This document shows, one piece after another, positions 1 through 64,000 of a stretch of DNA of 64,000 nucleotides. The stretch comes from Curtobacterium aurantiacum (GTDB lineage: Bacteria > Actinomycetota > Actinomycetes > Actinomycetales > Microbacteriaceae): assembly GCF_018598555.1 (NCBI RefSeq), contig NZ_JAHEWN010000010.1:62001-126000 (forward strand), in the 5' to 3' direction. The stretch's first letter is position 1; each line of letters begins with the position of its first letter. The position numbers and the translations under genes are program-made. The notes under the pieces are model-generated. The model saw only the letters and a list, made by a program, of their open reading frames with translations. It did not search any database and was not told the origin of the DNA.

Positions 1-114
1 GGGGACGCGCCGCTTGCCGGCGGCGTACGAGATGGACAGGTCGTCGACGCGCACGATCGCGTCGGGCGTGGTCGTCGTCGCTGCGGACGTGGTGGCGGTG
101 TCGGTGCGGGTCAT
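1..114 (-). CDS. ABC transporter ATP-binding protein, N-terminal 38 residues only
   Basis: Only the first 38 codons are in the window; the gene continues past position 1. Its ATG overlaps the stop of the upstream permease gene in an ATGA, so translation is probably coupled. The visible part is a Thr/Ala-rich leader followed by AIVRVDDLSISY, the usual first strand of a peptide/nickel-type (DppD/OppD) ATPase. The Walker motifs lie outside the window, so the ATPase call rests on this strand and on its place last in a binding protein-permease-permease operon. Confidence 0.75.
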   Translation of the reverse strand, partial: MTRTDTATTSAATTTTPDAIVRVDDLSISYAAGKRRVP

Positions 115-995
115 GCGCTGACTCCCTGCTTGGCACGGTCGACGCCGAGCGACTTGCTCAGGCCGTCGGCCGCGAGGTTCAGTCCGATCACCAGCGTGGC
201 GAGCGCCACGATCGGGGCGAGCGTGCCGAGCGGCACCACGGTGAGCGCGGTGCGGTTCTCCTGCACCATGAGGCCCCAGTCCGGCGTCGGCGGGTTCGCG
301 CCGAAGCCCAGGAAGGACAGCGACGCGACGAGCAGGACGATCCACGAGGCCCGCATCGCGTACTCGACGAGCACGACGTCGAGCACGTTCGGCAGGATCT
401 CGCGGAACACGATCGACAGCGGCCGCTCGCCCTGGGCGCGGGCGGCGGTGACGTAGTCCTGGGTGATCACGGTGCGGGCGGCACCCCGGACGACCCGGGT
501 CACCGCGGGCGCGTAGACGACCGTGACGGCGAGGACGATGACCCAGAGGCCGGCGTCGAAGACCGTCACGACGACCAGGAGCGCCAGGATCGAGGGCACG
601 CTGAGCAGGGCGTCGACGACGCGCATGACGACCTCGTCGAACCAGTTGTCGGCGTAGGCCGTGACGCAGCCGAGCACGGTGCCGACCGCGACCGCGATCG
701 TGGTCGCGAGGAACGTCACGGACAGGGCGTACCGGCCGCCGTTCAGGGTGCGGGACAGCACGTCACGCCCGTACTGGTCGGTGCCGAGCCAGTGCGTCCA
801 CGTCGGACCGGCGAGCACGTCACCGGCGTTCGTGGCCACCGGGTCGTGCCCGGCGATGACGGGCGCGAGCAGGGCGAGGACGACGTGCACGGCGATGAGG
901 CCGAGGCCGATGCTCAGTGCCGTCGATCCGCGGAGCGGTGCGACGGCTCCGGCGAGCACGGCGCGTCCCCGGCGGCTGGGTGCGGTGGCAGTCAT
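111..995 (-). CDS. ABC transporter permease, DppC/OppC type
   Basis: Second inner-membrane permease of a peptide/nickel-type ABC importer, 294 aa. The protein shows the family N-terminal motif LGTDQYGRDVLSR, about six hydrophobic segments, and the EAA-like loop DYVTAARAQGERPLSIVFREILPN that docks the ATPase. The family ending SFLGFGANPPTPDWGLM is present. The ATG at 995 overlaps the stop of the upstream permease in ATGA and is preferred to longer in-frame extensions that would read through that gene. Substrate cannot be told from sequence. Confidence 0.9.
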   Translation of the reverse strand: MTATAPSRRGRAVLAGAVAPLRGSTALSIGLGLIAVHVVLALLAPVIAGHDPVATNAGDVLAGPTWTHWLGTDQYGRDVLSRTLNGGRYALSVTFLATTIAVAVGTVLGCVTAYADNWFDEVVMRVVDALLSVPSILALLVVVTVFDAGLWVIVLAVTVVYAPAVTRVVRGAARTVITQDYVTAARAQGERPLSIVFREILPNVLDVVLVEYAMRASWIVLLVASLSFLGFGANPPTPDWGLMVQENRTALTVVPLGTLAPIVALATLVIGLNLAADGLSKSLGVDRAKQGVSA

Positions 996-2020
996 GCTGC
1001 GGCCTTCCTGGTGCTGCGCGTGCTGCGGATGCGCGTGCGGGGTCGTCGCTGACGGGTCCGGAGCTTCGGGTCGAGTGCGAGCGCGACGAGGTCGGCGGCG
1101 AGGTTGCAGACGACGTAGATCAGTGCGCTCAGCAGTGCGATCGCCTCGATCGTGGGCAGGTCGCGGTTGAACACCGACTCGAGCATGAGCTTGCCCATGC
1201 CCGGGTAGTTGAAGACGTTCTCGACCACCACGACGCCGCCGAGCAGCCACGCGACGTTGAGCGCGACGACGTTGAGCGTCGGCAGCAGGGCGCTCGGCAC
1301 CGCGTGCTTCCAGACCACCCGGCGCATCGTCAGGCCCTTGAGCTCGGCCGTCGTGACGAACTCCGACGCCATCACGTCGATCGTCGAGGAGCGAGCCGTC
1401 CGCACGATGTAGGCGGCCATCGCGAGGGTCAGCACGATGATCGGCAGCCAGATGGTGGGCAGCAGCTCGGCGACGGTGGCGTCGCTCCCCCGCAGCACGA
1501 CGGCGGGGAAGACCGGCAGGCCGATGGCGAACAGCAGGACCAGGACGGTGGCGACCATGAACTCCGGCACGCTCATCACGACGAGGCTGACGATCGAGAT
1601 GACCTTGTCGGTCGGGCGGCCGCGGCGGACACCGGCGACCACGCCGAGCGTCAGGGACACGGTGACGCCGACGAGCATCGCGGGCACGGCGATGAGCATG
1701 CTGTTCCGGAAGGCCGTGAACAGCGTCGGGGCGACCGGTTCGCCGCTGACGAGCGAGGTGCCGAAGTCGCCGTGCACCGCGCCGCCGAGCCACTGCAGGT
1801 AGCGGAGCCAGACGTTCTGGTCGAGACCGAGGGTCTCGCGCAGCTGCTTGACGGCGTCGGGGGTGGCGTTCTGCCCGAGCAGCTGCTGGGCGACGTCACC
1901 GGGGAGCGCCTGCACCGCGAGGAACACGAAGAGCGAGGCGAGCACCACCGTGAGCACGGCGATGCCGACCCGGCGGAGGACGGGGACGAGGACGTCCGAC
2001 GGTGTGTTCGTGGTCGTCAT
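992..2020 (-). CDS. ABC transporter permease, DppB/OppB type
   Basis: First permease of the same importer, 342 aa. It begins with a transmembrane segment (residues about 15-35) ending in FLAVQALPGD, followed by the family motif QLRETLGLDQNVWLRYLQWL and a long periplasmic loop with DFGTSLVSGEPV. The docking loop reads TAELKGLTMRRVVWKHAVPS. It overlaps the binding-protein gene at its start and the second permease at its end, each by 4 bases, so the operon is tightly packed. Confidence 0.9.
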   Translation of the reverse strand: MTTTNTPSDVLVPVLRRVGIAVLTVVLASLFVFLAVQALPGDVAQQLLGQNATPDAVKQLRETLGLDQNVWLRYLQWLGGAVHGDFGTSLVSGEPVAPTLFTAFRNSMLIAVPAMLVGVTVSLTLGVVAGVRRGRPTDKVISIVSLVVMSVPEFMVATVLVLLFAIGLPVFPAVVLRGSDATVAELLPTIWLPIIVLTLAMAAYIVRTARSSTIDVMASEFVTTAELKGLTMRRVVWKHAVPSALLPTLNVVALNVAWLLGGVVVVENVFNYPGMGKLMLESVFNRDLPTIEAIALLSALIYVVCNLAADLVALALDPKLRTRQRRPRTRIRSTRSTRKAAA

Positions 2021-3618
2021 CGGCGCAGTCCGATCCGCAGGTAGTCGAACTCGAAGCCGTACTCCGAGTAGTTCACGACGTCGCGGGACAGTCCCACGAG
2101 CCGGTCGCCGAACATGGGCGTCATGTCTGCGCCGTCCTCGACGACGAGCCGCTGCGCGTCCTGGTACAGGGTCAGGCGCTTGGCGTCGTCCATCTCGGCA
2201 CGGGCGTCGTCGAGCAGCCCGTCGAAGGTCTCGTTCGACCACGCGCTCTCGTTGTACGACGACCCGGAGCGGAAGATCTGGTTGAGCAGCTGGTCGATCG
2301 GCCGTCCGGTGAACCAGTAGCTCACCATGAGCGGCTTCTGCATCCAGATCTGCGTGTAGTACGAGTCGGAGCTCGCGTTGCGGACGGTCAGCCGGATGCC
2401 CGCGTCGGCGACGGCGTCCCGGTAGGCCACGGCCATCGGGGTGAACACCGACTCGTAGGACGACGTGTAGATCGCGGCGCGGAAGTCCTCGCGCCCGGCC
2501 TGCTTGAGCAGCGCCCGGGCCTTGTCCGGGTCGTACTCGCGGTGGTCGTCCACGAAGGCGGCGAGCTGCGGCGGCACGGGGTTGTCCCACCCGGCCGACC
2601 CGGTGCCCTGCAGCGCGGTGTCGACGATCTTCCGGGGGTCGTAGGCGAGCTTCATCGCCTGGCGCACCCGCGGGTCGCTGAACTCGTCGCTCGTGGCGAG
2701 CATCGGGATCGTGTACCACTGGGCGTTCTTCGACCGGGCGACGGTGGCGCGGTCGGACGCCGACACCACGCGGGCGGTCGCGAAGTCCAGGTTCGTCTGC
2801 GAGATGAGGTCGATCTGCCCGGCGAGCAGGGCGTTCACCCGCGCGGTCGTGTCCTGGATCGAGTAGAAGTCGATGCCGTCGAGCGCCGGGCGGCCGGCGA
2901 AGTGGTCCGGGAACGCCTCGACGCTGCCGGCACCTGCAGGGGTGAACGACGACAGCCGGAACGGCCCCGTCCCGATCCCGGTGCGGCCGATGTCGGCGAT
3001 GGCGTCGGCCGGCACGATGTAGCACTGGTAGGCGGTGAGCAGCGACGGGAACTCGGCGTTCGGCTTCGTCAGCGAGAAGCGCAGCGTGTACGGGTCGACG
3101 GCGCGCATCGAGTCGGCGTCCATGACCTCGCCGAGCACCCCGGCCTGCGGGCTGCCGGTCTTCTCGTCGAGGATGTGCCGGATGCTCGCGATGGCGTCGT
3201 CGGCGGTGAACCGGGAGCCGTCGTGGAAGACCACACCTCGACGGAGCGAGAAGGTCCACTCGGTGCCGTCGGCGTTCGCGGACCAGTCCTCGGCCAGGTC
3301 CGGCACCGGGGTGCCCTGCTGGTCGAGCTTGACGAGCCGGTTGTAGAGCGCGCCGAGGTACTCGTAGGCCGACAGTGAGCTGGCGGAGTCGAGGGTCTCG
3401 GCGGCCGACGCCGCGGGTCGGGCGATGCGGAGGCGTCCGCCACGACGGGCGACGCCGGTGACCGCGGCCTCGGGGATGGTGGGGGTGCCTGCGGAGGATC
3501 CGGAGCTGCACCCGGCCAGCGTGAGCAGGCCGAGACCGGCGAGACCGGCGGCACCGGTGATGAGCGCGCGACGGCTCGGACCGTGCGTGTTCCGGGGTTC
3601 GGGGACGATGGGCTGCAT
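2017..3618 (-). CDS. Extracellular solute-binding protein, family 5 (peptide/nickel type) lipoprotein
   Basis: Substrate-binding lipoprotein of the importer, 533 aa, first gene of the operon. The N-terminus carries twin arginines (R16-R17), a hydrophobic stretch and a lipobox LAGC with Cys37 as the likely lipidated residue, so export may be by the Tat route. The mature part has SBP_bac_5 features: the region EWTFSLRRGVVFHDGS and a C-terminal YEFGFEFDYLRIG-like ending. An AGGAGG lies 11 bases before the ATG, a long spacing that leaves the exact start slightly open. Peptides are the family default substrate; the true one is unknown. Confidence 0.9.
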   Translation of the reverse strand: MQPIVPEPRNTHGPSRRALITGAAGLAGLGLLTLAGCSSGSSAGTPTIPEAAVTGVARRGGRLRIARPAASAAETLDSASSLSAYEYLGALYNRLVKLDQQGTPVPDLAEDWSANADGTEWTFSLRRGVVFHDGSRFTADDAIASIRHILDEKTGSPQAGVLGEVMDADSMRAVDPYTLRFSLTKPNAEFPSLLTAYQCYIVPADAIADIGRTGIGTGPFRLSSFTPAGAGSVEAFPDHFAGRPALDGIDFYSIQDTTARVNALLAGQIDLISQTNLDFATARVVSASDRATVARSKNAQWYTIPMLATSDEFSDPRVRQAMKLAYDPRKIVDTALQGTGSAGWDNPVPPQLAAFVDDHREYDPDKARALLKQAGREDFRAAIYTSSYESVFTPMAVAYRDAVADAGIRLTVRNASSDSYYTQIWMQKPLMVSYWFTGRPIDQLLNQIFRSGSSYNESAWSNETFDGLLDDARAEMDDAKRLTLYQDAQRLVVEDGADMTPMFGDRLVGLSRDVVNYSEYGFEFDYLRIGLRR

Positions 3619-3638
3619 TCGGGGTGACCCCTCCTGTA

Positions 3639-3656
3639 ATCGTTCCGGTGAACGAT
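3639..3656 (-). promoter_or_regulatory. Inverted repeat in the promoter region of the ABC importer operon
   Basis: A perfect dyad, ATCGTTC-ACCG-GAACGAT, sits 21 bases upstream of the binding-protein ATG. Its position and symmetry fit a repressor operator. No regulator gene is adjacent, so the binding protein is unknown. Confidence 0.45.
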
Positions 3657-3853
3657 AGAGGTCCGGAGCCGATCCCCCAAGCCCGACCCCCGCGCCCGGA
3701 TCGGCACCGAGAGCGACGGGATCCCCAAACCCGTGCCGATCCGTCGCCGCGCACGAGGGTTCCGTCCCCGGGTGGAACGTTTACCAACCCGTTACACGAC
3801 ACCACCCGGTACACGGCATGATCGGGAACGCACCGACGTCCACGAGGAGGACC

Positions 3854-4447
3854 ATGGCCACGTTCACCCGCGGGTTCGGCGGTCGACGCGACGACCGCGA
3901 CGACACCCGCATCCCGCCCGGTCAGACCCTGGTCCGCGACTGGCCCGTCCTGTCCGCCGGAGCGACGCCGGACATCGAACCGACCGACTGGGCCTTCTCG
4001 ATCCGCACCGAGTCCGGCCTGCACCAGTGGACCTGGGACGAGGTGCACGCGCTCGGCGTCGAGGACGTCACCGTTGACATCCACTGCGTCACGCACTGGA
4101 CCAAGCTCGACATGCCGTGGCGGGGCGTCCCGCTCGACCGCCTGTTCGAGGACGTCGAGACCGAACTCGACTACTGCACGGTGCACAGCTACGGCGGGTA
4201 CACGACGAACGTCCCGCTCGACGAGCTGCTCGACGGCAAGTCATGGATAGCCTTCGAAGCGGACGGCGAGCCCCTGACGCCCGAGCACGGCGGTCCGGCC
4301 CGCCTGCTGGTACCCCACCTGTACTTCTGGAAGAGCGCCAAGTGGGTGCGCGGCATCGTCATGCAGTCCGACGACGAACCCGGCTTCTGGGAGAACGCGG
4401 GCTACAACCTGCACGGCGACCCGTGGAAGGAAGAGCGGTACTGGTGA
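3854..4447 (+). CDS. Sulfite oxidase-like molybdopterin-dependent oxidoreductase
   Basis: A 197-aa soluble protein of the sulfite oxidase/YuiH-like molybdopterin family. It has the molybdenum-ligand Cys78 in the motif DIHCVTHWT and the family signature HGGPARLLVPHLYFWKSAKW (about residues 145-164). No Tat or Sec signal is visible, so it is probably cytoplasmic, unlike MsrP. The ATG at 3854 is chosen because GAGGAGG (3844-3850) lies just upstream and the upstream 12 codons look untranslated. Its stop overlaps the GTG of the next gene, an FAD reductase that may supply its electrons. Substrate unknown. Confidence 0.88.
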   Translation: MATFTRGFGGRRDDRDDTRIPPGQTLVRDWPVLSAGATPDIEPTDWAFSIRTESGLHQWTWDEVHALGVEDVTVDIHCVTHWTKLDMPWRGVPLDRLFEDVETELDYCTVHSYGGYTTNVPLDELLDGKSWIAFEADGEPLTPEHGGPARLLVPHLYFWKSAKWVRGIVMQSDDEPGFWENAGYNLHGDPWKEERYW

Positions 4448-5235
4448 CGCTCCCCGACACCGGCCTGGAGGCACGGATCACCCCCGTCGTTCGTCCCGCT
4501 CCGCGCCGGCGGCCGGCCTGGCACCCCGCGACCGTCGCCTCCGTCGGCCGCGAGACGACGAACGCGCGCCGGATCGTCCTCGACGTCCCGACCTGGCCGG
4601 GCAACGACCCCGGGCAGCACCTGGACCTGCGACTGACCGCCGAGGACGGCTACCAAGCGCAGCGCTCGTACTCCATCGCGTCGGCCGGCGACGCGACCGA
4701 CGTCGTGCTCGCCGTCGACCGGGTGGACGGCGGCGAGGTCTCCCCGTTCCTCGTCGACGCCGTCGAGGTCGGTGACGCGCTCGAGGTCCACGGGCCCCTC
4801 GGCGGCTGGTTCGTCTGGCGGCCGGGCGAGTCCGACCGCCCCGTGCAGCTCATCGCCGGCGGCTCCGGCATCGTGCCGCTCGTCGCGATGGTGACGGCCC
4901 ACGCCGAAGTGGCCGACCCCGCTCCGTTCCGGCTCCTCGCCGCCGTCCGCACGCCCGAAGACGTCTTCTTCCGCGCGGAGGTCGAGCAGGCGCTCGCGAG
5001 CCGGGCACCGCTCGAGGTGACCCACGTGTACAGCCGCACCGCGCCTCCAGGCTCGTCCGTGCCGGCCGGACGGCTGACGCGGGACGCGCTCGCTGCCGCG
5101 GTGTTCCCGCCGGACGCGGGCGCCCTGGTCTACGTGTGCGGGTCGACGCCGTTCGTCGAGCAGGTGCTGCGCTGGCTCACCGAGCTCGGACACGACACGA
5201 GTGACGTGCGCGCCGAACGGTTCGGGGGCAACTGA
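4444..5235 (+). CDS. FAD-binding oxidoreductase, ferredoxin-NADP reductase type
   Basis: A 263-aa flavin reductase. The FAD-binding motif is AQRSYSIASAG, the nucleotide-binding turn is IAGGSGIVPLVAM, and the C-terminal NAD(P) motif is YVCGSTPFVEQVL. No 2Fe-2S domain follows, so it is a bare reductase module. The GTG start overlaps the previous stop in GTGA; the longer open frame upstream is only read-through of the other gene. Context suggests it passes NAD(P)H electrons to the molybdopterin protein, which is inference. Two copies of the 12-base interspersed motif fall in this gene: an imperfect one at 4464-4475 (encoding GLEARI) and an exact reverse one at 5040-5051. Confidence 0.88.
   Translation: MTLPDTGLEARITPVVRPAPRRRPAWHPATVASVGRETTNARRIVLDVPTWPGNDPGQHLDLRLTAEDGYQAQRSYSIASAGDATDVVLAVDRVDGGEVSPFLVDAVEVGDALEVHGPLGGWFVWRPGESDRPVQLIAGGSGIVPLVAMVTAHAEVADPAPFRLLAAVRTPEDVFFRAEVEQALASRAPLEVTHVYSRTAPPGSSVPAGRLTRDALAAAVFPPDAGALVYVCGSTPFVEQVLRWLTELGHDTSDVRAERFGGN
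5040..5051 (-). repeat. Interspersed 12-mer CCTGGAGGCGCG, copy 1
   Basis: Exact copy on the minus strand inside the flavin reductase gene, where the plus strand encodes TAPPGS. See the findings for the set of six. Confidence 0.7.
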
Positions 5236-5504
5236 TGGTCGTCGTGGACGGCAACGCGCTGGCGGGGACGCTGGCCGACAGTCTGGGACCCGAGCCGACC
5301 GTGGTCGCCCTGCGCTGCGCCGGGTGCGGTTCGCTCGGGGTGCTCGGGCAGACCACCGTCTACCGCACCGCGATGGGCGCCGTCGCCCGCTGCCGCGGGT
5401 GCGACACGGTGCTCGTCACGGTCGTCGAGTCCGGAGCCCGGCGCTGGGTCGGGCTGCCGGGAGCACGCGCGATGGCGACCTCGATACCGGACGGAATCAA
5501 TTAG
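5235..5504 (+). CDS. DUF6510-family zinc-ribbon protein
   Basis: An 89-aa protein with two CxxC knuckles, Cys28/Cys31 (CAGC) and Cys53/Cys56 (CRGC), spaced like a zinc ribbon. I place it in the DUF6510 family from memory of its shape and its company. Its ATG shares a base with the previous stop (TGATG), so it is the third gene of the molybdopterin oxidoreductase-reductase operon. It could be an assembly or electron-transfer partner; its function is unknown. Confidence 0.8.
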   Translation: MVVVDGNALAGTLADSLGPEPTVVALRCAGCGSLGVLGQTTVYRTAMGAVARCRGCDTVLVTVVESGARRWVGLPGARAMATSIPDGIN

Positions 5505-5713
5505 CACAAGGCTCGATCGGCGGGTCGTTCGACATTCTTGCGGGTTCCCGCATCGTCGAATCCGAGGCCCACCCGAACGGGGGACGGCTCCGGATACATC
5601 CTCGGAACTGCGCCGGGCCACCCACCCGGCGCGTACCAGTGGGGGCACGGTCGCCCTCGCGCCGGTGGGCGCGGGAACCCGAACCCTGCGCCCGCCGGGT
5701 CCCCGAACGACGA

Positions 5714-5746
5714 AACCCCCGTCGCTCTGGTGAGCGATCGGGGGTT
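5714..5746 (-). terminator. Terminator hairpin after tRNA-Gly
   Basis: Arms AACCCCCG-TCGCT and AGCGA-CGGGGGTT, with one bulged base, fold downstream of the minus-strand tRNA-Gly and are followed by a T-rich tail in that direction. Confidence 0.65.
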
Positions 5747-5789
5747 CCGGTGGTGCTTCGTTCGTGTGTGCTCGGTCGTGATCGACCCG

Positions 5790-5861
5790 AGCGGATGACG
5801 AGATTCGAACTCGCGACCCTCACCTTGGCAAGGTGATGCGCTACCACTGCGCCACATCCGC
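5790..5861 (-). tRNA. tRNA-Gly (GCC)
   Basis: A 72-base cloverleaf: acceptor arms GCGGATG/CATCCGC, D-arm GCGC-AGTGGTA-GCGC, anticodon loop TTGCCAA and T-loop TTCGAAT. No CCA is encoded. The same tRNA occurs again, apparently identical, at 22256-22327. Confidence 0.95.
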
Positions 5862-5994
5862 ATTCCACACGCCGTGCTGGCCGTGCGGACATGACTCTAC
5901 CTGATCATGGACGTCCGCACCGGTTCCGCGCTGGTTCCGGGCGTGTCCGGCGCGGCGCGGGCCGTCCGCCAGGCGGACGGAGTTCGATCAGTCC

Positions 5995-6201
5995 ATGAGC
6001 TACGTGCACGACAATCCCGGCGGGACCGATGCCCACGGCGTCGACCTGGTCGACGGCGACGCCCCCGCGATCCGGATCCTGGTGCACGGCGACCTGCCGA
6101 CCACCATCGAGCACGAGGGCCGCACCTGGCTCGCGACGGGCGACGCACACGACGCGGGCGACGACGACACCCCGCCGATCGCGATCTACCGCCCGGTCTG
6201 A
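5995..6201 (+). CDS. Hypothetical small acidic protein
   Basis: A 68-aa open frame with no domain I recognise. It is rich in Asp and Gly, and its middle (IRILVHGDLPTTIEHEGRTWLATGD) has the alternating pattern of a small beta-sheet protein. A GGAG lies upstream but further away than is usual. Codon use matches real genes of the window. It stands alone between the tRNA and a convergent gene. Confidence 0.55.
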   Translation: MSYVHDNPGGTDAHGVDLVDGDAPAIRILVHGDLPTTIEHEGRTWLATGDAHDAGDDDTPPIAIYRPV

Positions 6202-6222
6202 ACCGGCGCCGGGGCGACCCGG

Positions 6223-7602
6223 TCAGTGTCCGCGGACGTCACCTGTCAGGATCGCGTGCTCGACGCCCGCCGACAGCTCGTCGTGCAGGGCGTCCGCGAA
6301 GAACTCCCCCGCACCCAGGCTGATGAGGTGCGCGACCGCGGCCTCCGCGGCCGGGAACCCGGGCTCCCACTCGTCGTGCAGGAACGCGCGGACGTGTCCG
6401 GACTCGTGCACGACGACCACGCCGATGTGCTCGTGCCGGGTGCCGTCCTCGAGCACGGCGTCGAAGACGATGGGCTCGGTGTCCTCGCCGAGTTCCTCGA
6501 GCAGGACGGTGCCGGTGCCCGGCCACTCCGTCCGGTACGGCGGCAGGTCGGGTGCGTGCAGGTGCCCGGCGAGCTCGTCCGACGCCGACTCGATGTGTCC
6601 GGTGGACAGGTACTCGTCGACGACGTCGTGGATGCGGGCGTGCAGGTCCGGCTCGTACTGCCACCAGCGCTGGTGCACGGTGCGGAGCCACTCCTGGGTC
6701 GCCGCGTCGGCCGAGGCCGAGATCCCCACGAGCTGCGGGGCGGTCCCCGGCGAGCCGACGACCTCGAGCTGTTCGTCGTGCGTCTCGACCGTGATCGACC
6801 CGGTCGTCTCGTCCGGGTGCACGCCGTGGACGTCCTCGGGCGCCGCGGCCCAGATGCTGGCGGGGAGCTTCGGCGGCAGGTCGAACGGCACCGCGATCGC
6901 GGGCTGGGTCATCGCGTGGTCGATCGCGTCGCCGAGGTGCACCTCGTCCGAGCGCGACCCCATCACGATGCCACCGGCCGGCGGCACGAGGGACAGGCGT
7001 TCCAGGTCGTCGGGTGCAGCGTTCATCGAGGTGACCACCGCGGTGTCGGCCCACTGCACGAAGCCACCGGCTGACCGGTCGCCCTCGCCGAACGGCACGT
7101 CCCACACCGTCGGGTCGGCGAGGACCCACGATGCGGTGCGCCCGGCCGGTCCGTGGCGGACGGCATCGACGAGCGCCGGCACCAGGCCGGGCAGCCCCCG
7201 GTACGCCGGACGGACCGTGAGCCGGTCGACCGCGAGCAGGTCGGGCTTGCCGAGCATCTCGGCGGCGTGGGACTGCAACGAGAAGAACGTCTCCCCCGTC
7301 GCGTCCTGCGCGGCGACGGCCGACGCGAAGGACCCGGCGACGTCGGACACCTGGTACCCGAGCACCAGGGCCTCGAGCGACTCGGGCGCACGGCTCGTGA
7401 ACGCCGTGACCTCGGCGACGGAGACCGCTTCGGTCTCGTCGTCGGTGATGGGGACGCGCACGTCGATCACCCACCGGTCGACGTCCTGCCCGGGGTAGGC
7501 GTCCCCGTCCTCGTCCGAGATGGTGATGTGGACGAGGCGCAGGGAACCGTCCCAGGCGTCGTGGACGTGCTGGGCGATGGCGGCATCGGAGTCGTCGGTC
7601 AC
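6223..7602 (-). CDS. Hypothetical protein, 459 aa
   Basis: A long soluble acidic protein that I do not recognise. Residues about 120-160 include LTVRPAYRGLPGLVPALVDA, which resembles the acetyl-CoA loop of GNAT acetyltransferases, but the rest does not fit that family well. The region VVVVHESGHVRAFLHDEWEP carries HESGH, a zincin-like string that may be chance. The GTG at 7602 (protein start VTDDSD) is preferred to the longer Arg/Pro-rich extension to 7698. It is convergent with the 68-aa gene. Confidence 0.7.
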   Translation of the reverse strand: MTDDSDAAIAQHVHDAWDGSLRLVHITISDEDGDAYPGQDVDRWVIDVRVPITDDETEAVSVAEVTAFTSRAPESLEALVLGYQVSDVAGSFASAVAAQDATGETFFSLQSHAAEMLGKPDLLAVDRLTVRPAYRGLPGLVPALVDAVRHGPAGRTASWVLADPTVWDVPFGEGDRSAGGFVQWADTAVVTSMNAAPDDLERLSLVPPAGGIVMGSRSDEVHLGDAIDHAMTQPAIAVPFDLPPKLPASIWAAAPEDVHGVHPDETTGSITVETHDEQLEVVGSPGTAPQLVGISASADAATQEWLRTVHQRWWQYEPDLHARIHDVVDEYLSTGHIESASDELAGHLHAPDLPPYRTEWPGTGTVLLEELGEDTEPIVFDAVLEDGTRHEHIGVVVVHESGHVRAFLHDEWEPGFPAAEAAVAHLISLGAGEFFADALHDELSAGVEHAILTGDVRGH

Positions 7603-7739
7603 GGACGCAACGGTACCGGTGTGCGCACCGGGACACCGCGCCACCGGGAGGCGCCGTACCCCCGGACGTGGTGGACTGTCCCTGACGGGGTTCCCCACGC
7701 CGGGCGGCGTGTCGCCCGGCTCATCGAGAGGACGTTGAC

Positions 7740-8144
7740 GTGGACACGGACGCAGGGCGCGTTGCGGTGGTCGGCGGCGTGGTCGCGGCGATCGCGTTCG
7801 GCACGTCCCTGGCGCTCTACGGCTTCGGCCCGTTCGGGAACCTCCTGCTGGCGGCGTTCGCTGGCGCCCTCCTGGCGCTCATCGCCTTCATCGCCGCGCT
7901 CGTCGCCGGGGTGCTCACCCTCGCCGGTCTGCGGTGGGGACGACGGCCCGCCCGGTGGTGGGCCTCCCTGCTCGGAGCCGCGGGAGCCGGGGCGGTGACG
8001 GCGGTGCTCGCCGACGCAGCAGCCCTGGTCGACCCGTGGCTGATCACCCTCATCGCGACGCTGGTGATCGGCGTGCCGAACTGGTTCGTCGTGGCCCGCC
8101 GTGCACGCCGTCAGCCGTCCGGAGCCAGCCCGTCAGGACGCTGA
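7740..8144 (+). CDS. Hypothetical membrane protein, 134 aa
   Basis: Four hydrophobic segments (roughly residues 8-25, 32-58, 74-92 and 98-118) with a basic C-terminal tail (RRARRQPSGASPSGR) that suggests a cytoplasmic end. It starts with GTG behind a GAGGACG sequence. No family recognised. Confidence 0.65.
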   Translation: MDTDAGRVAVVGGVVAAIAFGTSLALYGFGPFGNLLLAAFAGALLALIAFIAALVAGVLTLAGLRWGRRPARWWASLLGAAGAGAVTAVLADAAALVDPWLITLIATLVIGVPNWFVVARRARRQPSGASPSGR

Positions 8145-8196
8145 GGAACTGAGCACGAACAGCGCGCCGGTGCGCCTTCCGGCGGACGATCGCCGC

Positions 8197-8487
8197 TCAG
8201 ATCAGGGCGCGGGCGGCGAGCACGACGGCCGCTCCCCCGACGGTCAGTGCCGCGAGCACCGACAGCACCACCGCGACGGTGTCCCGACGGGCCGGGGCAC
8301 TCGAGCGGACGGCACCGGCGACGAGCTGCTGAGCCGCCGCCAGGGACGCTGCGCTCCCGAGCGGCCGGTCGTCCTGGTCGAACGCCACGAACCGCTCACG
8401 GACGTGCAGCACGAGCCCGACGCAGGACCCGTGGTCGCGCGCCACCCACGACTTCGGCCCCTGCTGCTCCCACCGGACGGCGAGCAT
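8197..8487 (-). CDS. Hypothetical protein with C-terminal membrane anchor
   Basis: A 96-aa protein. The first 60 residues are soluble and beta-rich (WEQQGPKSWVARDHGSCVGL), and residues about 70-94 form one transmembrane helix ending ARALI. It converges with the 134-aa membrane protein. Short, so moderately certain. Confidence 0.5.
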   Translation of the reverse strand: MLAVRWEQQGPKSWVARDHGSCVGLVLHVRERFVAFDQDDRPLGSAASLAAAQQLVAGAVRSSAPARRDTVAVVLSVLAALTVGGAAVVLAARALI

Positions 8488-8779
8488 CAGGGGCCCGTGA
8501 CCGGGACGCCGACCACCCGGACCGTCCTGAACCGGCTGACGTCACCTTCGTCACGCATGTCCGCCCGACCTTCCTGCAGGTCTCAACTGGTGCTGTGGTG
8601 CTGTGGTGCTGGCTGGTGCTGGCGGCCCGGGACCGCCCGTGCAGTGCGTCCTCGGCACAGGACTACACCCGAAGGTGAGCACTTGTCCACGTCCGATGCA
8701 TGCGCATGAGGACGGTAGCGTGACCCGCCGGACGCCGAACCATCGGCGCTCGCGATCGCAGACCAGACGGAGGACCACG

Positions 8780-9532
8780 GTGCCAGCACTCGGAGACGGC
8801 CGCGCCGACGGTGTGTGGTGCACCCTCGGCGAATCCCGCACCACCGCGCAGATCGCGCAGAACGGGTTCGCCTGGCTCGGCCTCGACGCCCAGCACGGCG
8901 CCTTCGGCGACGCCACGCTCCTTGCGACGATGCCGGCCCTCGCCGCGGTCGCACCGCAGGTCCCCGTCGCCATCCGGGTCGCCGAGGGCTCGGACGCCGC
9001 GATCGGCAGGGCGCTCGACCTCGGCGCCGACATCGTGATCGTCCCGATGATCGAGACCGTCGAGCAGGCCGAGCACGCCGTCCGCGCCGCGCACTACCCA
9101 CCGCGGGGTCGACGGAGCTGGGGGCCGATGGCGGGACTCTGGGGCGGCGCGGCACCGTCCGCCGCCGCTGCCGACCCCGAGGTGTGGGTGATGCTCGAGA
9201 CACTCGAGGGGCTCCGTGCCGCCGAGCAGATCCTGGCGGTCCCGGGCGTCTCGGCGGTGTTCGTCGGTCCCTTCGACCTGTCGATCGGGCTCGGCATGGA
9301 ACTGCCCGAGCTGCTCGAGGCCGACCGCGCCACGGACCCCCTCCCCGCGATCGTCGCCGCAGCCCGCCGCGCCGGCAAGCACACCGGTGCCTTCGCCGGC
9401 GACCTGGCCCGCGCCGAACGGCTCCGCGCACTCGGGTTCGACCGCGTCGCCGTCGTCACCGACGGGACCCTGCTCGCCCACGGTGCGGCCGCGGTGCTCG
9501 GTGCCGCAGCCACGGGTCGCACCTCGTACTGA
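8780..9532 (+). CDS. HpcH/HpaI-family aldolase (citrate lyase-like)
   Basis: A 250-aa TIM-barrel lyase of the class II HpcH/HpaI family, which cleaves hydroxy-oxo acids such as 4-hydroxy-2-oxoheptanedioate to pyruvate and an aldehyde. Family stretches are WLGLDAQHGAFGD, ALDLGADIVIVPMIET, VMLETLEGLRAAEQIL (with the metal-binding Glu) and VFVGPFDLSIGLG. Start GTG at 8780 is set by GGAGG at 8769-8773, 6 bases away. No pathway neighbours are present, so substrate is unknown. Confidence 0.88.
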   Translation: MPALGDGRADGVWCTLGESRTTAQIAQNGFAWLGLDAQHGAFGDATLLATMPALAAVAPQVPVAIRVAEGSDAAIGRALDLGADIVIVPMIETVEQAEHAVRAAHYPPRGRRSWGPMAGLWGGAAPSAAAADPEVWVMLETLEGLRAAEQILAVPGVSAVFVGPFDLSIGLGMELPELLEADRATDPLPAIVAAARRAGKHTGAFAGDLARAERLRALGFDRVAVVTDGTLLAHGAAAVLGAAATGRTSY

Positions 9533-9693
9533 CCGGTCGTCAGCGGCGAAGTACTGACGGGCCGTCAGCGGCGACCGCACCAGCGAGCGGTTCACGTCCG
9601 CGTCCTCGACGCCGCTGAGAGGGCGTGCCCGCGCCCCGGTCCAGACTCGGTCGGGAACCCGAGCCGACCGCGACCGCAGAGAGGACGAGACAC

Positions 9694-11349
9694 ATGACCG
9701 ACGTCTCCAGCCAACCGCCCGCCGAGGGCGACGACCGCCGCATCCTGACGAACCGCCAGGGCCACCCCGTCTACGACAACCAGAACCAGCGCACCGTCGG
9801 GGCGCGTGGCCCGGCGACGCTCGAGAACTACCAGTTCCTCGAGAAGATCAGCCACTTCGACCGCGAGCGCATCCCGGAACGGGTCGTGCACGCCCGCGGT
9901 GCCGTCGCCTTCGGGTACTTCGAGGCCACCGGCACGTGGGGTGACGAGCCCATCGCGCAGTACACCCGCGCGAAGCTGTTCCAGGAGCCTGGCAAGCGCA
10001 CCGACCTGGCGATCCGGTTCTCCACCGTGATCGGCGGCCGTGATTCCTCGGAGGCTGCCCGCGACCCGCGCGGCTTCGCCGTGAAGTTCTACACCGAGGA
10101 CGGCAACTGGGACCTCGTCGGCAACAACCTCGGCGTCTTCTTCATCCGCGACGCCATCAAGTTCCCCGACGTCATCCACTCCCTCAAGCCCGACCCCGTG
10201 ACCTTCCGACAGGAACCGGCGCGCATCTTCGACTTCATGTCGCAGACCCCCGAGTCGATGCACATGCTGATGAACCTCTTCAGCCCTCGCGGGATCCCGG
10301 CGAACTACCGGACACAGCAGGGCTTCGGCGTGAACACCTACAAGTGGGTGAACGCCGACGGGGACACCAAGCTCGTCAAGTACCACTGGATCCCGTCGGT
10401 GGGCGTGTCCTCGATGACGGAGGCCGACGCCGCCGCGGTGCAGGCCGGTGACCTCGGGCACGCGTCGAAGGACCTGTACGAGGCGATCGAGCGCGGCGAG
10501 TACCCCGAGTGGGAGCTCCGCGTGCAGCTCATGGACGACCACGACCACCCGGAGCTCGACTTCGACCCGCTCGACGACACGAAGGTCTGGCCGGAGAACG
10601 AGTTCCCGCCGAAGCCCGTCGGCAAGATGGTCCTGAACCGCAACGTCACGAACCACTTCGCCGAGAACGAGCAGCTCTCGTTCGGCACCGGCGTGCTCGT
10701 CGACGGACTGGACTTCTCCGACGACAAGATGCTCGTCGGCCGCACGTTCTCGTACTCGGACACGCAGCGGTACCGCGTCGGGCCGAACTACCTGCAGCTG
10801 CCGGTGAACGCCCCGAAGAACGGCAACGTCGCGACGAACCAGCGCGACGGGCAGATGGCGTACCACCAGGACCACGGCGGCGAGAACCCGCACGTCAACT
10901 ACGAGCCGTCGATCACCGGCGGCCTGCGCGAGGCGGAGTACCCCACCCACGACGACCAGGGGCCGGAGATCGTCGGACGCCTCACCCGCAAGCGCATCCC
11001 CCGGACGAACGACTACACGCAAGCGGGTCAGCGGTACCTGCTGCTGGAGGACTGGGAGCGCGACGACCTGGTCGCGAACTTCGTCGACCTCATCTCGCAG
11101 GCCGCCCGCCCCGTGCAGGAGCGCATGCTCTGGCACTTCTACATGGTCGAGGACGACCTGGGTCGTCGCGTCGGCGAGGGCCTCGGCATCACCCTCGAAG
11201 CGGTCAAGGACCTGCCACCGCTGCAGTCCCAGACACTCAGTGACGACGAACTCGCCCGCCTGGCGAACCTCGGGAACAACGGTCCCCGTGACGTCGAGGG
11301 GCTGATGATGACGCACTGTGTCCCCGACGAGCGCGCCGTGCGCGTCTGA
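9694..11349 (+). CDS. katA: Heme catalase (monofunctional)
   Basis: Breaks down hydrogen peroxide to water and oxygen; cytoplasmic tetramer. The 551-aa protein keeps the catalytic His66 in RVVHARGA, Asn144 in DLVGNNLG and the proximal heme ligand Tyr354 in [18 protein letters not shown]. Its length fits a small-subunit catalase with a modest C-terminal extension. The ATG at 9694 follows a GAGAGGACGAG ribosome site. A strong hairpin (11364-11409) follows. No oxygen-responsive regulator gene is adjacent. Confidence 0.97.
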
Positions 11350-11363
11350 GACGCGACCCCGTG

Positions 11364-11409
11364 ACGGACGGGAGGCCCGGTGCCAGCTGGCACCGGGCCT
11401 CCCGTCCGT
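11364..11409. terminator. Strong hairpin between catalase and the convergent dehydrogenase
   Basis: A 21-bp perfect stem with an AGCT loop (arms begin ACGGACGGGAGGCCCGGTGCC). It lies between two convergent genes and could stop both. Confidence 0.8.
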
Positions 11410-11447
11410 CTCCTCCGCACGCCCGAGCGCCGGGCGCGACGCGTGGA

Positions 11448-12506
11448 TCAGGCCGGCTCGGGCGCGTCGAGGTCGCGCACGTCGAGGACGAAGCGGTAGC
11501 GCACGTCTCCGCGCGCGAGGCGCGCGAGTGCCGTGTCGGCCTGGGTGGCGGGCAGGACCTCGACGTCCGCGACGATGCCGTGCTCGCCTCAGAAGTCGAG
11601 CAGGTCCTGCGTCCAGCGGTGGCCGCCGCTGCCCGCCGACGCGAGGCGCTTGCGCCCGATCAGCAGGTCGGTCGTCGGGATCGTGACGGGGCCGAGGTAC
11701 CCGATGCTGAAGAGCGTGCCGTCGAGGTCGAGCACGCCGAGGTACGGCGCCAGGTCGTGCTCCACGGCGACGGTGTCGAGCACGACGTCGAGGGAGCCGC
11801 GGGCCGCCTGCATCGCCGCCGGGTCGGTCGAGACGACGACGTGGTCGGCCCCGAGTCGCTCGGCGTCCGCCGCCTTCGCCGGGGTGGTCGTGAACGCGGT
11901 GACCTCGGCCCCGAGCGCTCGTCCGAGCCGGACGGCGAGGTGCCCCAGGCCCCCGATCCCGACCACACCGAGTCGCGTGCCGGCACCGACCCCTGCGGAC
12001 CGCAGCGGTTCCCAGACCGTGATGCCGGCGCACATGAGCGGGGCCACCGCGGCGGGGTCCAGCCCGGCCGGACGGTGGTACACGAACCGGTCCCGCACGA
12101 CGTACCGGCCGGCCCAGGCGCCGGCGGTGACGGAGCCGTCGACGCGGTCCCGGCCGGCGTAGGTCAGGGTGGGGAACTCGGCGCAGAAGTTCTCCTGTCC
12201 GCGTCGGCACATCGTGCAGGTGCCGCACGAGTCGACGATGTTCCCGACCGCGACCGGGTCACCCGGCCGGAAGTCCGTGACCGCTACTCCGACGGCCACG
12301 ACCTCGCCCACGAACTCGTGCCCGGGGACGACCGGGAACGTCCCACCGTGGTCGGCTGGCGTGGCGAGGGCGTGCAGGTCGCTGTGGCACACCCCGCAGA
12401 ACGTCACGCGCACGTCGACGTCGTCCGGGCGGAGGTCGCGTCGGCGGATCTGGGTGGGGTGGAGCGGATCACGGAGCGCGTCCGAGACGAGTGCGGTGGT
12501 GAGCAT
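11448..12506 (-). pseudogene. Zinc alcohol dehydrogenase interrupted by an in-frame TGA
   Basis: Encodes a medium-chain NAD(P)-dependent, zinc alcohol dehydrogenase of the AdhC/YahK group. The catalytic-site motif CGVCHSDLH and GHEFVGE, the structural zinc motif CGTCTMCRRGQENFC, and the nucleotide motif GVVGIGGLGHLAVRL are intact. Translation stops at TGA 11591-11589 after DLLDF, giving 305 aa. The frame then continues for 46 more codons (GEHGIVADVEVLP... DVRYRFVLDVRDL) to TGA at 11448, exactly the family C-terminus, where relatives have DFCAEHGI. One codon change, probably Cys to stop, separates it from a 352-aa enzyme. A sequencing error is possible. Confidence 0.85.
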
Positions 12507-12516
12507 GGGACTGATA

Positions 12517-12534
12517 CTACCTACTAGTTGGTAG
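12517..12534. promoter_or_regulatory. Palindromic operator between the dehydrogenase and tetR
   Basis: CTACCTACTAGTTGGTAG is an 18-bp palindrome with one mismatched pair. It lies in the 46-bp gap between divergent start codons, so it can control both genes. It is the natural binding site for the adjacent TetR protein. Confidence 0.7.
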
Positions 12535-12552
12535 CCCGCTACGCTGGATCTC

Positions 12553-13128
12553 GTGAGCACCGCCGACGACACCCGAGCACGCATCCTCGACGCGGCCACC
12601 ACGGAGTTCGCCGCGCACGGCATCGCCGGGGCGCGCGTTGACCGGATCGCCGAGCGTTCCGGCATGAGCAAGCCGATGATCTACACGTACTTCGGCGGCA
12701 AGAGTGCGCTCTTCGACGCCGTCTTCCGCGCCCACGTCCTCGGCAACGGGGACCGGGTGCCGTTCGACGCCGCCGACCTGCCCGGGTACGCGGCACGGCT
12801 GTACGACGACTACCTGGCCGATCCGGCGCTCGTCCGCCTGCTCATGTGGAAGCGTCTCGAGCAGGACGGAGCGGGGTACCTGTACCCGGGGTTCGAAGAG
12901 CACGACGAGCAGCACCTCCGCGACATCGCAGCGGAGCAGGGCGCCGGACGGGTCCGTGACGACCTCGAGCCCGCGGACGTCTGGGCGCTGCTCGTCGCCA
13001 GCGCGGCGACCTGGGCCCAGGGGTCCATCACCGTGGTCGCGACGGCGGAGGACTCCCCCGCCGAGCACGACCGTCGGCGGCACGCGCTCGTGCGGTACGT
13101 CGAGGGCGCGCTGCGGCCACCCGGCTGA
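12553..13128 (+). CDS. TetR-family transcriptional regulator
   Basis: A 191-aa repressor. The N-terminal helix-turn-helix is typical (TRARILDAATTEFAAHGIAGARVDRIAERSGMS..MIYTYFGGKSALFDAVF, residues about 8-55); the C-terminal ligand domain resembles the TetR_C_35 type. It is divergent from the broken alcohol dehydrogenase across an 18-bp palindrome, so it probably represses that gene and itself, with an aldehyde or electrophile as a likely inducer (inference). Start is GTG. Confidence 0.9.
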   Translation: MSTADDTRARILDAATTEFAAHGIAGARVDRIAERSGMSKPMIYTYFGGKSALFDAVFRAHVLGNGDRVPFDAADLPGYAARLYDDYLADPALVRLLMWKRLEQDGAGYLYPGFEEHDEQHLRDIAAEQGAGRVRDDLEPADVWALLVASAATWAQGSITVVATAEDSPAEHDRRRHALVRYVEGALRPPG

Positions 13129-13166
13129 GCAGGGGCGATCTGACGCGTCGGAGTCGATCCGGACCG

Positions 13167-14309
13167 TCAGAGCTCGGTCGGCGCGTCCGCGTCGATCACG
13201 ACGGCGAAGGCGGCGATCTCGTCGGCGACCGTGCCGGGTGCCTGCCACGCGGTGAAGTGCCCGCCGCGGTCGAGGTCGTGCCAGCTCCGGATGTCCCGGT
13301 ACGTCCGTGCGCCGTACGACCGGGGCAGCCCGCGTTCACCGGTCTGCACGGCCACCGCGACCGGCACGTCGACGACCGGGAGCTCCGGTTGCCGGGGATG
13401 GTCGAGGTACGGGCGGAACGACGAGCCGATGCTCCGCGTGAACCAGTAGAGCGAGACCGTGCGCAGGAGCTCGTCGTCGGTCCACCACGACCCTTCGCCC
13501 GTCCAGGCCAGCAGCTTCTCGGTGATCCACGCGGCCAGCCCGAGCGGCGAGTCCGTGAGGGCCGCCGCCAGGATCTCGGGGCGGGTCGCCTGCACCTTCG
13601 CGTAGCCGAGACCACGCGCCCACTCGGCGTCGTGCTGACGGAGCCAAGCGGCCTCCTCGTCCGTGAGGTCCTGCGCGCGGGAGGGCGGCGGGAACGCGGC
13701 GTGCGTGGCGAACAACCCGAGGGTCGACTCCGGGTGCAGCGCCGCGAGCCAGTCGCTCGTCGTCGAGCCGACGTCCTCGCCGTACGTCAGGAAACGGTCG
13801 TAGCCGAGGGCCTCGGTCATGAGCCCGTGCATCAACTCGGCGACCACGGGCCCCGTGAAGGGACGGTCAGCCAGCGGTGCCGAGGCGCCGAAACCGGGCA
13901 GTGACGGGACGACGACGTCGAACCCCGCGGTCCGGCCTTCGGCGAGGTCGACCGTGCGTCCGGCGAGCTCACGGGCGAACGGGAGCATCTCGACGAAGGA
14001 GTACGGCCACCCGTGGATCGCGATGACGGGGATGCGCACCGTCGGACTCCCCGTCGCGGTCAGCCGGGCGAAGTGCAGTCGTTGGCCGTCGACCTCGGCC
14101 TGGAACTGCGGCACCGCGCCGAGCTCGTCCTCGACGCGGCGCCAGTCGAACGCGGACCGCCAGTGGTCGAGCAGGCCGTCCAGCCGTTCCATCGACAGCG
14201 CGCTGCCGGCGGCCGCGTCGCCGATGGGTTCGGGGACGCGCGCCCGCCGCAGACGGGACCGCAGGTCGGCGAGGTCGTCGTCGGACACCTGGAGGCGGAT
14301 CGAACGCAT
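13167..14309 (-). CDS. Epoxide hydrolase, EHN type (alpha/beta hydrolase)
   Basis: A 380-aa epoxide hydrolase. An N-terminal EHN domain (residues about 1-100, with FDWRRVEDELGAVPQFQAEVDG) precedes the fold. The oxyanion motif HGWP is at His100, the nucleophile Asp179 sits in YGEDVGS, and the catalytic His is in DRGGHFTAWQAP near the end. The usual nucleophile elbow reads GGDWG in many relatives; here Trp is Val. ATG at 14309 chosen as the first Met before the conserved strand. It likely opens small epoxides to diols; the substrate is unknown. Confidence 0.88.
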   Translation of the reverse strand: MRSIRLQVSDDDLADLRSRLRRARVPEPIGDAAAGSALSMERLDGLLDHWRSAFDWRRVEDELGAVPQFQAEVDGQRLHFARLTATGSPTVRIPVIAIHGWPYSFVEMLPFARELAGRTVDLAEGRTAGFDVVVPSLPGFGASAPLADRPFTGPVVAELMHGLMTEALGYDRFLTYGEDVGSTTSDWLAALHPESTLGLFATHAAFPPPSRAQDLTDEEAAWLRQHDAEWARGLGYAKVQATRPEILAAALTDSPLGLAAWITEKLLAWTGEGSWWTDDELLRTVSLYWFTRSIGSSFRPYLDHPRQPELPVVDVPVAVAVQTGERGLPRSYGARTYRDIRSWHDLDRGGHFTAWQAPGTVADEIAAFAVVIDADAPTEL

Positions 14310-14461
14310 GCGTCGGACGCTAGCGGTGTCGACCGACACTGCCGGGAACGCCACCAGAACGCGGGTGCTGCCCGTCGGTTGTTCGCCCCCTACGCTGGGC
14401 TGCGGCCACCCAGCCACCCCGGCCTCTGGCCTTCCTCGTTTCTGGCGAACGGACGATCGAC

Positions 14462-14752
14462 GTGACCGACACCGCACCAGCCGCAGCGCGCATGATCGCA
14501 CCGGCGGCCCCTGCACCCGTCCCGCCCCTGAGCCTGCTCGCGGTGGCGGCGATCGTCCTCGCGTTCCTCGCGCCGATCGGCGGCGTCGTCGTCGGGTTCA
14601 TCGCCCGGCGCGACGTGCGGCTGACCGGCGACCGGGGCGACGGGATCGCGTTCGCAGCGATCCTGATCGGGGCGACGCTGACCTTGTTCGGGATCATCGT
14701 GCCGCTGTTCCTCGGCGGCGCCGGCCTCCTCGACCTGGATCTCCAGCTCTGA
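14462..14752 (+). CDS. DUF4190-family small membrane protein
   Basis: A 96-aa protein with a Pro/Ala-rich leader, two transmembrane helices (about residues 22-45 and 59-86) and the DUF4190 signature of a cytoplasmic loop with GFIARRDVRLTGDRGDGIA between them. GTG start. Function unknown; such proteins often accompany membrane or DnaJ-like proteins. Confidence 0.75.
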   Translation: MTDTAPAAARMIAPAAPAPVPPLSLLAVAAIVLAFLAPIGGVVVGFIARRDVRLTGDRGDGIAFAAILIGATLTLFGIIVPLFLGGAGLLDLDLQL

Positions 14753-14782
14753 AGACTCGCCGCCGATCGCTACCCTGACGGG

Positions 14783-15283
14783 GTGGGGAACGAGGATGAC
14801 GTCTCGACGCTGATCCGGCCGGCGACGCTCGCCGACGCGGACGCGATCGCCCACGTGCACACGACGTCGTGGCGGGAGACCTACGGGCGGTTCGTCGACG
14901 ACCCGGACACGAACCCGTGGTTCGACACGGTACGGCGGGTCGGCATGTGGCGGTCGACGCTCGCGAGCCCGGATGTCCGAGGGGTTGTCCGGGTCGCCCT
15001 GGACAGCACGGGGATCGTCGGGTTCGCTGCGGTGCAGCCGACTCCCGAGCCGGACGCCGTCCGTCCCGAGGAACTGACGACGCTCTACGTCCTGGCGCGT
15101 GCGCACGGGACCGGAACCGGCCAGGCACTCTTCGACACCGTGCTCGCCGATCGCCCGGCGTCGCTGTGGGTGGCTGCGGACAACCCACGGGCGCACGCCT
15201 TCTACCGGCGGAACGGGTTCACACCCGACGGTGCGGAGTCGGCGTTCGGGCCCGTCCCGCGGACCGTCCGGCTGGTGCGCTGA
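14783..15283 (+). CDS. GNAT-family N-acetyltransferase
   Basis: A 166-aa acetyltransferase. The acetyl-CoA loop is LYVLARAHGTGTGQALFD and the C-terminal motif is NPRAHAFYRRNGF. The N-terminal RPATLADADAIAHVHTTSWRETY is typical of the family. It starts with GTG and sits 30 bases after the DUF4190 gene. Substrate unknown. Confidence 0.88.
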   Translation: MGNEDDVSTLIRPATLADADAIAHVHTTSWRETYGRFVDDPDTNPWFDTVRRVGMWRSTLASPDVRGVVRVALDSTGIVGFAAVQPTPEPDAVRPEELTTLYVLARAHGTGTGQALFDTVLADRPASLWVAADNPRAHAFYRRNGFTPDGAESAFGPVPRTVRLVR

Positions 15284-15287
15284 CGCG

Positions 15288-16340
15288 TCAGTCCGCCACG
15301 GGCGCGGAGATGTCCCAGACGGTGGTCTCCTCGTACTGCTCGGACCAGCCGCGGCGCATCCGGGCGACCGCACGGTCGAACGCGTCGACGACGTCGGTGT
15401 CCGGGGTCAGGAGCGCCTGCAGACGGATGCCGTCGTAGAGGGCGAGGAGCTGCTGCGCCCCGCGGATCGGGTCCATCGTCGCGGGCTCCCGGCCGGCCCG
15501 GACGTCCTCCTGCAGCGCGGTGCGGACGGTCTCGCGGAACTGCAGGTACGCCGACCGGTAGTAGTCGGCACCGTCCGTCGACGGGTCGGTCGAGATCGCG
15601 AGCGTCGCGGCGATCAGCCGCATGAGGGACGGGTCCTCGGCGTGGGCGGAGAGCAGCGCGTGCAGGAACGCCACCGTGCCCTTCTCGCCGGCGAGCGGCA
15701 GCAGCGGTGCCGACACCGCGCGGGTCCACCGCATCACGGCGGCGGCCAGCAGCGCGTGTTCGGAGGGGAACAGCTCGAGGATCTCGGCAGGGCGCATCCC
15801 CGACCGCGACGCGACACCGTCGAGTGAGAAGCGCGACAGGCCCCCGTCGTGGATGACCGCGATCGCACCGTTGATCGCCCGGGTGCGCGGGACCTCCTCG
15901 TCCGCGGCGTTCTGGTTCGTCAGCGGGGCCAGCGGGTGTTTCCGGAACCAGTCCAGCAGTGCGCGGGCCCGGGATGCGCCGAACGCCGAATCGGTCGGGC
16001 GACCTGCGCTGAACAGGTCGCTGAACCCCGGCACGTCGTGCATCAGCGGGTCGAGCGACTGGAACGCCATCGACCAGTCCGGGAACGAGCGCTGGGTGAT
16101 CGGTTCGTCGAGCAACACCCGCACGTTCGTGTGCCGCGGATCGGCCCGGACCTGCTCGAAGCGCTGCCGGACGACGTCGTCCTCACCCTCGATGATCCCG
16201 ATGCAGTTGTCGTCGCGGTGCGCGAGCATGCCCGTGACGCCGAGTCGTGTGTTCTTCTCGCGGCCGACCGCCAGGATCTGGGCGAGCTCGGAATCCGTGA
16301 TCGGACGGGTCTGGGTACTGGTGTAGACGAGCGATCGCAT
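15288..16340 (-). CDS. BLUF photoreceptor domain fused to a TetR-type regulator
   Basis: A 350-aa protein joining two modules. Residues 1-95 are a BLUF flavin domain: Tyr6 (LVYTS), Asn30 (REKNTRLGVTGML), Glu51 (IIEG), Trp89 and Met91 (FPDWSMAF). These spacings match PixD and AppA exactly (24, 18 and 41 residues), which makes position 48 the equivalent of the photoactive Gln; here it is Gly (codon GGG). Residues about 153-203 are a TetR helix-turn-helix (TRAINGAIAVIHDGGLSRFS..GVASRSGM), followed by a TetR ligand domain to residue 345. It is expected to bind DNA as a dimer, with the BLUF part as a light or redox input. Whether it still responds to light is uncertain without the Gln. Confidence 0.85.
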   Translation of the reverse strand: MRSLVYTSTQTRPITDSELAQILAVGREKNTRLGVTGMLAHRDDNCIGIIEGEDDVVRQRFEQVRADPRHTNVRVLLDEPITQRSFPDWSMAFQSLDPLMHDVPGFSDLFSAGRPTDSAFGASRARALLDWFRKHPLAPLTNQNAADEEVPRTRAINGAIAVIHDGGLSRFSLDGVASRSGMRPAEILELFPSEHALLAAAVMRWTRAVSAPLLPLAGEKGTVAFLHALLSAHAEDPSLMRLIAATLAISTDPSTDGADYYRSAYLQFRETVRTALQEDVRAGREPATMDPIRGAQQLLALYDGIRLQALLTPDTDVVDAFDRAVARMRRGWSEQYEETTVWDISAPVAD

Positions 16341-16586
16341 CGTTCTGCTTCCTGGTCGGACGGTCCACCGGTGGGAGGGAGGTGCCGCCGTGTCGAACCC
16401 GAATCGACGCGACGGCACCTCGTGATCACCGTAACCAGCGGCGACCACCTTCACTGCGACGCGAGACGGTCCGTGGCTGCTCGGCACCCGGAGGATGCCG
16501 ACCTCTGAATGGAACCATCCCGGGCATGATCAGCGGTACCCCCACAACGGGGAACGCACGTTCTCCGGATGGGTACCGCGGTGGCG

Positions 16587-17081
16587 TCAGTTCGCGCGGT
16601 CGCCCTGTGCTGGAGTCTCGACGATGCGCTCGCCCGTCGTCGGGTCCCATCCGATCGTGCGCGGTTCCGCCGCCCGTGCGCGTCGCTCCTCACGCGGGAA
16701 GAACGGTCGAGCGCTCGGCAGGTAGCTGAGCACCGCCGCGACGATGACGCACACGGCGGGGAGGAGACGCCAGTCCACCCCGACGGCAGGGACGTCGGCC
16801 CCCGAGTTGCAGGCGGCGATGCCGGCCACGATCGCGAGCCACAGTCGTGCCGTCCCGGATCCACGGCCCATCCGCGACGCCAGCCACACGAGCAGGGCCG
16901 ACCAGGCGAGGACGACGACGAGTCCGACGGACGCCCCGAGGATCGCGCCGCCGGCACTGCGCACGGACTCGACGATGCCGGGGGCGGCGACCACGAGACT
17001 GACGGCCACGGACACCCACCAGAGCGTGACGGCGATCGTGACGACCCTCGGACGTGTGCGCTGCGTCGTGTCGTGTTCCAT
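16587..17081 (-). CDS. Hypothetical membrane protein, 164 aa
   Basis: Four hydrophobic segments (about residues 14-36, 43-66, 76-92 and 105-122) and a hydrophilic C-terminus ending TIGWDPTTGERIVETPAQG. The ATG at 17081 is preferred; the upstream extension is Arg-rich and atypical. No family recognised. The 246 bases between this gene and the BLUF gene contain nothing I can identify. Confidence 0.65.
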   Translation of the reverse strand: MEHDTTQRTRPRVVTIAVTLWWVSVAVSLVVAAPGIVESVRSAGGAILGASVGLVVVLAWSALLVWLASRMGRGSGTARLWLAIVAGIAACNSGADVPAVGVDWRLLPAVCVIVAAVLSYLPSARPFFPREERRARAAEPRTIGWDPTTGERIVETPAQGDRAN

Positions 17082-17122
17082 CCGTGTTCCCCCGTCGTCC
17101 CGCCGGTTGCGGCCCGACGATC

Positions 17123-17386
17123 CTACGGTGACCGACGCGGTGCTCCGGTGCCGCGGGACCGACGGAGGATCACCAGTCCGACGGTCAGCCCGACTGCCGC
17201 CAGCGCAGGGGTTGCGAACCACCCGAGGAGGATCGGGATCACGCGGTCGGTCGGAGCCTCGATGCCGAGGAGCAGGCGGAGCACCAGGAGCGGGAGCACG
17301 ACGGTCGCCACCCAGGAGACGGTCACCAGGACGGTGAGCAGGATGACGGCTCCCCGATGCGGAGCCGTCCCGGGAGCGTTGACCAT
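17123..17386 (-). CDS. Small membrane protein, 87 aa
   Basis: Two strong transmembrane segments (about residues 10-40 and 50-75) and a basic tail RRSRGTGAPRRSP. A truncated second copy of its first 39 residues lies 2.1 kb away at 19433-19549 (NAPGTAxHRGAV and VLPLLxLR shared), so the gene has been duplicated. ATG at 17386 starts the shared region. Confidence 0.65.
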   Translation of the reverse strand: MVNAPGTAPHRGAVILLTVLVTVSWVATVVLPLLVLRLLLGIEAPTDRVIPILLGWFATPALAAVGLTVGLVILRRSRGTGAPRRSP

Positions 17387-17420
17387 GCAGCCATCCAACC
17401 AGTGGGCCGGTGCCGACGGA

Positions 17421-17567
17421 CTACGGCCGGTAGTCCTCGGGGCGGGGCCGGTGCTCCGCTGCGTGGGAGTCGGTGAACGGCTTCGCGCCCCGCATCCCGC
17501 CGATCGTCCACGCGACCGTCGTGAGCAACGCGCCCAGCCCTCGTGCCACTGCGCCCAGGATCCTCAT
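17421..17567 (-). CDS. Small membrane protein, 48 aa
   Basis: Begins MRILGAVARGLGALLTT, has one hydrophobic helix and a polar tail with KPFTDSHAAEHRPRP. GAGGGGG directly upstream of the ATG is a convincing ribosome site. The DNA encoding its KPFTDSH part recurs at about 19629-19650 beside the truncated copy of the next gene, so both genes belonged to one duplicated segment. Confidence 0.55.
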   Translation of the reverse strand: MRILGAVARGLGALLTTVAWTIGGMRGAKPFTDSHAAEHRPRPEDYRP

Positions 17568-17645
17568 GGTGCCCCCTCGTGGAACGGACCCGGTGGTCCG
17601 TCCCGTAGCGGAGAGCGTACGCGTTCTGGCCGGTCGGCCCACGGG

Positions 17646-18830
17646 CTACTCGTCCTGGTGGTCGGCAGCCTTCGACGGCAGCCGCGACGCCACGAGCGTC
17701 CCGACCAGCGCCACCACCGCGAACGCCGCGAACCCGAACGGCAGCCCGATCGCGCTGCCGACACCGCCGACGACGAGCGGCCCGACGGCGTCCCCGGTCT
17801 CACGGCCGAGCTCCGCTGAGCCCATCGTGCGTCCGAGCCGTTCCGGCGACGTCGTCCCGGCGAGGTGGGCGAACGCGACCGGCGTCAACGTGGCGACGCC
17901 AGCACCGGCCAGCAGCGCCGCGATGAAGACCGCGACCGCGGACGGTGCCACGGCGACGACCAGGAACGCTGTGGCGACCGCGGCCGTCCCGGCGACACCA
18001 GCCACCCCGGTGCCGAGGCGCCCGGCGTCGTGCAGTCGACCGGCGACGGGCTGCACGAGCGACGACGTCACCGCGAGGACCGCGACGGCGAGCGTCGCCA
18101 CGAGGAGCGGGATGCCGACCTCGCTGCCGAGCGCCGGGAGCATGCCGGTCAGGGCGCCGATCGCCGCGCTGCCCACGGCCAGGACCACGACCGGGACGAG
18201 GAACTGCCGGTCGGTGGCTGCCCGGACCATCACCGCGAACGTGGCCCGCTGACGAGGCAGCGGCACGATCGGCTCGACGGCGACCAGCACCGCGACCGCC
18301 GTCACGAGGGCCATCACCACCAGGATCCCGAACAGCCACTGGGTGCTGCCGACCTGCACCACGAGGGCCCCGATGACCGGTCCGCCGGCGTACCCGAGTC
18401 CCTTCCAGGAGCCGTACCGGCCGAAGTAGGTCCCCCGGCGGTGCACCGGCACGAGCCGAGCGACCGCTGCGGACGACGCCGGCGAGAACGCGGAGGCACC
18501 GGCACCCTGCAGCAGACGCGCGAGCCCGAGCCAGAACGGTCCGGCGCCGAAGACCCCGATGAGCGAGGCCGCGGCGAAGACGACCAGACCGCCGACGATC
18601 ACCGGGCGCGGCCCGATCCGGTCGGACAGTGCGCCGAAGACCGGCTTCAGGACGAGTTCGGCGACGTCGTACAGCGCGAGGAACACCCCGAGCCAGGCCA
18701 ACGTCAGACCGAGCTCGAGGTGCTCGCCACCGACGGCCGCGGCGATGCCGTTCGCCCCGAAGGCGGTCACGAACCCGGCGGCGTACAGCGGCGCGAGGCG
18801 CGGGGTCGAGGTCGTCGTCTCGGCGGTCAC
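17646..18830 (-). CDS. MFS transporter
   Basis: A 394-aa major facilitator with about 12 transmembrane helices. The motif between helices 2 and 3 reads GALSDRIGPRPVIVGG and helix 4 carries GLARLLQGAGASAFSPASSA. It resembles drug/H+ antiporters of the DHA1 type. GTG at 18830 is the most probable start, though its ribosome site is weak. Substrate unknown; no regulator is adjacent. Confidence 0.85.
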   Translation of the reverse strand: MTAETTTSTPRLAPLYAAGFVTAFGANGIAAAVGGEHLELGLTLAWLGVFLALYDVAELVLKPVFGALSDRIGPRPVIVGGLVVFAAASLIGVFGAGPFWLGLARLLQGAGASAFSPASSAAVARLVPVHRRGTYFGRYGSWKGLGYAGGPVIGALVVQVGSTQWLFGILVVMALVTAVAVLVAVEPIVPLPRQRATFAVMVRAATDRQFLVPVVVLAVGSAAIGALTGMLPALGSEVGIPLLVATLAVAVLAVTSSLVQPVAGRLHDAGRLGTGVAGVAGTAAVATAFLVVAVAPSAVAVFIAALLAGAGVATLTPVAFAHLAGTTSPERLGRTMGSAELGRETGDAVGPLVVGGVGSAIGLPFGFAAFAVVALVGTLVASRLPSKAADHQDE

Positions 18831-18871
18831 GTGACCACCATGGCCGACCGCGCGCCGGACCACCAGCGAGG

Positions 18872-19345
18872 TCAGTGCGTGTCGGTCACCCCGCCGCGCA
18901 CGAAGGTCGAGTGCACCGTGTCGTCCGTGAGCGTGCACGTGTAGATCGCCCACTCGTCAGTGTGCCCGTCGACGAACCGTGCGATCGGGTAGACCAGCTG
19001 GTAGTCATCGGCGGCCGCGTACCCCGAGGGCTCGGCCGTGAACTCCAGGACGACCCCGGCATCGGCGGCCCCCTTGTTGCACTCGTCGAAGATGTGCTGC
19101 GCGAGCGCGGAACGTGTCGGCGTGGCAGTCGGCTGCTCGGTCGGCGCGGTCGTCGGTGCGGTCGTGGGTGCCGGCGCGCTGGTCGTCGTCGGGGCCGTCG
19201 TCGGCGCAGCGGCGGTGGTGGTGGCCGCCTGCGTCGGGCTCGGCGATCCCGACCCTTCCGCCGGGGAGGCCGTGCATCCGGCGAGGGCCGCGAGGACGGT
19301 GCCGGCCGCGGCGGCAGCGATGACGAAACGGGTGCTGTTGCGCAT
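18872..19345 (-). CDS. Secreted lipoprotein with Thr/Pro/Ala-rich linker
   Basis: A 157-aa lipoprotein: signal peptide MRNSTRFVIAAAAAGTVLAA, lipobox LAGC (Cys24), a low-complexity Thr/Pro/Ala linker (residues about 30-76), then a small domain with a Cys pair (ECNKG and YTCTLT). A GGAG precedes the ATG. The globular part is not recognised. The open frame continues upstream into a duplicated gene fragment, which is not part of this gene. Confidence 0.75.
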   Translation of the reverse strand: MRNSTRFVIAAAAAGTVLAALAGCTASPAEGSGSPSPTQAATTTAAAPTTAPTTTSAPAPTTAPTTAPTEQPTATPTRSALAQHIFDECNKGAADAGVVLEFTAEPSGYAAADDYQLVYPIARFVDGHTDEWAIYTCTLTDDTVHSTFVRGGVTDTH

Positions 19346-19432
19346 GATGGGACTCCTTCGGGGTGGTGGTGCTCTCCCTGAGGAGTGTCGTGAACAGCCC
19401 CGATCCTGACGGCCCGGGTACTCATCGTCGCC

Positions 19433-19549
19433 GAGCACGCGCAGCGTGAGCAGCGGCAGCACCAGGGCGGCCGTCCAGGCGACGATCACCGGGACGGTCA
19501 GCAGGACCACGGCGCCACGGTGCTCCGCCGTCCCGGGAGCGTTCGACAT
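19433..19549 (-). pseudogene. Truncated duplicate of the 87-aa membrane protein
   Basis: Starts MSNAPGTAEHRGAVVLLTV and matches the first 39 residues of the protein at 17123-17386, then loses similarity and has no stop of its own before the lipoprotein. Matching DNA extends upstream to about 19650. It is a relic of a segmental duplication. Confidence 0.65.
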
Positions 19550-19689
19550 GCAGCCGTCCGACCAGCCGAGCGGTCCGGTCCGCGCTGGGAACGGTGGTCC
19601 GCACGACGTGGTGGGAGCGCCGCTGGGTGGGAGTCGGTGAACGGCTTTGCATCCGCCTGGAGGGTCGTTCCGCGTGACGTGGAGAGGGG

Positions 19690-21027
19690 TCAGGCCGACC
19701 TCGTCTCGCCGGCCCGGTCGTCGTAGGCCGCGTCCAGATCACCCTGCGCCGCGGCGCGGACCCGCCCATGCAGGTCCACGAGTGCGTCGAGGTCGACGGT
19801 GGCGAGGTCCGTCGAGGCCTGTTCGAGCACCAGGTCTGCCTGGCGGAGGAGTTCCTTGCCCTGCTCCGCGTGCTCCTGCGCCGCCGCACAGTCGCGGAGC
19901 ATGCGGAGCAGCCCGCCCAGCACGATCGGTTCAGAGGACCCGTAGCGGCGAACCGGGCCGCAGACGAGGTCGAGCCAGTACCGCAGGTCGCGGTCCAGCA
20001 CCACGACACGCAGGGCTTCGGTACGGTCACCCAGTGCGCGTGAGCCCTCGACGACGCGCTCCAGCCGCACGAGGAGATCCGCGCAGTACCCGATGGCGTG
20101 CACGGCGGTCACCGGGTCGTTGATGGCCGGTGAGACGGCCTTCACGGCGATGTCGGTCAGCTGGCGGAAACCGTACGCGATGTCCTGCTCCATGGTCCGC
20201 TCGTACCCGACCTCGACCGCCCGTTGCACCGCATCCGGTGCGACAACGGGGGCGTCGGCCCCCCAGACGCGGGCGATCGGCGACCCCACGGTCACGTGGT
20301 CTCCGGGCATCACCCGGAGTTGCACGACGAGGCCCTCCCGCTGGGCGGTACGAGCGAGTTCCTCGGCGTGCACCCGCCGGACGAAGCCCGTGTGCGCGGC
20401 ACGGACGTCGCAGTCCGGTGCCCGGCCCGGAACGGTGGGGTCGGCCTCCGGGTGGCCCCGTTCCCGTCCCGACGCACGCCCGGACCCGTACGTCGACGCG
20501 ATCATCGCCGCGGTCTCGACGTGGACGGCCCGCATGAGCGAATCGATCCGGAGGGAACGCACGATGTGCCCGACGAAGGCGATGAGTGCCCCGGCGGAGG
20601 CGATCCCGAGGACGAAGACCAGCGCGAGGGCGAGCGCCGGCAGCGACCGGTCCCCGATGCCGAGCACGCACGTGACGGCCGACACGAACGTGGACAGCAG
20701 GATCGCGAGCACCACCTGGGTCACACGATCGCGAGCGAACTCCCTGAGTAGTCGCGGCGAGAACTGCTGCGATGACAGCTGCAGCGCGACGATGGTCAGC
20801 GAGAAGGTCACCGTCACCGCGGCCATCACGCTGGACGCGACGACCTGCAGCAGCACGGCCGCGGAGTCCTGACCACCCGGCCAGTGCCAGCCCGTCCACG
20901 TCGGCGGCACGGCGAGCAGGAGCAGGGTCGTGACGAGGGCCGCCGCCGCCCAGACGGAGGGCCAGAACCACAGCGCCGCACGGGCGCTCTCCCGGGTGAC
21001 GTGGCGGACGGCGATATGACCGGACAT
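19690..21027 (-). CDS. DUF2254 domain-containing membrane protein
   Basis: A 445-aa protein. Four N-terminal transmembrane segments (residues about 20-165) include the family motif FSLTIVALQLSSQQFSPRLL. A large soluble domain follows, with YGFRQLTDIAVKAVSPAINDPVTAVHAI, the DUF2254 core. ATG at 21027 (MSGHIAVRHV) begins the conserved region; the longer open frame adds 25 atypical residues. Function unknown. Confidence 0.85.
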   Translation of the reverse strand: MSGHIAVRHVTRESARAALWFWPSVWAAAALVTTLLLLAVPPTWTGWHWPGGQDSAAVLLQVVASSVMAAVTVTFSLTIVALQLSSQQFSPRLLREFARDRVTQVVLAILLSTFVSAVTCVLGIGDRSLPALALALVFVLGIASAGALIAFVGHIVRSLRIDSLMRAVHVETAAMIASTYGSGRASGRERGHPEADPTVPGRAPDCDVRAAHTGFVRRVHAEELARTAQREGLVVQLRVMPGDHVTVGSPIARVWGADAPVVAPDAVQRAVEVGYERTMEQDIAYGFRQLTDIAVKAVSPAINDPVTAVHAIGYCADLLVRLERVVEGSRALGDRTEALRVVVLDRDLRYWLDLVCGPVRRYGSSEPIVLGGLLRMLRDCAAAQEHAEQGKELLRQADLVLEQASTDLATVDLDALVDLHGRVRAAAQGDLDAAYDDRAGETRSA

Positions 21028-21201
21028 GCGTTCCACAGTGCGGACGACCGCCTCAGGGTGCGTGCAGGAGCCGCGCGGAGTGGCTGCCGATCCGCGCGAC
21101 ATCCGCCCGTGGTCCGCCCGCGATCCGCCCGCGATCCGGGAAGCGAACCACGCGCACGTTCTCCGAAGGCGCCCTCATCATCGGGGTGGTCTCGTGGACC
21201 G

Positions 21202-21632
21202 ATGAGCACCATCGAGCAGACCCCGCCGCCCCTGGAGGCACTGGACGATGTCGAGCAGTTGATCCGGACGAGCACCGAGCCGCTGTACGTGCGCGTCTCC
21301 GAGGGGCCGGCCGCGGATGCGAGCGAATCGAGCCGCGACCACGAGAGCGGCCTCGAGCTGCCGGGCCTGTCCGTGAACCCGCTCTCGCCCGAGCCGTGGT
21401 GGACCCGTCCGCTCCGCGACTGGATCAGTCGACAGCTGCGGCAGTACGAGCACCTCCGACACCACGGCGGGGGACGACGCGCCTGGGTCCCGCTGGGCGG
21501 GTGGTCGGACACGGCCCCGACTGCGAGCCGCTCGTCCGGAGCGTGCGGCCGGTCGCCATCGTGTCCGACCGGGCGGTCGACGAGGCTGGCGTCGTGTACC
21601 GGTCCCGGTTCTCGGTCGCGGACGACGGCTGA
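21202..21632 (+). pseudogene. DUF6098-family gene with a single-base frameshift
   Basis: The first 96 codons encode a DUF6098-like protein (LYVRVSEGP, LELPGLSVNPLSPEPWWTRP, RQLRQYEHL). After RAWV the frame is lost. The expected ending, AGRVVGHGPDCEPLVRSV...SRFSVADDG, is in the -1 frame and stops at 21632. Restoring one C in the CCC at 21489-21491 would give a normal 143-aa protein. This is either a real deletion in a short C run or a sequencing error. In the uncorrected frame the ribosome would run into the next gene. Confidence 0.75.
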
Positions 21633-21672
21633 CCGTCCGCCGTGCACGAGGCCCGGCACCAGGAGCACCTCG

Positions 21673-21930
21673 ATGCCCGTTCGGCCGATGCGTGGCAACG
21701 TCGGAGGCATGCGAGGCGACATCGAGACGTACCACCAGAACGGGCAGTGGCAGAGCAAGGTCGAGGGCACCGACGACGTGTTCGGCGTGGCGCGCACGAA
21801 GCGCGACGCCGTGGTGCTCGGTCGGGACCGGGCGCGGGCGCAGAAGGTCGAACACATCATCCGCAACGAGGACGGCACCATCCACGAGCGCTCCACGTAC
21901 GGCCACGATCCGCGGAACATCCCCGGCTGA
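21673..21930 (+). CDS. DUF2188-family protein
   Basis: An 85-aa protein. Its core, YHQNGQWQSKVEGTDD through the ending RNEDGTIHERSTYGHDP, matches the DUF2188 pattern (a TKxxA helix followed by DGxIxxxxSYGxDP). AGGAG at 21661-21665 supports the ATG at 21673; the internal ATG at 21709 has its ribosome site too close. Function unknown. Confidence 0.75.
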   Translation: MPVRPMRGNVGGMRGDIETYHQNGQWQSKVEGTDDVFGVARTKRDAVVLGRDRARAQKVEHIIRNEDGTIHERSTYGHDPRNIPG

Positions 21931-21948
21931 TCACAGCGCGAACGACGA

Positions 21949-21972
21949 AACCCCCGGCCGAGGCCGGGGGTT
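21949..21972 (-). terminator. Terminator of the tRNA gly-cys-val operon
   Basis: Perfect 11-bp arms AACCCCCGGCC/GGCCGGGGGTT with a 2-base loop; on the minus strand it is followed by TTCGTCG. It resembles the hairpin after the first tRNA-Gly. Confidence 0.75.
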
Positions 21973-21980
21973 CCAGGTGG

Positions 21981-22052
21981 TGGGCGATACTGGGATCGAA
22001 CCAGTGACCTCTTCCGTGTCAGGGAAGCGCGCTACCGCTGCGCCAATCGCCC
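21981..22052 (-). tRNA. tRNA-Val (GAC)
   Basis: 72 bases. Acceptor arms GGGCGAT/ATCGCCC, anticodon stem CTTCC/GGAAG with loop CTGACAC (anticodon GAC), T-loop TTCGATC. Last of three tRNAs transcribed together. Confidence 0.94.
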
Positions 22053-22102
22053 AAGTCCCTGCGTGGACCGGAGTCCATCAAGGTCTTGGAGGGTGGATCT
22101 GG

Positions 22103-22173
22103 AGGTGGGGACGGGATTCGAACCCGCGTGGACGGCTTTGCAGGCCGCTGCCTAGCCTCTCGGCCACCCCACC
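22103..22173 (-). tRNA. tRNA-Cys (GCA)
   Basis: 71 bases. Acceptor arms GGTGGGG/CCCCACC, anticodon loop CTGCAAA (anticodon GCA), T-loop TTCGAAT. Middle gene of the tRNA operon. Confidence 0.94.
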
Positions 22174-22255
22174 ATCGAGGTTCACGTCTCCGTGAGTACC
22201 CGAACGGTGGGATACCCTCTGGTGAGTCGCGGGCCTTCGAGAAGACCCACACTCG

Positions 22256-22327
22256 AGCGGATGACGAGATTCGAACTCGCGACCCTCACCTTGGCAAGGT
22301 GATGCGCTACCACTGCGCCACATCCGC
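22256..22327 (-). tRNA. tRNA-Gly (GCC), second copy
   Basis: Same 72-base sequence as the gene at 5790-5861, with anticodon loop TTGCCAA. First of the gly-cys-val operon. Confidence 0.95.
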
Positions 22328-22542
22328 ACTTGTCGTTCCGCTGTCGCGGCGACGACGTAAACTCTATACGCACCGGGGTGCTTCCACCAAAATCCTCCCC
22401 GTTCACCGGGCGTGTCCCCCGAGTTCATGCGGATCGGGGCGGTTCGACACCCCCTGCGGACAGCTCGCCACACCCGGGCAGCGCGACGTGTTCGATGCAC
22501 CGCCGGACTTCCGCTAGTATCGATCCGCACGAACAGTGCAGG

Positions 22543-22615
22543 GGGCGATTGGCGCAGTTGGTAGCGCGCTTCGTTCACACCGAAGAGGTCATCAGTTCGA
22601 GTCTGGTATCGCCCA
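22543..22615 (+). tRNA. tRNA-Val (CAC)
   Basis: 73 bases. Acceptor arms GGGCGAT/ATCGCCC, anticodon stem CTTCG/CGAAG with loop TTCACAC (anticodon CAC), T-loop TTCGAGT. It stands immediately upstream of the jet operon, a common position for defence genes. Confidence 0.94.
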
Positions 22616-22639
22616 CACAGCAACACGAACACCACCGAC

Positions 22640-22669
22640 AAGAGCCCGACGCAGCAGCGTCGGGCTCTT
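22640..22669 (+). terminator. Terminator after tRNA-Val (CAC)
   Basis: Arms AAGAGCCCGACGC and GCGTCGGGCTCTT with an AGCA loop. It separates the tRNA from the jet operon, which therefore needs its own promoter in 22670-22730. Confidence 0.8.
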
Positions 22670-22730
22670 GTCATCTCATCAGGCCGCACCACGCGGGCCA
22701 CACCACGAGCACGATCGGACGAAGGGGCGC

Positions 22731-24257
22731 ATGACCGACGTCGACCTCGAGTTCGCCCGGGTCCGAGCGGTCCTCGACCGTCCGACCCTGCGGCTCATGT
22801 CCCGGCCGACCAGCGCCACGGTCCTCGCCGTGTTCCGCACGGTCTTCGACCGCGACGTGCAGTACGTCCCCGCCGACCGCATGCACCTGCAGGTCGAGGA
22901 GCACGTCGCGCGCCTGCAGGCCGCCGGCGCACGCGTCCCCGCGAGTGAGCAGACCGACGGCGACCAGGACGCCCGACCGAACGGCCGCGCCCTGTGCCGC
23001 GAGTGGGTCGGCGCCCAGTGGCTCGTCCGCTCGAACTCCCCCGACGGCGACGAGCAGTACTCCCTGACCAGCCACGCCCTCGAGGCGCTGAGCCTCGTCG
23101 ACGCCCTGTCGGCCGACCGCGCCCTGATCAGCGAGAGCCGGCTGGCGATGATCGTGGACGCCGTGCACCGGTGGGCGGCCCGCGCCGAGCCCGACCCCGA
23201 CGTGCAGATCCGCCGGATCGACGCCCAGATCGCCGAGCTGCAGGCCGAGCGGGACCGCCTGGAGCACGGCGACGACGTCGTGGCCGTCGACGACGACCGG
23301 ATGCGCGACGGGTACACGAACATCTCCGACCTGATCCGACAGCTGCCGAGCGACTTCAAGCGGGTGGAAGAAGCGGTCGCGACGATGCACCGCTCGATCG
23401 TCGAGGACTTCCGGCAGGAGGTCCGCCCCATCGGCGAGATCCTCGACGACTACCTCGCGCGCACGGACAACCTGATGGAGGCAACGCCCGAGGGCCGTGC
23501 CTTCGAGGGCGCCTTCGAGCTCCTCCGTGACGACGCCCTGCTCCTCCGGCTCCGTGACGACATCGCCACGATCCTGACGCACCCGTTCGCACAGGGCCTC
23601 GGCGCCGGCGAACGTCGGGCGTTCCGCAACACCGTGACGATCCTGCGCCAGGGCATCGAGGACGTCCTCGCCCAGCGCCGCCAGCTCACCGCCACGCTCC
23701 GCGACCAGATCGTCGCGCACGACGTCGTCCGCGACCGCGAGCTCGATGCCGTGCTCCGGTCGATCAACCGTGGCCTCGCCACCCTGATGGACCAGGGCGG
23801 TGCACGCGACCGGATCCCGCTGCCGCTCCTGCCGGCGGCGGCCGAGGTCGGCACCCTGCGCGAGCGCTTCTACGACCCGGACGCCGAGTCCGTGCCGCCG
23901 CCCATCGAAGAACCCGACGACGACGTCTTCGAGGACCTCGACGTCGAGATGCTCCGCAAGCACGGCGGACCGCTCCTGACCGAGCTGCGGGCGGCGCTCC
24001 GGTTCGCCGAGGCCGACTCCAGCGTCGACGCGTTCCACGGGCTGCCGCCCGAGCAGCGCCGACCGGTCGAGCTCTTCGGGCTCGCGCACCTGTTGACCGG
24101 GCGCGACGACTTCGAGTCCGCCGCCCGCGTCGCCGAGCACCGCACGGTCCGGCCCGACGGCACCCCCATCACCTTCCACATGCCCACCGCTGCGCTCGAC
24201 GACGAGCGCGCACCGGTCGGCGACGCACACGACGAGAACGCACAGGAGGCACGGTGA
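22731..24257 (+). CDS. jetA: Wadjet JetA-like protein (DUF3375, kleisin-like subunit)
   Basis: A 508-aa DUF3375 protein, the kleisin (MukF/MksF-like) subunit of a Wadjet condensin that recognises and helps destroy plasmid DNA. Recognisable stretches are RPTLRLMSRPTSATVLAVFRTVF at the start, ISDLIRQLPSDFKRVEEAVATMHRSI in the helical middle and a C-terminal winged-helix-like region. A coiled-coil segment lies at about 170-195. ATG at 22731 follows GAAGGGGC. Its stop overlaps the jetB GTG. Family assignment is from remembered profiles; Wadjet function is known for complete JetABCD only. Confidence 0.85.
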   Translation: MTDVDLEFARVRAVLDRPTLRLMSRPTSATVLAVFRTVFDRDVQYVPADRMHLQVEEHVARLQAAGARVPASEQTDGDQDARPNGRALCREWVGAQWLVRSNSPDGDEQYSLTSHALEALSLVDALSADRALISESRLAMIVDAVHRWAARAEPDPDVQIRRIDAQIAELQAERDRLEHGDDVVAVDDDRMRDGYTNISDLIRQLPSDFKRVEEAVATMHRSIVEDFRQEVRPIGEILDDYLARTDNLMEATPEGRAFEGAFELLRDDALLLRLRDDIATILTHPFAQGLGAGERRAFRNTVTILRQGIEDVLAQRRQLTATLRDQIVAHDVVRDRELDAVLRSINRGLATLMDQGGARDRIPLPLLPAAAEVGTLRERFYDPDAESVPPPIEEPDDDVFEDLDVEMLRKHGGPLLTELRAALRFAEADSSVDAFHGLPPEQRRPVELFGLAHLLTGRDDFESAARVAEHRTVRPDGTPITFHMPTAALDDERAPVGDAHDENAQEAR

Positions 24258-25033
24258 GCGACACGACGCCGGCACCGGTCGACGACACGGTCCCCTACGA
24301 CGACCCCGCATCCGTGATGCAGGACGACGAGCGCGACGAGTCCAGCTTCGCCCTCTTCGAGGGCGACGAGGGCCGACTCGACGAGCACCAGCGACGCGCC
24401 CTGGTGGCGCTGCTGCGGCACTCGTACGTCAGCTCCCGCACGCACCCCGACGAGTGGCGTGCCGTCCTCGACGCCGAGCACCAGCTGCGCTCGCGCCTGA
24501 ACGACCTGTTCCTCGAACTGCACGTCGACCGTGACCGCGAGGTCGCCTGGAAGCGCCAGGCCCGTTCGGAGAGCCAGCGCCGCACGTTCCCGACGCTGCT
24601 CCGCGACCTGCCGTACACGCGCGAGGAGACGATCGTCCTCGTCTACCTGCGGATGCGTCTGCGCGCCGACGCCCGACCGGGCCCGGACCAGGTCGTCGTC
24701 GACCGGTCCGAGATCCTCGGGCACGTGGCGGGCTTCCGTCCGGCGACCGCGACCGACCGCACCCGCGACGAGGGCCGGGTGGCGAAGGCCATCGAGCGCC
24801 TGGTGACCGCGCGCATCCTGATCCGCACCTCCGACCCGGACCGCTTCCGGGTGGCGAGCGTCGTCGAGGTGCTGCTCCCCCTGGAGCGCCTGCTCGAACT
24901 GGACGCCTGGTTGCGGACCACCACCGCGCAGGGTGACGCGACCGCCCCGGGCGGCGAGCCGACCGACGGGGACGACCCGCGCCTCCCGACTGACGACACC
25001 GACACCGACGACGAAGGCGAGACGGAAGCGTGA
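24254..25033 (+). CDS. jetB: Wadjet JetB-like protein (DUF4194, MukE/MksE-like subunit)
   Basis: A 259-aa DUF4194 protein, the winged-helix MukE-like partner of the kleisin. It has an acidic N-terminus, the region HQRRALVALLRHSYVSSRTHPDEW, FPTLLRDLPYTREETIVLVYLRMRL, and an RVAKAIERLVTARILIRT winged-helix segment. The acidic C-terminal tail (TDDTDTDDEGE) looks disordered. GTG start overlaps the jetA stop, with GGAGG just upstream; the end overlaps jetC. Tight coupling implies fixed subunit ratios. Confidence 0.85.
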   Translation: MSDTTPAPVDDTVPYDDPASVMQDDERDESSFALFEGDEGRLDEHQRRALVALLRHSYVSSRTHPDEWRAVLDAEHQLRSRLNDLFLELHVDRDREVAWKRQARSESQRRTFPTLLRDLPYTREETIVLVYLRMRLRADARPGPDQVVVDRSEILGHVAGFRPATATDRTRDEGRVAKAIERLVTARILIRTSDPDRFRVASVVEVLLPLERLLELDAWLRTTTAQGDATAPGGEPTDGDDPRLPTDDTDTDDEGETEA

Positions 25034-28000
25034 CCGACACGTTCGAGATCCCGGCGCTCTTCGACACGGTCGCGCAGTGGCGCGCCGAGTCGATGCAGGT
25101 CGTCAACTGGGGTGGTTTCCACGGCCACCGGCAGGTCGAGCTCTCCGGCACGGCGACGCTCATCTCGGGCGCCTCGGGCACGGGCAAGTCCACGCTGATG
25201 GACGCCTACCTGGCCGTGATGATGCCGTCCGACGTGCCGTTCAACGGCGCCTCGAACGACGCCACCACCGGCCGCGCCCGCAGTGCCGACCAGCGCAACC
25301 TGCTGACGTACCTGCGCGGCAAGGTCGACACCCGGCGCGACCCCGAGACCGGCAGCCTGCGCGACGTGAACCTGCGCGGCGACGACCAGACCACGTGGGG
25401 TGCGGCGGCGGTCACGTTCCGGAACGACGACGAGCGGCGCTTCACGGTGCTGCGCGCGTACATCGTGCCGAAGCGAGCCCGCGGTGTCGGCGACATCCAG
25501 ATGACCATGGCGACGGTCGACGACACCTTCGACCTGCGCCGGCTCGAGGAGTTCGTGCCGTCGCGGTTCCACCACCTCGAGCTGACCGGCCGCGTGCCGG
25601 GGCTCGTGATCCGCGACACGTACCAGGAGCTCGCGTACACGCTGCAGACGCGGCTCGGGATCGGTGACTCCGGCGGCGGCAACCGCGCGATGCGCCTGCT
25701 CGCCCGGATCCAGGCCGGCCAGCACCTGCCCACCGTCGACGCGCTGTACAAGTCGCTCGTGCTCGAGACCCCGGGCACGTACGAGGCGGCCGACCGGGCG
25801 CTCGCGCACTTCTCCGCCCTCGACGAGGCGTACGAGGCGATGGACACCGAGGAGCGCAAGGTCCGCATCCTCTCCCCCATCACCGACCTGCACACCGAGA
25901 TCGCGCGCGCCACCGAGGCCGCAGCGGCCCTGGACGGCATCGCGACCGGCGCCGAGGTCTCCCCGTTCGCGCACTGGACGGCCTCGCGGAAGCGTGACCT
26001 GCTCGACGCCGAGGTGTCCCGCAACGCCCGGGAGCGCACGGCATCGCGCGCCGAGGTCGCCGCGGCCGAGGCCCGGCACGCCGCCGTCGAGATCGAGCTG
26101 CGGGACGCCGAGGCCCGGCTCCGCGACCAGGGCGGCAACGCGCTCGCCCAGCTCGAGGACCGCATCGAGCGGCTGACCCGCGAGCGCGACGGGGTCGTCC
26201 GCACCCGCGCCACGTTCGACGAGCGCACCGCGGTGCTCGGGACGTCCGTCACGACCGAGGCCGACTTCACCGCGGCGCAGCGCAGCTCGCACGAGTTCCT
26301 CGGGTCGTACGCCGACGCGCGCACCGCCCTCGACGAGCGCCGCGACGCGCTGACCCGCGAGGAGTACCCGCTCCTCGACCGTGAGCGGACCCTGCGCCAG
26401 GAACGCCAGTCGCTCGAGCACCGGCAGGGCGCCATGCCGCTGCCGATGCACGAAGCCCGCCTCGCGATGGCCCGCGCCGCCGGCATCGACCCGGCCGAAG
26501 TGCCCTTCGTGGCCGAGCTCCTCGACGTGCTGCCCGGTGAGGAGCGCTGGCGCACGGCCATCGAGTCGGTCCTGGCACCCGTCGCCCGCACGCTGCTCGT
26601 CGACCAGGACCGCCTGGCCGACTTCAGCGAGGCGATCGACGCACTCCGCCTGCCGGTCCGCGTGCAGTTCGAGGGTGTGCCGACCGGCCCGCACCTGGAC
26701 CTCGACGGCGACCCGGCGATGGTGTCCGGCAAGCTCGCGATCAAGCCGTCGCCCTTCAGCACCTGGGTGCGCGAGCGGATCGAGTCCGACCGCACCGACG
26801 CACGCTGTGTCGCCTCGGCATCGGACCTCGGCGGTGGTGGCCGCCGGGTCACCGAGTCCGGGCAGCTGCGCGACGGTCGTCGTGGCGCGCACGGCGACCG
26901 CCGCCAGTCGAACGTCATCGGCTTCACGAACGAGGCCCGCGTCGCCGCGGTCGAGCAGGAGCTCGCCTCGATCGCGCAGGACCTCGCCACGCTCGAGGCC
27001 CGCCGCACCGACGTCGCGCAGGACCTCACCGCGCTCGACGTCCTCCGCGCCGCGCACCAGCACGTGGTCGACGTCACGTGGGCCGCGATCGACGTCGACG
27101 GGCTGGGGACGTCCCTCGCCCGGCTCGACGAGGAACGGCAGGCACTGCTCGCCGCCGATGACGGGCTCCGGACGCTCCGGGCCTCGGTCGCCCGGCTGCG
27201 GAAGTCCCTCGACGAGGCCGCCGACCGCCGGTCCGCCGCACGGCTCTCCGTCCAGCGGCTCGAGGAACGCCACGCGGTGCTCGTCGACGGCCAGGACGCC
27301 GCCGCCGAGATCCTGGAGCGCTTCGAGTCCTCGCCCGGTTCGCTGCCGGACGACCAGCAGGCCCGCCTGCTCGAGGAGACCTTCGAGGAGATCGGTGCCC
27401 CGGACGGCGTCGACGGGTTCGACGATGCCACCCGACGGCTCAAGCGCCGGCTCGAAGAACGCCTCTCGCAGGCGCTCGACGGTGCGGCCGCAGCCTCGAC
27501 CTCGTTGACGCTGACGTTCCAGCGGTACCAGGACGCCTGGCCCGACCCGAACCTCGGCACCGGGGTCGCGTCGTACCCGGACTACTTTCGCGTCCTCGAC
27601 CAGATCGTGGCGACCGGCCTGCACGCGCGCCGCACCGAGTGGCGTCGACGGCTGTCCCAGTGGAGCGGCGAGGACCTCGTGCCGCTCGCGGGGGCCTTCG
27701 ACCGTGCCGTCGTCGAGATCGAGGAGCGCCTCGAACCGGTCAACGAGATCCTGCGGGAGCTGCCCTTCGGCGCGAACCGGGACCGCCTGAAGATCCAGAT
27801 CCGCCGGGTCACCCGCGAGGACGTCACCGCGTTCCGCCGCGAACTCCGCGCCCTGTCCGCCTCGGTCGACACCGAGCTGACCGACGACGTGCTCGAGACC
27901 CGGTTCCGTCGACTCCGACGGTTCATGGCGGTCATCCGGCCCGACCCTTCCGTTCCGCGTGGCGGCCGCACCACCCAGCGGGACGCGGTGCTCGACGTCC

Positions 28001-28401
28001 GCCGGCACATGGAGATCACGGCCGTCCGGTACGACACGTCCGGCAACGACCTCGGCGTGTACTCGTCGCTCGGCGACAAGTCCGGCGGTGAGACGCAGGA
28101 ACTCGTGGCGTTCATCGTCGGCGCCGCACTGCGCTACCAGCTCGGAGACGAGACCCGTCCGCGGCCCCGGTTCGCGCCGGTGTTCCTCGACGAGGCGTTC
28201 ATCAAGGCGGACTCGGAGTTCGCCGGCCGTGCCGTGACCGCGTGGCTCCGGCTCGGGTTCCAGCTCGTCGTGAGTGCGCCGCTCGACAAGGTCACGGCGC
28301 TCGAACCCTCGATGGAGCGGCTGCTCTCGATGCGCAAGCACCCCGAGACCGGGCACTCGTCGATCACCGAGATCGCCCGGGTCGAGCCGGGGGCCGTCTG
28401 A
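25030..28401 (+). CDS. jetC: Wadjet JetC-like SMC ATPase
   Basis: A 1,123-aa MukB/SMC-like ATPase that would extrude DNA loops. Walker A is GASGTGKST (residues 47-55), the ABC signature is KSGGE (Ser1018-Glu1021) and Walker B is FLDEAF (Asp1054, Glu1055). The centre is made of two long coiled-coil blocks around a hinge-like region near residues 470-620 (VPFVAELLDVLPGEERWRTA and following). All catalytic residues look intact. No jetD (DUF3322/DUF2220 topoisomerase-like nuclease) follows; 381 bases of repeats come next. Confidence 0.88.
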   Translation: MTDTFEIPALFDTVAQWRAESMQVVNWGGFHGHRQVELSGTATLISGASGTGKSTLMDAYLAVMMPSDVPFNGASNDATTGRARSADQRNLLTYLRGKVDTRRDPETGSLRDVNLRGDDQTTWGAAAVTFRNDDERRFTVLRAYIVPKRARGVGDIQMTMATVDDTFDLRRLEEFVPSRFHHLELTGRVPGLVIRDTYQELAYTLQTRLGIGDSGGGNRAMRLLARIQAGQHLPTVDALYKSLVLETPGTYEAADRALAHFSALDEAYEAMDTEERKVRILSPITDLHTEIARATEAAAALDGIATGAEVSPFAHWTASRKRDLLDAEVSRNARERTASRAEVAAAEARHAAVEIELRDAEARLRDQGGNALAQLEDRIERLTRERDGVVRTRATFDERTAVLGTSVTTEADFTAAQRSSHEFLGSYADARTALDERRDALTREEYPLLDRERTLRQERQSLEHRQGAMPLPMHEARLAMARAAGIDPAEVPFVAELLDVLPGEERWRTAIESVLAPVARTLLVDQDRLADFSEAIDALRLPVRVQFEGVPTGPHLDLDGDPAMVSGKLAIKPSPFSTWVRERIESDRTDARCVASASDLGGGGRRVTESGQLRDGRRGAHGDRRQSNVIGFTNEARVAAVEQELASIAQDLATLEARRTDVAQDLTALDVLRAAHQHVVDVTWAAIDVDGLGTSLARLDEERQALLAADDGLRTLRASVARLRKSLDEAADRRSAARLSVQRLEERHAVLVDGQDAAAEILERFESSPGSLPDDQQARLLEETFEEIGAPDGVDGFDDATRRLKRRLEERLSQALDGAAAASTSLTLTFQRYQDAWPDPNLGTGVASYPDYFRVLDQIVATGLHARRTEWRRRLSQWSGEDLVPLAGAFDRAVVEIEERLEPVNEILRELPFGANRDRLKIQIRRVTREDVTAFRRELRALSASVDTELTDDVLETRFRRLRRFMAVIRPDPSVPRGGRTTQRDAVLDVRRHMEITAVRYDTSGNDLGVYSSLGDKSGGETQELVAFIVGAALRYQLGDETRPRPRFAPVFLDEAFIKADSEFAGRAVTAWLRLGFQLVVSAPLDKVTALEPSMERLLSMRKHPETGHSSITEIARVEPGAV

Positions 28402-28424
28402 CGCGGGCGGGGTGGCGGTCACGA

Positions 28425-28540
28425 GGTGGTCGCAACACCCCGCTCAGGTTCGCCGAGGGGTCACGCACCGTCGGATGGCGGCCGCGCCGCCGACAGTTCG
28501 GGACCACTCGACGCGCTGGCAGCGGGGTGTCCTGACCACC
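28425..28540. repeat. Imperfect palindromic repeat, copy 1 (116 bp)
   Basis: The ends are inverted repeats, GGTGGTC-GCA-ACACCCCGCT against GGTGGTC-AGG-ACACCCCGCT (17 of 20 match), and the interior holds further hairpins (GCGGC/GCCGC). A second copy lies at 28623-28735. No open frame is conserved between the two. It fills the gap after jetC. Confidence 0.75.
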
Positions 28541-28571
28541 CGGCCCGCGCTCTGGACGCGACCGACAGCGG

Positions 28572-28583
28572 CCTGGAGGCGCG
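28572..28583 (+). repeat. Interspersed 12-mer CCTGGAGGCGCG, copy 2
   Basis: Exact copy in non-coding DNA between the two long palindromic repeats. Confidence 0.7.
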
Positions 28584-28622
28584 GTGCGGGCCCGCCACGG
28601 GCCTCCCGGCCGCCCTTCCTCC

Positions 28623-28735
28623 GGTCGCAACACCCCGCTCAGGTTCGCCGAGCGGTCACGAACCGTCGGATGGCGGCGCCGCCGCCGACAGTTCGGGACC
28701 ACTCGACGCGCTGCAGGTGGGGTGTCCCGACCACC
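28623..28735. repeat. Imperfect palindromic repeat, copy 2 (113 bp)
   Basis: About 90 percent identical by eye to copy 1 in the same orientation (shared CAACACCCCGCTCAGGTTCG and CCGACAGTTCGGGACCACTC). Differences include changes that keep the GGTTCG/CGAACC inner stem, which suggests the fold matters. Confidence 0.75.
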
Positions 28736-28782
28736 CGGCGGCCTGGCCGTCAGCGTGTCGGCAGGTGCCGCACAGACGTTCC

Positions 28783-29097
28783 ATGACCACGCGCCGCTAC
28801 GGTGAGGGCGTGTTCGGACGCCGCCGCTCCCCCAGCCCCCGCCCCGACGACGCCCCCGGTCTCGGCATCGGCGCCCTCGTGCAGGTCGTCGACACCGATC
28901 GGGGTGGCGAGCAGTGGGCCGACGAGCCGATCGGGGTGATCGTGGCTCCCGGCGGGAGTCAGATCGGCGGGACACAGCGCACGTGGACCGTCGCGTTCGA
29001 GGAGCCCGTGTACACGAAGGACGGCCGCGGCCCCTTCGAGCGCGCGACCGTCCTGAGTCGTCAGCTGGTGCCGGTCACGACCGACAGCGGCGAGTAG
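28783..29097 (+). CDS. Hypothetical protein, 104 aa
   Basis: A small soluble protein with a basic N-terminus (FGRRRSPSPRP) and a beta-rich body (GALVQVVDTDRGGEQW and TWTVAFEEPVYTKDGRGPF). An alternative GTG start at 28810 would shorten it by 9 residues. No family recognised. It follows the repeat region after jetC but is not obviously part of that operon. Confidence 0.6.
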   Translation: MTTRRYGEGVFGRRRSPSPRPDDAPGLGIGALVQVVDTDRGGEQWADEPIGVIVAPGGSQIGGTQRTWTVAFEEPVYTKDGRGPFERATVLSRQLVPVTTDSGE

Positions 29098-29111
29098 TCC
29101 GGGTCAGGGAC

Positions 29112-29219
29112 TCAGTACTCTTCGGAGCCGCTCTTCATCATGGCGGCCACGGCCATGCAGCACCCCACGCCACCGAGGACGCCGACGCCGATGATGATGC
29201 CTGCGATGAGTTCGAGCAT
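29112..29219 (-). CDS. 35-aa membrane peptide
   Basis: Begins MLELIAGIIIGVGVLGG and ends KSGSEEY: one transmembrane helix with a Cys-Cys pair and a short acidic tail. AAGGAG lies 9 bases before the ATG. It is 46 bases upstream of no other minus-strand start, so it is probably a monocistronic gene. Function unknown. Confidence 0.55.
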   Translation of the reverse strand: MLELIAGIIIGVGVLGGVGCCMAVAAMMKSGSEEY

Positions 29220-29264
29220 GGGTGGTGACTCCTTGGTTGCGTCGGCCGTGTGGCTCCGCTCAGG

Positions 29265-30731
29265 TTACCGGATGCCGCGCATGAGCCGCAGCACCGGCTT
29301 GGCCAGGAACAGCAGGACCACGCCCACCGCGACGGCGACCAGGCCGAGGATCGTGAAGTACGGGGCCTCGTCCGCCGGGTCGTAGTAGCGGGACAGCACC
29401 CCGGTGACGGCGGTGCCGAGCGACACCGACAGGAAGAACAGCGCGACCATCTGCGTCTGGAACTTCGGCGGTGCGAGCTTCGTGGCGACGGACTGCCCGA
29501 CCGGCGAGAGCAGCAGCTCGGCGAGCGTGAACACCAGCAGAATGGCGACGAGGGCGAGCAGCGGTGTGCCGTTCTCGCCCGAGCCGGTGAACGGCAGGAA
29601 GAGCAGGAACGCGAGCCCCATGATCCCGGTGCCGAGGGCGAACTTCGTCGGGGTGGACGGCTGGCGGTCGCCGAGCTTGGTCCACAGCGCCGCGAAGACG
29701 CCGGACAGCACGATGATGAAGACCGGGTTGATCGACTGCACCCACGACACCGGCATCTCCCAGCCGAACAGCGAGCGGTCGAGGCGTTCGTCGGAGTAGA
29801 CGGTCACGACGGTGAACTGCTGCTGGTACAACGACCAGAACACGGCGCTGCCGATGAACAGCGGGATGAACGCGAACACCCGCGACCGTTCGTCACGGGT
29901 GAGGCCGCTCGACAGGATGACGACGAAGTACCCGATGGTGGCCAGCACGACGACCGCGACCACGACGGTGGGCAGGTTGCCCACGTTGAGCAGACCGGTC
30001 AGCACGGCGACGACGATGACGACCAGTGCGACGACGACGCCGGCGCCGATGAGCGGCAGGCGGCGGCGGTCGACGGGGTTGGCGACGTGGCGGACCACCT
30101 CGGGCAGCTTCTTCCGACGGATCGCGTACTGCACGAGGCCGGCGGCCATGCCCACGGCGGCCAGGCCGAAGCCCCAGTGGAAGCCGAGCGAGCTCTGCAG
30201 CAGCCCGGTGAGCAGCGGCCCGAAGAACGCCCCGAGGTTCACGCCGAGGTAGTAGAGCGAGAAGCCGGCGTCGCGGCGCGGGTCCTCGCGGCTGTAGAGG
30301 CCGCCGACGATCGTGGTGGCGGTGGCCTTGAGCCCACCGGAGCCGAGCGCGATGAGCACGAGGCCGACCCCGACGCCGGCCACACCGGGGATGAGCGCGA
30401 GGGCGATGTGCCCGAGCATCACGACGATCGCGCTGCCGAACAGGGTCCGGTCCGCACCGATCAGCCGATCGGCGATCCACGCCCCGATGATCGTGAACAG
30501 GTACACCGCACCGCCGTAGGCGCCCATGATGCCGGCCGCGATGCCCTTGTCGATCCCCAGGCCGCCCTGCGAGAGGGTGTAGTACATGTAGATGAGGACG
30601 ATGCCCTGCATCCCGTAGAACGAGAACCGCTCCCAGAGCTCCACCGCGAACGGGGTCGAGAGCTCGAACGGTTGCCCGAAGAAGGTGCGTCCGGGACGGG
30701 CTTCGCGGTCCGCGGGGGTGGTACGTGACAT
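29265..30731 (-). CDS. POT/PTR2-family proton-coupled peptide transporter
   Basis: A 488-aa, 14-helix di/tripeptide-proton symporter. The proton-coupling motif ExxERF is E31-L-W-E34-R35-F36, followed by FYGMQGIVLIYMYY. The second family motif reads FSLYYLGVNLGAFFGPLL. ATG at 30731. The gene stands alone and is divergent from the acyl-CoA dehydrogenase. It complements the ABC peptide importer at the start of the window as a second peptide uptake route. Confidence 0.92.
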   Translation of the reverse strand: MSRTTPADREARPGRTFFGQPFELSTPFAVELWERFSFYGMQGIVLIYMYYTLSQGGLGIDKGIAAGIMGAYGGAVYLFTIIGAWIADRLIGADRTLFGSAIVVMLGHIALALIPGVAGVGVGLVLIALGSGGLKATATTIVGGLYSREDPRRDAGFSLYYLGVNLGAFFGPLLTGLLQSSLGFHWGFGLAAVGMAAGLVQYAIRRKKLPEVVRHVANPVDRRRLPLIGAGVVVALVVIVVAVLTGLLNVGNLPTVVVAVVVLATIGYFVVILSSGLTRDERSRVFAFIPLFIGSAVFWSLYQQQFTVVTVYSDERLDRSLFGWEMPVSWVQSINPVFIIVLSGVFAALWTKLGDRQPSTPTKFALGTGIMGLAFLLFLPFTGSGENGTPLLALVAILLVFTLAELLLSPVGQSVATKLAPPKFQTQMVALFFLSVSLGTAVTGVLSRYYDPADEAPYFTILGLVAVAVGVVLLFLAKPVLRLMRGIR

Positions 30732-30929
30732 GGCGGCAAGTCTGCCCCGGGCCGGGTGGACGCGCCCAATCGTCGAAGGTCGCTCATCTCTTTGGAGGGT
30801 TTCCACGACCTCGTGACGGTACCGGCGACACGAGGTTGTGCGGCCCGCACGGCGTTCCCGCCACTGTCGGCACCGGTGTCTAGCGTGGACGGTGCAACAC
30901 GGACACCGCAGTTCAGGAGGACTCCGCCC

Positions 30930-33056
30930 ATGGTCGACACCGCACCCGCCCAGCGCACCACCCCCGCCGGCGGCACCAGGCCCGCCCCGGACGTCGACGC
31001 GCCGAACGCCGACGCCACCGGCGACCCGGCAGCGGGCACACCGACCGCCGGCACGGACACCGACGTCCGGATCGACGTCGAGCTGGTGCAGGAGCTCCTG
31101 CTCGGACGCTGGGCCGAGGACCGCCGGATCTCCCGCCGGCTCGCACTGGACCCCGCGATGCAGAAGATCGAGGGCCAGCCGATCCCCGAGCACCGGGCAC
31201 GGGTGCTCGAGCAGCTCCGGGTCCTCGTCGACGCCGGGGCCATCCAGCGCCCCTACCCCACGGAGTTCGGCGGCCAGGACAACCACGGCGGCAACCTCGC
31301 GGCGTTCGAGGAACTCGTCACCGCCGACCCGTCGATGCAGATCAAGGCCGGCGTGCAGTGGGGCCTGTTCGGGTCCGCCGTGCACCACCTGGGCACCGAG
31401 GCCAACCACCGCGAGTTCCTGCCGGGCATCGTCTCGTTCGAGGTCCCCGGCTGCTTCGCGATGACCGAGACCGGCCACGGCTCGGACGTGCAGAGCATCG
31501 CCACGACGGCCACGTACGACCCCGCGACCGAGGAGTTCGAGATCCACACACCCTTCCGCGGTGCGTGGAAGGACTACATCGGCAACGCTGCCCTGCACGG
31601 ACACGCCGCCGTCGTGTTCGCGAAGCTCGTGACCGCCGGCGTCGACCACGGCGTGCACGCCTTCTACGTGCCACTGCGGAACGCCGAGGGGGCCTTCCTG
31701 CCCGGCGTCAGCGGCGAGGACGACGGGCCGAAGGGCGGCCTGAACGGCATCGACAACGGCCGGCTCGCGTTCGACCACGTCCGAGTCCCCCGCACCAACC
31801 TGCTGAACCGGTACGGCGACGTCGCCGCGGACGGCACGTACTCGTCGCCGATCGCCTCGCCCGGTCGCCGGTTCTTCACGATGCTCGGCACCCTGGTGCA
31901 GGGCCGGGTGTCGCTCGACGGCGCCGCGGTCGTCGCCCAGAAGATCGCGCTGCAGATCGCGCTGACCTACGCGATGCAGCGCCGCCAGTTCCCCACCGGC
32001 GACGGCACCGAGGGTGTGCTGCTCGACTACGGCCGGCACCAGCGCCGTCTCATCCCGCGCCTGGCGACGGTGTTCGCCCAGTCGTTCGCGCACGAGAAGC
32101 TCCTGCGCACCTTCGACGACGTCTTCAGCGGGCGCGAGGACACCCCGGAGCGCCGGGAGGACCTGGAGACCCAGGCCGCTGCCTTCAAGTCGATGTCGAC
32201 CTGGTCGGCGCTCGACACCCTGCAGGAGGCCCGTGAGGCCTGCGGCGGTGCCGGGTTCCTCGCCGAGAACCGTCTGACCGGGCTCCGTGCCGACCTCGAT
32301 GTCTACGTGACGTTCGAGGGCGACAACACCGTGCTGCTGCAGCTCGTCGGCAAGCGCCTGCTCACCGAGTTCCGCGCGAAGGCCCCGAAGGATGCTGCCG
32401 CCACCGCGAAGTTCGTCGCGGCCGTCGCGGCGTCGAAGCTCGCCGACGCGTCCGGCATCCGTCGCCTCGGCCAGACCGTGGCCGACCGGGGCTCCCTGGC
32501 CGCCAGCGTCGCCGACCTGCAGGACCCCCGGACGCAGCGTGACCTGCTCGCCGGTCGGGTGGACACCATGGTCGCCGAGATCGGCATGCGCCTGGCATCG
32601 GCCGGCAAGGACCGCGCCCGCGCCGCCCGCCTGCTGAACCGCTCGCAGCACGAGCTCATCGAGGCGTCGAAGGCGCACGCCGAACTCATGCAGTGGGACG
32701 CCTTCACCGAGGCGCTCGACGAGGTCACCGAGGGCGACACCCGCCGCGTGCTCGTCTGGCTGCGCGACCTGTTCGCACTCGGCCTGCTCGAGCAGCACCT
32801 GGACTGGTACCTGCTGCACGGCCGGCTGTCGGCGCAGCGTGCCCGCGCCGTGTCGGCGTACATCGACCGGCTCGTCGCCCGCGTCCGGCCGATCGTCCCG
32901 CAGCTGATCGAGACCTTCGGGTACGAACCCGGTCACGTCCGGGCGCCGATCGCGCTCGGTGCCGAGCAGGCCCGACAGGACGAGGCACGCGCCTGGTTCG
33001 CCGCCGAGGCCGCTGCCGGCCGCCTGCCCGAGCAGGAGAAGAAACCCCGTCCCTGA
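30930..33056 (+). CDS. Acyl-CoA dehydrogenase/oxidase, ACOX-like
   Basis: A 708-aa flavoprotein for the first step of fatty-acid beta-oxidation. The length and the C-terminal domain match acyl-CoA oxidases more than 380-aa dehydrogenases. Key stretches are CFAMTETGHGSDVQSIATTA (FAD and substrate site), CGGAGFLAENRLTGLRADLD and VYVTFEGDNTVLLQL with the catalytic-base Glu463. The first 45 residues are Ala/Pro/Thr-rich and probably disordered. CAGGAGG (30914-30920) sets the ATG. The stop lies in the loop of a hairpin. Oxidase or dehydrogenase cannot be settled from sequence. Confidence 0.9.
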   Translation: MVDTAPAQRTTPAGGTRPAPDVDAPNADATGDPAAGTPTAGTDTDVRIDVELVQELLLGRWAEDRRISRRLALDPAMQKIEGQPIPEHRARVLEQLRVLVDAGAIQRPYPTEFGGQDNHGGNLAAFEELVTADPSMQIKAGVQWGLFGSAVHHLGTEANHREFLPGIVSFEVPGCFAMTETGHGSDVQSIATTATYDPATEEFEIHTPFRGAWKDYIGNAALHGHAAVVFAKLVTAGVDHGVHAFYVPLRNAEGAFLPGVSGEDDGPKGGLNGIDNGRLAFDHVRVPRTNLLNRYGDVAADGTYSSPIASPGRRFFTMLGTLVQGRVSLDGAAVVAQKIALQIALTYAMQRRQFPTGDGTEGVLLDYGRHQRRLIPRLATVFAQSFAHEKLLRTFDDVFSGREDTPERREDLETQAAAFKSMSTWSALDTLQEAREACGGAGFLAENRLTGLRADLDVYVTFEGDNTVLLQLVGKRLLTEFRAKAPKDAAATAKFVAAVAASKLADASGIRRLGQTVADRGSLAASVADLQDPRTQRDLLAGRVDTMVAEIGMRLASAGKDRARAARLLNRSQHELIEASKAHAELMQWDAFTEALDEVTEGDTRRVLVWLRDLFALGLLEQHLDWYLLHGRLSAQRARAVSAYIDRLVARVRPIVPQLIETFGYEPGHVRAPIALGAEQARQDEARAWFAAEAAAGRLPEQEKKPRP

Positions 33057-33065
33057 CGGACGGGG
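33045..33065 (+). terminator. Hairpin over the stop codon of the acyl-CoA dehydrogenase
   Basis: Arms CCCCGTCC/GGACGGGG with the TGA stop in the 5-base loop. It may terminate transcription or protect the 3' end. Confidence 0.5.
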
Positions 33066-33084
33066 AACCACGTTCGCGACGGAC

Positions 33085-33117
33085 GAGCAGCCGCGCCCCC
33101 GACGGGCGTGGCTGCTC
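33085..33117. terminator. Bidirectional hairpin between acyl-CoA dehydrogenase and csrA
   Basis: Arms GAGCAGCCGCGCCC and GGGCGTGGCTGCTC pair with one G-T. It lies between convergent genes and closes the flagellar operon on the minus strand. Confidence 0.65.
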
Positions 33118-33124
33118 CGGGCCG

Positions 33125-33400
33125 CTAGGAGTCGGTCGGCTCGGGCGCCGCCCGGCCAGCGGCAGCCCCGCCCCGCGCACCGAGCGCCGCGCGCAACTGC
33201 GCCTCGGCGTCGTCGCCGGCCGCAGCGGCCTCGGCGTTCGCCTCGGCGACCGCACGCACGACCTCTTCGCGCTGGATCTTCACGCCCCGGGGGGCGTCGA
33301 TGCCGATCCGGACGCCGTCGCCCCGGGAGTCGAGCACCGTGATGACGATGTCGTCGCCGACGAGGATCCGCTCGCCGACCTTCCGCGTGAGTACCAGCAC
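33125..33400 (-). CDS. csrA: Carbon storage regulator CsrA
   Basis: A 91-aa RNA-binding translational regulator; in flagellated Gram-positives CsrA represses flagellin translation and is held by FliW. The core MLVLTRKVGERILVGDDIVITV and the RNA-contacting VRIGIDAPRGVKIQREEV are intact. A 30-residue Ala-rich acidic tail extends it past the usual 60-75 aa. GTG start. It is the last gene of the flbD-to-csrA operon; fliW is not in the window. Confidence 0.95.
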   Translation of the reverse strand: MLVLTRKVGERILVGDDIVITVLDSRGDGVRIGIDAPRGVKIQREEVVRAVAEANAEAAAAGDDAEAQLRAALGARGGAAAGRAAPEPTDS

Positions 33401-33404
33401 CCGT

Positions 33405-34352
33405 TCAGCCTAGCGACACGACGGGAAGCCCCAGCAGGTCCACCGACCCGGGCGTGGCGGTCTCCCCCGCGCCGATCGCGACGACGCCGGCCACCGGCAG
33501 GCGGGACCCCACCGCCGACACCATCGCCGCCGAGTCCTCGGGCTTCCGTCCGACGTCGACGACGACCCACACCTGGTCGGCCTGCAGCGCGTCCCCCGTC
33601 ACCCGGTCGTCCCACGCGGCCACCGCGAGCACGGCGTGACCGTCGCGGACGCCGTCCGCCCGCGCCAGGATCGCGGCCCGCCGGTCGGCCGCATCGGTCG
33701 GTCGGAGGGCGTGCCGGACCGCGAACAGTCCGGCCGCCGCGTCGACGTCGTTCGGCCGACCGACCAGGAGCACCAGGTCGCCGTCCGCGGACCGCACGGC
33801 CGGGGCGGTGGGCCGGGGAACCGGTCCGGGTGAGGGCGCGTCGAGGACGCGGGACGGGCCTCCCGACCGGGTTTCGACGACCGTCTGCGCGTCGACCACG
33901 GTCTGCGCGTCGACGGCGGCCTGGAGGCGCGGGTCGACCCCCGCGGGCACGTCTCGCTCGGTCGGCGCGCGAGTCGGGCGCGGGGCGCTTCCGGTGATCC
34001 CGTCCGCCTGGAAGCCGTCGAGCACCGACGCGAACGCGTCCGCCCGCGTGGACGCGGTGCCGTCGGTGCCGGCGATGCGCGCCTCGGCCGCCTCGGCGTC
34101 GGCCAGCAGCGCCGCGATCCCGACGCGTTGCACGGGCGAGTCGGCGATGACGACCCGGGCGGTGGGCTGGTCCCCCGGTTCCGGCACCTCGACGGTGGCC
34201 TCGACGTGCGCCTTGCGGAACAGCCCGCCGAAGCCCGGCGTGGTCACGCGCTCGGCGGCGACGATCCGGGCGCCCGCGCCGAACTCGGTCCGGACGGCGT
34301 CGCGGACCGACTCGAGCGTCGCGCCGCTACGCTGCAATCGGGTCGGCGGCAC
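33405..34352 (-). CDS. FlhF-like protein lacking a GTP-binding P-loop
   Basis: A 315-aa protein in the usual flhF position after flhA. Residues 8-45 match the FlhF N-terminus (SGATLESVRDAVRTEFGAGARIV). A long low-complexity linker holds a tandem VDAQTV repeat. The C-terminal third follows the SRP-type fold, but the P-loop GPTGVGKT is replaced by VGRPNDVD (residues 197-204), and the TKLD guanine motif is IGAGET. It therefore should not bind GTP in the normal way. FlhF normally sets flagellar number and place. The GTG start overlaps flhA by 26 bases. A copy of the 12-mer falls in the linker. Confidence 0.7.
   Translation of the reverse strand: MPPTRLQRSGATLESVRDAVRTEFGAGARIVAAERVTTPGFGGLFRKAHVEATVEVPEPGDQPTARVVIADSPVQRVGIAALLADAEAAEARIAGTDGTASTRADAFASVLDGFQADGITGSAPRPTRAPTERDVPAGVDPRLQAAVDAQTVVDAQTVVETRSGGPSRVLDAPSPGPVPRPTAPAVRSADGDLVLLVGRPNDVDAAAGLFAVRHALRPTDAADRRAAILARADGVRDGHAVLAVAAWDDRVTGDALQADQVWVVVDVGRKPEDSAAMVSAVGSRLPVAGVVAIGAGETATPGSVDLLGLPVVSLG
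33920..33931 (+). repeat. Interspersed 12-mer CCTGGAGGCGCG, copy 3
   Basis: Exact copy opposite the linker of the FlhF-like gene, where the minus strand encodes RLQA. Confidence 0.7.
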
Positions 34353-36381
34353 GGACCACTCCCACGGTCTCGATGGTGGATCCAGCGGCGGTGGCCTCCT
34401 GGTACGACAGCACCGGGAGCCCGTTCGACTGGGCGGCGACCATGCGGTGCACGGCCGGGCGGAGCTGCGGGGCGCACACCAGGACGGCGGAGAGCCCCTG
34501 GTCCTCCACGGAGCGGACCGCGTCGCGGACGGAGCCGAGGACCTGCTCGATCCGGTGTGCGTCGAGCACGATCTGGCTGCCCTGCTCGGACGGCCGGAGT
34601 CCCTCGAGCATCGACTGCTCGAGCATCGGGTCGATCATGATGACCCGCAGCGTGCCGGCCTCGGTGTACCGGGCGGCGAGGGCCGGACCGAGCGCGGCGC
34701 GGGCGGACTCGACGAGCCCCTCGGGGTCGGTCGACACCTTCGCCCGCAGGGTGAGGGCCTCGCAGATGCGGCCGAGGTCGTTGATCGGCACGCGCTCGGC
34801 GAGCAGGCCCTGCAGCACGCGCTGCAGCTCCGCCATCGAGAGCATGCCGGGGACGAGTTCCTCGACGGCGGCGGGGTTGACCTGCTTGACGCCCTCGGTC
34901 AGGACCTTGACGTCCTCGCGGGTGAGCAGGCGCGCGGCGTTGTCGCCGATCACTGCCTGCAGGTGGGTGACGAGTACGGAGACGCGGTCGATCACGGTCG
35001 CGCCGGTCATCTCGGCGGCGTGCCGGAGTTCGGCGGGCACCCACTTGCCGGTCAGGCCGAACACCGGTTCGACGGTCGACGTGCCCGGCAGGCCGTCCAG
35101 GTGGTCGCCCAGCGCCAGGACGCTCCGGGCGGGCGCGGTGCCCCGACCGGCCTCGACGCCGGCGATCCGGATGGCGTAGGTCGACGGCGGCAGGTCGATC
35201 GAGTCGCGGGTGCGGACCGGGGGCACGACGATGCCCATGTCGATCGCGATCTTGCGGCGGAGCGCCCGCACCCGGCCGAGCAGGTCGTCCGAGGCGCCGG
35301 ACACCATGTCGACGAGGTCGGGGGCCAGCTGGATCTCGAGGGCGTGCACGCGCATCTGCTCGAGCAGGTCCTCCGGGGTGTCACCGACCGGTGCGGCGGC
35401 CTCGAGTGCCTGCTGGCGGGCGGCGTCCGCCTCGGCGCGGGCGGCGTTCCGACCGATGCGCCAGCCGGTGAACAGCAGGGTGGCGCCGACGAGCAGGAAC
35501 GGCAGGATCGGCATGCCGGGGATGAACCCCATCGCGATCGCGGCGACGCCGGCGATCATCAGGGCGTTCCGCGACTGCGACAGCTGCGTGGCGGCCGAGG
35601 AACCCATCTCCGACTCGGCGCCGGACCGGGTGACGATCATGCCCGTGGACACCGCCATCAGCAGCGCGGGGATCTGCGTGACCAGGCCGTCACCGATGGT
35701 CAGGATGCCGTACTTCGACAGCGCGTCGGTCGCGGAGAGGCCGTTCTGCAGCATGCCGATCGCGATGCCGCCGATCAGGTTGATGATGATGATCAGGATG
35801 CCGGCGATCGCGTCGCCCTTGACGAACTTCGACGCACCGTCCATTGCGCCGTAGAAGTCGGCCTCGGCGGACACCGCGGCCCGGCGCTCCTTCGCTTCCT
35901 GGTCGGTGATGAGCCCGGCGTTCAGGTCGGCGTCGATCGCCATCTGCTTGCCCGGCATCGCGTCGAGCGTGAAGCGCGCACCGACCTCGGCGACGCGCTC
36001 GGCACCCTTCGTCACCACGACGAACTGGATGACGATGAGGATCAGGAAGATGACCGCGCCGATGATGATCGACCCGGAGACGGCGACGTGGCCGAACGCC
36101 TGGATGACGTCACCCGCGAACCCCTCGCCGAGCACCAGCCGGGTGGACGCCACGTTGAGGCCGAGCCGGAACAGCGTCGCGACGAGGAGGAGCGACGGGA
36201 ACACCGAGAAGTCGAGCGGCTTCTTCACGAACAGCGTCGTGAGCAGGATCACCAGCGCCAGCAGGATGTTGATGATGATCAGGAAGTCGAGCAGGAACGA
36301 CGGCACCGGCAGGATCAGCAGCAGGATGATGCCGACGATGAACACCGGGACGACGAGCTTCGGCAGGTCCTTGCGGTTCAT
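34327..36381 (-). CDS. flhA: Flagellar export gate protein FlhA
   Basis: A 684-aa export gate subunit that forms the nonameric ring of the flagellar type III export apparatus. Eight N-terminal helices (residues about 10-310) include the FHIPEP-type loop GARFTLDAMPGKQMAIDADLNAG. The cytoplasmic domain that receives chaperone-substrate complexes follows. ATG at 36381 overlaps the flhB stop. Complete and unremarkable. Confidence 0.97.
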   Translation of the reverse strand: MNRKDLPKLVVPVFIVGIILLLILPVPSFLLDFLIIINILLALVILLTTLFVKKPLDFSVFPSLLLVATLFRLGLNVASTRLVLGEGFAGDVIQAFGHVAVSGSIIIGAVIFLILIVIQFVVVTKGAERVAEVGARFTLDAMPGKQMAIDADLNAGLITDQEAKERRAAVSAEADFYGAMDGASKFVKGDAIAGILIIIINLIGGIAIGMLQNGLSATDALSKYGILTIGDGLVTQIPALLMAVSTGMIVTRSGAESEMGSSAATQLSQSRNALMIAGVAAIAMGFIPGMPILPFLLVGATLLFTGWRIGRNAARAEADAARQQALEAAAPVGDTPEDLLEQMRVHALEIQLAPDLVDMVSGASDDLLGRVRALRRKIAIDMGIVVPPVRTRDSIDLPPSTYAIRIAGVEAGRGTAPARSVLALGDHLDGLPGTSTVEPVFGLTGKWVPAELRHAAEMTGATVIDRVSVLVTHLQAVIGDNAARLLTREDVKVLTEGVKQVNPAAVEELVPGMLSMAELQRVLQGLLAERVPINDLGRICEALTLRAKVSTDPEGLVESARAALGPALAARYTEAGTLRVIMIDPMLEQSMLEGLRPSEQGSQIVLDAHRIEQVLGSVRDAVRSVEDQGLSAVLVCAPQLRPAVHRMVAAQSNGLPVLSYQEATAAGSTIETVGVVRAADPIAA

Positions 36382-37571
36382 GCGGGGAGTCCTTCGGTCT
36401 GGTTCTCTGCGAGTCGCGGTGGACGGAGCTTGCGGGGGCGGAGGTCCCCGGTCAGGGTGGCCGGGTCGATGACGCTCGCGACCTCGTCCGGGGTGGTCGG
36501 CCGCGGCGGCGCGTGCGTGCCGGCCGCCGTGCCGCGGGCCTTCAGCACCATCACGAAGGACAGGACGCGGGCCACCGGCGTGTACAGGTCGACGGGGATC
36601 TCGTGGCCGAGCTCGCACGCGGCGTGCAGGGCACGGGTGAGCGGGACGTCGCGGACGATCGGCACGCGCTCATCTTCGGCACGGGCACGGATGACGTCGG
36701 CGACCGGGCCGGCGCCCTTCGCGACCACCCGGGGCGCGGACTTGCCGGGCTCGTACTTGATCGCGACGGCGTAGTGGGTCGGGTTCGTCATCACGACGTC
36801 CGCGGTGCCGATGGCCTGGATCATCCGGTTGCGGCTCATCGCGAGCTGGCGGGACCGGCGCTGCGACTTCACCAGCGGGTCGCCGTCGCTCCGCTTGTTC
36901 TCGTCCTTGACCTCGCGCTTGGTCATCATCGTGCGCTTCCGGTTGCGGCGGATGACCACGAACACGTCGAGGGCGGCCAGGACCAGCCCGGCGACGATCG
37001 CGGCGCGCAGCAGCGTGCCCGACCCGGCGGCTGCCGCCTCGAGCACGGCGGACAGCGGCAGCGAACCGCTCGTCATCAGGACCGGCATGAGTCCCTGCAC
37101 CGCGAACCAGAGCACGAGCCCGACCACGGCGGTCTTCAGCAGCGCCTTCGCGCCGTTCCAGAGCGCCTGGGTGCCGAACACCCGCTTCAGGCCGGCGATC
37201 GGATCGAAGTGCTCGGGCTGCGGCGCCATCTTGCGGAAGTGCACCCCGCCCTGGGTCACTGCGGCGGCGAGCACGGCGACGGCGACCACCGCGAGCATCG
37301 GACCGAGGGTCGCACCCATCGAGCCCAGCGCGTCGGCGAGCAGCGCCTGCACGGCACCGAGTTCGGGGTCCTCGATGACGCGCTGCACGGCGAGCAGCTG
37401 GTCCTGCCCGGCCGCTGCGGCGTTGCCGATGGCGGCCGGGATCATGAGCGCCGCGACCGCGATGCCGATCCACGCGCCGAGGTCCTGGGAGCGGCCGACC
37501 TGGCCCTTCTCGTGGACCTCGCGCATCCGCTGCTGCGTCGCCTGTTCGGAGCGTTCTCCGCTGTCGGACAC
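36378..37571 (-). CDS. flhB: Flagellar export switch protein FlhB
   Basis: A 397-aa export switch. It has four transmembrane helices, the cytoplasmic EVKDENKRSDGDPLVKSQRR linker, and the self-cleaving NPTH in VVMTNPTHYAVA that changes export from hook to filament proteins. The C-terminal tail (about 30 residues, Pro/Arg-rich) is longer than usual. GTG start; it overlaps flhA at its stop. Confidence 0.96.
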   Translation of the reverse strand: MSDSGERSEQATQQRMREVHEKGQVGRSQDLGAWIGIAVAALMIPAAIGNAAAAGQDQLLAVQRVIEDPELGAVQALLADALGSMGATLGPMLAVVAVAVLAAAVTQGGVHFRKMAPQPEHFDPIAGLKRVFGTQALWNGAKALLKTAVVGLVLWFAVQGLMPVLMTSGSLPLSAVLEAAAAGSGTLLRAAIVAGLVLAALDVFVVIRRNRKRTMMTKREVKDENKRSDGDPLVKSQRRSRQLAMSRNRMIQAIGTADVVMTNPTHYAVAIKYEPGKSAPRVVAKGAGPVADVIRARAEDERVPIVRDVPLTRALHAACELGHEIPVDLYTPVARVLSFVMVLKARGTAAGTHAPPRPTTPDEVASVIDPATLTGDLRPRKLRPPRLAENQTEGLPA

Positions 37572-37575
37572 GTCG

Positions 37576-38334
37576 TCACCCCCGTCCCGTGATCGCCTCG
37601 ACGGCGTCGCCGGTCAGCGACGACACCACCGAGGGCAGGGCCATGAAGAGCGCGCCGGCGAACAGGACGGTCAGGCCGATCTTGATCGGGAAGCCCATCT
37701 GGAACGCGTTGAGCGCCGGGGCCACACGGGTGAGCAGGCCGAGGCCGACGTCCGCCAGGAACAGCACCACCACGAGCGGTCCGGCGATCTGCAGCGTCGC
37801 GAGGAACATCTGCGACATCGCCGTCACGAGCATCGACGCGAGCCCGTCGACCGCGAACGTGCCGGTGAGCGGCACGGCGTCGAACGACCGCACGAGGCCG
37901 CCGACGATGAGCTGGTACCCGCCGGAGGTGAAGAGCAGCGCGAGCGCGGTCATCTGGAACAGGCGGGTGAACTGCGCGCCGTTGACCTGGGACTGCGGGT
38001 CGAAGGCCTGCGCCAGCGTGAACCCGCCGAACAGGTCGATGAGCGCGCCGGCGGACTGCACGGCCGCGAACACCAGGAACACCAGGAACCCGAGGGACAG
38101 CCCGACGACGAGCTGGGTGAGCAGGGCGAGCAGGAACGGCCCCGTCTCGAGCGACTCGTAGCCGACGGCGACGCGCGGGGCGACGCCGATGGCGAGACCC
38201 AGCCCGAGGATCACCTTCACGGTGCCCGGGAACGCACGGTACGAGAACGGCGGCGCGATCACGAAGAACGCGACGAGCCGGACGCCGGCGAGCATCGTGG
38301 CCTCGAGCCGGTCGGCGTTGACGGCGAGCTCCAT
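37576..38334 (-). CDS. fliR: Flagellar export protein FliR
   Basis: A 252-aa, six-helix export gate subunit. Typical stretches are FVIAPPFSYRAFPGTVKVILGL and FGGFTLAQAFDPQSQVNGAQFTRLFQ. ATG at 38334 shares a base with the end of fliQ. It forms the gate core with FliP and FliQ. Confidence 0.95.
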   Translation of the reverse strand: MELAVNADRLEATMLAGVRLVAFFVIAPPFSYRAFPGTVKVILGLGLAIGVAPRVAVGYESLETGPFLLALLTQLVVGLSLGFLVFLVFAAVQSAGALIDLFGGFTLAQAFDPQSQVNGAQFTRLFQMTALALLFTSGGYQLIVGGLVRSFDAVPLTGTFAVDGLASMLVTAMSQMFLATLQIAGPLVVVLFLADVGLGLLTRVAPALNAFQMGFPIKIGLTVLFAGALFMALPSVVSSLTGDAVEAITGRG

Positions 38335-38609
38335 CAGCCGTGCCCGAGCAGCTTCGGGATCATGTCGAAGGCGACGTGCGTGAACGCGATCATCTCCGAG
38401 ATCATCCAGTTGCCGCAGATCACCAGGGCGATCGCGACGGCGACGGCCTTCGGCACGAACGAGAGCGTGACCTCCTGGATCTGCGTGACCGACTGGAACA
38501 GCGAGATCGCGAAGCCGACGACGAGCGAGGTCACCAGGACCGGCGCGGCGAGCTTCCCCGACACCAGGAGTGCCTGCAGCACGAGGTCGATGACGGCCTG
38601 CTGGTTCAT
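38334..38609 (-). CDS. fliQ: Flagellar export protein FliQ
   Basis: A 91-aa, two-helix export gate subunit. The signature VGFAISLFQSVTQIQEVTLSFVPK is complete. It sits between fliP and fliR in the usual order. Confidence 0.96.
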   Translation of the reverse strand: MNQQAVIDLVLQALLVSGKLAAPVLVTSLVVGFAISLFQSVTQIQEVTLSFVPKAVAVAIALVICGNWMISEMIAFTHVAFDMIPKLLGHG

Positions 38610-38618
38610 GCGCGCCCC

Positions 38619-39455
38619 CTAGACAACGTGGTAGCTCTCGATGAGCGAGGTGATGATGAGGCCCCAGCCGTCGACCAGCACGAAGAGCAGGATCTTGAAC
38701 GGCAGCGAGATCATGACCGGCGGGAGCATCATCATGCCCATCGACATGAGCGCCGCGGAGACGACGAGGTCGATCACCAGGAACGGGATGAAGATGACGA
38801 ACCCGATGATGAACGCGCTGCGGAGCTCGGAGATGATGAACGCCGGGATGACCGTCGTCATCGGCACGTCGGCCATCGACCCGGGGTTGTCGAGCCCGGC
38901 GGCGCGGGTGATCAGGGCGACGTCCTCGTCGCGGGTCTGGTGGAGCATGAACGTCCGCAGCGGCTTCGTGCCGATCTCGACGGCCTGGTTGAAGTCGAGC
39001 TTCCCCGCCAGGTAGGGCTGCAGGGCGTCGTCGTTGATGTGCCCGAGCACCGGCGCCATCACGAACAACGACAGGAACAGCGCGAGCCCAGCGATCACCT
39101 GGTTCGGCGGGATCGACTGCAGCCCGAGTGCGTTCCGGGTCATGGCGAGCACGACGAAGATCTTCGTGAACGACGTCATCATGAGCATCAGCGCCGGTGC
39201 AACGCTCAGCAGCGTGATGCCGATGAGCGTCACGACGGCGGACGACGGCGTGCCGTCCGGGCCGTTCACGCTGACGCTGAAGTCGCCGGTCGCGGGTGCG
39301 GTCGGCGTGGCCGGAGCCGTGGGCTCGACGACACCGGCGGCGTGCGCACTGGTCGTGGTGAGCATGAGGAACCCGGCGACGACCGCCAGCCCGAGCAGGA
39401 CGAGGGCGACGAGTCGACCCGACCGTGCCAGCCGGTGCGGCCCTGCCGCCCTCAC
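38619..39455 (-). CDS. fliP: Flagellar export protein FliP
   Basis: A 278-aa export gate subunit with a cleavable signal peptide (residues 1-37, ending TSAHA) and four helices. Signatures: MMTSFTKIFVVLAMTRNALGLQ and PFLVIDLVVSAALMSMGMMM. The start is GTG at 39455, overlapping the fliO stop in GTGA; the much longer open frame upstream is a read-through of fliO. No Met start exists nearer the signal peptide. Confidence 0.95.
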   Translation of the reverse strand: MRAAGPHRLARSGRLVALVLLGLAVVAGFLMLTTTSAHAAGVVEPTAPATPTAPATGDFSVSVNGPDGTPSSAVVTLIGITLLSVAPALMLMMTSFTKIFVVLAMTRNALGLQSIPPNQVIAGLALFLSLFVMAPVLGHINDDALQPYLAGKLDFNQAVEIGTKPLRTFMLHQTRDEDVALITRAAGLDNPGSMADVPMTTVIPAFIISELRSAFIIGFVIFIPFLVIDLVVSAALMSMGMMMLPPVMISLPFKILLFVLVDGWGLIITSLIESYHVV

Positions 39456-40003
39456 CCGGCCCGCCGGTTCCGGAGCGCCGCGGCGGCCTGCCGCCAGGTG
39501 TCGACCGACAGGATCGAGCCCTGCAGCTGCTGGACGCTCGGCACGGTGCGCTGCGGACGGCGGTTGCGCGGGCGCATCGGCAACGGCGCGGCCACGCCGG
39601 GTGCGTCGGTCACGTTCGGCGCGTCGTCCTGGAGGCCCGTGGTGACGTCCGTCTGCTGCGCGAGTTCCCGACCGAACGCGTCGGCCGACGGGGCGGGACG
39701 CACCGGCAGCGCAACCGGTCCGGTCACGATGGTGAGTTCGGGCGCGGGCGCCTGCCCGCTGGTGAGCAGCGTGACCCCGTGCTCGGACACGCCGAGCACG
39801 AGCCGCTCCCCCTCGACGTCGACCACGACGACGCTCGCCTTGCCGCCGATGCCCTGCCGTCCGACGACCTCGACGGTCGCGGCCCGACGGCCGGACGGCT
39901 TGCCCGAGAAGCGCTTGCGGCTCGCGCGGTGCAGCACCCACATGAGGGCGAGCACGACGCCGAGCGAGAGCGCGACGCGGAGGGTGACGACGAGGGTGTC
40001 CAC
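39452..40003 (-). CDS. fliO: Flagellar protein FliO
   Basis: A 183-aa assembly factor for the FliP ring. One N-terminal helix (residues 5-25) is followed by the FliO domain, QGIGGKASVVVVDVEGERLVLGVSEHGVTLL. The C-terminal half is Pro/Arg-rich and weakly conserved, ending RQAAAALRNRRAG. GTG start. Confidence 0.88.
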   Translation of the reverse strand: MDTLVVTLRVALSLGVVLALMWVLHRASRKRFSGKPSGRRAATVEVVGRQGIGGKASVVVVDVEGERLVLGVSEHGVTLLTSGQAPAPELTIVTGPVALPVRPAPSADAFGRELAQQTDVTTGLQDDAPNVTDAPGVAAPLPMRPRNRRPQRTVPSVQQLQGSILSVDTWRQAAAALRNRRAG

Positions 40004-40010
40004 GTGCGGG

Positions 40011-40715
40011 TCAGACGATCTCGGCGACGTCGAGGATGCGCGTGATCCGGACCGCGTAGTCCTGGTCGACGACCACGACCTCGCCGTGCGCGATGAGACG
40101 GCCGTTCAGCAGGACGTCGGCGGGGGCGCCGGCGCTGCGGTCGAGCTCCACGACGGCACCGGGCTCCATGCCGAGCACGTCGCGCACGGACATGCGGGTG
40201 CGACCGATCTCCACCGTGAGGGTCATCTCGACGTTGTTGATCCGGCCGAGGTTGCCGGCGGGCAGGTTCGCGACGACGGGGGCGGACACCGTGCCGTTCT
40301 CGCGGACACGGATACCGAACCAACCTGCGGGCAGCCCGCCGGCGGTCAACTCGAACACGACCGTGTCGGGGTCCGCCAGGAGCGACGCCGCCGACGCGCG
40401 GCTCGCCTCGCCGAGCACCCCGACGCCGAGCACGCCGGCAGCGGCCTCGAGCGACGGACGCAGCACGTCGGTGACCGCGACGATGCCGTGGTCGGTGCCT
40501 CCGGCGGCCGTGATCGCCTCGAGGTCGGTGAGCACGAGCGCCAGGTCGGCCGACAGGCCGCCGACGAACGACGCGACCACGGCGTCGGTCGCCGCGTCGA
40601 GCACGACCGGTGTCGCGCCTCCAGGCAGGAGCACCGCGCGCAACGGGGCGGCCGTCGGGAGCTGCGCCGCGAGCGACTCGGCCGCTGCGGTGTGGAGGGT
40701 GGTCGTTTCGGTCAT
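40011..40715 (-). CDS. fliN: Flagellar motor switch protein FliN, extended form
   Basis: A 234-aa C-ring protein. The C-terminal 80 residues are a normal FliN/SpoA domain (NNVEMTLTVEIGRTRMSVRDVL, GAVVELDRSAGAPADVLLNGRLI, HGEVVVVDQDYAVRIT). The first 150 residues are extra relative to a 100-140 aa FliN and have the layout of the CheC-like domain of FliY, though the catalytic Glu-Asn pair of CheC is not clear (SLEAAAGVLGVG). It could be a degenerate FliY. ATG at 40715 overlaps the fliM stop. Confidence 0.88.
   Translation of the reverse strand: MTETTTLHTAAAESLAAQLPTAAPLRAVLLPGGATPVVLDAATDAVVASFVGGLSADLALVLTDLEAITAAGGTDHGIVAVTDVLRPSLEAAAGVLGVGVLGEASRASAASLLADPDTVVFELTAGGLPAGWFGIRVRENGTVSAPVVANLPAGNLGRINNVEMTLTVEIGRTRMSVRDVLGMEPGAVVELDRSAGAPADVLLNGRLIAHGEVVVVDQDYAVRITRILDVAEIV
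40614..40625 (-). repeat. Interspersed 12-mer CCTGGAGGCGCG, copy 4
   Basis: Exact copy in fliN in the sense direction, encoding PGGA within LLPGGATPV near residue 32. Confidence 0.7.
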
Positions 40716-41593
40716 CAGTGCTGCTCCGTGCTCGTGGTGGTGACGACGATGCCGGCGAGGCGCGAGCCGTTCGCGCCGACCGCGGCGGTGCCGACGGGTT
40801 CCCCGTCGACCGCGATGGTGAGGGGGCGGTGCTGCGGGTGCGGCAGCGGCAGCACGTCGCCGACGGCGAGCCGGAGGACCTGCGTCGGGAGCACGGTCGC
40901 CGGGGCGAAGCGCAGGCTGACACCGACGGGGACACTCTCGAGCTGCGCGTCGAGCAGGGCGCGGGCGTCGGCGGTCGAAACGTGCGCGGCGGCCTCGCCG
41001 AGCTGCGGCAGGACGGCCTCGGCCGGCAGGGCCAGCGTGCCGGGGGCGATGCGGTCGCCCACCCGGATCGAGAACGAGGCGACGATCATCAGGTCACCCT
41101 TCTGGGCGGCCTGGGCGAACTGGCTGTTGAACTGGAACCCGCCGACCGTGACGTCCTGCGCGAGCAGGCCGCCGAACGAGTAGCGCAGGTCGTCGAGGGC
41201 GTCCTCGACGATCTTGCGGACCAGGGCCTGCTCGATGGGCGTGAAGGTGCGGTCCGGGGTCGGCAGCGGCTTCGAGGCGCCGAGCGCGTGCGACACCCAG
41301 GTCAGCGCGCCGTCGAGCGGGACCTGCAGCACGCCCTTCGGGGTCACGCCGGTGATCGGGAGCAGCACCATGCCGGTGAGGGCGGGCAGCGACGCGGCGT
41401 ACTCGTCGTACGTCGTCATCTGCACCTGCTCGCAGGTGACCTGGCTGACCGCACGGACCTTCGCCGTGAGCTGCGTGCCCCACTGGCGCGCGAAGGTCTC
41501 GAAGGCGAGCTCGAGGACACGGGCGTGCTCACGGGCCAGCGTCGACGGGCGCGCGAAGTCGTACACCTCGGGCGCTGGCAGGGTCTCGGTCAC
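40715..41593 (-). CDS. fliM: Flagellar motor switch protein FliM, short N-terminus
   Basis: A 292-aa C-ring protein. The middle domain (FARQWGTQLTAKVRAVSQV, LPALTGMVLLPITG) and the C-terminal SpoA domain are present. It starts only ten residues before YDFARPSTLAREHARVLELAFETFARQ, so it lacks the N-terminal EIDALL-type peptide that binds phosphorylated CheY. An in-frame TGA six codons upstream of the GTG rules out a longer form. How this motor receives chemotaxis signals is unclear; the enlarged FliN may help. Confidence 0.93.
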   Translation of the reverse strand: MTETLPAPEVYDFARPSTLAREHARVLELAFETFARQWGTQLTAKVRAVSQVTCEQVQMTTYDEYAASLPALTGMVLLPITGVTPKGVLQVPLDGALTWVSHALGASKPLPTPDRTFTPIEQALVRKIVEDALDDLRYSFGGLLAQDVTVGGFQFNSQFAQAAQKGDLMIVASFSIRVGDRIAPGTLALPAEAVLPQLGEAAAHVSTADARALLDAQLESVPVGVSLRFAPATVLPTQVLRLAVGDVLPLPHPQHRPLTIAVDGEPVGTAAVGANGSRLAGIVVTTTSTEQH

Positions 41594-41663
41594 GGGTGCG
41601 TCTATCGGTCACCTGTGGGGCACCCGTCAGTGCTGTACCCCGTAGTGGGGCGGTGGCCTCGTT

Positions 41664-41760
41664 CTGGTGTGCCGCCCTGTCGCGCTCCCTCCTGCTCGTC
41701 TCTCGACCCTGTCGTGCTGCGTCCTGCTCGTCTCTCAGCCCGCTCGTGCTGCGTCCTGCG
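41664..41760. repeat. 32-bp tandem repeat at the 3' end of motB
   Basis: About 2.7 units with period 32 (CCTGCTCGTCTCTC at 41691 and 41723, then CCTGCGCC at 41755). The first unit includes the last codons of motB, so the gene end has been copied into the motB-fliM gap. Confidence 0.6.
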
Positions 41761-42664
41761 CCTTCGCCAGGGCCGGCATCAGGGCGCTGACGTCCTGGTC
41801 GGCGTTCGACAGGACCACGATGTCGACCCGGCGGTTCAGCGCGAGGTCCTGGTCGGTGCCACCCTTCGCCAGCGGCCGGCTCGACCCGAAGCCGACGCTC
41901 TGCACGTGGTCGCCGGGCATCCCGCCCCGCTCGACCAGGTCACGCAGCACCCCGGTGGCCCGCGCCGCGCTGAGTTCCCAGTTCGTCGCGTACGGGGCGG
42001 TCGAGTTCCGCTGGTCGGCGTGGCCCTCGACGCTGACGTCGTGGTCGGACGTCCGCAGCACCGGGGCGATCGCGTCCATGATCGACCGCGCCTGGTCGGA
42101 CAGGTCGGCGCTGTTCGTGCCGAAGTACGTCTCGCTGCCGATGAGCCGGACGATGAGGCCCCTGGCGTCGACGGTGAACTGGACGTTCTCGGTCTGTCCG
42201 GCCTTCGCCAGGTTGCGCTGGATCGCACGCTCCAGGCGCGTCAGGTCGTCGAGCTCGCGCTTCGCGGCAGCGAGGTCCTGCTTCGTCGCGCTGGTCGGCA
42301 CCACGGTCGATGCCGGGTCGACGTCGGTGTCCGCCGTGCCCGACGACGCGGTGGAGTGGTCGGCCTGGGACTTGTCCGTCGAGTAGCCGGAGCCGTCCTC
42401 GACCTGGTCCTTCGTGACGACCGTGCCGCTCGCCGTGTCGACCTTCTGCGACGTCACCTCGCCGAAGCCGGTGGCGAGCGAGTTCTTCAGCTGGACGTAC
42501 TTCTGCTGGTCGACGGTGGACATCGCAAAGAGCACGAGGAACATGCACATCAGCACCGTGATCATGTCCATGTAGGACGCCATCCAGCGCTCGTCGGGGT
42601 GCTCGGCCTCGTCGTGCGACTTCTTGGCGCGACCGCGGCCTCGGCCCCGGGGGTTGGCGCTCAT
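41735..42664 (-). CDS. motB: Flagellar stator protein MotB
   Basis: A 309-aa stator subunit that anchors to peptidoglycan. The single helix carries the proton-accepting Asp33 in YMDMITVLMCMFLVLFAMS, equivalent to E. coli Asp32. The C-terminal OmpA-like domain has VEGHADQRN and NWELSAARATGVLRDL. Between them is a Ser/Thr/Asp-rich linker of about 60 residues. ATG at 42664, 2 bases after motA. Confidence 0.95.
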   Translation of the reverse strand: MSANPRGRGRGRAKKSHDEAEHPDERWMASYMDMITVLMCMFLVLFAMSTVDQQKYVQLKNSLATGFGEVTSQKVDTASGTVVTKDQVEDGSGYSTDKSQADHSTASSGTADTDVDPASTVVPTSATKQDLAAAKRELDDLTRLERAIQRNLAKAGQTENVQFTVDARGLIVRLIGSETYFGTNSADLSDQARSIMDAIAPVLRTSDHDVSVEGHADQRNSTAPYATNWELSAARATGVLRDLVERGGMPGDHVQSVGFGSSRPLAKGGTDQDLALNRRVDIVVLSNADQDVSALMPALAKAQDAARAG

Positions 42665-42666
42665 CG

Positions 42667-43512
42667 TCAGGCCGCCAGCTGCTGCTCGTCGGCGTCGCCG
42701 GCGGTGCCGCCCTTGCCCTTGCCGCTCTTCGCCTTGGCCTTGGCCTTGGCCGACGTGTCGGCGCGGGCCTCGGGCGGCACCATGGCCTTCAGGCGCTCGC
42801 CGAGCAGACGGGGCTGGCTGCCGGCCTGGACCGCGAGCAGGCCCTCCATCAGGAGCGTCTGCCGGTCCGACTCGAGCTGCGCGAGCTTGCGGAGCTTCCC
42901 GCCGATCGGCAGCCACATGAAGTTCGCGGTCAGCAGGCCCCACAGGGTGGCGACGAACGCACTCGCGATGAGCGGGCCGAGCTCGTCCGGCTTGCCGAGG
43001 TTCGCGAGCACGTGGGTGAGCGACACCACGGTGCCGATGATGCCGACGGTCGGGGCGAACCCGCCGAGGCCCATGAAGAACGCGCTCGCGCTCCGCATCG
43101 GTGCAGCGTTGGACTCGATCTCGTCCTCGAGCAGGATCCGCAGCTCGTCCCCGTCGGTGCCGTCGGCGATGTTCTGCAGCGCCTTCTTCATGAACGGGTC
43201 GTCGTGCTTGTCGGCCTCCTGCTCGAGGGCGAGCAGGCCGTTCGCCCGCGCGGTCTCGGCGAGCCCGACGACGTCGTCGATGACCGACGCCGGCGGAGTG
43301 ACCTTGCCGGTGAACGCCTTCGGAACGGCCTTGAAGCTGGCGATGGCGTCCTTGAGGGTCGTGCTGGCGATGCCGCAGCCGATGGTGGCCCCGAACACGA
43401 GCAGCATCGGGGCGGGCAGGAAGAGTCCGCCGAGCTCGACGTGCTCCATCTGGACCATGCCGAACAGTGCGCCGAAGGCGAGCAGGATGCCGACGATCGT
43501 TGCGATGTCCAC
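42667..43512 (-). CDS. motA: Flagellar stator protein MotA
   Basis: A 281-aa, four-helix stator subunit that conducts protons with MotB and pushes on FliG. The charged cytoplasmic region is LALEQEADKHDDPFMKKALQNIADGTD, and helix 3 has GFAPTVGIIGTVVSLTHVL. The C-terminal tail is rich in Lys, Ala and Gly (KAKAKAKSGKGKGG), longer than typical. GTG start, one base after flbD. Confidence 0.95.
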   Translation of the reverse strand: MDIATIVGILLAFGALFGMVQMEHVELGGLFLPAPMLLVFGATIGCGIASTTLKDAIASFKAVPKAFTGKVTPPASVIDDVVGLAETARANGLLALEQEADKHDDPFMKKALQNIADGTDGDELRILLEDEIESNAAPMRSASAFFMGLGGFAPTVGIIGTVVSLTHVLANLGKPDELGPLIASAFVATLWGLLTANFMWLPIGGKLRKLAQLESDRQTLLMEGLLAVQAGSQPRLLGERLKAMVPPEARADTSAKAKAKAKSGKGKGGTAGDADEQQLAA

Positions 43513-43513
43513 G

Positions 43514-43816
43514 TCAACGACCCCCGTCCAGCGCGCGGCCGTGCAGCGGGGTGCGGAGGGCGGCGACCGGGGCGAGCGTCGGCTGCGGGCCCGTGTTCGT
43601 GCCCGCGCGCGGGGCTGCGTCGGTGCCGTAGGCCATGCCGACGATGCGGGCGCGGTACGCGGCGATCAGGTCGATGACGTCGGCCATCGACTCCCGCACG
43701 ATGTACTTCGCGCCGTCGACCATGATGAGCGTCGTGTCCGGCGTCTCCTGGATGCGCTCCACGAGATCGGGGTTCACAGCGAATCCGCTGCCGTTCAGTC
43801 GTGTGACGACGATCAT
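43514..43816 (-). CDS. flbD: FlbD-family flagellar protein
   Basis: A 100-aa protein whose first 60 residues match FlbD (MIVVTRLNGSGFAVNPDLVE, IQETPDTTLIMVDGAKYIV, RESMADVIDLI). The tail is a Pro/Thr-rich extension. First gene of the flbD-motA-motB-fliM...csrA operon and preceded by a sigma-28-like promoter. Its role is not well understood; SwrD, the Bacillus homologue, increases motor torque. Confidence 0.9.
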   Translation of the reverse strand: MIVVTRLNGSGFAVNPDLVERIQETPDTTLIMVDGAKYIVRESMADVIDLIAAYRARIVGMAYGTDAAPRAGTNTGPQPTLAPVAALRTPLHGRALDGGR

Positions 43817-43894
43817 GGCCCGTCCTGGTTCTCGATCGTCCCGCCGCCGTCCGTGGGGCGGGATGCGGGCCCGTCCGTGGGCCTGCACGGAGGA

Positions 43895-43921
43895 CTATCG
43901 GCGGCTGCGGCGGGTGCGTTA
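43895..43921 (-). promoter_or_regulatory. Sigma-28/WhiG-type promoter of the flbD operon
   Basis: On the minus strand, TAAC - 15 bases - GCCGATAG matches the FliA/WhiG consensus TAAA-N15-GCCGATAA at 10 of 12 positions with exact spacing. It would start transcription near 43888, about 70 bases before flbD. Confidence 0.7.
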
Positions 43922-43944
43922 GTGGCCGTCAGTAGCCTGGTGCG

Positions 43945-45024
43945 GTGATCGATGCCTCGGACCTGCTCGCCCACCCGCGTGGCCGGCGCTTCTGTCTGGA
44001 GCTCGTCCGCGTGGTGCAGGACCCCGACGATCCGGCCACGGCACACCTCGGCGCCCTGCTCTTCTGGGCTGAGCACCACCTCGGCGTCGAACTCGGCGAC
44101 GGCCGCACGCTCTTCGGCATCGGCGGTGCGGTCGAACCGGAGCCGGCTCCGCACCTGGGAACCGTGGCGAGCGCACTCGCGGCGGTGTCCCTGCCGTCCG
44201 TGGGCGAGGACGACGTGGTGGTCGCACTCGAGTCCACTGCGGAGAGCGCGCTGTGGTGGCAGCAGCCCGACGCGCTGGACGTGCTCCTCGGCCGACCGGA
44301 GTTGCTGCCCGCGCTCCGGCGGATCGCTCGGTGGGCTGCCGACAGCCCGGTCGTGCGCCGGCTCTTCGACCCGCAGGGCGGAGCATGGAGCGTCGAGTTC
44401 GACGAGGACGACCAGCCCCGACGTCCGGGAGCGGCAGAGGCGCTCGCCGACTGGTCCCGGGAGCTGCGCCGCGAGGACGCCGAGGGGAACCCGGGGGTGG
44501 CCAGCGGGGTTTGGTGGACGACTCCGCCGTGGCCGCTCGCGCAGCACACGCGAGCGCCGTTCCCGTCCGCCGGGCCGCTGGCGCTGTGGGCGGTCGAGGA
44601 CTCCTTCGGGCAGGAACGCGCCGTGGTCTCGGCCGTGCCCGCCGATGCCACGGCGCGCGTGTGCACCGTCGACGGTCCCGCCGACTGGGCTGCGCTGTGC
44701 CGACGCTGGCCGCTCGACGTGACGCAGACCACCCGACGGAACGACTGGGCCGTGGCGACCGGACGGCAGGGTGACTGGGTGCTGCCGGACTGGTCCGCGG
44801 TGGCCACCGAGTACGACGTCGTGCACCTGACCGTCGCGGGCTGGTTCCGCACCTCCGGACTCGCCGTGCCGGTCGACGGCAGCCGGGCGAGCGTCGTCGC
44901 AGGGTGGACGCCGGACTCCGCCTACCGGCTCACCGACTGGGGAGCCGAGGTCAGTGCAGTCCCTGCCGAGCCGGAGACGTGGTCGCGTCCCGGCAACTCC
45001 GGGGTCTGGCGTCGTCTCAGCTGA
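43945..45024 (+). CDS. Hypothetical protein, 359 aa
   Basis: A soluble protein rich in Trp and acidic residues, with no transmembrane segment. Visible stretches are HLGALLFWAEHHLGVEL, ALWWQQPDALDVLLGRPELLPALRR and YDVVHLTVAGWFRTSGLAVPV. Not recognised. GTG start at 43945. It is divergent from the flbD operon across 128 bases that also hold the flagellar promoter. Confidence 0.72.
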   Translation: MIDASDLLAHPRGRRFCLELVRVVQDPDDPATAHLGALLFWAEHHLGVELGDGRTLFGIGGAVEPEPAPHLGTVASALAAVSLPSVGEDDVVVALESTAESALWWQQPDALDVLLGRPELLPALRRIARWAADSPVVRRLFDPQGGAWSVEFDEDDQPRRPGAAEALADWSRELRREDAEGNPGVASGVWWTTPPWPLAQHTRAPFPSAGPLALWAVEDSFGQERAVVSAVPADATARVCTVDGPADWAALCRRWPLDVTQTTRRNDWAVATGRQGDWVLPDWSAVATEYDVVHLTVAGWFRTSGLAVPVDGSRASVVAGWTPDSAYRLTDWGAEVSAVPAEPETWSRPGNSGVWRRLS

Positions 45025-45133
45025 TCCCCAGCAAACCGCTGCATCCGATCGGGGTGCTCCGGCGGTAGTGGGGGTACGACGTCGAGGACGACGCCGTCCG
45101 CACTGGCCCGGACAGGCCCGAAGGAGACACGTC

Positions 45134-45973
45134 ATGCGCAAGACACTCGCCACCGGCCTGAGCGCCGGTGTCCTGTTCGCCGCCGCCGCGGCCGTACTGC
45201 CCGCGACCGCTGCGACCGCCGCCACCGGTGAGGCGACGCTCTCGGTCCTGCACGCCGTCCCGGACGTCACCGTCGACGTCTACCTCGACGGCGAACGTGC
45301 CATCGACGACTTCACCCCCGGCACCCTCGCCGGCCCGATGATGGTGCCGGCCGGTGCCCACCAGCTCGCCGTCACCGCCGCGGACGCCACCGACGCGTCC
45401 GAGCCGATCATCGGCCCGGCGGACGTCTCGTTCGACGCGGGTGGCAACTACACCGCCGTCGCGCACGACGCCACCGACGGTTCGCCGACCGCCACGGTGT
45501 TCACCAACGACACTTCGGCCGTCGCGGCCGGGCAGGGACGCCTCGTCGTCCGGCACGTCGCCGCCGCCCCTGCTGTCGACGTCCTCGCCGGTGGTGAGGC
45601 TGTCGTCTCGAACCTGTCGAACCCCGACGAGCAGGCACTCGAACTGCCGGCCGGCACCGTCTCGGCGAGCGTCGCCGCGGCCGGGACCACAGACCCGGTC
45701 ATCGGCCCGGCGGACGTCGAGATCGCCGCCGGCTCGTCCACCATCGTCTACGCCTGGGGCAGCCTGGACGACTCGAACCTCGCACTCGCCACGCAGACCA
45801 TCTCGGACCTGGGTGGTGCGCCGAACGGTGTCCCTGCCGGGAACGCGGGTCTCGTGGCCACGAACGACCAGGGCCCCCTGCCCCTGGTCGGCGCAGCGGC
45901 GGCCGCCCTGGCCGCCGCTGCCGCAGTCGGGGCCGTCGTGCTCCGTCGCCGGAACGCAGCGACCCAGCGCTGA
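45134..45973 (+). CDS. DUF4397-domain surface protein
   Basis: A 279-aa exported protein. A signal peptide (residues 1-31, ending ATAAT) is followed by two DUF4397 beta-sandwich repeats, each with the pattern VDVYLDGE/VDVLAGGE and IIGPADVSF/VIGPADVEI. The C-terminus is a wall-anchor-like signal: LPLVG (249-253), a hydrophobic helix and the tail LRRRNAATQR. LPLVG resembles LPXTG with Val for Thr. The sortase gene begins 2 bases downstream, so this is probably its substrate. AAGGAG precedes the ATG. Confidence 0.87.
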   Translation: MRKTLATGLSAGVLFAAAAAVLPATAATAATGEATLSVLHAVPDVTVDVYLDGERAIDDFTPGTLAGPMMVPAGAHQLAVTAADATDASEPIIGPADVSFDAGGNYTAVAHDATDGSPTATVFTNDTSAVAAGQGRLVVRHVAAAPAVDVLAGGEAVVSNLSNPDEQALELPAGTVSASVAAAGTTDPVIGPADVEIAAGSSTIVYAWGSLDDSNLALATQTISDLGGAPNGVPAGNAGLVATNDQGPLPLVGAAAAALAAAAAVGAVVLRRRNAATQR

Positions 45974-45975
45974 CC

Positions 45976-46626
45976 GTGCAACGCCCCGTGCGGTCCGCCA
46001 CGGTGACGCTCGTCGTCGCCGTGGCGGCCGCCGCCCTGACCGGGTGCTCGTCGGCCGGGACCACCCCCGGCGGGCAACCGTCCGTCCTGACGACCAGCGC
46101 ACCGCGCCCGACCCCGGTCCCGTCGGCGTTCTCGACCGAGGTGCCGCAGCAGACCGCCACGATCCCCCCGGTCCGGCGGGCCGCCGCTCCGACCACGATC
46201 ACCGTCGACCACGCCGGGATCACCGCGCCCGTCCGTCCCGAGGGGGTCGACGAGGACGGTGCCATGGCGCTCCCGCCGGACCCGGCGACCGCCGGCTGGT
46301 ACCGCTTCGGTGCCGCGCCGTCGTCCGACGAGGGAACCGTCGTCATCGCGGCGCACGTCGACGCCGTCGGGTACGGCGTCGGTCCGTTCGCTCGGCTCCG
46401 TGGCGCACCGTCCGGCACCCGGGTCACCATCACCGACACGGCCGGCGCCGAGACCACGTGGCGGATCGACTCCGTCAGCATGCTCGAGAAGCAGGGCCTC
46501 GCCTGGGGCGACGTGTTCCGTGCCGACGGACCTCGGCGGCTCGTCCTGGTCACCTGCGGCGGGACGTTCGACGCAGCCACCGGACACTACGAGAGCAACC
46601 TCGTCGTCACCGCGGTCCCGGTCTGA
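45976..46626 (+). CDS. Class F sortase with lipoprotein anchor
   Basis: A 216-aa transpeptidase. Instead of a plain membrane helix it has a lipobox LTGC (Cys24). A Thr/Pro linker (residues 30-65) leads to the sortase fold with the catalytic His127 in IAAHVDA and Cys194 in VLVTCGGTFD; the family ending HYESNLVVTAVPV follows. GTG start. It probably processes the DUF4397 protein encoded just upstream. The catalytic Arg is not obvious to me by eye. Confidence 0.88.
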   Translation: MQRPVRSATVTLVVAVAAAALTGCSSAGTTPGGQPSVLTTSAPRPTPVPSAFSTEVPQQTATIPPVRRAAAPTTITVDHAGITAPVRPEGVDEDGAMALPPDPATAGWYRFGAAPSSDEGTVVIAAHVDAVGYGVGPFARLRGAPSGTRVTITDTAGAETTWRIDSVSMLEKQGLAWGDVFRADGPRRLVLVTCGGTFDAATGHYESNLVVTAVPV

Positions 46627-46694
46627 CGGTGGCGACGATCCGCCCCCTACGATCGGATCGTGGTCGACGACGACCGCACCAGCGACAGGAAGAC

Positions 46695-47240
46695 GTGACG
46701 ATCAGCCTCCCGGACGACGGCGAACTCGCGGACGCGTTCCGCGAGGGGAGCGAGCACGCCCTGCGCGCCGTCTACGAACGGTGGTCGTCGCTCGTGTACT
46801 CCCTGGCGCTCCGGGCACTGGCCGACCCGGCCGCCGCCGAGGACGTCACGCAGCAGGTGTTCGTGAAGGCCTGGCAGCGGAGCACGAGCTACGACCCGAC
46901 CAGGGCACCACTCGGCGCCTGGTTGGTCGGCATCACCCGGAACTGCATCGCCGACGCGCGGAACGAGCGACGCCGGCACGCCAGCGCCGCGGACCCGGAG
47001 GTCGTGGAGGAGACCACGCCGGCGCCCGAACCGGCCTTCGACCTGGCCGAACGGGCACTCGTGGCGGGTGAACTCGACCGGCTCGACGAGGTCCCGCGTC
47101 GGGTGATGCGACTGGCGTTCTACGACGACCTCAGCCATCGTGAGATCGCCGAACGGCTCGAACTGCCGCTGGGCACCGTCAAGAGCCACATCCACCGAAG
47201 TCTGGCTCGGCTCCGAACACGTCTGGAGGTGATCGAATGA
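46695..47240 (+). CDS. ECF RNA polymerase sigma factor, SigK-like
   Basis: A 181-aa ECF sigma factor. Region 2 is AEDVTQQVFVKAWQRSTSYDPTRAPLGAWLVGITRNCIAD and region 4 is LSHREIAERLELPLGTVKSHIHRSLARLRTRL. GTG at 46695 follows AGGAAG. Its stop overlaps the ATG of the anti-sigma gene. By family and context it controls this surface-protein operon in answer to an envelope signal (inference). Confidence 0.92.
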   Translation: MTISLPDDGELADAFREGSEHALRAVYERWSSLVYSLALRALADPAAAEDVTQQVFVKAWQRSTSYDPTRAPLGAWLVGITRNCIADARNERRRHASAADPEVVEETTPAPEPAFDLAERALVAGELDRLDEVPRRVMRLAFYDDLSHREIAERLELPLGTVKSHIHRSLARLRTRLEVIE

Positions 47241-48076
47241 AGCACGTCGACGACGAGACACTGGCGATGCTCGCGGTCTCCGACGAGGTGGCCGAGGACG
47301 CCGTCGCCGAGCACCTGGCGTCCTGCGCCCGGTGCCGCGACGAGGTGGCCGTGCTGCAGCGGGTCGCCGCGGTCACCCGGGCGTCCGAGGACGTCGAGCT
47401 GGCCGCACCGCCGGAGCACGTGTGGGAGCGGATCGCGGCCGAGATCGCCCGGACGCCCCAGCACGCTGCGGCACCGGCACCGGCACCGGCACCGGCACCG
47501 GCCACCGAACCCGAGCGCGCGCCCGGCCGCGAACCCGGACAGGCACCCGCGCCCGCCGCCACGTCGTCCGAGCTGCGGCACCACGCCGCGTCCCGCCGAC
47601 CCCGGTCGCGTCCGCGTCGACGCCGTGCCCTCGCGGCGGCCATCGCCGGTGTCGGCGTCCTCGCCGTCGTCCTCGGCATCGGCGTCGCGTCCGGGGTCGT
47701 GCCCGGACTCCCCCGCGGCGACACCGAGACCGTCCTCGCGAACACCGAGCTCGATGCCCTGCCCGGCTGGTCCGGCACCACCGGCACGGCCGAACTGGAA
47801 CGCGACCAGGACGGTCGGGTCACGCTCGTGGTCGACCTGCACGGTGAGCGCGGTCGCTCCGGCACCGGTCCGCTGCGCGAGGTCTGGATGATGCGCGCGG
47901 ACCTCGCCGGCCTGGTGAGCGTCGGGTACCTCGACGGCGACCGTGGCCGCTTCACGGTGCCGGCGGGTCTCGACACCGAGCGGTTCCCGGTCGTGGACGT
48001 CTCCGCCGAGGCCGACGACGGGGATCCGGCACACTCCGGCGACTCGATCGTCCGGGGCACCCTGACCGATCCCTGA
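47237..48076 (+). CDS. Anti-sigma factor, RskA-like
   Basis: A 279-aa membrane anti-sigma factor. The N-terminal zinc motif is H26-x3-C30-x2-C33 (EHLASCARC). An Ala/Pro linker encoded by GGCACC repeats leads to a transmembrane helix (about 134-156) after a basic RPRRRRALAA, then an extracytoplasmic RskA domain (TAELERDQDGRVTLVVDLHG, VGYLDGDRGRFTVPAGL). It holds the sigma factor until intramembrane proteolysis. Confidence 0.9.
   Translation: MKHVDDETLAMLAVSDEVAEDAVAEHLASCARCRDEVAVLQRVAAVTRASEDVELAAPPEHVWERIAAEIARTPQHAAAPAPAPAPAPATEPERAPGREPGQAPAPAATSSELRHHAASRRPRSRPRRRRALAAAIAGVGVLAVVLGIGVASGVVPGLPRGDTETVLANTELDALPGWSGTTGTAELERDQDGRVTLVVDLHGERGRSGTGPLREVWMMRADLAGLVSVGYLDGDRGRFTVPAGLDTERFPVVDVSAEADDGDPAHSGDSIVRGTLTDP
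47469..47498 (+). repeat. Hexanucleotide tandem repeat GGCACC x5
   Basis: Five units encode the Ala-Pro linker of the anti-sigma factor. Changes in copy number would keep the frame and alter linker length. Confidence 0.7.
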
Positions 48077-48186
48077 GCGTGTTCGTCCCCCGAAATTGCC
48101 AGCTGTGACGTATTCGAGACCTCCAGACGCGCAACGGGGGTCGATCCTCCACCGCTTTATCTCATGAGCGTGTTAGCGTGGCGCGC

Positions 48187-49755
48187 ATGTCCGACACCAC
48201 CACCGTCGTCTCGCCGGCATCTCCGGCGACCGCAGCACCTCTCCGTGAGGTCGGCGCCCTGATCCGGGGCGCCCGCAAGGGCCGCAGCATGACCCAGGCC
48301 CAGCTCGCCGAACGCGTCGGCACCAGCCAGAGCGCGATCAACCGCATCGAGCAGGGCGGTCAGAACCTGTCCCTCGAGATGCTCACCCGCATCAGCGACG
48401 CCCTCGACCAGCAGATCGTCTCGATCGGCGGCGCCCCGCAGCGTGCCCACCTGCGCGTGCAGGGCGGCCGGAAGCTCAGCGGCTCCATCGCGGTGAACTC
48501 GAGCAAGAACGCCGCCGTGGCGCTGCTCTGCGCCTCGCTGCTCAACCGCGGTGTGACCCGTCTGCACAAGGTCGCCCGGATCGTCGAGGTCGACCGCATC
48601 ATCGACGTGCTCCGCAGCCTCGGCGCGAGCGTCACGTGGTCCGAGGACGGCGAGACCCTCGAGATCGTCGCCCCCGACGACCTGCGCCTCGACGCGATCG
48701 ACGCCGACGCCGCCCGCCGCACCCGCAGCGTGCTCATGTTCCTCGGCCCGCTCAGTGGCCGGTACGAGTCGTTCCGCCTGCCCTACGCCGGCGGCTGTGA
48801 CCTCGGCACCCGCACGGTCGAGCCACACCTCATCGCACTGCGGCCGTTCGGCGTCGACGTCGAGGCGACCTCCGGCTGGTACGAGGTCGACGTCGCGAAC
48901 CAGGCCGTCCCCACGAAGTCCGTCGTCCTCACCGAGCGCGGCGACACCGTGACCGAGAACGCGATCCTCGCCGCTGCCGCCCGCGACGGCGAGACCGTCA
49001 TCCGGAACGCCAGCCCCAACTACATGGTGCAGGACCTCTGCTTCTTCCTCGAGCTGCTCGGCGTGCAGATCGAGGGCATCGGCACCACGACGCTCCGCAT
49101 CACCGGCAAGAGCCGCATCGACGAGGTCGTGGACTACTGGCCCAGCGAGGACCCGGTCGAGGCGATGAGCCTGCTGACCGCGGGCATCGTCACCGCGTCC
49201 ACCCTCACCGTGACCCGTGCGCCGATCGAGTTCCTCGAGATCGAGCTCGCCACCCTGGCCGAGATGGGCCTGCTGTTCGACGTCAGCGAGGAGTACGCCG
49301 CCGCCAACGGCCGCACCCGCCTCGTCGACATCACGGTGCACCCGTCCGACCTGCACGCCCCGATCGACAAGATCCACGCGATGCCGTTCCCCGGGCTGAA
49401 CATCGACAACCTGCCGTTCTTCGTCGTCATCGCGGCCATGGCCGAGGGCACCACGCTCGTGCACGACTGGGTCTACGAGGGCCGGGCGATCCACCTGCTC
49501 GACCTCACCCGTCTCGGCGCGAGCGTCACCCTGCGCGACCCGCACCGCCTCGACGTCACCGGCCCGACGCACTTCTCCGGCGCCGAGATCAGCTGCCCGC
49601 CGGCACTCCGGCCCGCCGTGGTCATCCTGCTGGCGATGCTCGCGGCGAAGGGCGAGAGCGTCCTGCGCAACGTCGGCATCATCGCCCGTGGCTACGAGCA
49701 GCTGCAGGAGCGCCTCAACTCGCTCGGCGCGTCCATCGAGACGTTCCACGACTGA
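48187..49755 (+). CDS. murA: MurA-like enolpyruvyl transferase with N-terminal HTH domain
   Basis: A 522-aa fusion. Residues about 20-76 are a Cro/C1-type helix-turn-helix (GRSMTQAQLAERVGTSQSAI, INRIEQGGQNLSLEML). Residues 88-520 are MurA, which transfers enolpyruvate to UDP-GlcNAc in the first committed step of peptidoglycan synthesis. Active-site Lys107 (NSSKNAA) and the PEP-binding Cys204 in AGGCDLGTR are kept, so it should be active and fosfomycin-sensitive. The Arg of RPVD is changed (TRTVEP). ATG at 48187 or GTG at 48178 are both possible; no ribosome site is seen. It may be a second, regulated MurA. Confidence 0.88.
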   Translation: MSDTTTVVSPASPATAAPLREVGALIRGARKGRSMTQAQLAERVGTSQSAINRIEQGGQNLSLEMLTRISDALDQQIVSIGGAPQRAHLRVQGGRKLSGSIAVNSSKNAAVALLCASLLNRGVTRLHKVARIVEVDRIIDVLRSLGASVTWSEDGETLEIVAPDDLRLDAIDADAARRTRSVLMFLGPLSGRYESFRLPYAGGCDLGTRTVEPHLIALRPFGVDVEATSGWYEVDVANQAVPTKSVVLTERGDTVTENAILAAAARDGETVIRNASPNYMVQDLCFFLELLGVQIEGIGTTTLRITGKSRIDEVVDYWPSEDPVEAMSLLTAGIVTASTLTVTRAPIEFLEIELATLAEMGLLFDVSEEYAAANGRTRLVDITVHPSDLHAPIDKIHAMPFPGLNIDNLPFFVVIAAMAEGTTLVHDWVYEGRAIHLLDLTRLGASVTLRDPHRLDVTGPTHFSGAEISCPPALRPAVVILLAMLAAKGESVLRNVGIIARGYEQLQERLNSLGASIETFHD

Positions 49756-49772
49756 CGCTGGTCCCCCGCTGG

Positions 49773-49832
49773 ACACCGGTGTTCGCCGGTTGAACACGCG
49801 CAAACCGCGGTTCAACACGCGAACACCGGTGT
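49773..49832. repeat. Nested inverted repeat after murA
   Basis: Outer 13-bp arms ACACCGGTGTTCG and CGAACACCGGTGT are perfect and each contains the self-palindrome ACACCGGTGT. Inner arms GGTTGAAC and GTTCAAC lie between them. It sits 18 bases after the murA stop and 128 bases before the next start. Confidence 0.65.
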
Positions 49833-49959
49833 TTTGCGTCCCCCCGTCCCCGCAAGTGGGGACGGACCGTCACCTGTTCTGCGGGGTCCCCACGGGCCTC
49901 CAGGCCGATGCCCAGGAGCGCTCCATGCGCCGCCCAGCCCGACCGTGCTGGATGGGCAG

Positions 49960-51093
49960 ATGGCCACGAGATCACTCCTGACCGTCCCCCTGCTCATCAC
50001 GGTCGCCGCAGCGGCCGTGGCGTGGGCCGTGCTCGGCCCCGCCGCCGCGCTCGCCTTCGTCGCGCTCGCGTTCCTCGAGATCGCGATGGCCGCGGACTCG
50101 TCCGTGCCGATGGCCGGCATCGCCGGGCGCCTGCACTCACCCGCCCGGCGGCTGTTCCTGTCGCTCGGCATCGTCGCGGGCGTCCTCGCGATGCGCCTGC
50201 TGCTGCCGCCGGCGGCGGTCGCGGTCGGTGACGCGACCGACCCGGCGAGCTCCGTCGAACAGGCGGTCTTCGCACCCGGCTCGTTCTCCGCGCACCTGGC
50301 CGAGGTTCGCCCGGCCCTCGCCGCCTTCGGCGCCGCGTTCATCTGGCTCGTGTTCGCCGAGTACCTGTTCAACACCGACCGCGCGTCGCGCAGGTCGTGG
50401 CTCGGCCGCCTGGAGGCCCGACTCGCCTCCGTCGCGCGCCCGCGCGTCTGGTCGCTGGTCACCGCTCTGACGGGGGTCGTGGTCACCTCGGTCCTCATCG
50501 GGTCACGTTCCGGGTGGGCACCCGGCGCACTGCTGCCGATTGCCATCGGCGGGATCGCGGGCATCGCCGCCTACCTCGCGTCGAAGCGCATCGCCGGATG
50601 GGCGCTGCGCGGGGGCGGCGGTGCCGGAGGATCGGACACCGCGTCGATCGGGGTCGGCCGCGGTGCCTGGCGCATCCACCTCTACGCGTCGACCGTCGTG
50701 TTCGAGCGGGGGCTCGTGGTGTTCATGCTGTTCGAGATCCTCGACGGCGTGTACAGCCTGTCGGGGTCCGGGCCGCTCGGGTCGGACGGGCTCGGGGCGC
50801 TCGAGCAGGCCGCGGTCGCCATCGGTGCGATCGGCGTCGGGGCGGTGTTCCTGGCACGGCTGACCTCGCACGTCGACCAGGCTGCGGGACTCAAGCGGCT
50901 GCGGTACCTGAAGGCAGGGGCGGCGTACGTGCTCGGCGTGCTGGCGGTGCTGCTGTGGGCGAGCCTGCTCGTGCCGATCCCGGGCATCGTCGTGGGGTGG
51001 TTCGGGACCGTCGTGATCGGGTCGGCGCTGGTGACGTCCCTGCCGTGGCGGGCGTGGTGGCGGCGGGTGGTGCGGCGGCCGCGGGCGGTGTGA
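49960..51093 (+). CDS. TerC/DUF475-like integral membrane protein
   Basis: A 377-aa protein with about nine helices. Acidic residues within helices, LEIAMAADSSVP (Glu40, Asp46) and FEILDGVYSLSG, match the paired metal-binding motifs of the TerC/DUF475 family, which handles Mn2+ or tellurite-related metals. The second motif is preceded by IHLYASTVVFERGLVVFM. The ATG at 49960 is chosen over longer Pro-rich extensions. Substrate uncertain. Confidence 0.75.
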   Translation: MATRSLLTVPLLITVAAAAVAWAVLGPAAALAFVALAFLEIAMAADSSVPMAGIAGRLHSPARRLFLSLGIVAGVLAMRLLLPPAAVAVGDATDPASSVEQAVFAPGSFSAHLAEVRPALAAFGAAFIWLVFAEYLFNTDRASRRSWLGRLEARLASVARPRVWSLVTALTGVVVTSVLIGSRSGWAPGALLPIAIGGIAGIAAYLASKRIAGWALRGGGGAGGSDTASIGVGRGAWRIHLYASTVVFERGLVVFMLFEILDGVYSLSGSGPLGSDGLGALEQAAVAIGAIGVGAVFLARLTSHVDQAAGLKRLRYLKAGAAYVLGVLAVLLWASLLVPIPGIVVGWFGTVVIGSALVTSLPWRAWWRRVVRRPRAV

Positions 51094-51209
51094 CGCGGCG
51101 GGTGGTGTGGCGCGTCGTGCGCTGTGGTGCGGCGCGTCGTTCGGCTGTTCTGGAAGGATCCACCGTGGATCGGCGTTGACTGGCGGGTCGGACGACGATC
51201 GGAGTGCAC

Positions 51210-52811
51210 GTGCTGGGACCGGAACTGGTGGTCGTGCTCGGCCTCGCCATCGCACTGACGGCCGCCGTCGCCGACCGCATCCGGGTCGCACCACCCGTGC
51301 TGCTCCTGGTGTTCGGCGCGCTGCTCGGGCTCGTGCCGGAGTTCGCGAACGTCGAGCTCCCGGCCGAGGCGGTCCTGCTCCTCTTCCTCCCGGCGCTGCT
51401 GTACTGGGAGAGCCTGACGACGTCGCTCCGCGAGATCCGCAAGAACCTGCGCGGCATCGTCCTGATGGGCACCCTGCTCGTCGTGGTCACCGCCGGCGCG
51501 GTCGCCGTCCTGCTGCACCTGCTCGGCATGCCGTGGGGCCCGGCCTGGGTGCTCGGTGCCGCGGTCGCCCCGACCGACGCGACCGCGGTCGGCGTGCTCA
51601 CGAAGATGCTGCCCCGGCGGAACGTCACGGTGCTCCGCGCCGAGAGCCTCGTGAACGACGGCACCACCCTCGTGGTCTACGGCATCGCCGTCGCCGTGAC
51701 CGTCGGCACGCAGGAGCTCACGTTCTGGGGTGTGTCGGGCATGCTCGTGCTCTCCTACATCGGCGGGGTCGCCGCCGGACTCGCCGCCGCCTGGATCGGC
51801 ACGATGGTGCTGCGGCGCGTCGACACCGTGGTCCTCGAGAACCTCGTCACCCTGCTCGTCCCGTTCGCCGCGTTCCTCGCCGCCGAGGCGATCGAGGCCT
51901 CCGGGGTGCTCGCGGTGGTGGCGGCCGGCATCGTCGTGAGCCAGGTCGGCCCGAAGCTCGACCGCGCCGAGACCCGGCAGCAGGTGCGCGCGTTCTGGTC
52001 GTTCCTGACCTTCCTGCTCAACGGCGCACTGTTCGTGCTGGTCGGCATCGAGGCGATGGTCGCCGCACGCGCACTCGACCCCGCCGACCTGCTGCGCGGG
52101 ACCGGGATCGTCTTCGCGGTCGCCGTGCTGCTCGTCATCGTGCGGTTCGCGTTCCTGAACGCCGCGGGCGGGACCATCTGGCTCGTCACCCGGCGCACCG
52201 GCGGAGAACCGCGCGAGGGGCACCGCGACCGGCTCGTCAGCGGGTTCGCCGGGTTCCGGGGCGCGGTGTCGCTCGCCATGGCCGTCGCCGTGCCACGCAC
52301 GCTGGAGTCCGGTGGCGACTTCCCCGAGCGCGACCTCATCGTCTTCGTCACCGCCGGGGTGGTCATCGTCACGATCGTCGGGCAGGCCCTCGTGCTGCCG
52401 GCCGTCCTGCGCCGCGCCGCGCTGCCCGAGGACGAGTCCGTCAGCGAGGAACGTCGCTACGCCGAACGCACCGCGATCGAGGAGGCGCTCGACGCGCTCC
52501 CCCGTCTCGCACGGTCGACCGGAGCCGATCGTGCCACGGTGGATCGACTGCGGAAGGACTACGAGGCCCACCTCGACGTGATCGAGGCCCGCGAAGGGGA
52601 CGACGACGACCACCCCGCGCTGCAGCGGCACGACAACGCGGTCGCCCTCGAGCTCGCACTCGTGCAGCACAAGGCGAGAACCCTCTTGCGCTTGCGGGAC
52701 GCCGACGAGATCGACGACCTGGTGCTGCGCCAGGTGCGTGCCGGGTACGACGCCGAAGAGGCACGGCTGGACGGCATGGAGTCGGTGGCTTCGCCGCCCA
52801 CGTCGTCGTAG
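51210..52811 (+). CDS. Na+/H+ antiporter, CPA1/NhaP type
   Basis: A 533-aa cation-proton antiporter with about 12 helices. The ion-binding Asn149-Asp150 is in RAESLVNDGTTLVVYG, and APTDATAVGVL precedes it. FRGAVSLAMAVAVP is the conserved helix near residue 350. A C-terminal cytoplasmic domain of about 110 residues is acidic and helical. GGAG before GTG at 51210 favours this start over GTG 51204. A hairpin with a T-tail follows. Confidence 0.9.
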   Translation: MLGPELVVVLGLAIALTAAVADRIRVAPPVLLLVFGALLGLVPEFANVELPAEAVLLLFLPALLYWESLTTSLREIRKNLRGIVLMGTLLVVVTAGAVAVLLHLLGMPWGPAWVLGAAVAPTDATAVGVLTKMLPRRNVTVLRAESLVNDGTTLVVYGIAVAVTVGTQELTFWGVSGMLVLSYIGGVAAGLAAAWIGTMVLRRVDTVVLENLVTLLVPFAAFLAAEAIEASGVLAVVAAGIVVSQVGPKLDRAETRQQVRAFWSFLTFLLNGALFVLVGIEAMVAARALDPADLLRGTGIVFAVAVLLVIVRFAFLNAAGGTIWLVTRRTGGEPREGHRDRLVSGFAGFRGAVSLAMAVAVPRTLESGGDFPERDLIVFVTAGVVIVTIVGQALVLPAVLRRAALPEDESVSEERRYAERTAIEEALDALPRLARSTGADRATVDRLRKDYEAHLDVIEAREGDDDDHPALQRHDNAVALELALVQHKARTLLRLRDADEIDDLVLRQVRAGYDAEEARLDGMESVASPPTSS

Positions 52812-52838
52812 GGCGATCCGGGGCACACCTGGTCGAAG

Positions 52839-52877
52839 CGGGCGTACCCGGTCTGTTGTTCCGACCAGGTACGCCCG
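52839..52877 (+). terminator. Terminator after the antiporter gene
   Basis: Arms CGGGCGTACC/GGTACGCCCG, extended by GGTC/GACC inside, followed by TTT on the plus strand. Confidence 0.7.
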
Positions 52878-52979
52878 TTTCCCGTTCCCATCGCGGCCGT
52901 CATGGGAAGGAACGCGCTCGCTCATGTGCGCCGCAGCAGCGCGACGCCAGGGTGACGCCCCGTCCAGCTCGACGTGTGC

Positions 52980-53441
52980 TCAGCGCGAGAGTCCGACCGA
53001 CACGGCCGCGGTCGACGGACCACCGCACCGCTCGTCCTGGTCGCCCTGCTCGTCGCGGACCCAGCGCAGCGCGACCGATCGACTGAGGAGTAGACGGTCC
53101 TCTCGGTCGTAGACAGCGACCCGGCCCACGGTGGGGAGGCCGGAGTCTGCCGTCGTCCGCCAGACGGCACCTCCGGGCACGGGCGTGGGCGACGGCTCCG
53201 GCGCGACCTCGGCGGGGACCAGCGGTGGGTCCGACGGAGTCGGCGGCGTGCAGCGTGCTCCCCCACACGTGCGGACGAGAGCGACGTCGCTCAGGTCCCC
53301 GGCATCTCCGGTGACCGTGACCTCGACCGTGTTCAACCACCCGCTGGCGGTGCACGACGTCACGCCGAAGCTGCACACGGACACGACCGCAACGAGCACC
53401 AGGGTGCACCCGGCGCCGAGGATCGCTCGGACAGTCCACAC
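52980..53441 (-). CDS. Hypothetical exported or membrane-anchored protein, 153 aa
   Basis: One N-terminal hydrophobic segment (residues about 4-25, with GAGCTLVLVAVVSVCSFG) suggests a signal anchor. The outer part has Cys pairs (RTCGGARC) and a Pro-rich middle, ending RWVRDEQGDQDERCGG. GTG at 53441 is the likely start; longer frames are possible. No family recognised. Confidence 0.55.
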   Translation of the reverse strand: MWTVRAILGAGCTLVLVAVVSVCSFGVTSCTASGWLNTVEVTVTGDAGDLSDVALVRTCGGARCTPPTPSDPPLVPAEVAPEPSPTPVPGGAVWRTTADSGLPTVGRVAVYDREDRLLLSRSVALRWVRDEQGDQDERCGGPSTAAVSVGLSR

Positions 53442-53633
53442 GCGCCCATCCTGCACCGGGAACGCTACCCTGGCCGCAGTGATCCTCCGTCTCCCTCGGT
53501 GACCCACCGGGCACCCAGCACCACCGGTTCACCCCGCCGACGCGCGGGGGTGGTCTCGTGCGCCCGGACGGGGAACTCCACCAGGAGTTCCCCCGCCCGG
53601 CACACCATCCAGACCACCAGAGGAAGACACTCC

Positions 53634-54515
53634 ATGACGACCACCGACCGGTCCGCCCTGCGCGCGGACTGCGGCAACTGCTTCGCGCTCTGCTGCACCG
53701 TCTTCGGGTTCCAGCGCTCCGCCGACTTCCCGATCGACAAACCCGCCGGTACCCCCTGCGACAACCTCGCAGACGACTTCTCCTGCACCATCCACCAGGC
53801 GCTGCGGCCGAGGGGGTTCCGGGGCTGCACCGTCTTCGACTGCTCGGGTGCGGGCCAGTACGTGTCCCAGACCCTCTACGACGGGGTCAGTTGGCGTGCG
53901 GACCCGGACTCCCGTGCGGAGATGTTCCGGGTGTTCCCGATCGTCCGCAGACTGCACGAGATGCTCTGGCACCTCGCCGAGGCACGGGACCGTGCGGTGA
54001 CCCCGGACTCGGCAGACGACGCTGCCCTCCTCGCGCAGGAGATCCGCCGAAGCCTCGACGCTGGCCGTCCGACGCTCCTCGCGCTGGACGTGGAACCACT
54101 GCACGCTCGAGTGCGCGATGTCCTGGTCGAGGTGAGCGCCGAGGTCCGGGGCAGGTACTGCGCCGGCGATGCCGACGCTCCGGACGGCCTGCTGCGACCG
54201 GGGGCGGACCTCGCAGGTCGCGACCTCCGGGCGCGGTCACTGCGGGGGGCCGACCTGCGGGGAGCCACGGTGATCGCGGCGGACCTGCGCGGTGTCGACC
54301 TGTCCGGTGTCGACCTGCTCGGCGCCGACCTGCGGGATGCACGGGTCGACGGAGCGGACCTGTCCACGGCGGTGTTCCTCACACAGGCGCAGGTGAACGC
54401 GGCGCACGGAGACGACACCACGGCGCTCCCCCACGGTGTCGATCGACCGACGCACTGGACGTCGACGGTGGCGCCGGCGGGGCCGTGTCCGCCGAGACGG
54501 TGCACCGCACGCTGA
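53634..54515 (+). CDS. Cys-rich pentapeptide-repeat protein
   Basis: A 293-aa soluble protein with two parts. Residues 10-72 are a YkgJ-like zinc/iron-chelating cluster: Cys13, Cys16, Cys20, Cys21, Cys42, Cys51, Cys65 and Cys70. Residues about 195-250 are pentapeptide repeats of the A(D/N)LxG type (LRGADLRGATVIAADLRGVD), which form a right-handed beta-helix. AGAGGAAG precedes the ATG at 53634. Function unknown. Confidence 0.82.
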   Translation: MTTTDRSALRADCGNCFALCCTVFGFQRSADFPIDKPAGTPCDNLADDFSCTIHQALRPRGFRGCTVFDCSGAGQYVSQTLYDGVSWRADPDSRAEMFRVFPIVRRLHEMLWHLAEARDRAVTPDSADDAALLAQEIRRSLDAGRPTLLALDVEPLHARVRDVLVEVSAEVRGRYCAGDADAPDGLLRPGADLAGRDLRARSLRGADLRGATVIAADLRGVDLSGVDLLGADLRDARVDGADLSTAVFLTQAQVNAAHGDDTTALPHGVDRPTHWTSTVAPAGPCPPRRCTAR

Positions 54516-54753
54516 TGGCACTGCTGCAGTCGAACCTGGCCGCCGTCGCACCGACCGCGGAATGGACCTCGCGCTCGCCGGGGTGGCGATCCCCCGTGAC
54601 ACCCTCCCGGGCTCGGCCACCGCGGGTGCCGGCGCTTCCCGACGAACTGACCGCTCCTGGTCGCGCACCCTCGTCGCACGGACAGCGCTGGCCGCACCTT
54701 GCGAAGCCCGCAACCACACCGGCGCACGCTGGAGCGGACCGTGAGGAGTGCCC

Positions 54754-55149
54754 ATGACCGCCGAACCGACCATCCGTCACCTGCACGACGCCCCGGAGGA
54801 GGTCTGGGACGACGCCCGCGGAAGCATCTCGTTCCGCACCGCGATCGGTGACGGCACGACCCCGACTGCGGACCTGTGCTCCGGGGTCGCGCTGATCGAC
54901 CCGGGCGGCTGGCTCGCGCCGCACCGTCACCAGGCACCGGAGGTCTACCAGGTCCTGACGGGGCTGGCCGTGGTCACACTCGACGGCGAGGAACACGAGG
55001 TCCGCGGCGGGACAGCCGTCTTCATCCCGTCGAACTGCGAGCACGGCATCCGGAACACCGGCGACACCCCGCTGGAGCTCGTGTACGTGTACGCGGCGGA
55101 CTCGGTGCTCGACGTCGAGTACTCCTGGTCCTCGGCCCAGGTCGAGTGA
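54754..55149 (+). CDS. Cupin-domain protein
   Basis: A 131-aa single-domain cupin. Motif 1 is GGWLAPHRHQAPEVYQVLTG (metal ligands His, His, Glu) and motif 2 is FIPSNCEHGIRNTGD. The ATG at 54754 has GAGGAG upstream. The 238 bases before it, after the pentapeptide gene, hold nothing recognisable. Could be an enzyme or a sensor; the substrate is unknown. Confidence 0.85.
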   Translation: MTAEPTIRHLHDAPEEVWDDARGSISFRTAIGDGTTPTADLCSGVALIDPGGWLAPHRHQAPEVYQVLTGLAVVTLDGEEHEVRGGTAVFIPSNCEHGIRNTGDTPLELVYVYAADSVLDVEYSWSSAQVE

Positions 55150-55168
55150 CATCCGTTCTCATCTATAA

Positions 55169-55192
55169 ATGTATTGCAACTCCTGCATACGT
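55169..55192 (+). promoter_or_regulatory. Candidate ArsR/SmtB-type operator before the His-rich gene
   Basis: An imperfect inverted repeat, TTGCA-ACTCC-TGCAT with outer TGTAT/TACGT, lies just after a TATAAA -10-like box (55164-55169). It is unusually AT-rich for the window. A related ACATG-AGTG-CATGT dyad overlaps the start of the ArsR gene at 55474-55487. Confidence 0.5.
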
Positions 55193-55238
55193 GACGTACG
55201 GTGGGCACATCCCAACCGCCGATCAGCAGGAGGTCACC

Positions 55239-55394
55239 ATGGCCGAGCACGAGAACAGCGCCGAGCACACCATCGCCGAGCACACCCACCAGGACGGCTG
55301 CGGCCACGAGACGGTGCAGCACGACGACCACGTCGACTTCGTCCACGACGGTCACAAGCACGCCGAGCACGGTGACCACTACGACGAGCACTGA
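55239..55394 (+). CDS. Small His-rich metal-binding protein
   Basis: A 51-aa protein with 13 His, one Cys and many acidic residues (HDDHVDFVHDGHKHAEHGDH). CAGCAGGAGG precedes the ATG at the right distance. It is likely a zinc or other metal chelator or a carrier. It lies directly upstream of an ArsR regulator whose zinc site is intact and has its own terminator. Confidence 0.8.
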   Translation: MAEHENSAEHTIAEHTHQDGCGHETVQHDDHVDFVHDGHKHAEHGDHYDEH

Positions 55395-55410
55395 TCCTCG
55401 GATCAGCACG

Positions 55411-55444
55411 GACGGCCCCGACGCGACACCGCGCCGGGGCCGTC
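55411..55444 (+). terminator. Terminator after the His-rich gene
   Basis: Arms GACGGCCCCG/CGGGGCCGTC with CGCG/CGCG inside, followed by GTCTTG. Confidence 0.75.
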
Positions 55445-55483
55445 GTCTTGCATGCACGTATGCGCGTGCGCTTACATGAGTGC

Positions 55484-55774
55484 ATGTCAGACGGGATCGA
55501 AGCGGCGGCGGAGCTCTTCAAGGCGCTCTCCTCGCCCGCACGACTGCGCATCCTCGCGGTGCTGATCTCCGAGTCGTCCGATGTCGGGTCCCTGGCCGAG
55601 GCGACCGAACTCTCGCAACCCCTGGTTTCCCAGCACCTGCGGACCCTGCGACTCGCCGGCATCGTGCAGGTCGAGCGCATCGGACGGAACGCCGTCTACT
55701 CGCTGCACGACGAACACATCGCGCACATCGTCGGCGACGCGGTCAGTCACGTCACCGAGACCGAAGCGCGCTGA
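55484..55774 (+). CDS. ArsR/SmtB-family metal-sensing repressor
   Basis: A 96-aa winged-helix repressor. The DNA helix is LSQPLVSQHLRTLRLAGIV. The C-terminal helix holds Asp76, His78, His89 and Glu92, that is D-x-H-x10-H-x2-E, the alpha-5 zinc/nickel site of SmtB, CzrA and NmtR. ATG at 55484 starts the conserved region and may be leaderless; an upstream ATG at 55448 adds 12 basic residues. It probably represses the His-rich gene and itself. Confidence 0.9.
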   Translation: MSDGIEAAAELFKALSSPARLRILAVLISESSDVGSLAEATELSQPLVSQHLRTLRLAGIVQVERIGRNAVYSLHDEHIAHIVGDAVSHVTETEAR

Positions 55775-55792
55775 CCCGGCGCCCATCACGGC

Positions 55793-56467
55793 TCAGCAGC
55801 AGTCGCAGCCGTCGCCCTCCCGCTCCCCCGTCAGCGCCGACACCGGCTGCTTGCAGGCGTCGCCGCGCCACGCCTCGAGTCCCTCGCGCACCGCGAACCC
55901 GACCACGACGAGCCCGGCCAGCGGATCGGCCCACCACCAGCCGAACACGCTGTTCGCCAGCAGGCCGAGCAGCACCGCCGCGGACAGGTAGCTGCAGATC
56001 AGCGTCTGCTTCGAGTCGGCGACCGCCGAGGCGGAACCGAGCTCGCGTCCGGTCCGCCGTTCCACCAAGCTCAGGAACGGCATGACCGCCAGGCTGACCG
56101 CGGCCAGGACGATGCCGACCGGACTGTGCTCCGGCGAGCGGACGCCCGTGAAGGTCAGGACGGCGTCGACGCTGACCACGAGCGCAAGACCGAAGAAGGA
56201 GACCGCGATCACCCGGAGCGCCGTCCGTTCCCGGGCCTCCGGGTCGCGACCGGCGAACTGCCACGCGACGGCGGCGGCTGACAGCACCTCGACGATCGAG
56301 TCGAGCCCGAAGCCGATCAGCGCGGTGGACGACGCCACCGATCCGGCTGCGATGGCGACGACGGCCTCGATCACGTTGTACGTGATCGTCGCCGCGACGA
56401 TCCACCTGATCCGTCGCCGGAGCACGTCGACGCGGACCGGTGCGAGCGACACCCCAGCCGTGCTCAC
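55793..56467 (-). CDS. Cation diffusion facilitator (CDF) transporter
   Basis: A 224-aa metal efflux protein with six helices. Metal-site residues lie in YNVIEAVVAIAAGS and FGLDSIVEVL, and again in VADSKQTLICSY. It lacks the usual cytoplasmic C-terminal domain and ends in a Cys-rich tail (GDGCDCC) that may bind metal. GTG start overlaps the stop of the upstream CmtR-like gene, so the two form an operon: sensor and exporter. Confidence 0.88.
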   Translation of the reverse strand: MSTAGVSLAPVRVDVLRRRIRWIVAATITYNVIEAVVAIAAGSVASSTALIGFGLDSIVEVLSAAAVAWQFAGRDPEARERTALRVIAVSFFGLALVVSVDAVLTFTGVRSPEHSPVGIVLAAVSLAVMPFLSLVERRTGRELGSASAVADSKQTLICSYLSAAVLLGLLANSVFGWWWADPLAGLVVVGFAVREGLEAWRGDACKQPVSALTGEREGDGCDCC

Positions 56468-56805
56468 CGCTCGACCTCACAGCCGAGGGCAGTGACCCCG
56501 CCGTCGTCCACGACGTCGACCGCCAGCACCACGTCGACCAGGGACTCGAGCGCCGTCGTCAGGTTGCGGTCCGCGAGTTCGTACCGGGTCCGACGCCCTT
56601 CCGGTACCGCGACGACGATGCCGCACCCGCGCAGGCACGCCAGGTGGTTCGACACGTTCGTGCGCGTCAGGTCCAGTTCCTCTGCGAGCCGCGCCGGGTA
56701 GCCCGGCCCGTCGAGCAGTCGGAGCAGGATCCGGGCACGGGTGGGATCGGAGAGCGCTCGCCCGAGCCGGTTCAGGACGTCGAGACGCGGAGCAATGGTC
56801 AGCAC
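56464..56805 (-). CDS. CmtR-like ArsR-family metal sensor
   Basis: A 113-aa repressor. The DNA helix contains TRTNVSNHLACLRGCGIVV with Cys57 and Cys61 at the same positions as the Cd/Pb ligands of M. tuberculosis CmtR, and the tail has Cys109 (GCEVER) in place of Cys102. It should respond to cadmium, lead or similar soft metals and control the CDF gene. GTG start with no leader (see promoter entry). Confidence 0.9.
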   Translation of the reverse strand: MLTIAPRLDVLNRLGRALSDPTRARILLRLLDGPGYPARLAEELDLTRTNVSNHLACLRGCGIVVAVPEGRRTRYELADRNLTTALESLVDVVLAVDVVDDGGVTALGCEVER

Positions 56806-56811
56806 ACGCTG

Positions 56812-56817
56812 ACTATA
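56812..56817 (-). promoter_or_regulatory. -10 box of a leaderless promoter for the CmtR-like gene
   Basis: TATAGT lies 6 bases before the GTG on the minus strand, placing transcription start at the start codon itself. There is no ribosome site, which fits a leaderless mRNA. Confidence 0.55.
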
Positions 56818-56844
56818 GGGCTCCCGGTGCCGGCGACACCAGCC

Positions 56845-57381
56845 TCAGAGCTCTTCACCACGCACCAGCGATCGGATCCCGGGGAGCGCTGCTCGCGCCG
56901 GGTCCGCCGCCTCGTCGACGATCACCGCGATGCCCACGAGCCGTGCCCCGCACCGCTCGACGAGGGCAGCAGTGGCGACGGCCTGGCTGCCGGTCTCCAC
57001 CCAGTCGTCGACGAGCACGACCCGCTGACCGGATCCGACCAGGTCGGCACGCAGGGACAGGGTGCGGCGGTTCCCGCGGTAGTCCGGTCCGGTCTGCTGT
57101 TCGACGACGGGGCCGGGGAAGACCGTGCCGTCCTTCCGCACCGGGGCGAAGCCGACGCCGAGCGCCAGCGCGACGGCCGGCCCGAGCACGAAGCCGCGCG
57201 ACTCCACACCGACCACGACGTCCGGACGGTCGTCCGCTGCCGTCGCGGCGATGCCCTCGACGATCGCGCGGAGCGCCACCGGTTCCCGCAGCATCGACCA
57301 CGTGTCGGCGTCGCCGTCGATCCACCGGAAGTGCTCCAGGACGGCCCGGCGCCCCCGTTCGACCGCAGCTGCATCGCTCAC
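56845..57381 (-). CDS. Phosphoribosyltransferase, adenine phosphoribosyltransferase-like
   Basis: A 178-aa type I phosphoribosyltransferase. The PRPP-binding motif reads VVLVDDWVETGSQA and the flexible loop GPDYRGNRRTLSLRAD. The strand VVVGVESRGFVLGPAVAL is characteristic of Apt. It would salvage a purine base to its nucleotide; base specificity is not certain. GTG start at 57381. Confidence 0.85.
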   Translation of the reverse strand: MSDAAAVERGRRAVLEHFRWIDGDADTWSMLREPVALRAIVEGIAATAADDRPDVVVGVESRGFVLGPAVALALGVGFAPVRKDGTVFPGPVVEQQTGPDYRGNRRTLSLRADLVGSGQRVVLVDDWVETGSQAVATAALVERCGARLVGIAVIVDEAADPARAALPGIRSLVRGEEL

Positions 57382-57424
57382 GGACTCACCCTAGGCGTGC
57401 CGCACCTCCGGTTGGACGACGGAT

Positions 57425-57477
57425 GGTGAGCAGGAACGGTCGGGTCCCCCTTCAGCACTCGACCGTTCCTGCTCACC
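57425..57477 (-). terminator. Long hairpin closing the fliG-to-flgE operon
   Basis: Two perfect 18-bp arms, GGTGAGCAGGAACGGTCG and its complement, with a 17-base loop. It lies 48 bases past the flgE stop on the minus strand, at the edge of the non-flagellar block. Confidence 0.6.
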
Positions 57478-57480
57478 AAG

Positions 57481-57527
57481 CGCCCGCGCCCGCGCCCGCG
57501 CCGGCGCCCGCGCCCGCGCCCGCGCCT
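57481..57527. repeat. GCGCCC hexanucleotide tandem repeat
   Basis: About eight CGCGCC-type units, one altered in the middle, abut the flgE stop codon. Confidence 0.75.
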
Positions 57528-58701
57528 AGCGCTTCAGGTTCGTCAGCTCCTGCAGCACCTCGTCCGAGGTCGTGATGATCCGCGCGTTCGCCTGGAACCC
57601 GCGCTGCGCCACGATCAGGTTCGTGAACTCCTGCGACAGGTCGACGTTCGACATCTCGAGCGTCCCCGCCGCGAGCGAACCCACGCCAGCGGAGCCGGGG
57701 CCGCCGACCGTCGCGCCGCCCGAGTTCGCGGTGGCCCGGTAGCCCGACGCCCCGGTCTTCTCGAGCCCGGCCGGGTTGGCGAAGGTGGCGAGGGCGATGC
57801 GGCCCAGCGCGAGCGACGCACCGTTCGAGAACGTGCCCGTGACGGTGCCGTCCTTCGAGATCGAGTAGCCCTGCAGCGCCCCGGCCTCGCGACCGTTCTG
57901 CGAACCGATCGCCGCGGTGTTCAGCGACGCGAACCCGGTCAGGTCGCCCATGTCGACGCGGATGCCGCCGACGGCGAGGGTCCCGCCGGCGGTCAGCTTG
58001 CCGTCGGTCCCGAAGGTCAACGAGGTCGTCGCCGTGGTGCCCTGACCGTTGCGTCCGGTCACGTCCCAGCCGGCGGCGGTGCGCGTGTAGGCGAGGGACA
58101 TCGTGTGCTTGGCGCCCGAGGCGTCGTACACGGTTGCCTCGCGCGTGATGGTCTGGCCGACCGCTGTCTCGGACGGCAGGTTGCCGGCGACGGTGGCTGC
58201 GGTGGTGCGGACGGCCGGGGCGGCGGCCTCGAGCGGCAGCACGATGTCGGACAGCTGCCCGTTCTCGTTGACGACGCCGTTGGTGGCCGGGTAGCCCTGC
58301 ACGATCTTGCCGTCGGCGGTGACGAGACGGCCGTTCGCGTCGAAGTCGAACGCACCGGCGCGGGTGTAGACGGTGTCGTTGCCCAGACGGGTGACGAAGA
58401 AGCCGTCGCCCGAGATCATCAGGTCGGTGGCCTTGCCGGTGGCCTGCGCGGAGCCCTGCGCGAAGTTCGTGGAGACACCCGCCACCTGCACGCCGAGGCC
58501 GATCTGGGCCGGGTTCGTGCCGCCGACGCCGGTCTGCGGTCCGCCGGCGCCCTGGGTCATCTGCGACAGGGTGTCCTGGAAGACGGTGGTCGAGCCCTTG
58601 AAGCCGACGGTGTTGACGTTGGCGATGTTGTTGCCGGTGACGTCGAGCATCTGCTGGTGGGAGCGGAGGCCGGAGATCCCGGAGTAGAGCGAGCGGAGCA
58701 T
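57526..58701 (-). CDS. flgE: Flagellar hook protein FlgE
   Basis: A 391-aa hook subunit. The N-terminal rod-type helix (MLRSLYSGISGLRSHQQMLD, VTGNNIANVNTVGFKGS) and the C-terminal helix (VDLSQEFTNLIVAQRGFQAN, ARIITTSDEVLQELTNLKR) that form the hook core are complete, with the FlgE D1/D2 domains between. ATG at 58701. Last gene of the fliG-fliH-fliI-fliJ-NlpC-fliK-flgD-flgE operon. Confidence 0.96.
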   Translation of the reverse strand: MLRSLYSGISGLRSHQQMLDVTGNNIANVNTVGFKGSTTVFQDTLSQMTQGAGGPQTGVGGTNPAQIGLGVQVAGVSTNFAQGSAQATGKATDLMISGDGFFVTRLGNDTVYTRAGAFDFDANGRLVTADGKIVQGYPATNGVVNENGQLSDIVLPLEAAAPAVRTTAATVAGNLPSETAVGQTITREATVYDASGAKHTMSLAYTRTAAGWDVTGRNGQGTTATTSLTFGTDGKLTAGGTLAVGGIRVDMGDLTGFASLNTAAIGSQNGREAGALQGYSISKDGTVTGTFSNGASLALGRIALATFANPAGLEKTGASGYRATANSGGATVGGPGSAGVGSLAAGTLEMSNVDLSQEFTNLIVAQRGFQANARIITTSDEVLQELTNLKR

Positions 58702-58771
58702 GGTGCGTCCTTTCGGAGAGGCAGGAAGATCGAGGAAGAACGAGGAAGAACGGCGGAAGGAGGAGGGGGCG

Positions 58772-59215
58772 TCAGGAAGCCGGAGCGGTGGTGGTGATGC
58801 CGGAGATCACGTCGAGAGCGACCTCCTTCCCGTTCACGGTGACCGTGGGCACGCTGTTCGCGTACGACACGGCCGAGGCGGTCCCGGTGACGGGCTTGCC
58901 CGAGTCGGCGTCGGTGTAGCTGACCTGCTTGCCGACGAGGTTCGCTGCGGCGATGCGCATCTGCAGCGAGAAGTTCTCGTTCCCCGTCGTGGTCTGGTTG
59001 GTGATCTGCTCCATCATCGCGAGCTGCGTCTGCTGGCTGATCATCTGGTTCGTGTCCATCGGCGAGGACGGGTCCTGGTTCCGCAGCTGCGTGACGAGCA
59101 GCTTCATGAACACCTCGGAGTCCATCGTCTGGGACTTCTGGGATGCGGAGTTGGCGGCCAGGGCCGCTGCTTGCGCGGTCGGGTCCACGCTGCCGGTGAT
59201 GCCGTCGATGGGCAT
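58772..59215 (-). CDS. flgD: Flagellar hook-capping protein FlgD
   Basis: A 147-aa hook cap, required for hook assembly and later removed. The conserved N-terminus is FMKLLVTQLRNQDPSSPMDT and QQTQLAMMEQITNQTTT. The C-terminal Tudor-like part is short compared with 220-aa enteric FlgD, as is common in Gram-positives. ATG at 59215. Confidence 0.93.
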   Translation of the reverse strand: MPIDGITGSVDPTAQAAALAANSASQKSQTMDSEVFMKLLVTQLRNQDPSSPMDTNQMISQQTQLAMMEQITNQTTTGNENFSLQMRIAAANLVGKQVSYTDADSGKPVTGTASAVSYANSVPTVTVNGKEVALDVISGITTTAPAS

Positions 59216-59240
59216 GGTGTGTTCCTGTTCGTGAGCCGGA

Positions 59241-60614
59241 TCAGGCGAGGACGTCGAGTCCCGCGGTGCGGATGGAGGGCGTGTGGGTGGTGGGCTGCGC
59301 GCGCGGGGTGACCCGCGCCTCCAGGCCGGGGTCGCCAGGAAGGACACGCGCGGCCGGACGCCCGTCGCGACCCGGCGCGTCCTGCGGCTGGTTCTGCGAC
59401 GACAGGTCGAGGGTGGTGCTCACCCCGGTGCCGACCGCGTCGCGGCGGAGGTCCGGGAGGACCTGGCGGACGGCCTCACGGCCGGCGTCCGACGCGGCGA
59501 ACAGCTCGACGTGCATGCCGTGCGCGGTGACGTGCGCGCGGACCGTGACCGGGCCGAGGCTGTCCGGCACGACCTGCACGGTGACCACGTGCTCACCGGG
59601 GCCGGCCTGCGCGAGCGAGAACACCGGCCGCGCCAGCTGCTGCGCGAGCGGTGCCGGCGCCGAGGGGGCGGCCGCGGAGGGCGCGCCGGCCGACGACGTC
59701 GCCACCACGAACGGCGCGTCGCCGCCGCGGGTCGGTGCCACGGCCGGGAGGCCCGGATCACCCGGCGTCGCCGCCTGCTGCTCCGTCCCGTGGCCGGCTC
59801 CGGAGCCGGTGGTGGCTGCCGGGGCGGTGGCCGCCGTGACGACCGGCGTCTGGGCCGTGGTCGCGATCGGGGTGCCGTCGTCGGTGCGCGTCGGCGCCGT
59901 GGCGGGGTTCACGGCAGCGGGGACGGTTGCGGGTGCGGTGGCGGCTGCTGCGGCCGTCGCGGGGGTGGCGCCCGCAGCGGTCGCGAGCGCCGTCGTGGCA
60001 GTCTGCCTCGCGGACGTGGTTGCCGGAGCGGTCGTCGTCGAGGTCGGCGCGGCGCCGGACTCCGACGCTCCGGGGGACGCCGGTGCCTGCTGCGTGGTGC
60101 CGAGGGCAGTGGCGGTGGCCGGCGTCGGTGTCGACGGGACCTGCTGCGAGGTCGCGCCGTCCACGATCGGCGTCGTCGCCGCAGTGCCGGCGGTCGCTGC
60201 GGCGGCGACGACCGTGGCGTGCGGGTCGCCCGCGGAGGTCTCGGCAGAGCGGACGGTGGGCTCGTCAACCGTCCCGCTCGTCGCGGGTGCTGCCGGCGCG
60301 ATCGGGGTCGCCACGAGCCCGGCGGCGAGCAGCGCCTGCGCGTCGACCGCCTCGGTCACGGGCACCGGCTGGTCCGGCGTGGACACGGACGCAGACGGCG
60401 TGGCGGCGGCGCTGGGCGTCGCAGCAGAACCGTCCGCCGTGCGACCGTCGGCGTCGTCCCGCCCGGGGGCGCCGTCGCCGGGGCGCCGCTCGGTCGCGAC
60501 CGCGGCGGTCAACGCGGCACCGAAGGTCCCGGCGGCCGCGGGATCGGTGGCCGGTCCACGGGTGGAGCCCGAAGTGGTGGGCACGGACGGCTGGGTGGCG
60601 ATGGTCAGGCTCAT
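59241..60614 (-). CDS. fliK: Flagellar hook-length control protein FliK
   Basis: A 457-aa secreted ruler. The first 330 residues are low-complexity Ala/Thr/Pro, as expected of the measuring part. The C-terminal Flg_hook domain (GEHVVTVQVVPDSLGPVTVR, AHVTAHGMHVELFAASDAGR) switches FlhB specificity. A copy of the 12-mer encodes GLEARV in the tail. ATG at 60614 overlaps the NlpC gene stop. Confidence 0.9.
   Translation of the reverse strand: MSLTIATQPSVPTTSGSTRGPATDPAAAGTFGAALTAAVATERRPGDGAPGRDDADGRTADGSAATPSAAATPSASVSTPDQPVPVTEAVDAQALLAAGLVATPIAPAAPATSGTVDEPTVRSAETSAGDPHATVVAAAATAGTAATTPIVDGATSQQVPSTPTPATATALGTTQQAPASPGASESGAAPTSTTTAPATTSARQTATTALATAAGATPATAAAAATAPATVPAAVNPATAPTRTDDGTPIATTAQTPVVTAATAPAATTGSGAGHGTEQQAATPGDPGLPAVAPTRGGDAPFVVATSSAGAPSAAAPSAPAPLAQQLARPVFSLAQAGPGEHVVTVQVVPDSLGPVTVRAHVTAHGMHVELFAASDAGREAVRQVLPDLRRDAVGTGVSTTLDLSSQNQPQDAPGRDGRPAARVLPGDPGLEARVTPRAQPTTHTPSIRTAGLDVLA
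59314..59325 (-). repeat. Interspersed 12-mer CCTGGAGGCGCG, copy 5
   Basis: Exact copy in fliK, sense direction, encoding LEAR in DPGLEARVTP; the same peptide, DTGLEARITP, is encoded by the imperfect copy at 4464. Confidence 0.7.
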
Positions 60615-61363
60615 GCGGCGCTCCCGGACTGCATCATGGACAGCAGTGCGGCGGTCTGCAGGTCGGTCGCCGAGCGCGCTGCCGACGCTGCCGAGACGGT
60701 CGGCGCGGAGTCGGCCGCGGGGGCCTGGTGCGCGGGGACGATCCGGCGGATGGTCGCGATGTCGCCCTCGGCGTACCAGTTGTCGACGATCCGGACGTCC
60801 TTGCCGGGGCGCGGGGCGTGCAGCACCTTGCCGTCGCCGACGTAGATGACGATGTGGCCCTCGCCCTTCGGGATGATGAGGTCGCCGGGCTGGGCGTCCT
60901 TCAGGGAGCCCACCTCGACGCCCATCTTCGCCTGGTCCGGCACGACCCGGGGCATCGTGACCCCGAGGTCCTTGAAGACCGTCTGCACCAGGCCCGAGCA
61001 GTCCATGCCCGCGGTCGTCTCCCCGCCGAACACGTACGGCACGCCGAGGTACTTCTTCGCGTCGGCGACGACGTCGGCCCCGGTGGCACCGCTGCCGGTG
61101 GCCAGGGTGCCGGCACCGGCGTCGACCGAGGTGGCGGGAGCGGCGGTCACCGGAGTGGTGGCACCGGCAGCCGCTGGCGCAGCGGTCGCAGCGGTGGCAG
61201 CGGTCGTGCCCCCCGCGGTGGCGAGGGCGTCCGCGAAGGCCGTCGACCCCGCGGCACCGCCGGCGGTCGACGTGCCGGGAGCGGCCGTGGCCGTCCCGCC
61301 GCGCAGGGTGTCGATCTGGGACCGGATCTCCGAGATCCGGGAGAGCACCGCTTCGACGCTCAT
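60611..61363 (-). CDS. NlpC/P60 (C40) peptidase in the flagellar operon
   Basis: A 250-aa peptidoglycan endopeptidase. A short helical N-terminus (SVEAVLSRISEIRSQIDTL), an Ala/Thr-rich linker, then the catalytic domain: Cys122 in GMDCSGLVQ, His170 in GEGHIVIYVGDG and His182 in VLHAPR. No classical signal peptide, so it may be exported by the flagellar apparatus, as rod-cap muramidases are in other bacteria (inference). It would open the wall for the rod, the role of FlgJ elsewhere. ATG at 61363 overlaps fliJ. Confidence 0.9.
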   Translation of the reverse strand: MSVEAVLSRISEIRSQIDTLRGGTATAAPGTSTAGGAAGSTAFADALATAGGTTAATAATAAPAAAGATTPVTAAPATSVDAGAGTLATGSGATGADVVADAKKYLGVPYVFGGETTAGMDCSGLVQTVFKDLGVTMPRVVPDQAKMGVEVGSLKDAQPGDLIIPKGEGHIVIYVGDGKVLHAPRPGKDVRIVDNWYAEGDIATIRRIVPAHQAPAADSAPTVSAASAARSATDLQTAALLSMMQSGSAA

Positions 61364-61791
61364 CGGGCACCACCTTCCGTGCGGCGTCGTGCCGCGATCT
61401 CGTCGAGGGCGTTCTGTTCGGTCCGGAGTTCCTCGGCCGCATGCTGCGCGGTGTGCTTGCCCTCGAGCTTCTCGAGCCCGACGGCGGCGCGGCGGGCGGC
61501 GGTGTGGTCCTGCTGCGCCCGGTCGGCGTCGGCACGGCGGCTCCGCACGACGGCGTCGAGCTCCTCGAGCATCCCGCGGGTCGCTGCACGTGCCGCGGCG
61601 ACGGCGCTCAGGGTCGCGGCGTCCTGGATCGGCTGGGCGTCCTCGCTGTCGGCGAGGCTCCGCCGGGCGGCGATCCGGGCGTCGGCGGCGTCGCGGACGC
61701 GTTCGTTCGCGGCGGCGAGGTTGGCGGCGGCACGGTCCTGTTCGGTGTGGCGCAGGCGCAGGAGTCCGGCGAGCGGGAAACGGCGGGCCAT
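61360..61791 (-). CDS. fliJ: Flagellar export chaperone FliJ
   Basis: A 143-aa, almost fully helical coiled-coil protein (FPLAGLLRLRHTEQDRAAANLAAA, AARRAAVGLEKLEGKHTAQH). Length and place directly after fliI identify it as FliJ, the stalk of the export ATPase. ATG at 61791 shares bases with the fliI stop; GTG at 61794 is an alternative. Confidence 0.9.
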   Translation of the reverse strand: MARRFPLAGLLRLRHTEQDRAAANLAAANERVRDAADARIAARRSLADSEDAQPIQDAATLSAVAAARAATRGMLEELDAVVRSRRADADRAQQDHTAARRAAVGLEKLEGKHTAQHAAEELRTEQNALDEIAARRRTEGGAR

Positions 61792-63134
61792 CACGACACC
61801 CCCAGCTGCTGCACGAGGCCACCGAGGCGCTGCCAGGACGCGTCGGCGGTCGCCCGCTCGTCCATGCCCTGGCGGAGGAACGCGTCGATCGCGCCCTGGT
61901 GGTCGACGGCGGCGTCCACGAGCGGGTTCGACCCGCGCTGGTACGCGCCGACGTCGAGCAGGTCCTGGGCTCCGGCACGGGCGGCCATCACCTTCCGCAG
62001 CACGGTGGCGGCGGCACGCTGCTCGGGTCGGGTGACCTTCGAGGCGACGCGGGACACCGAGCCCAGGGCGTCGACGGAGGGGAAGTGCCCGGTGATCGCG
62101 AGCTTGCGGTCCAGCACGACGTGGCCGTCCAGGATGCTGCGGGCCGCGTCCGCGACCGGCTCGTTGTGGTCGTCGCCGTCCACCAGCACGGTGTACATCC
62201 CGGTGATGCTGCCGACGCGGTCGGTCCCGGCGCGCTCGAGCAGTCCGGCGAGCACCGAGAACGTCGACGGCGGGTAGCCCCGGGTGGCCGGCGGCTCCCC
62301 CACGGACAGCCCGATCTCACGCTGCGCCATCGCGACCCGGGTGAGCGAGTCCATCATGAGCACGACGTCCTGGCCGGCGTCGCGGAACGACTCGGCGATG
62401 CGGGTCGCGACGAACGCGGCGCGGAGGCGCATCAGGGCGGGCTCGTCGGAGGTCGACACGACCACGATCGAGCGGGCGAGGCCCTCGGGTCCGAGGTCGT
62501 CCTCGAGGAACTCGCGCACCTCGCGGCCGCGCTCCCCCACCAGGGCGATGACGTTGACGGCCGCGTCGCTGCCGCGCGCGATCATCGAGAGCAGCGAGGA
62601 CTTGCCGACGCCGGACCCGGCGAACAGGCCCATGCGCTGCCCCCGGCCGACGGTGGTCAAGGTGTCGAGCACCCGGACGCCGAGCTGCATCGGGGTGTCG
62701 ATACGGGTGCGCGCCATCGCGTTCGGGGTGTCGTGGTCGAGCGGGACCCAGGTGACCGGTTCGCCGACGGGGCCCTCGAGCGGACCGCGGTCGTCGATCG
62801 GTCGGCCGAGCCCGTCGAGCACGCGACCGAACAGCCCGGATCCGGTGGGCACGAGCACCGGACGGCCGCTGGAACGTGCGGGCGTCCCGGCGGTGACCCC
62901 GGCCAGGCGGCCGAGCGGCATGCAGCGCACGCCCGAGGCGTCGGTCGCGACGACCTCGACGGCCGTCTGTTCGCCGTCCTCGGCGCCGACGGTGACGACC
63001 TCGCCGACGCGGGCGTCGAGGCCGGCGATCGTGAGCCCGAGGCCGACGGCACTCGTGACGACGCCGACCCGCGGGGGTGCGGCCTGGCGCAGCGCCTCGT
63101 CGAGGCCGCGCGGACGGAGCAGCGTGGCGGTCAC
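61791..63134 (-). CDS. fliI: Flagellar export ATPase FliI
   Basis: A 447-aa F1-like ATPase that powers export. Walker A is GLFAGSGVGKSS (Lys178), Walker B is VVLMMDSLTRVAMAQREIGLS, and the type III ATPase signature GEPPATRGYPPSTFSVLAGLLERAG is intact. GTG start overlaps fliH by four bases. Confidence 0.97.
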   Translation of the reverse strand: MTATLLRPRGLDEALRQAAPPRVGVVTSAVGLGLTIAGLDARVGEVVTVGAEDGEQTAVEVVATDASGVRCMPLGRLAGVTAGTPARSSGRPVLVPTGSGLFGRVLDGLGRPIDDRGPLEGPVGEPVTWVPLDHDTPNAMARTRIDTPMQLGVRVLDTLTTVGRGQRMGLFAGSGVGKSSLLSMIARGSDAAVNVIALVGERGREVREFLEDDLGPEGLARSIVVVSTSDEPALMRLRAAFVATRIAESFRDAGQDVVLMMDSLTRVAMAQREIGLSVGEPPATRGYPPSTFSVLAGLLERAGTDRVGSITGMYTVLVDGDDHNEPVADAARSILDGHVVLDRKLAITGHFPSVDALGSVSRVASKVTRPEQRAAATVLRKVMAARAGAQDLLDVGAYQRGSNPLVDAAVDHQGAIDAFLRQGMDERATADASWQRLGGLVQQLGVS

Positions 63135-63796
63135 CGGTCGGCTCCCGACGGTTCGACCCCGAGGGCCGTGCGGGCGCGGTCGAGTGCGGTGGCGATCCGG
63201 GCGTCGAGCATGCCGTCCGGCAGGTCGACGACGGCGTCGCCGTCGCGCAGCGCACGGTCGGCGACGACCGGCACGGGCAGGTCGAGGTCGGCGACGCGCG
63301 CAGCGTCCGCCGGGCTCAGCCGGACGGCCACCGGGACCGTGCGGTCGACGGACGCGAGCGCACGCCGGACGGTGGCCTCGGCGCCGGACGCGATCCGGGC
63401 CTCCCGTCCGTCGGCGGGGTGCGCGTCCGTCGTGTCGTGGGCTGGCCTGGAGGCGCGGACCACGTTCCCGACGATCGCCTCGGCCAGGTCGACTGCCGCG
63501 CTCGCGACGGATGCCTCGGCGTCCGCCAGGACGGGTGCGACCGTGGACAGCATCGCGTTCGTGGCGGCGTCGAGGACCGCGATCCGACGGGCCGTGTCCG
63601 CCTGCAGGGCGGCGATCCGCGCCGCGTGCTCGGCGTCGAGCCGGGCGCGCAGGGCGTCCGTCTCGGCCTGCGCGGCACGGAGCCCGGCGGTGTACCCGGC
63701 GGCGTGTCCGCGGACGTCCGCGCTGGACGCACGCTCGCGCTCGGCGGGGTCGACGAGCACCGGGAAGGCGACGCGCTGCACGACGGTGTCAGTCAA
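63131..63796 (-). CDS. fliH: Flagellar export regulator FliH
   Basis: A 221-aa negative regulator and anchor of FliI. The helical N-terminal half is Ala-rich with repeated GxxxG-like spacing (GHAAGYTAGLRAAQAETDAL); the C-terminal domain is ATP-synthase-delta-like (VSLSPADAAR-type and RDGDAVVDLPDGMLDARIATAL). The start is TTG at 63796, overlapping the fliG stop in TTGA, which fits the pattern of this operon better than later starts. Confidence 0.87.
   Translation of the reverse strand: MTDTVVQRVAFPVLVDPAERERASSADVRGHAAGYTAGLRAAQAETDALRARLDAEHAARIAALQADTARRIAVLDAATNAMLSTVAPVLADAEASVASAAVDLAEAIVGNVVRASRPAHDTTDAHPADGREARIASGAEATVRRALASVDRTVPVAVRLSPADAARVADLDLPVPVVADRALRDGDAVVDLPDGMLDARIATALDRARTALGVEPSGADR
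63446..63457 (+). repeat. Interspersed 12-mer CCTGGAGGCGCG, copy 6
   Basis: Exact copy opposite fliH, where the minus strand encodes RASRPAHD. Confidence 0.7.
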
Positions 63797-64000
63797 CGAG
63801 CTCGTCCTCCTCGGCGCGGTGGACGGTGACGATGCCCTGGGCCTCGAGCTCGCGCACGGATCGGACGACCTCGGCACGGGCCTCCTCGACCTGCGAGACG
63901 CGCACCGGGCCCATGGCCTGCAGTTCGTCGTCGAGCAGTTCGCGGTTGCGCTCGGACACGTTCGCGCGGATCGTCTCGATGACGGGTCCGGCGGCGCCCT
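63793..64000 (-). CDS. fliG: Flagellar motor switch protein FliG, C-terminal part
   Basis: Only the last 68 codons are in the window. They read PVIETIRANVSERNRELLDD, ELQAMGPVRVSQVEEARAEV and end EEDELVD, the C-terminal torque-generating region of FliG. The stop overlaps the TTG of fliH. The start lies beyond 64000. Confidence 0.9.
   Translation of the reverse strand, partial: GRRRTRHRDDPRERVRAQPRTARRRTAGHGPGARLAGRGGPCRGRPIRARARGPGHRHRPPRRGGRAR

Follow-up and report, generated by a model that had tools for sequence, protein, structure and literature searches.

Introduction

The window analysed here, a stretch of 64,000 nucleotides from Curtobacterium aurantiacum, contains a single gene that joins a BLUF flavin domain to a TetR-type regulator, and in which glycine occupies the place of the photocycle glutamine. 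The question raised by this locus is what a BLUF domain without this glutamine does in front of a DNA-binding-type protein. The role of the glutamine is the long-debated centre of the BLUF photocycle.

In the BLUF proteins described so far, the photocycle is carried by a Tyr-Gln pair (PMC4844311), the Gln and an Asn contact the flavin C4=O (PMC5899715), and removal of the Gln prevents formation of the signalling state (PMC3915823). The red shift usual for BLUF proteins amounts to about 15 nm (PMC3915823). AppA and YcgF act on separate repressors (PMC4844311), whereas here a TetR part is fused to the sensor domain. A 2014 survey defined BLUF sequences by a pattern ending in the photocycle Gln and dropped sequences lacking functional residues from its logo (PMC4844311), so that Gln-less BLUF proteins would be missed there by design. 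The BLUF-TetR architecture itself has been published before: WP_058726129.1, a Curtobacterium luteum protein of 335 aa, appears as “BLUF+AcrR (regulation of antibiotic resistance)” in a table that PMC8508746 took from Kaushik et al. 2019. This entry has the same architecture and comes from the same genus as the window fusion and, in the available part of PMC8508746, is given with a predicted function only, with no characterisation and no remark on the missing Gln. Judged by its length, which equals that of the C. luteum NS184 fusion, it is probably one of the copies with Phe at position 6 described below. The available parts of PMC3320616, PMC9614035, and PMC9020721 show no TetR-BLUF fusion protein. 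The statement of the first-pass annotation that no characterised TetR-BLUF repressor was known still stands within the open-licence PMC literature, as far as its texts were available, although the architecture has been listed.

Results

Domain make-up of the fusion protein

Translation of positions 15288-16340 on the minus strand gave one uninterrupted reading frame of 350 amino acids, and both the translation and Pfam confirmed that a BLUF domain and a TetR-type regulator share this single frame (Table 1). The BLUF fold was recognised by a Pfam score above the cut-off and by Foldseek matches to 1x0p, 1yrx, and 2hfo. An AlphaFold (AF2) model built from 42 homologues (mean pLDDT 75, pTM 0.54, with pLDDT < 50 at residues 91-99, 136-149, and 334-350) placed a BLUF fold ahead of nine TetR-type helices. 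In compact Foldseek matches, the model agreed with the BLUF domains of Tll0078, AppA, and Slr1694 at 1.5-1.8 A over 90 columns, and a looser match was obtained with the TetR regulator TtgR (2xdn_B, E 4e-6, rmsd 6.4 over 199 columns).

The gene had been described as encoding a “complete TetR repressor”. The fold part of this description agrees with the TetR_C_6 domain, the nine helices of the model and the TtgR match, while the helix-turn-helix (HTH) was only a weak Pfam match, scoring 17.1 against the TetR_N cut-off of 24. A HTH below the cut-off is common to three of the four stand-alone TetR relatives tested, with TetR_N scores of 14.0 (L105), 20.3 (L106), and 25.5 (L107), and no TetR_N row for L255. 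After the recognition helix, the window protein reads FPSEH where most TetR-subfamily relatives read have FP(S/T)WD. The C. aurantiacum genome encodes five clear members of the subfamily to which the TetR half belongs, besides a sixth match that is weak. The closest stand-alone member (L105, G000 contig 22) is 40% identical to the window fusion; like other regulators with the BetI-like C-terminal type (TetR_C_6), it shares the C-terminal domain with the fusion, together with a similar upstream repeat, and differs from it in that the fusion carries a BLUF domain ahead of a HTH that falls below the Pfam cut-off.

Table 1. Features of the BLUF-TetR fusion locus in the window (positions of the 64,000-nucleotide stretch).
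Feature	Position	Strand	Remarks
BLUF-TetR fusion gene	15288..16340	-	Translation 350 aa; full-length homologues
TetR_C_6 regulatory/dimer domain, residues 224-319	15384..15671	-	PF13977, 35.9 bits (cut-off 27)
TetR_N helix-turn-helix, residues 156-201	15738..15875	-	PF00440, 17.1 bits (below cut-off 24); helices in model
BLUF domain, residues 2-92	16065..16337	-	PF04940, 93.2 bits (cut-off 25)
Gly48 codon GGG, position of PixD Gln50 / AppA Gln63	16197..16199	-	Gapless alignments; Gly in 61/61 fusions
Cys46 codon TGC	16203..16205	-	Phe in 48/48 stand-alone BLUF domains read
Asn30 codon, position of PixD Asn32	16251..16253	-	Flavin C4=O contact in PixD (PMC5899715)
Tyr6 codon	16323..16325	-	Photocycle tyrosine, kept
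Candidate operator, inverted repeat GGGGAACG-CA-CGTTCTCC	16549..16566	.	Core starts 223 bp upstream of start codon

Position 48 and the flavin pocket

Alignments of the window protein by phmmer to the solved BLUF chains 2byc, 5x4t, 5x4u, 4yus, and 9f1w were gap-free through the segment CIGIIEG, and residue 48 therefore faces the Gln of these chains. The spacing of Tyr6, Asn30, residue 48, Trp89, and Met91 corresponds to 8-32-50-91-93 of PixD (numbering from the first-pass annotation), which bears out that the four conserved residues stand at PixD spacing; the codon and the gap-free alignments likewise uphold the proposed exchange of Gln for Gly. The window protein thus has the Tyr of the reactive Tyr-Gln pair and lacks its partner, and no alternative Gln was found at the BLUF active site in the alignments to BLUF relatives and solved chains. 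Compared with the photoreceptors PixD/Slr1694, AppA, BlsA, and BlrB, the fusion has the same fold, the same Tyr/Asn/Trp/Met spacing and the same Pfam family (PF04940), and differs from them in the Gly in place of Gln, in a Cys in place of the neighbouring Phe and in the attached TetR-type regulator.

The loci read contained 173 ORF matches, which reduced to 110 distinct BLUF domains: 61 fusions (more than 280 residues from the start of the BLUF domain), 48 stand-alone domains, and one BLUF-cyclase (L209). Tabulation of residue 48, which the first-pass annotation had called for, gave Gly in all 61 fusion domains and Gln in all 48 stand-alone domains, which are a subset of the BLUF matches in the genus. 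Two of these 48 lack an aligned residue at position 6, and one lacks it at position 91; L209 carries Gln too but is not counted among them. Such uniformity ruled out a chance match or a sequencing error at Gly48. The Gly codons of the fusions were GGG (30), GGC (28), GGT (2), and GGA (1); hence it is the residue and not the codon that is conserved, and Gly48 is held by selection.

Seven pocket residues (Tyr6, Asn30, Cys46, Arg69, His70, Trp89, and Met91) were invariant in 51 of the 61 fusion domains, which argues for a kept ligand pocket. In the remaining ten, Phe replaces Tyr6 and Cys46 has become Val (seven copies) or Ala (three copies); Arg69 is kept in three of these, His70 in none, Trp89 in nine, and Met91 in four. 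With Phe6 in these ten copies, and Cys46 gone from every one of them, Tyr/Gln photochemistry is dispensable in the family. Gly48 is retained even in copies that have lost Tyr6, Cys46, and His70; it therefore seems to have a function shared by all fusion copies, most simply that of holding the pocket and the interface between the domains in a single state.

That Tyr6 and Cys46 are either both present (51 domains) or both absent (10 domains), as if the two worked together, is the best hint of continued flavin chemistry in the intact pockets. According to one explanation, the fusion would still respond to light: a flavin excited by blue light would take an electron from Tyr6 or Cys46, and a longer-lived semiquinone or thiol product would alter DNA binding. 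We regard this as possible, though on the unlikely side. It agrees with the invariance of Tyr6, Asn30, Cys46, Trp89, and Met91 in the 51 domains and with a nanosecond neutral semiquinone in Slr1694 Q50A (unpublished data cited in PMC3915823). LOV receptors without Gln, both natural and engineered (PMC9098866), or without Cys after mutation (PMC4682037) still signal, and they are likewise flavin sensors without a residue long held essential; they have, however, another fold and another photochemistry and are reported still to be light receptors. On the other hand, no BLUF protein with such chemistry was found in the open-licence PMC literature, as far as its texts were available, and ten of the 61 fusions lack both Tyr and Cys and are nevertheless kept, seven of them overlapping a phosphatase gene.

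Because Tyr6 and Cys46 are present or absent together, a bolder form of this explanation was also considered. Here the Gln-free pocket, formed by Tyr6, the flavin and Cys46, with Gly48 opening a cavity, would run a photochemistry not known for BLUF domains (long-lived flavin photoreduction or a flavin-thiol product) and directly switch DNA binding by its own TetR part, making the fusion a one-protein blue-light repressor of Curtobacterium that in some copies would be coupled to PP2C/sigma stress signalling and that is also carried on plasmids. We consider it unlikely.

Distribution of the fusion family

Full-length homologues of the fusion occur in at least 45 of the 66 genomes of the genus, taken to be Curtobacterium from their matching contigs, with 43-97% identity and two to five copies in some; this count includes G062, with one truncated copy, and G059, whose copies are partly cut by contig ends. 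Broken or partial fusion copies were seen at L085 (G062) and L097 (G060). The named records of 41 fusion loci belong to Curtobacterium or to “Microbacteriaceae bacterium” isolates. No fusion outside Curtobacterium was among the matches listed for 398 genomes of the family (85 genera), and none outside Microbacteriaceae was listed for 396 genomes of the phylum, with at most five candidates scored per genome. Loss of the Gln is, on the sequences compared, a clade-wide and selected feature of the Curtobacterium fusion family and not an oddity of a single protein.

Among plasmid records, eight matched the query over 80% or more of its length at a single place: six from C. flaccumfaciens, one from another Curtobacterium and one from Frigoribacterium sp. 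NBH87, in which the RefSeq gene start lies too late and cuts the BLUF part off the annotation. The fusion family is therefore also plasmid-borne and present in two genera. Tyr6, Asn30, Cys46, Gly48, Trp89, and Met91 were all present in the three plasmid copies checked, that of Frigoribacterium included. The Frigoribacterium copy, from a soil isolate, lies at L261 4001-5059. A phage origin was rejected, as 50,697 phage records gave two weak matches to the BLUF part only.

All 45 fusion-bearing genomes contain at least two further BLUF matches. This would fit an explanation in which the BLUF part now acts only as a protein-protein or structural module, for instance in mixed oligomers with one of the short Gln-BLUF proteins of the same cell, which would provide the light signal in trans, and the loss of pocket residues in the Phe6 copies points the same way, as does the reported signalling of PixD via oligomers (PMC5899715). 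Of the 21 genomes for which no fusion was listed, however, at least 19 have BLUF matches as well, so that co-occurrence is weak evidence, and the pocket residues are conserved in 51 of the 61 fusions. We hold this explanation to be improbable.

Selection and origin

In 31 close homologues, the median dN/dS was 0.19 for the BLUF part, 0.26 for the linker, 0.35 for the HTH, and 0.20 for TetR_C, and the BLUF part of the fusions is, by this measure, under purifying selection. In five Phe6 rows (L175-L179) the values were 0.32, 0.27, 0.43, and 0.28, respectively; BLUF at 0.32 against TetR_C at 0.28 indicates that the BLUF part is less constrained in these copies. The figures bear on whether the domain is a decaying, functionless relic. 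The loss of the key photocycle residue and the broken or partial copies mentioned above would suit a relic, but the BLUF dN/dS of the close homologues, lower than that of the HTH, and the conservation of Gly48 through synonymous codons speak against it, and we judge decay to be very improbable.

A tree of 111 BLUF domains, built on few columns with midpoint rooting and a rough, unsettled bootstrap, placed the fusions in one group (support 100/99), next to the stand-alone Gln-BLUF of G042/G043 (support 94/79). The fused domains form one clade, which makes a single loss of the Gln probable; the simplest reading of the tree puts this loss at or close to the fusion event. The tail of the G042/G043 protein, SRGRALVEWFRKRP, resembles the fusion linker SRARALLDWFRKHP. 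Tyr6 may have been lost once or twice after the fusion; the second tree, on Tyr6 loss, included one outgroup row chosen in error (SA_L087_6951), whose branch is very long.

Other arrangements of BLUF and TetR genes were also observed. In G042/G043 (L107 4037-5998, L109), a subfamily TetR gene, a sigma-factor-like gene on the opposite strand and a stand-alone Gln-BLUF gene follow one another, an order that resembles the fusion theme with its parts on separate genes. C. aurantiacum itself has a second association of BLUF and TetR genes (L003/L004, G000 contig 11, about 208.8-210.4 kb), where stand-alone BLUF genes of the Gln type lie on both sides of a TetR-like gene; the latter is of another kind, and its HTH looks canonical. 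At L171, L173, and L174 (and L086-L088), in the Phe6 group, the fusion stands in tandem with a second, stand-alone TetR gene from the same subfamily, which lies behind it.

A candidate operator upstream of the fusion gene

The first-pass annotation had found no operator nearby. This was not upheld: a conserved inverted repeat lies upstream of the gene (Table 1), and it may be the operator of the fusion. Its core, GAACG-NN-CGTTC, stands upstream of the window gene and of L141-L145, where the arms are kept and the two central bases vary. The core was thus present in five of the six closest fusion relatives scanned, and it was absent upstream of L146 and of the other 35 fusion loci scanned; no single operator common to all fusions was found in this upstream scan. 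Within the window the exact core occurs once, and with one mismatch two sites were counted against 4.05 expected, that is, no enrichment.

In the C. aurantiacum genome, the extended pattern with up to two mismatches gave 14 sites, compared with one for the reversed pattern, and the only exact site was that at 16549-16566. A site with one mismatch precedes the closest stand-alone TetR gene (L105) by 46 bp. Among 21 stand-alone TetR genes examined, the exact core was found at -60 in six, namely L105 and five of 19 relatives of the same type (L241-L244, and L252 with an identity of 73%), and with one mismatch at -60 in L253, while the others had no core. Five of the 14 genome sites fall inside genes, and others lie at an unrelated TetR/hydrolase pair and at an OsmC gene, so that the repeat may be a general TetR-type site. 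The absence of the core at L146 and in other fusion clades, the lack of enrichment in the window and the genic or unrelated sites in the genome count against its role as operator.

We take the core, read as GAAC-N4-GTTC, to resemble an SOS box. Its identity as a LexA box is nevertheless disfavoured, as the flanks differ and the neighbours of the genome sites were not recognised as SOS genes.

Further repeat copies and upstream motifs were noted. Two copies of GAACG-NN-CGTTC, 36 bp apart, lie at L224 (3965-4018, G000 contig 3) between a divergent TetR-like gene and an alpha/beta-hydrolase-like gene. At L227 (3001; G000 contig 11, 324699), a copy with two mismatches stands 154 bp upstream of a gene for a membrane protein, presumably PnuC-like, which is followed by another subfamily TetR gene. 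In many other fusions of the Tyr6 type (L147-L180), the 110 bp just before the gene contain, by eye, a recurring GGGGTTG together with TTCACTCG or TTGACTCG, which possibly represents a shared promoter type.

Gene neighbours and linkage to PP2C phosphatases

The neighbours of the window gene are a convergent GNAT acetyltransferase gene, a gene for a small, apparently membrane-located protein to which Pfam gave no match, and an MFS transporter gene. No phosphatase gene lies beside it, and the phosphatase genes of this genome, three SpoIIE/PP2C genes above the Pfam cut-off and one match below it, are on other contigs. One of these SpoIIE/PP2C genes is convergent with the closest stand-alone TetR gene (L105), and the same TetR-phosphatase pairing was seen from coordinates in six other genomes (G006, G007, G015, G046, G055, and G056). 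We take the SpoIIE/PP2C phosphatases here to be RsbU-like.

Fusion genes themselves adjoin such phosphatases in several relatives. A SpoIIE gene was found in the flanks of eight of 41 fusion loci (L150, L168, L169, and L175-L179), and in all seven of the Phe6 loci L089-L095, five of which are the same loci as L175-L179, the ATG of the fusion overlaps the phosphatase stop (ATGA). At the remaining three Phe6 loci (L086-L088), no SpoIIE gene was present in the stretch examined. In the group of fusions with 56% identity, the fusion and phosphatase genes are divergent. The phosphatase genes adjacent to fusions belong to PF07228, and one such locus, on plasmid NZ_CP126261, also has a sigma-70-family gene: its annotation names the phosphatase, then the sigma-70-family gene that lies behind it, and labels the fusion “BLUF domain-containing protein”. 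The arrangement resembles SpoIIE/PP2C phosphatase and sigma-factor modules, from which the fusion differs in being a DNA-binding-type protein and the window copy in having no such neighbour. The linkage to a PP2C/SpoIIE gene suggests that the fusion probably feeds a phosphatase/sigma-factor stress circuit in these paralogues. The first-pass annotation had seen no clear target gene near the window copy; in relatives, PP2C-phosphatase neighbours do exist.

The region between the divergent phosphatase and fusion genes contains an 11-9-11 inverted repeat, which is perfect in L168 (core from 4700) and L263 (4724) and has one mismatch in L169. As a general operator it was rejected, with no match within two mismatches in the 64-kb window. 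The C. aurantiacum genome has eight sites with up to three mismatches, compared with one for the reversed pattern, and none with fewer than two. The best of these (contig 31, 86486-86514, two mismatches) lies downstream of another TetR gene of the subfamily, at a distance of about 390 bp.

Discussion

The reading we favour, tentatively and at somewhat less than an even chance, is that the fusion is a TetR-type regulator whose BLUF module, lacking the Gln photocycle, acts as a light-independent flavin module, either pre-switched or redox-responsive. The protein would be a one-component transcription regulator in which a TetR-type DNA-binding dimer carries an N-terminal BLUF module. In copies with Tyr6 and Cys46, the window copy included, the BLUF fold would still bind flavin, and the Gln-less pocket would rest in a fixed “pre-switched” arrangement, by analogy with reports on model BLUF proteins whose Gln was mutated. 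The geometry of the TetR dimer would then depend on whether flavin is bound or on its redox state, and not on blue light. The TetR part is predicted to bind the observed GGGGAACG-NN-CGTTCTCC site upstream of its own gene, a type of site that the fusion appears to share with the stand-alone TetR paralogue, and in paralogues with the observed phosphatase linkage its output may reach the stress circuit proposed above. The earlier proposal that a canonical BLUF photocycle is unlikely without the Gln is in line with the effect of Gln removal reported in PMC3915823.

Several observations count against this light-independent reading. Tyr6, Trp89, and Met91 do not vary among the 51 Tyr6 copies, a degree of conservation beyond what a light-blind module would seem to need. 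BlsA Q51A was insoluble, and its authors tie these residues to stability and flavin binding (PMC6695109); a Gln-less BLUF domain may therefore bind flavin poorly. The BLUF part of L175-L179 evolves no slower than TetR_C. The lack of a phosphatase gene beside the window copy also counts here. LOV receptors that lack their Gln still signal (PMC9098866).

The fusions make up a family that occurs in nature and has no fewer than 61 distinct domains. In these, the Gln was replaced under selection, the rest of the pocket was for the most part retained, and a DNA-binding-type output was attached. The family is thus a ready natural test of BLUF function without Gln, and the fusion is possibly a direct flavin-controlled repressor. 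In this family, nature seems to have kept a sensor domain while the cue that it senses changed.
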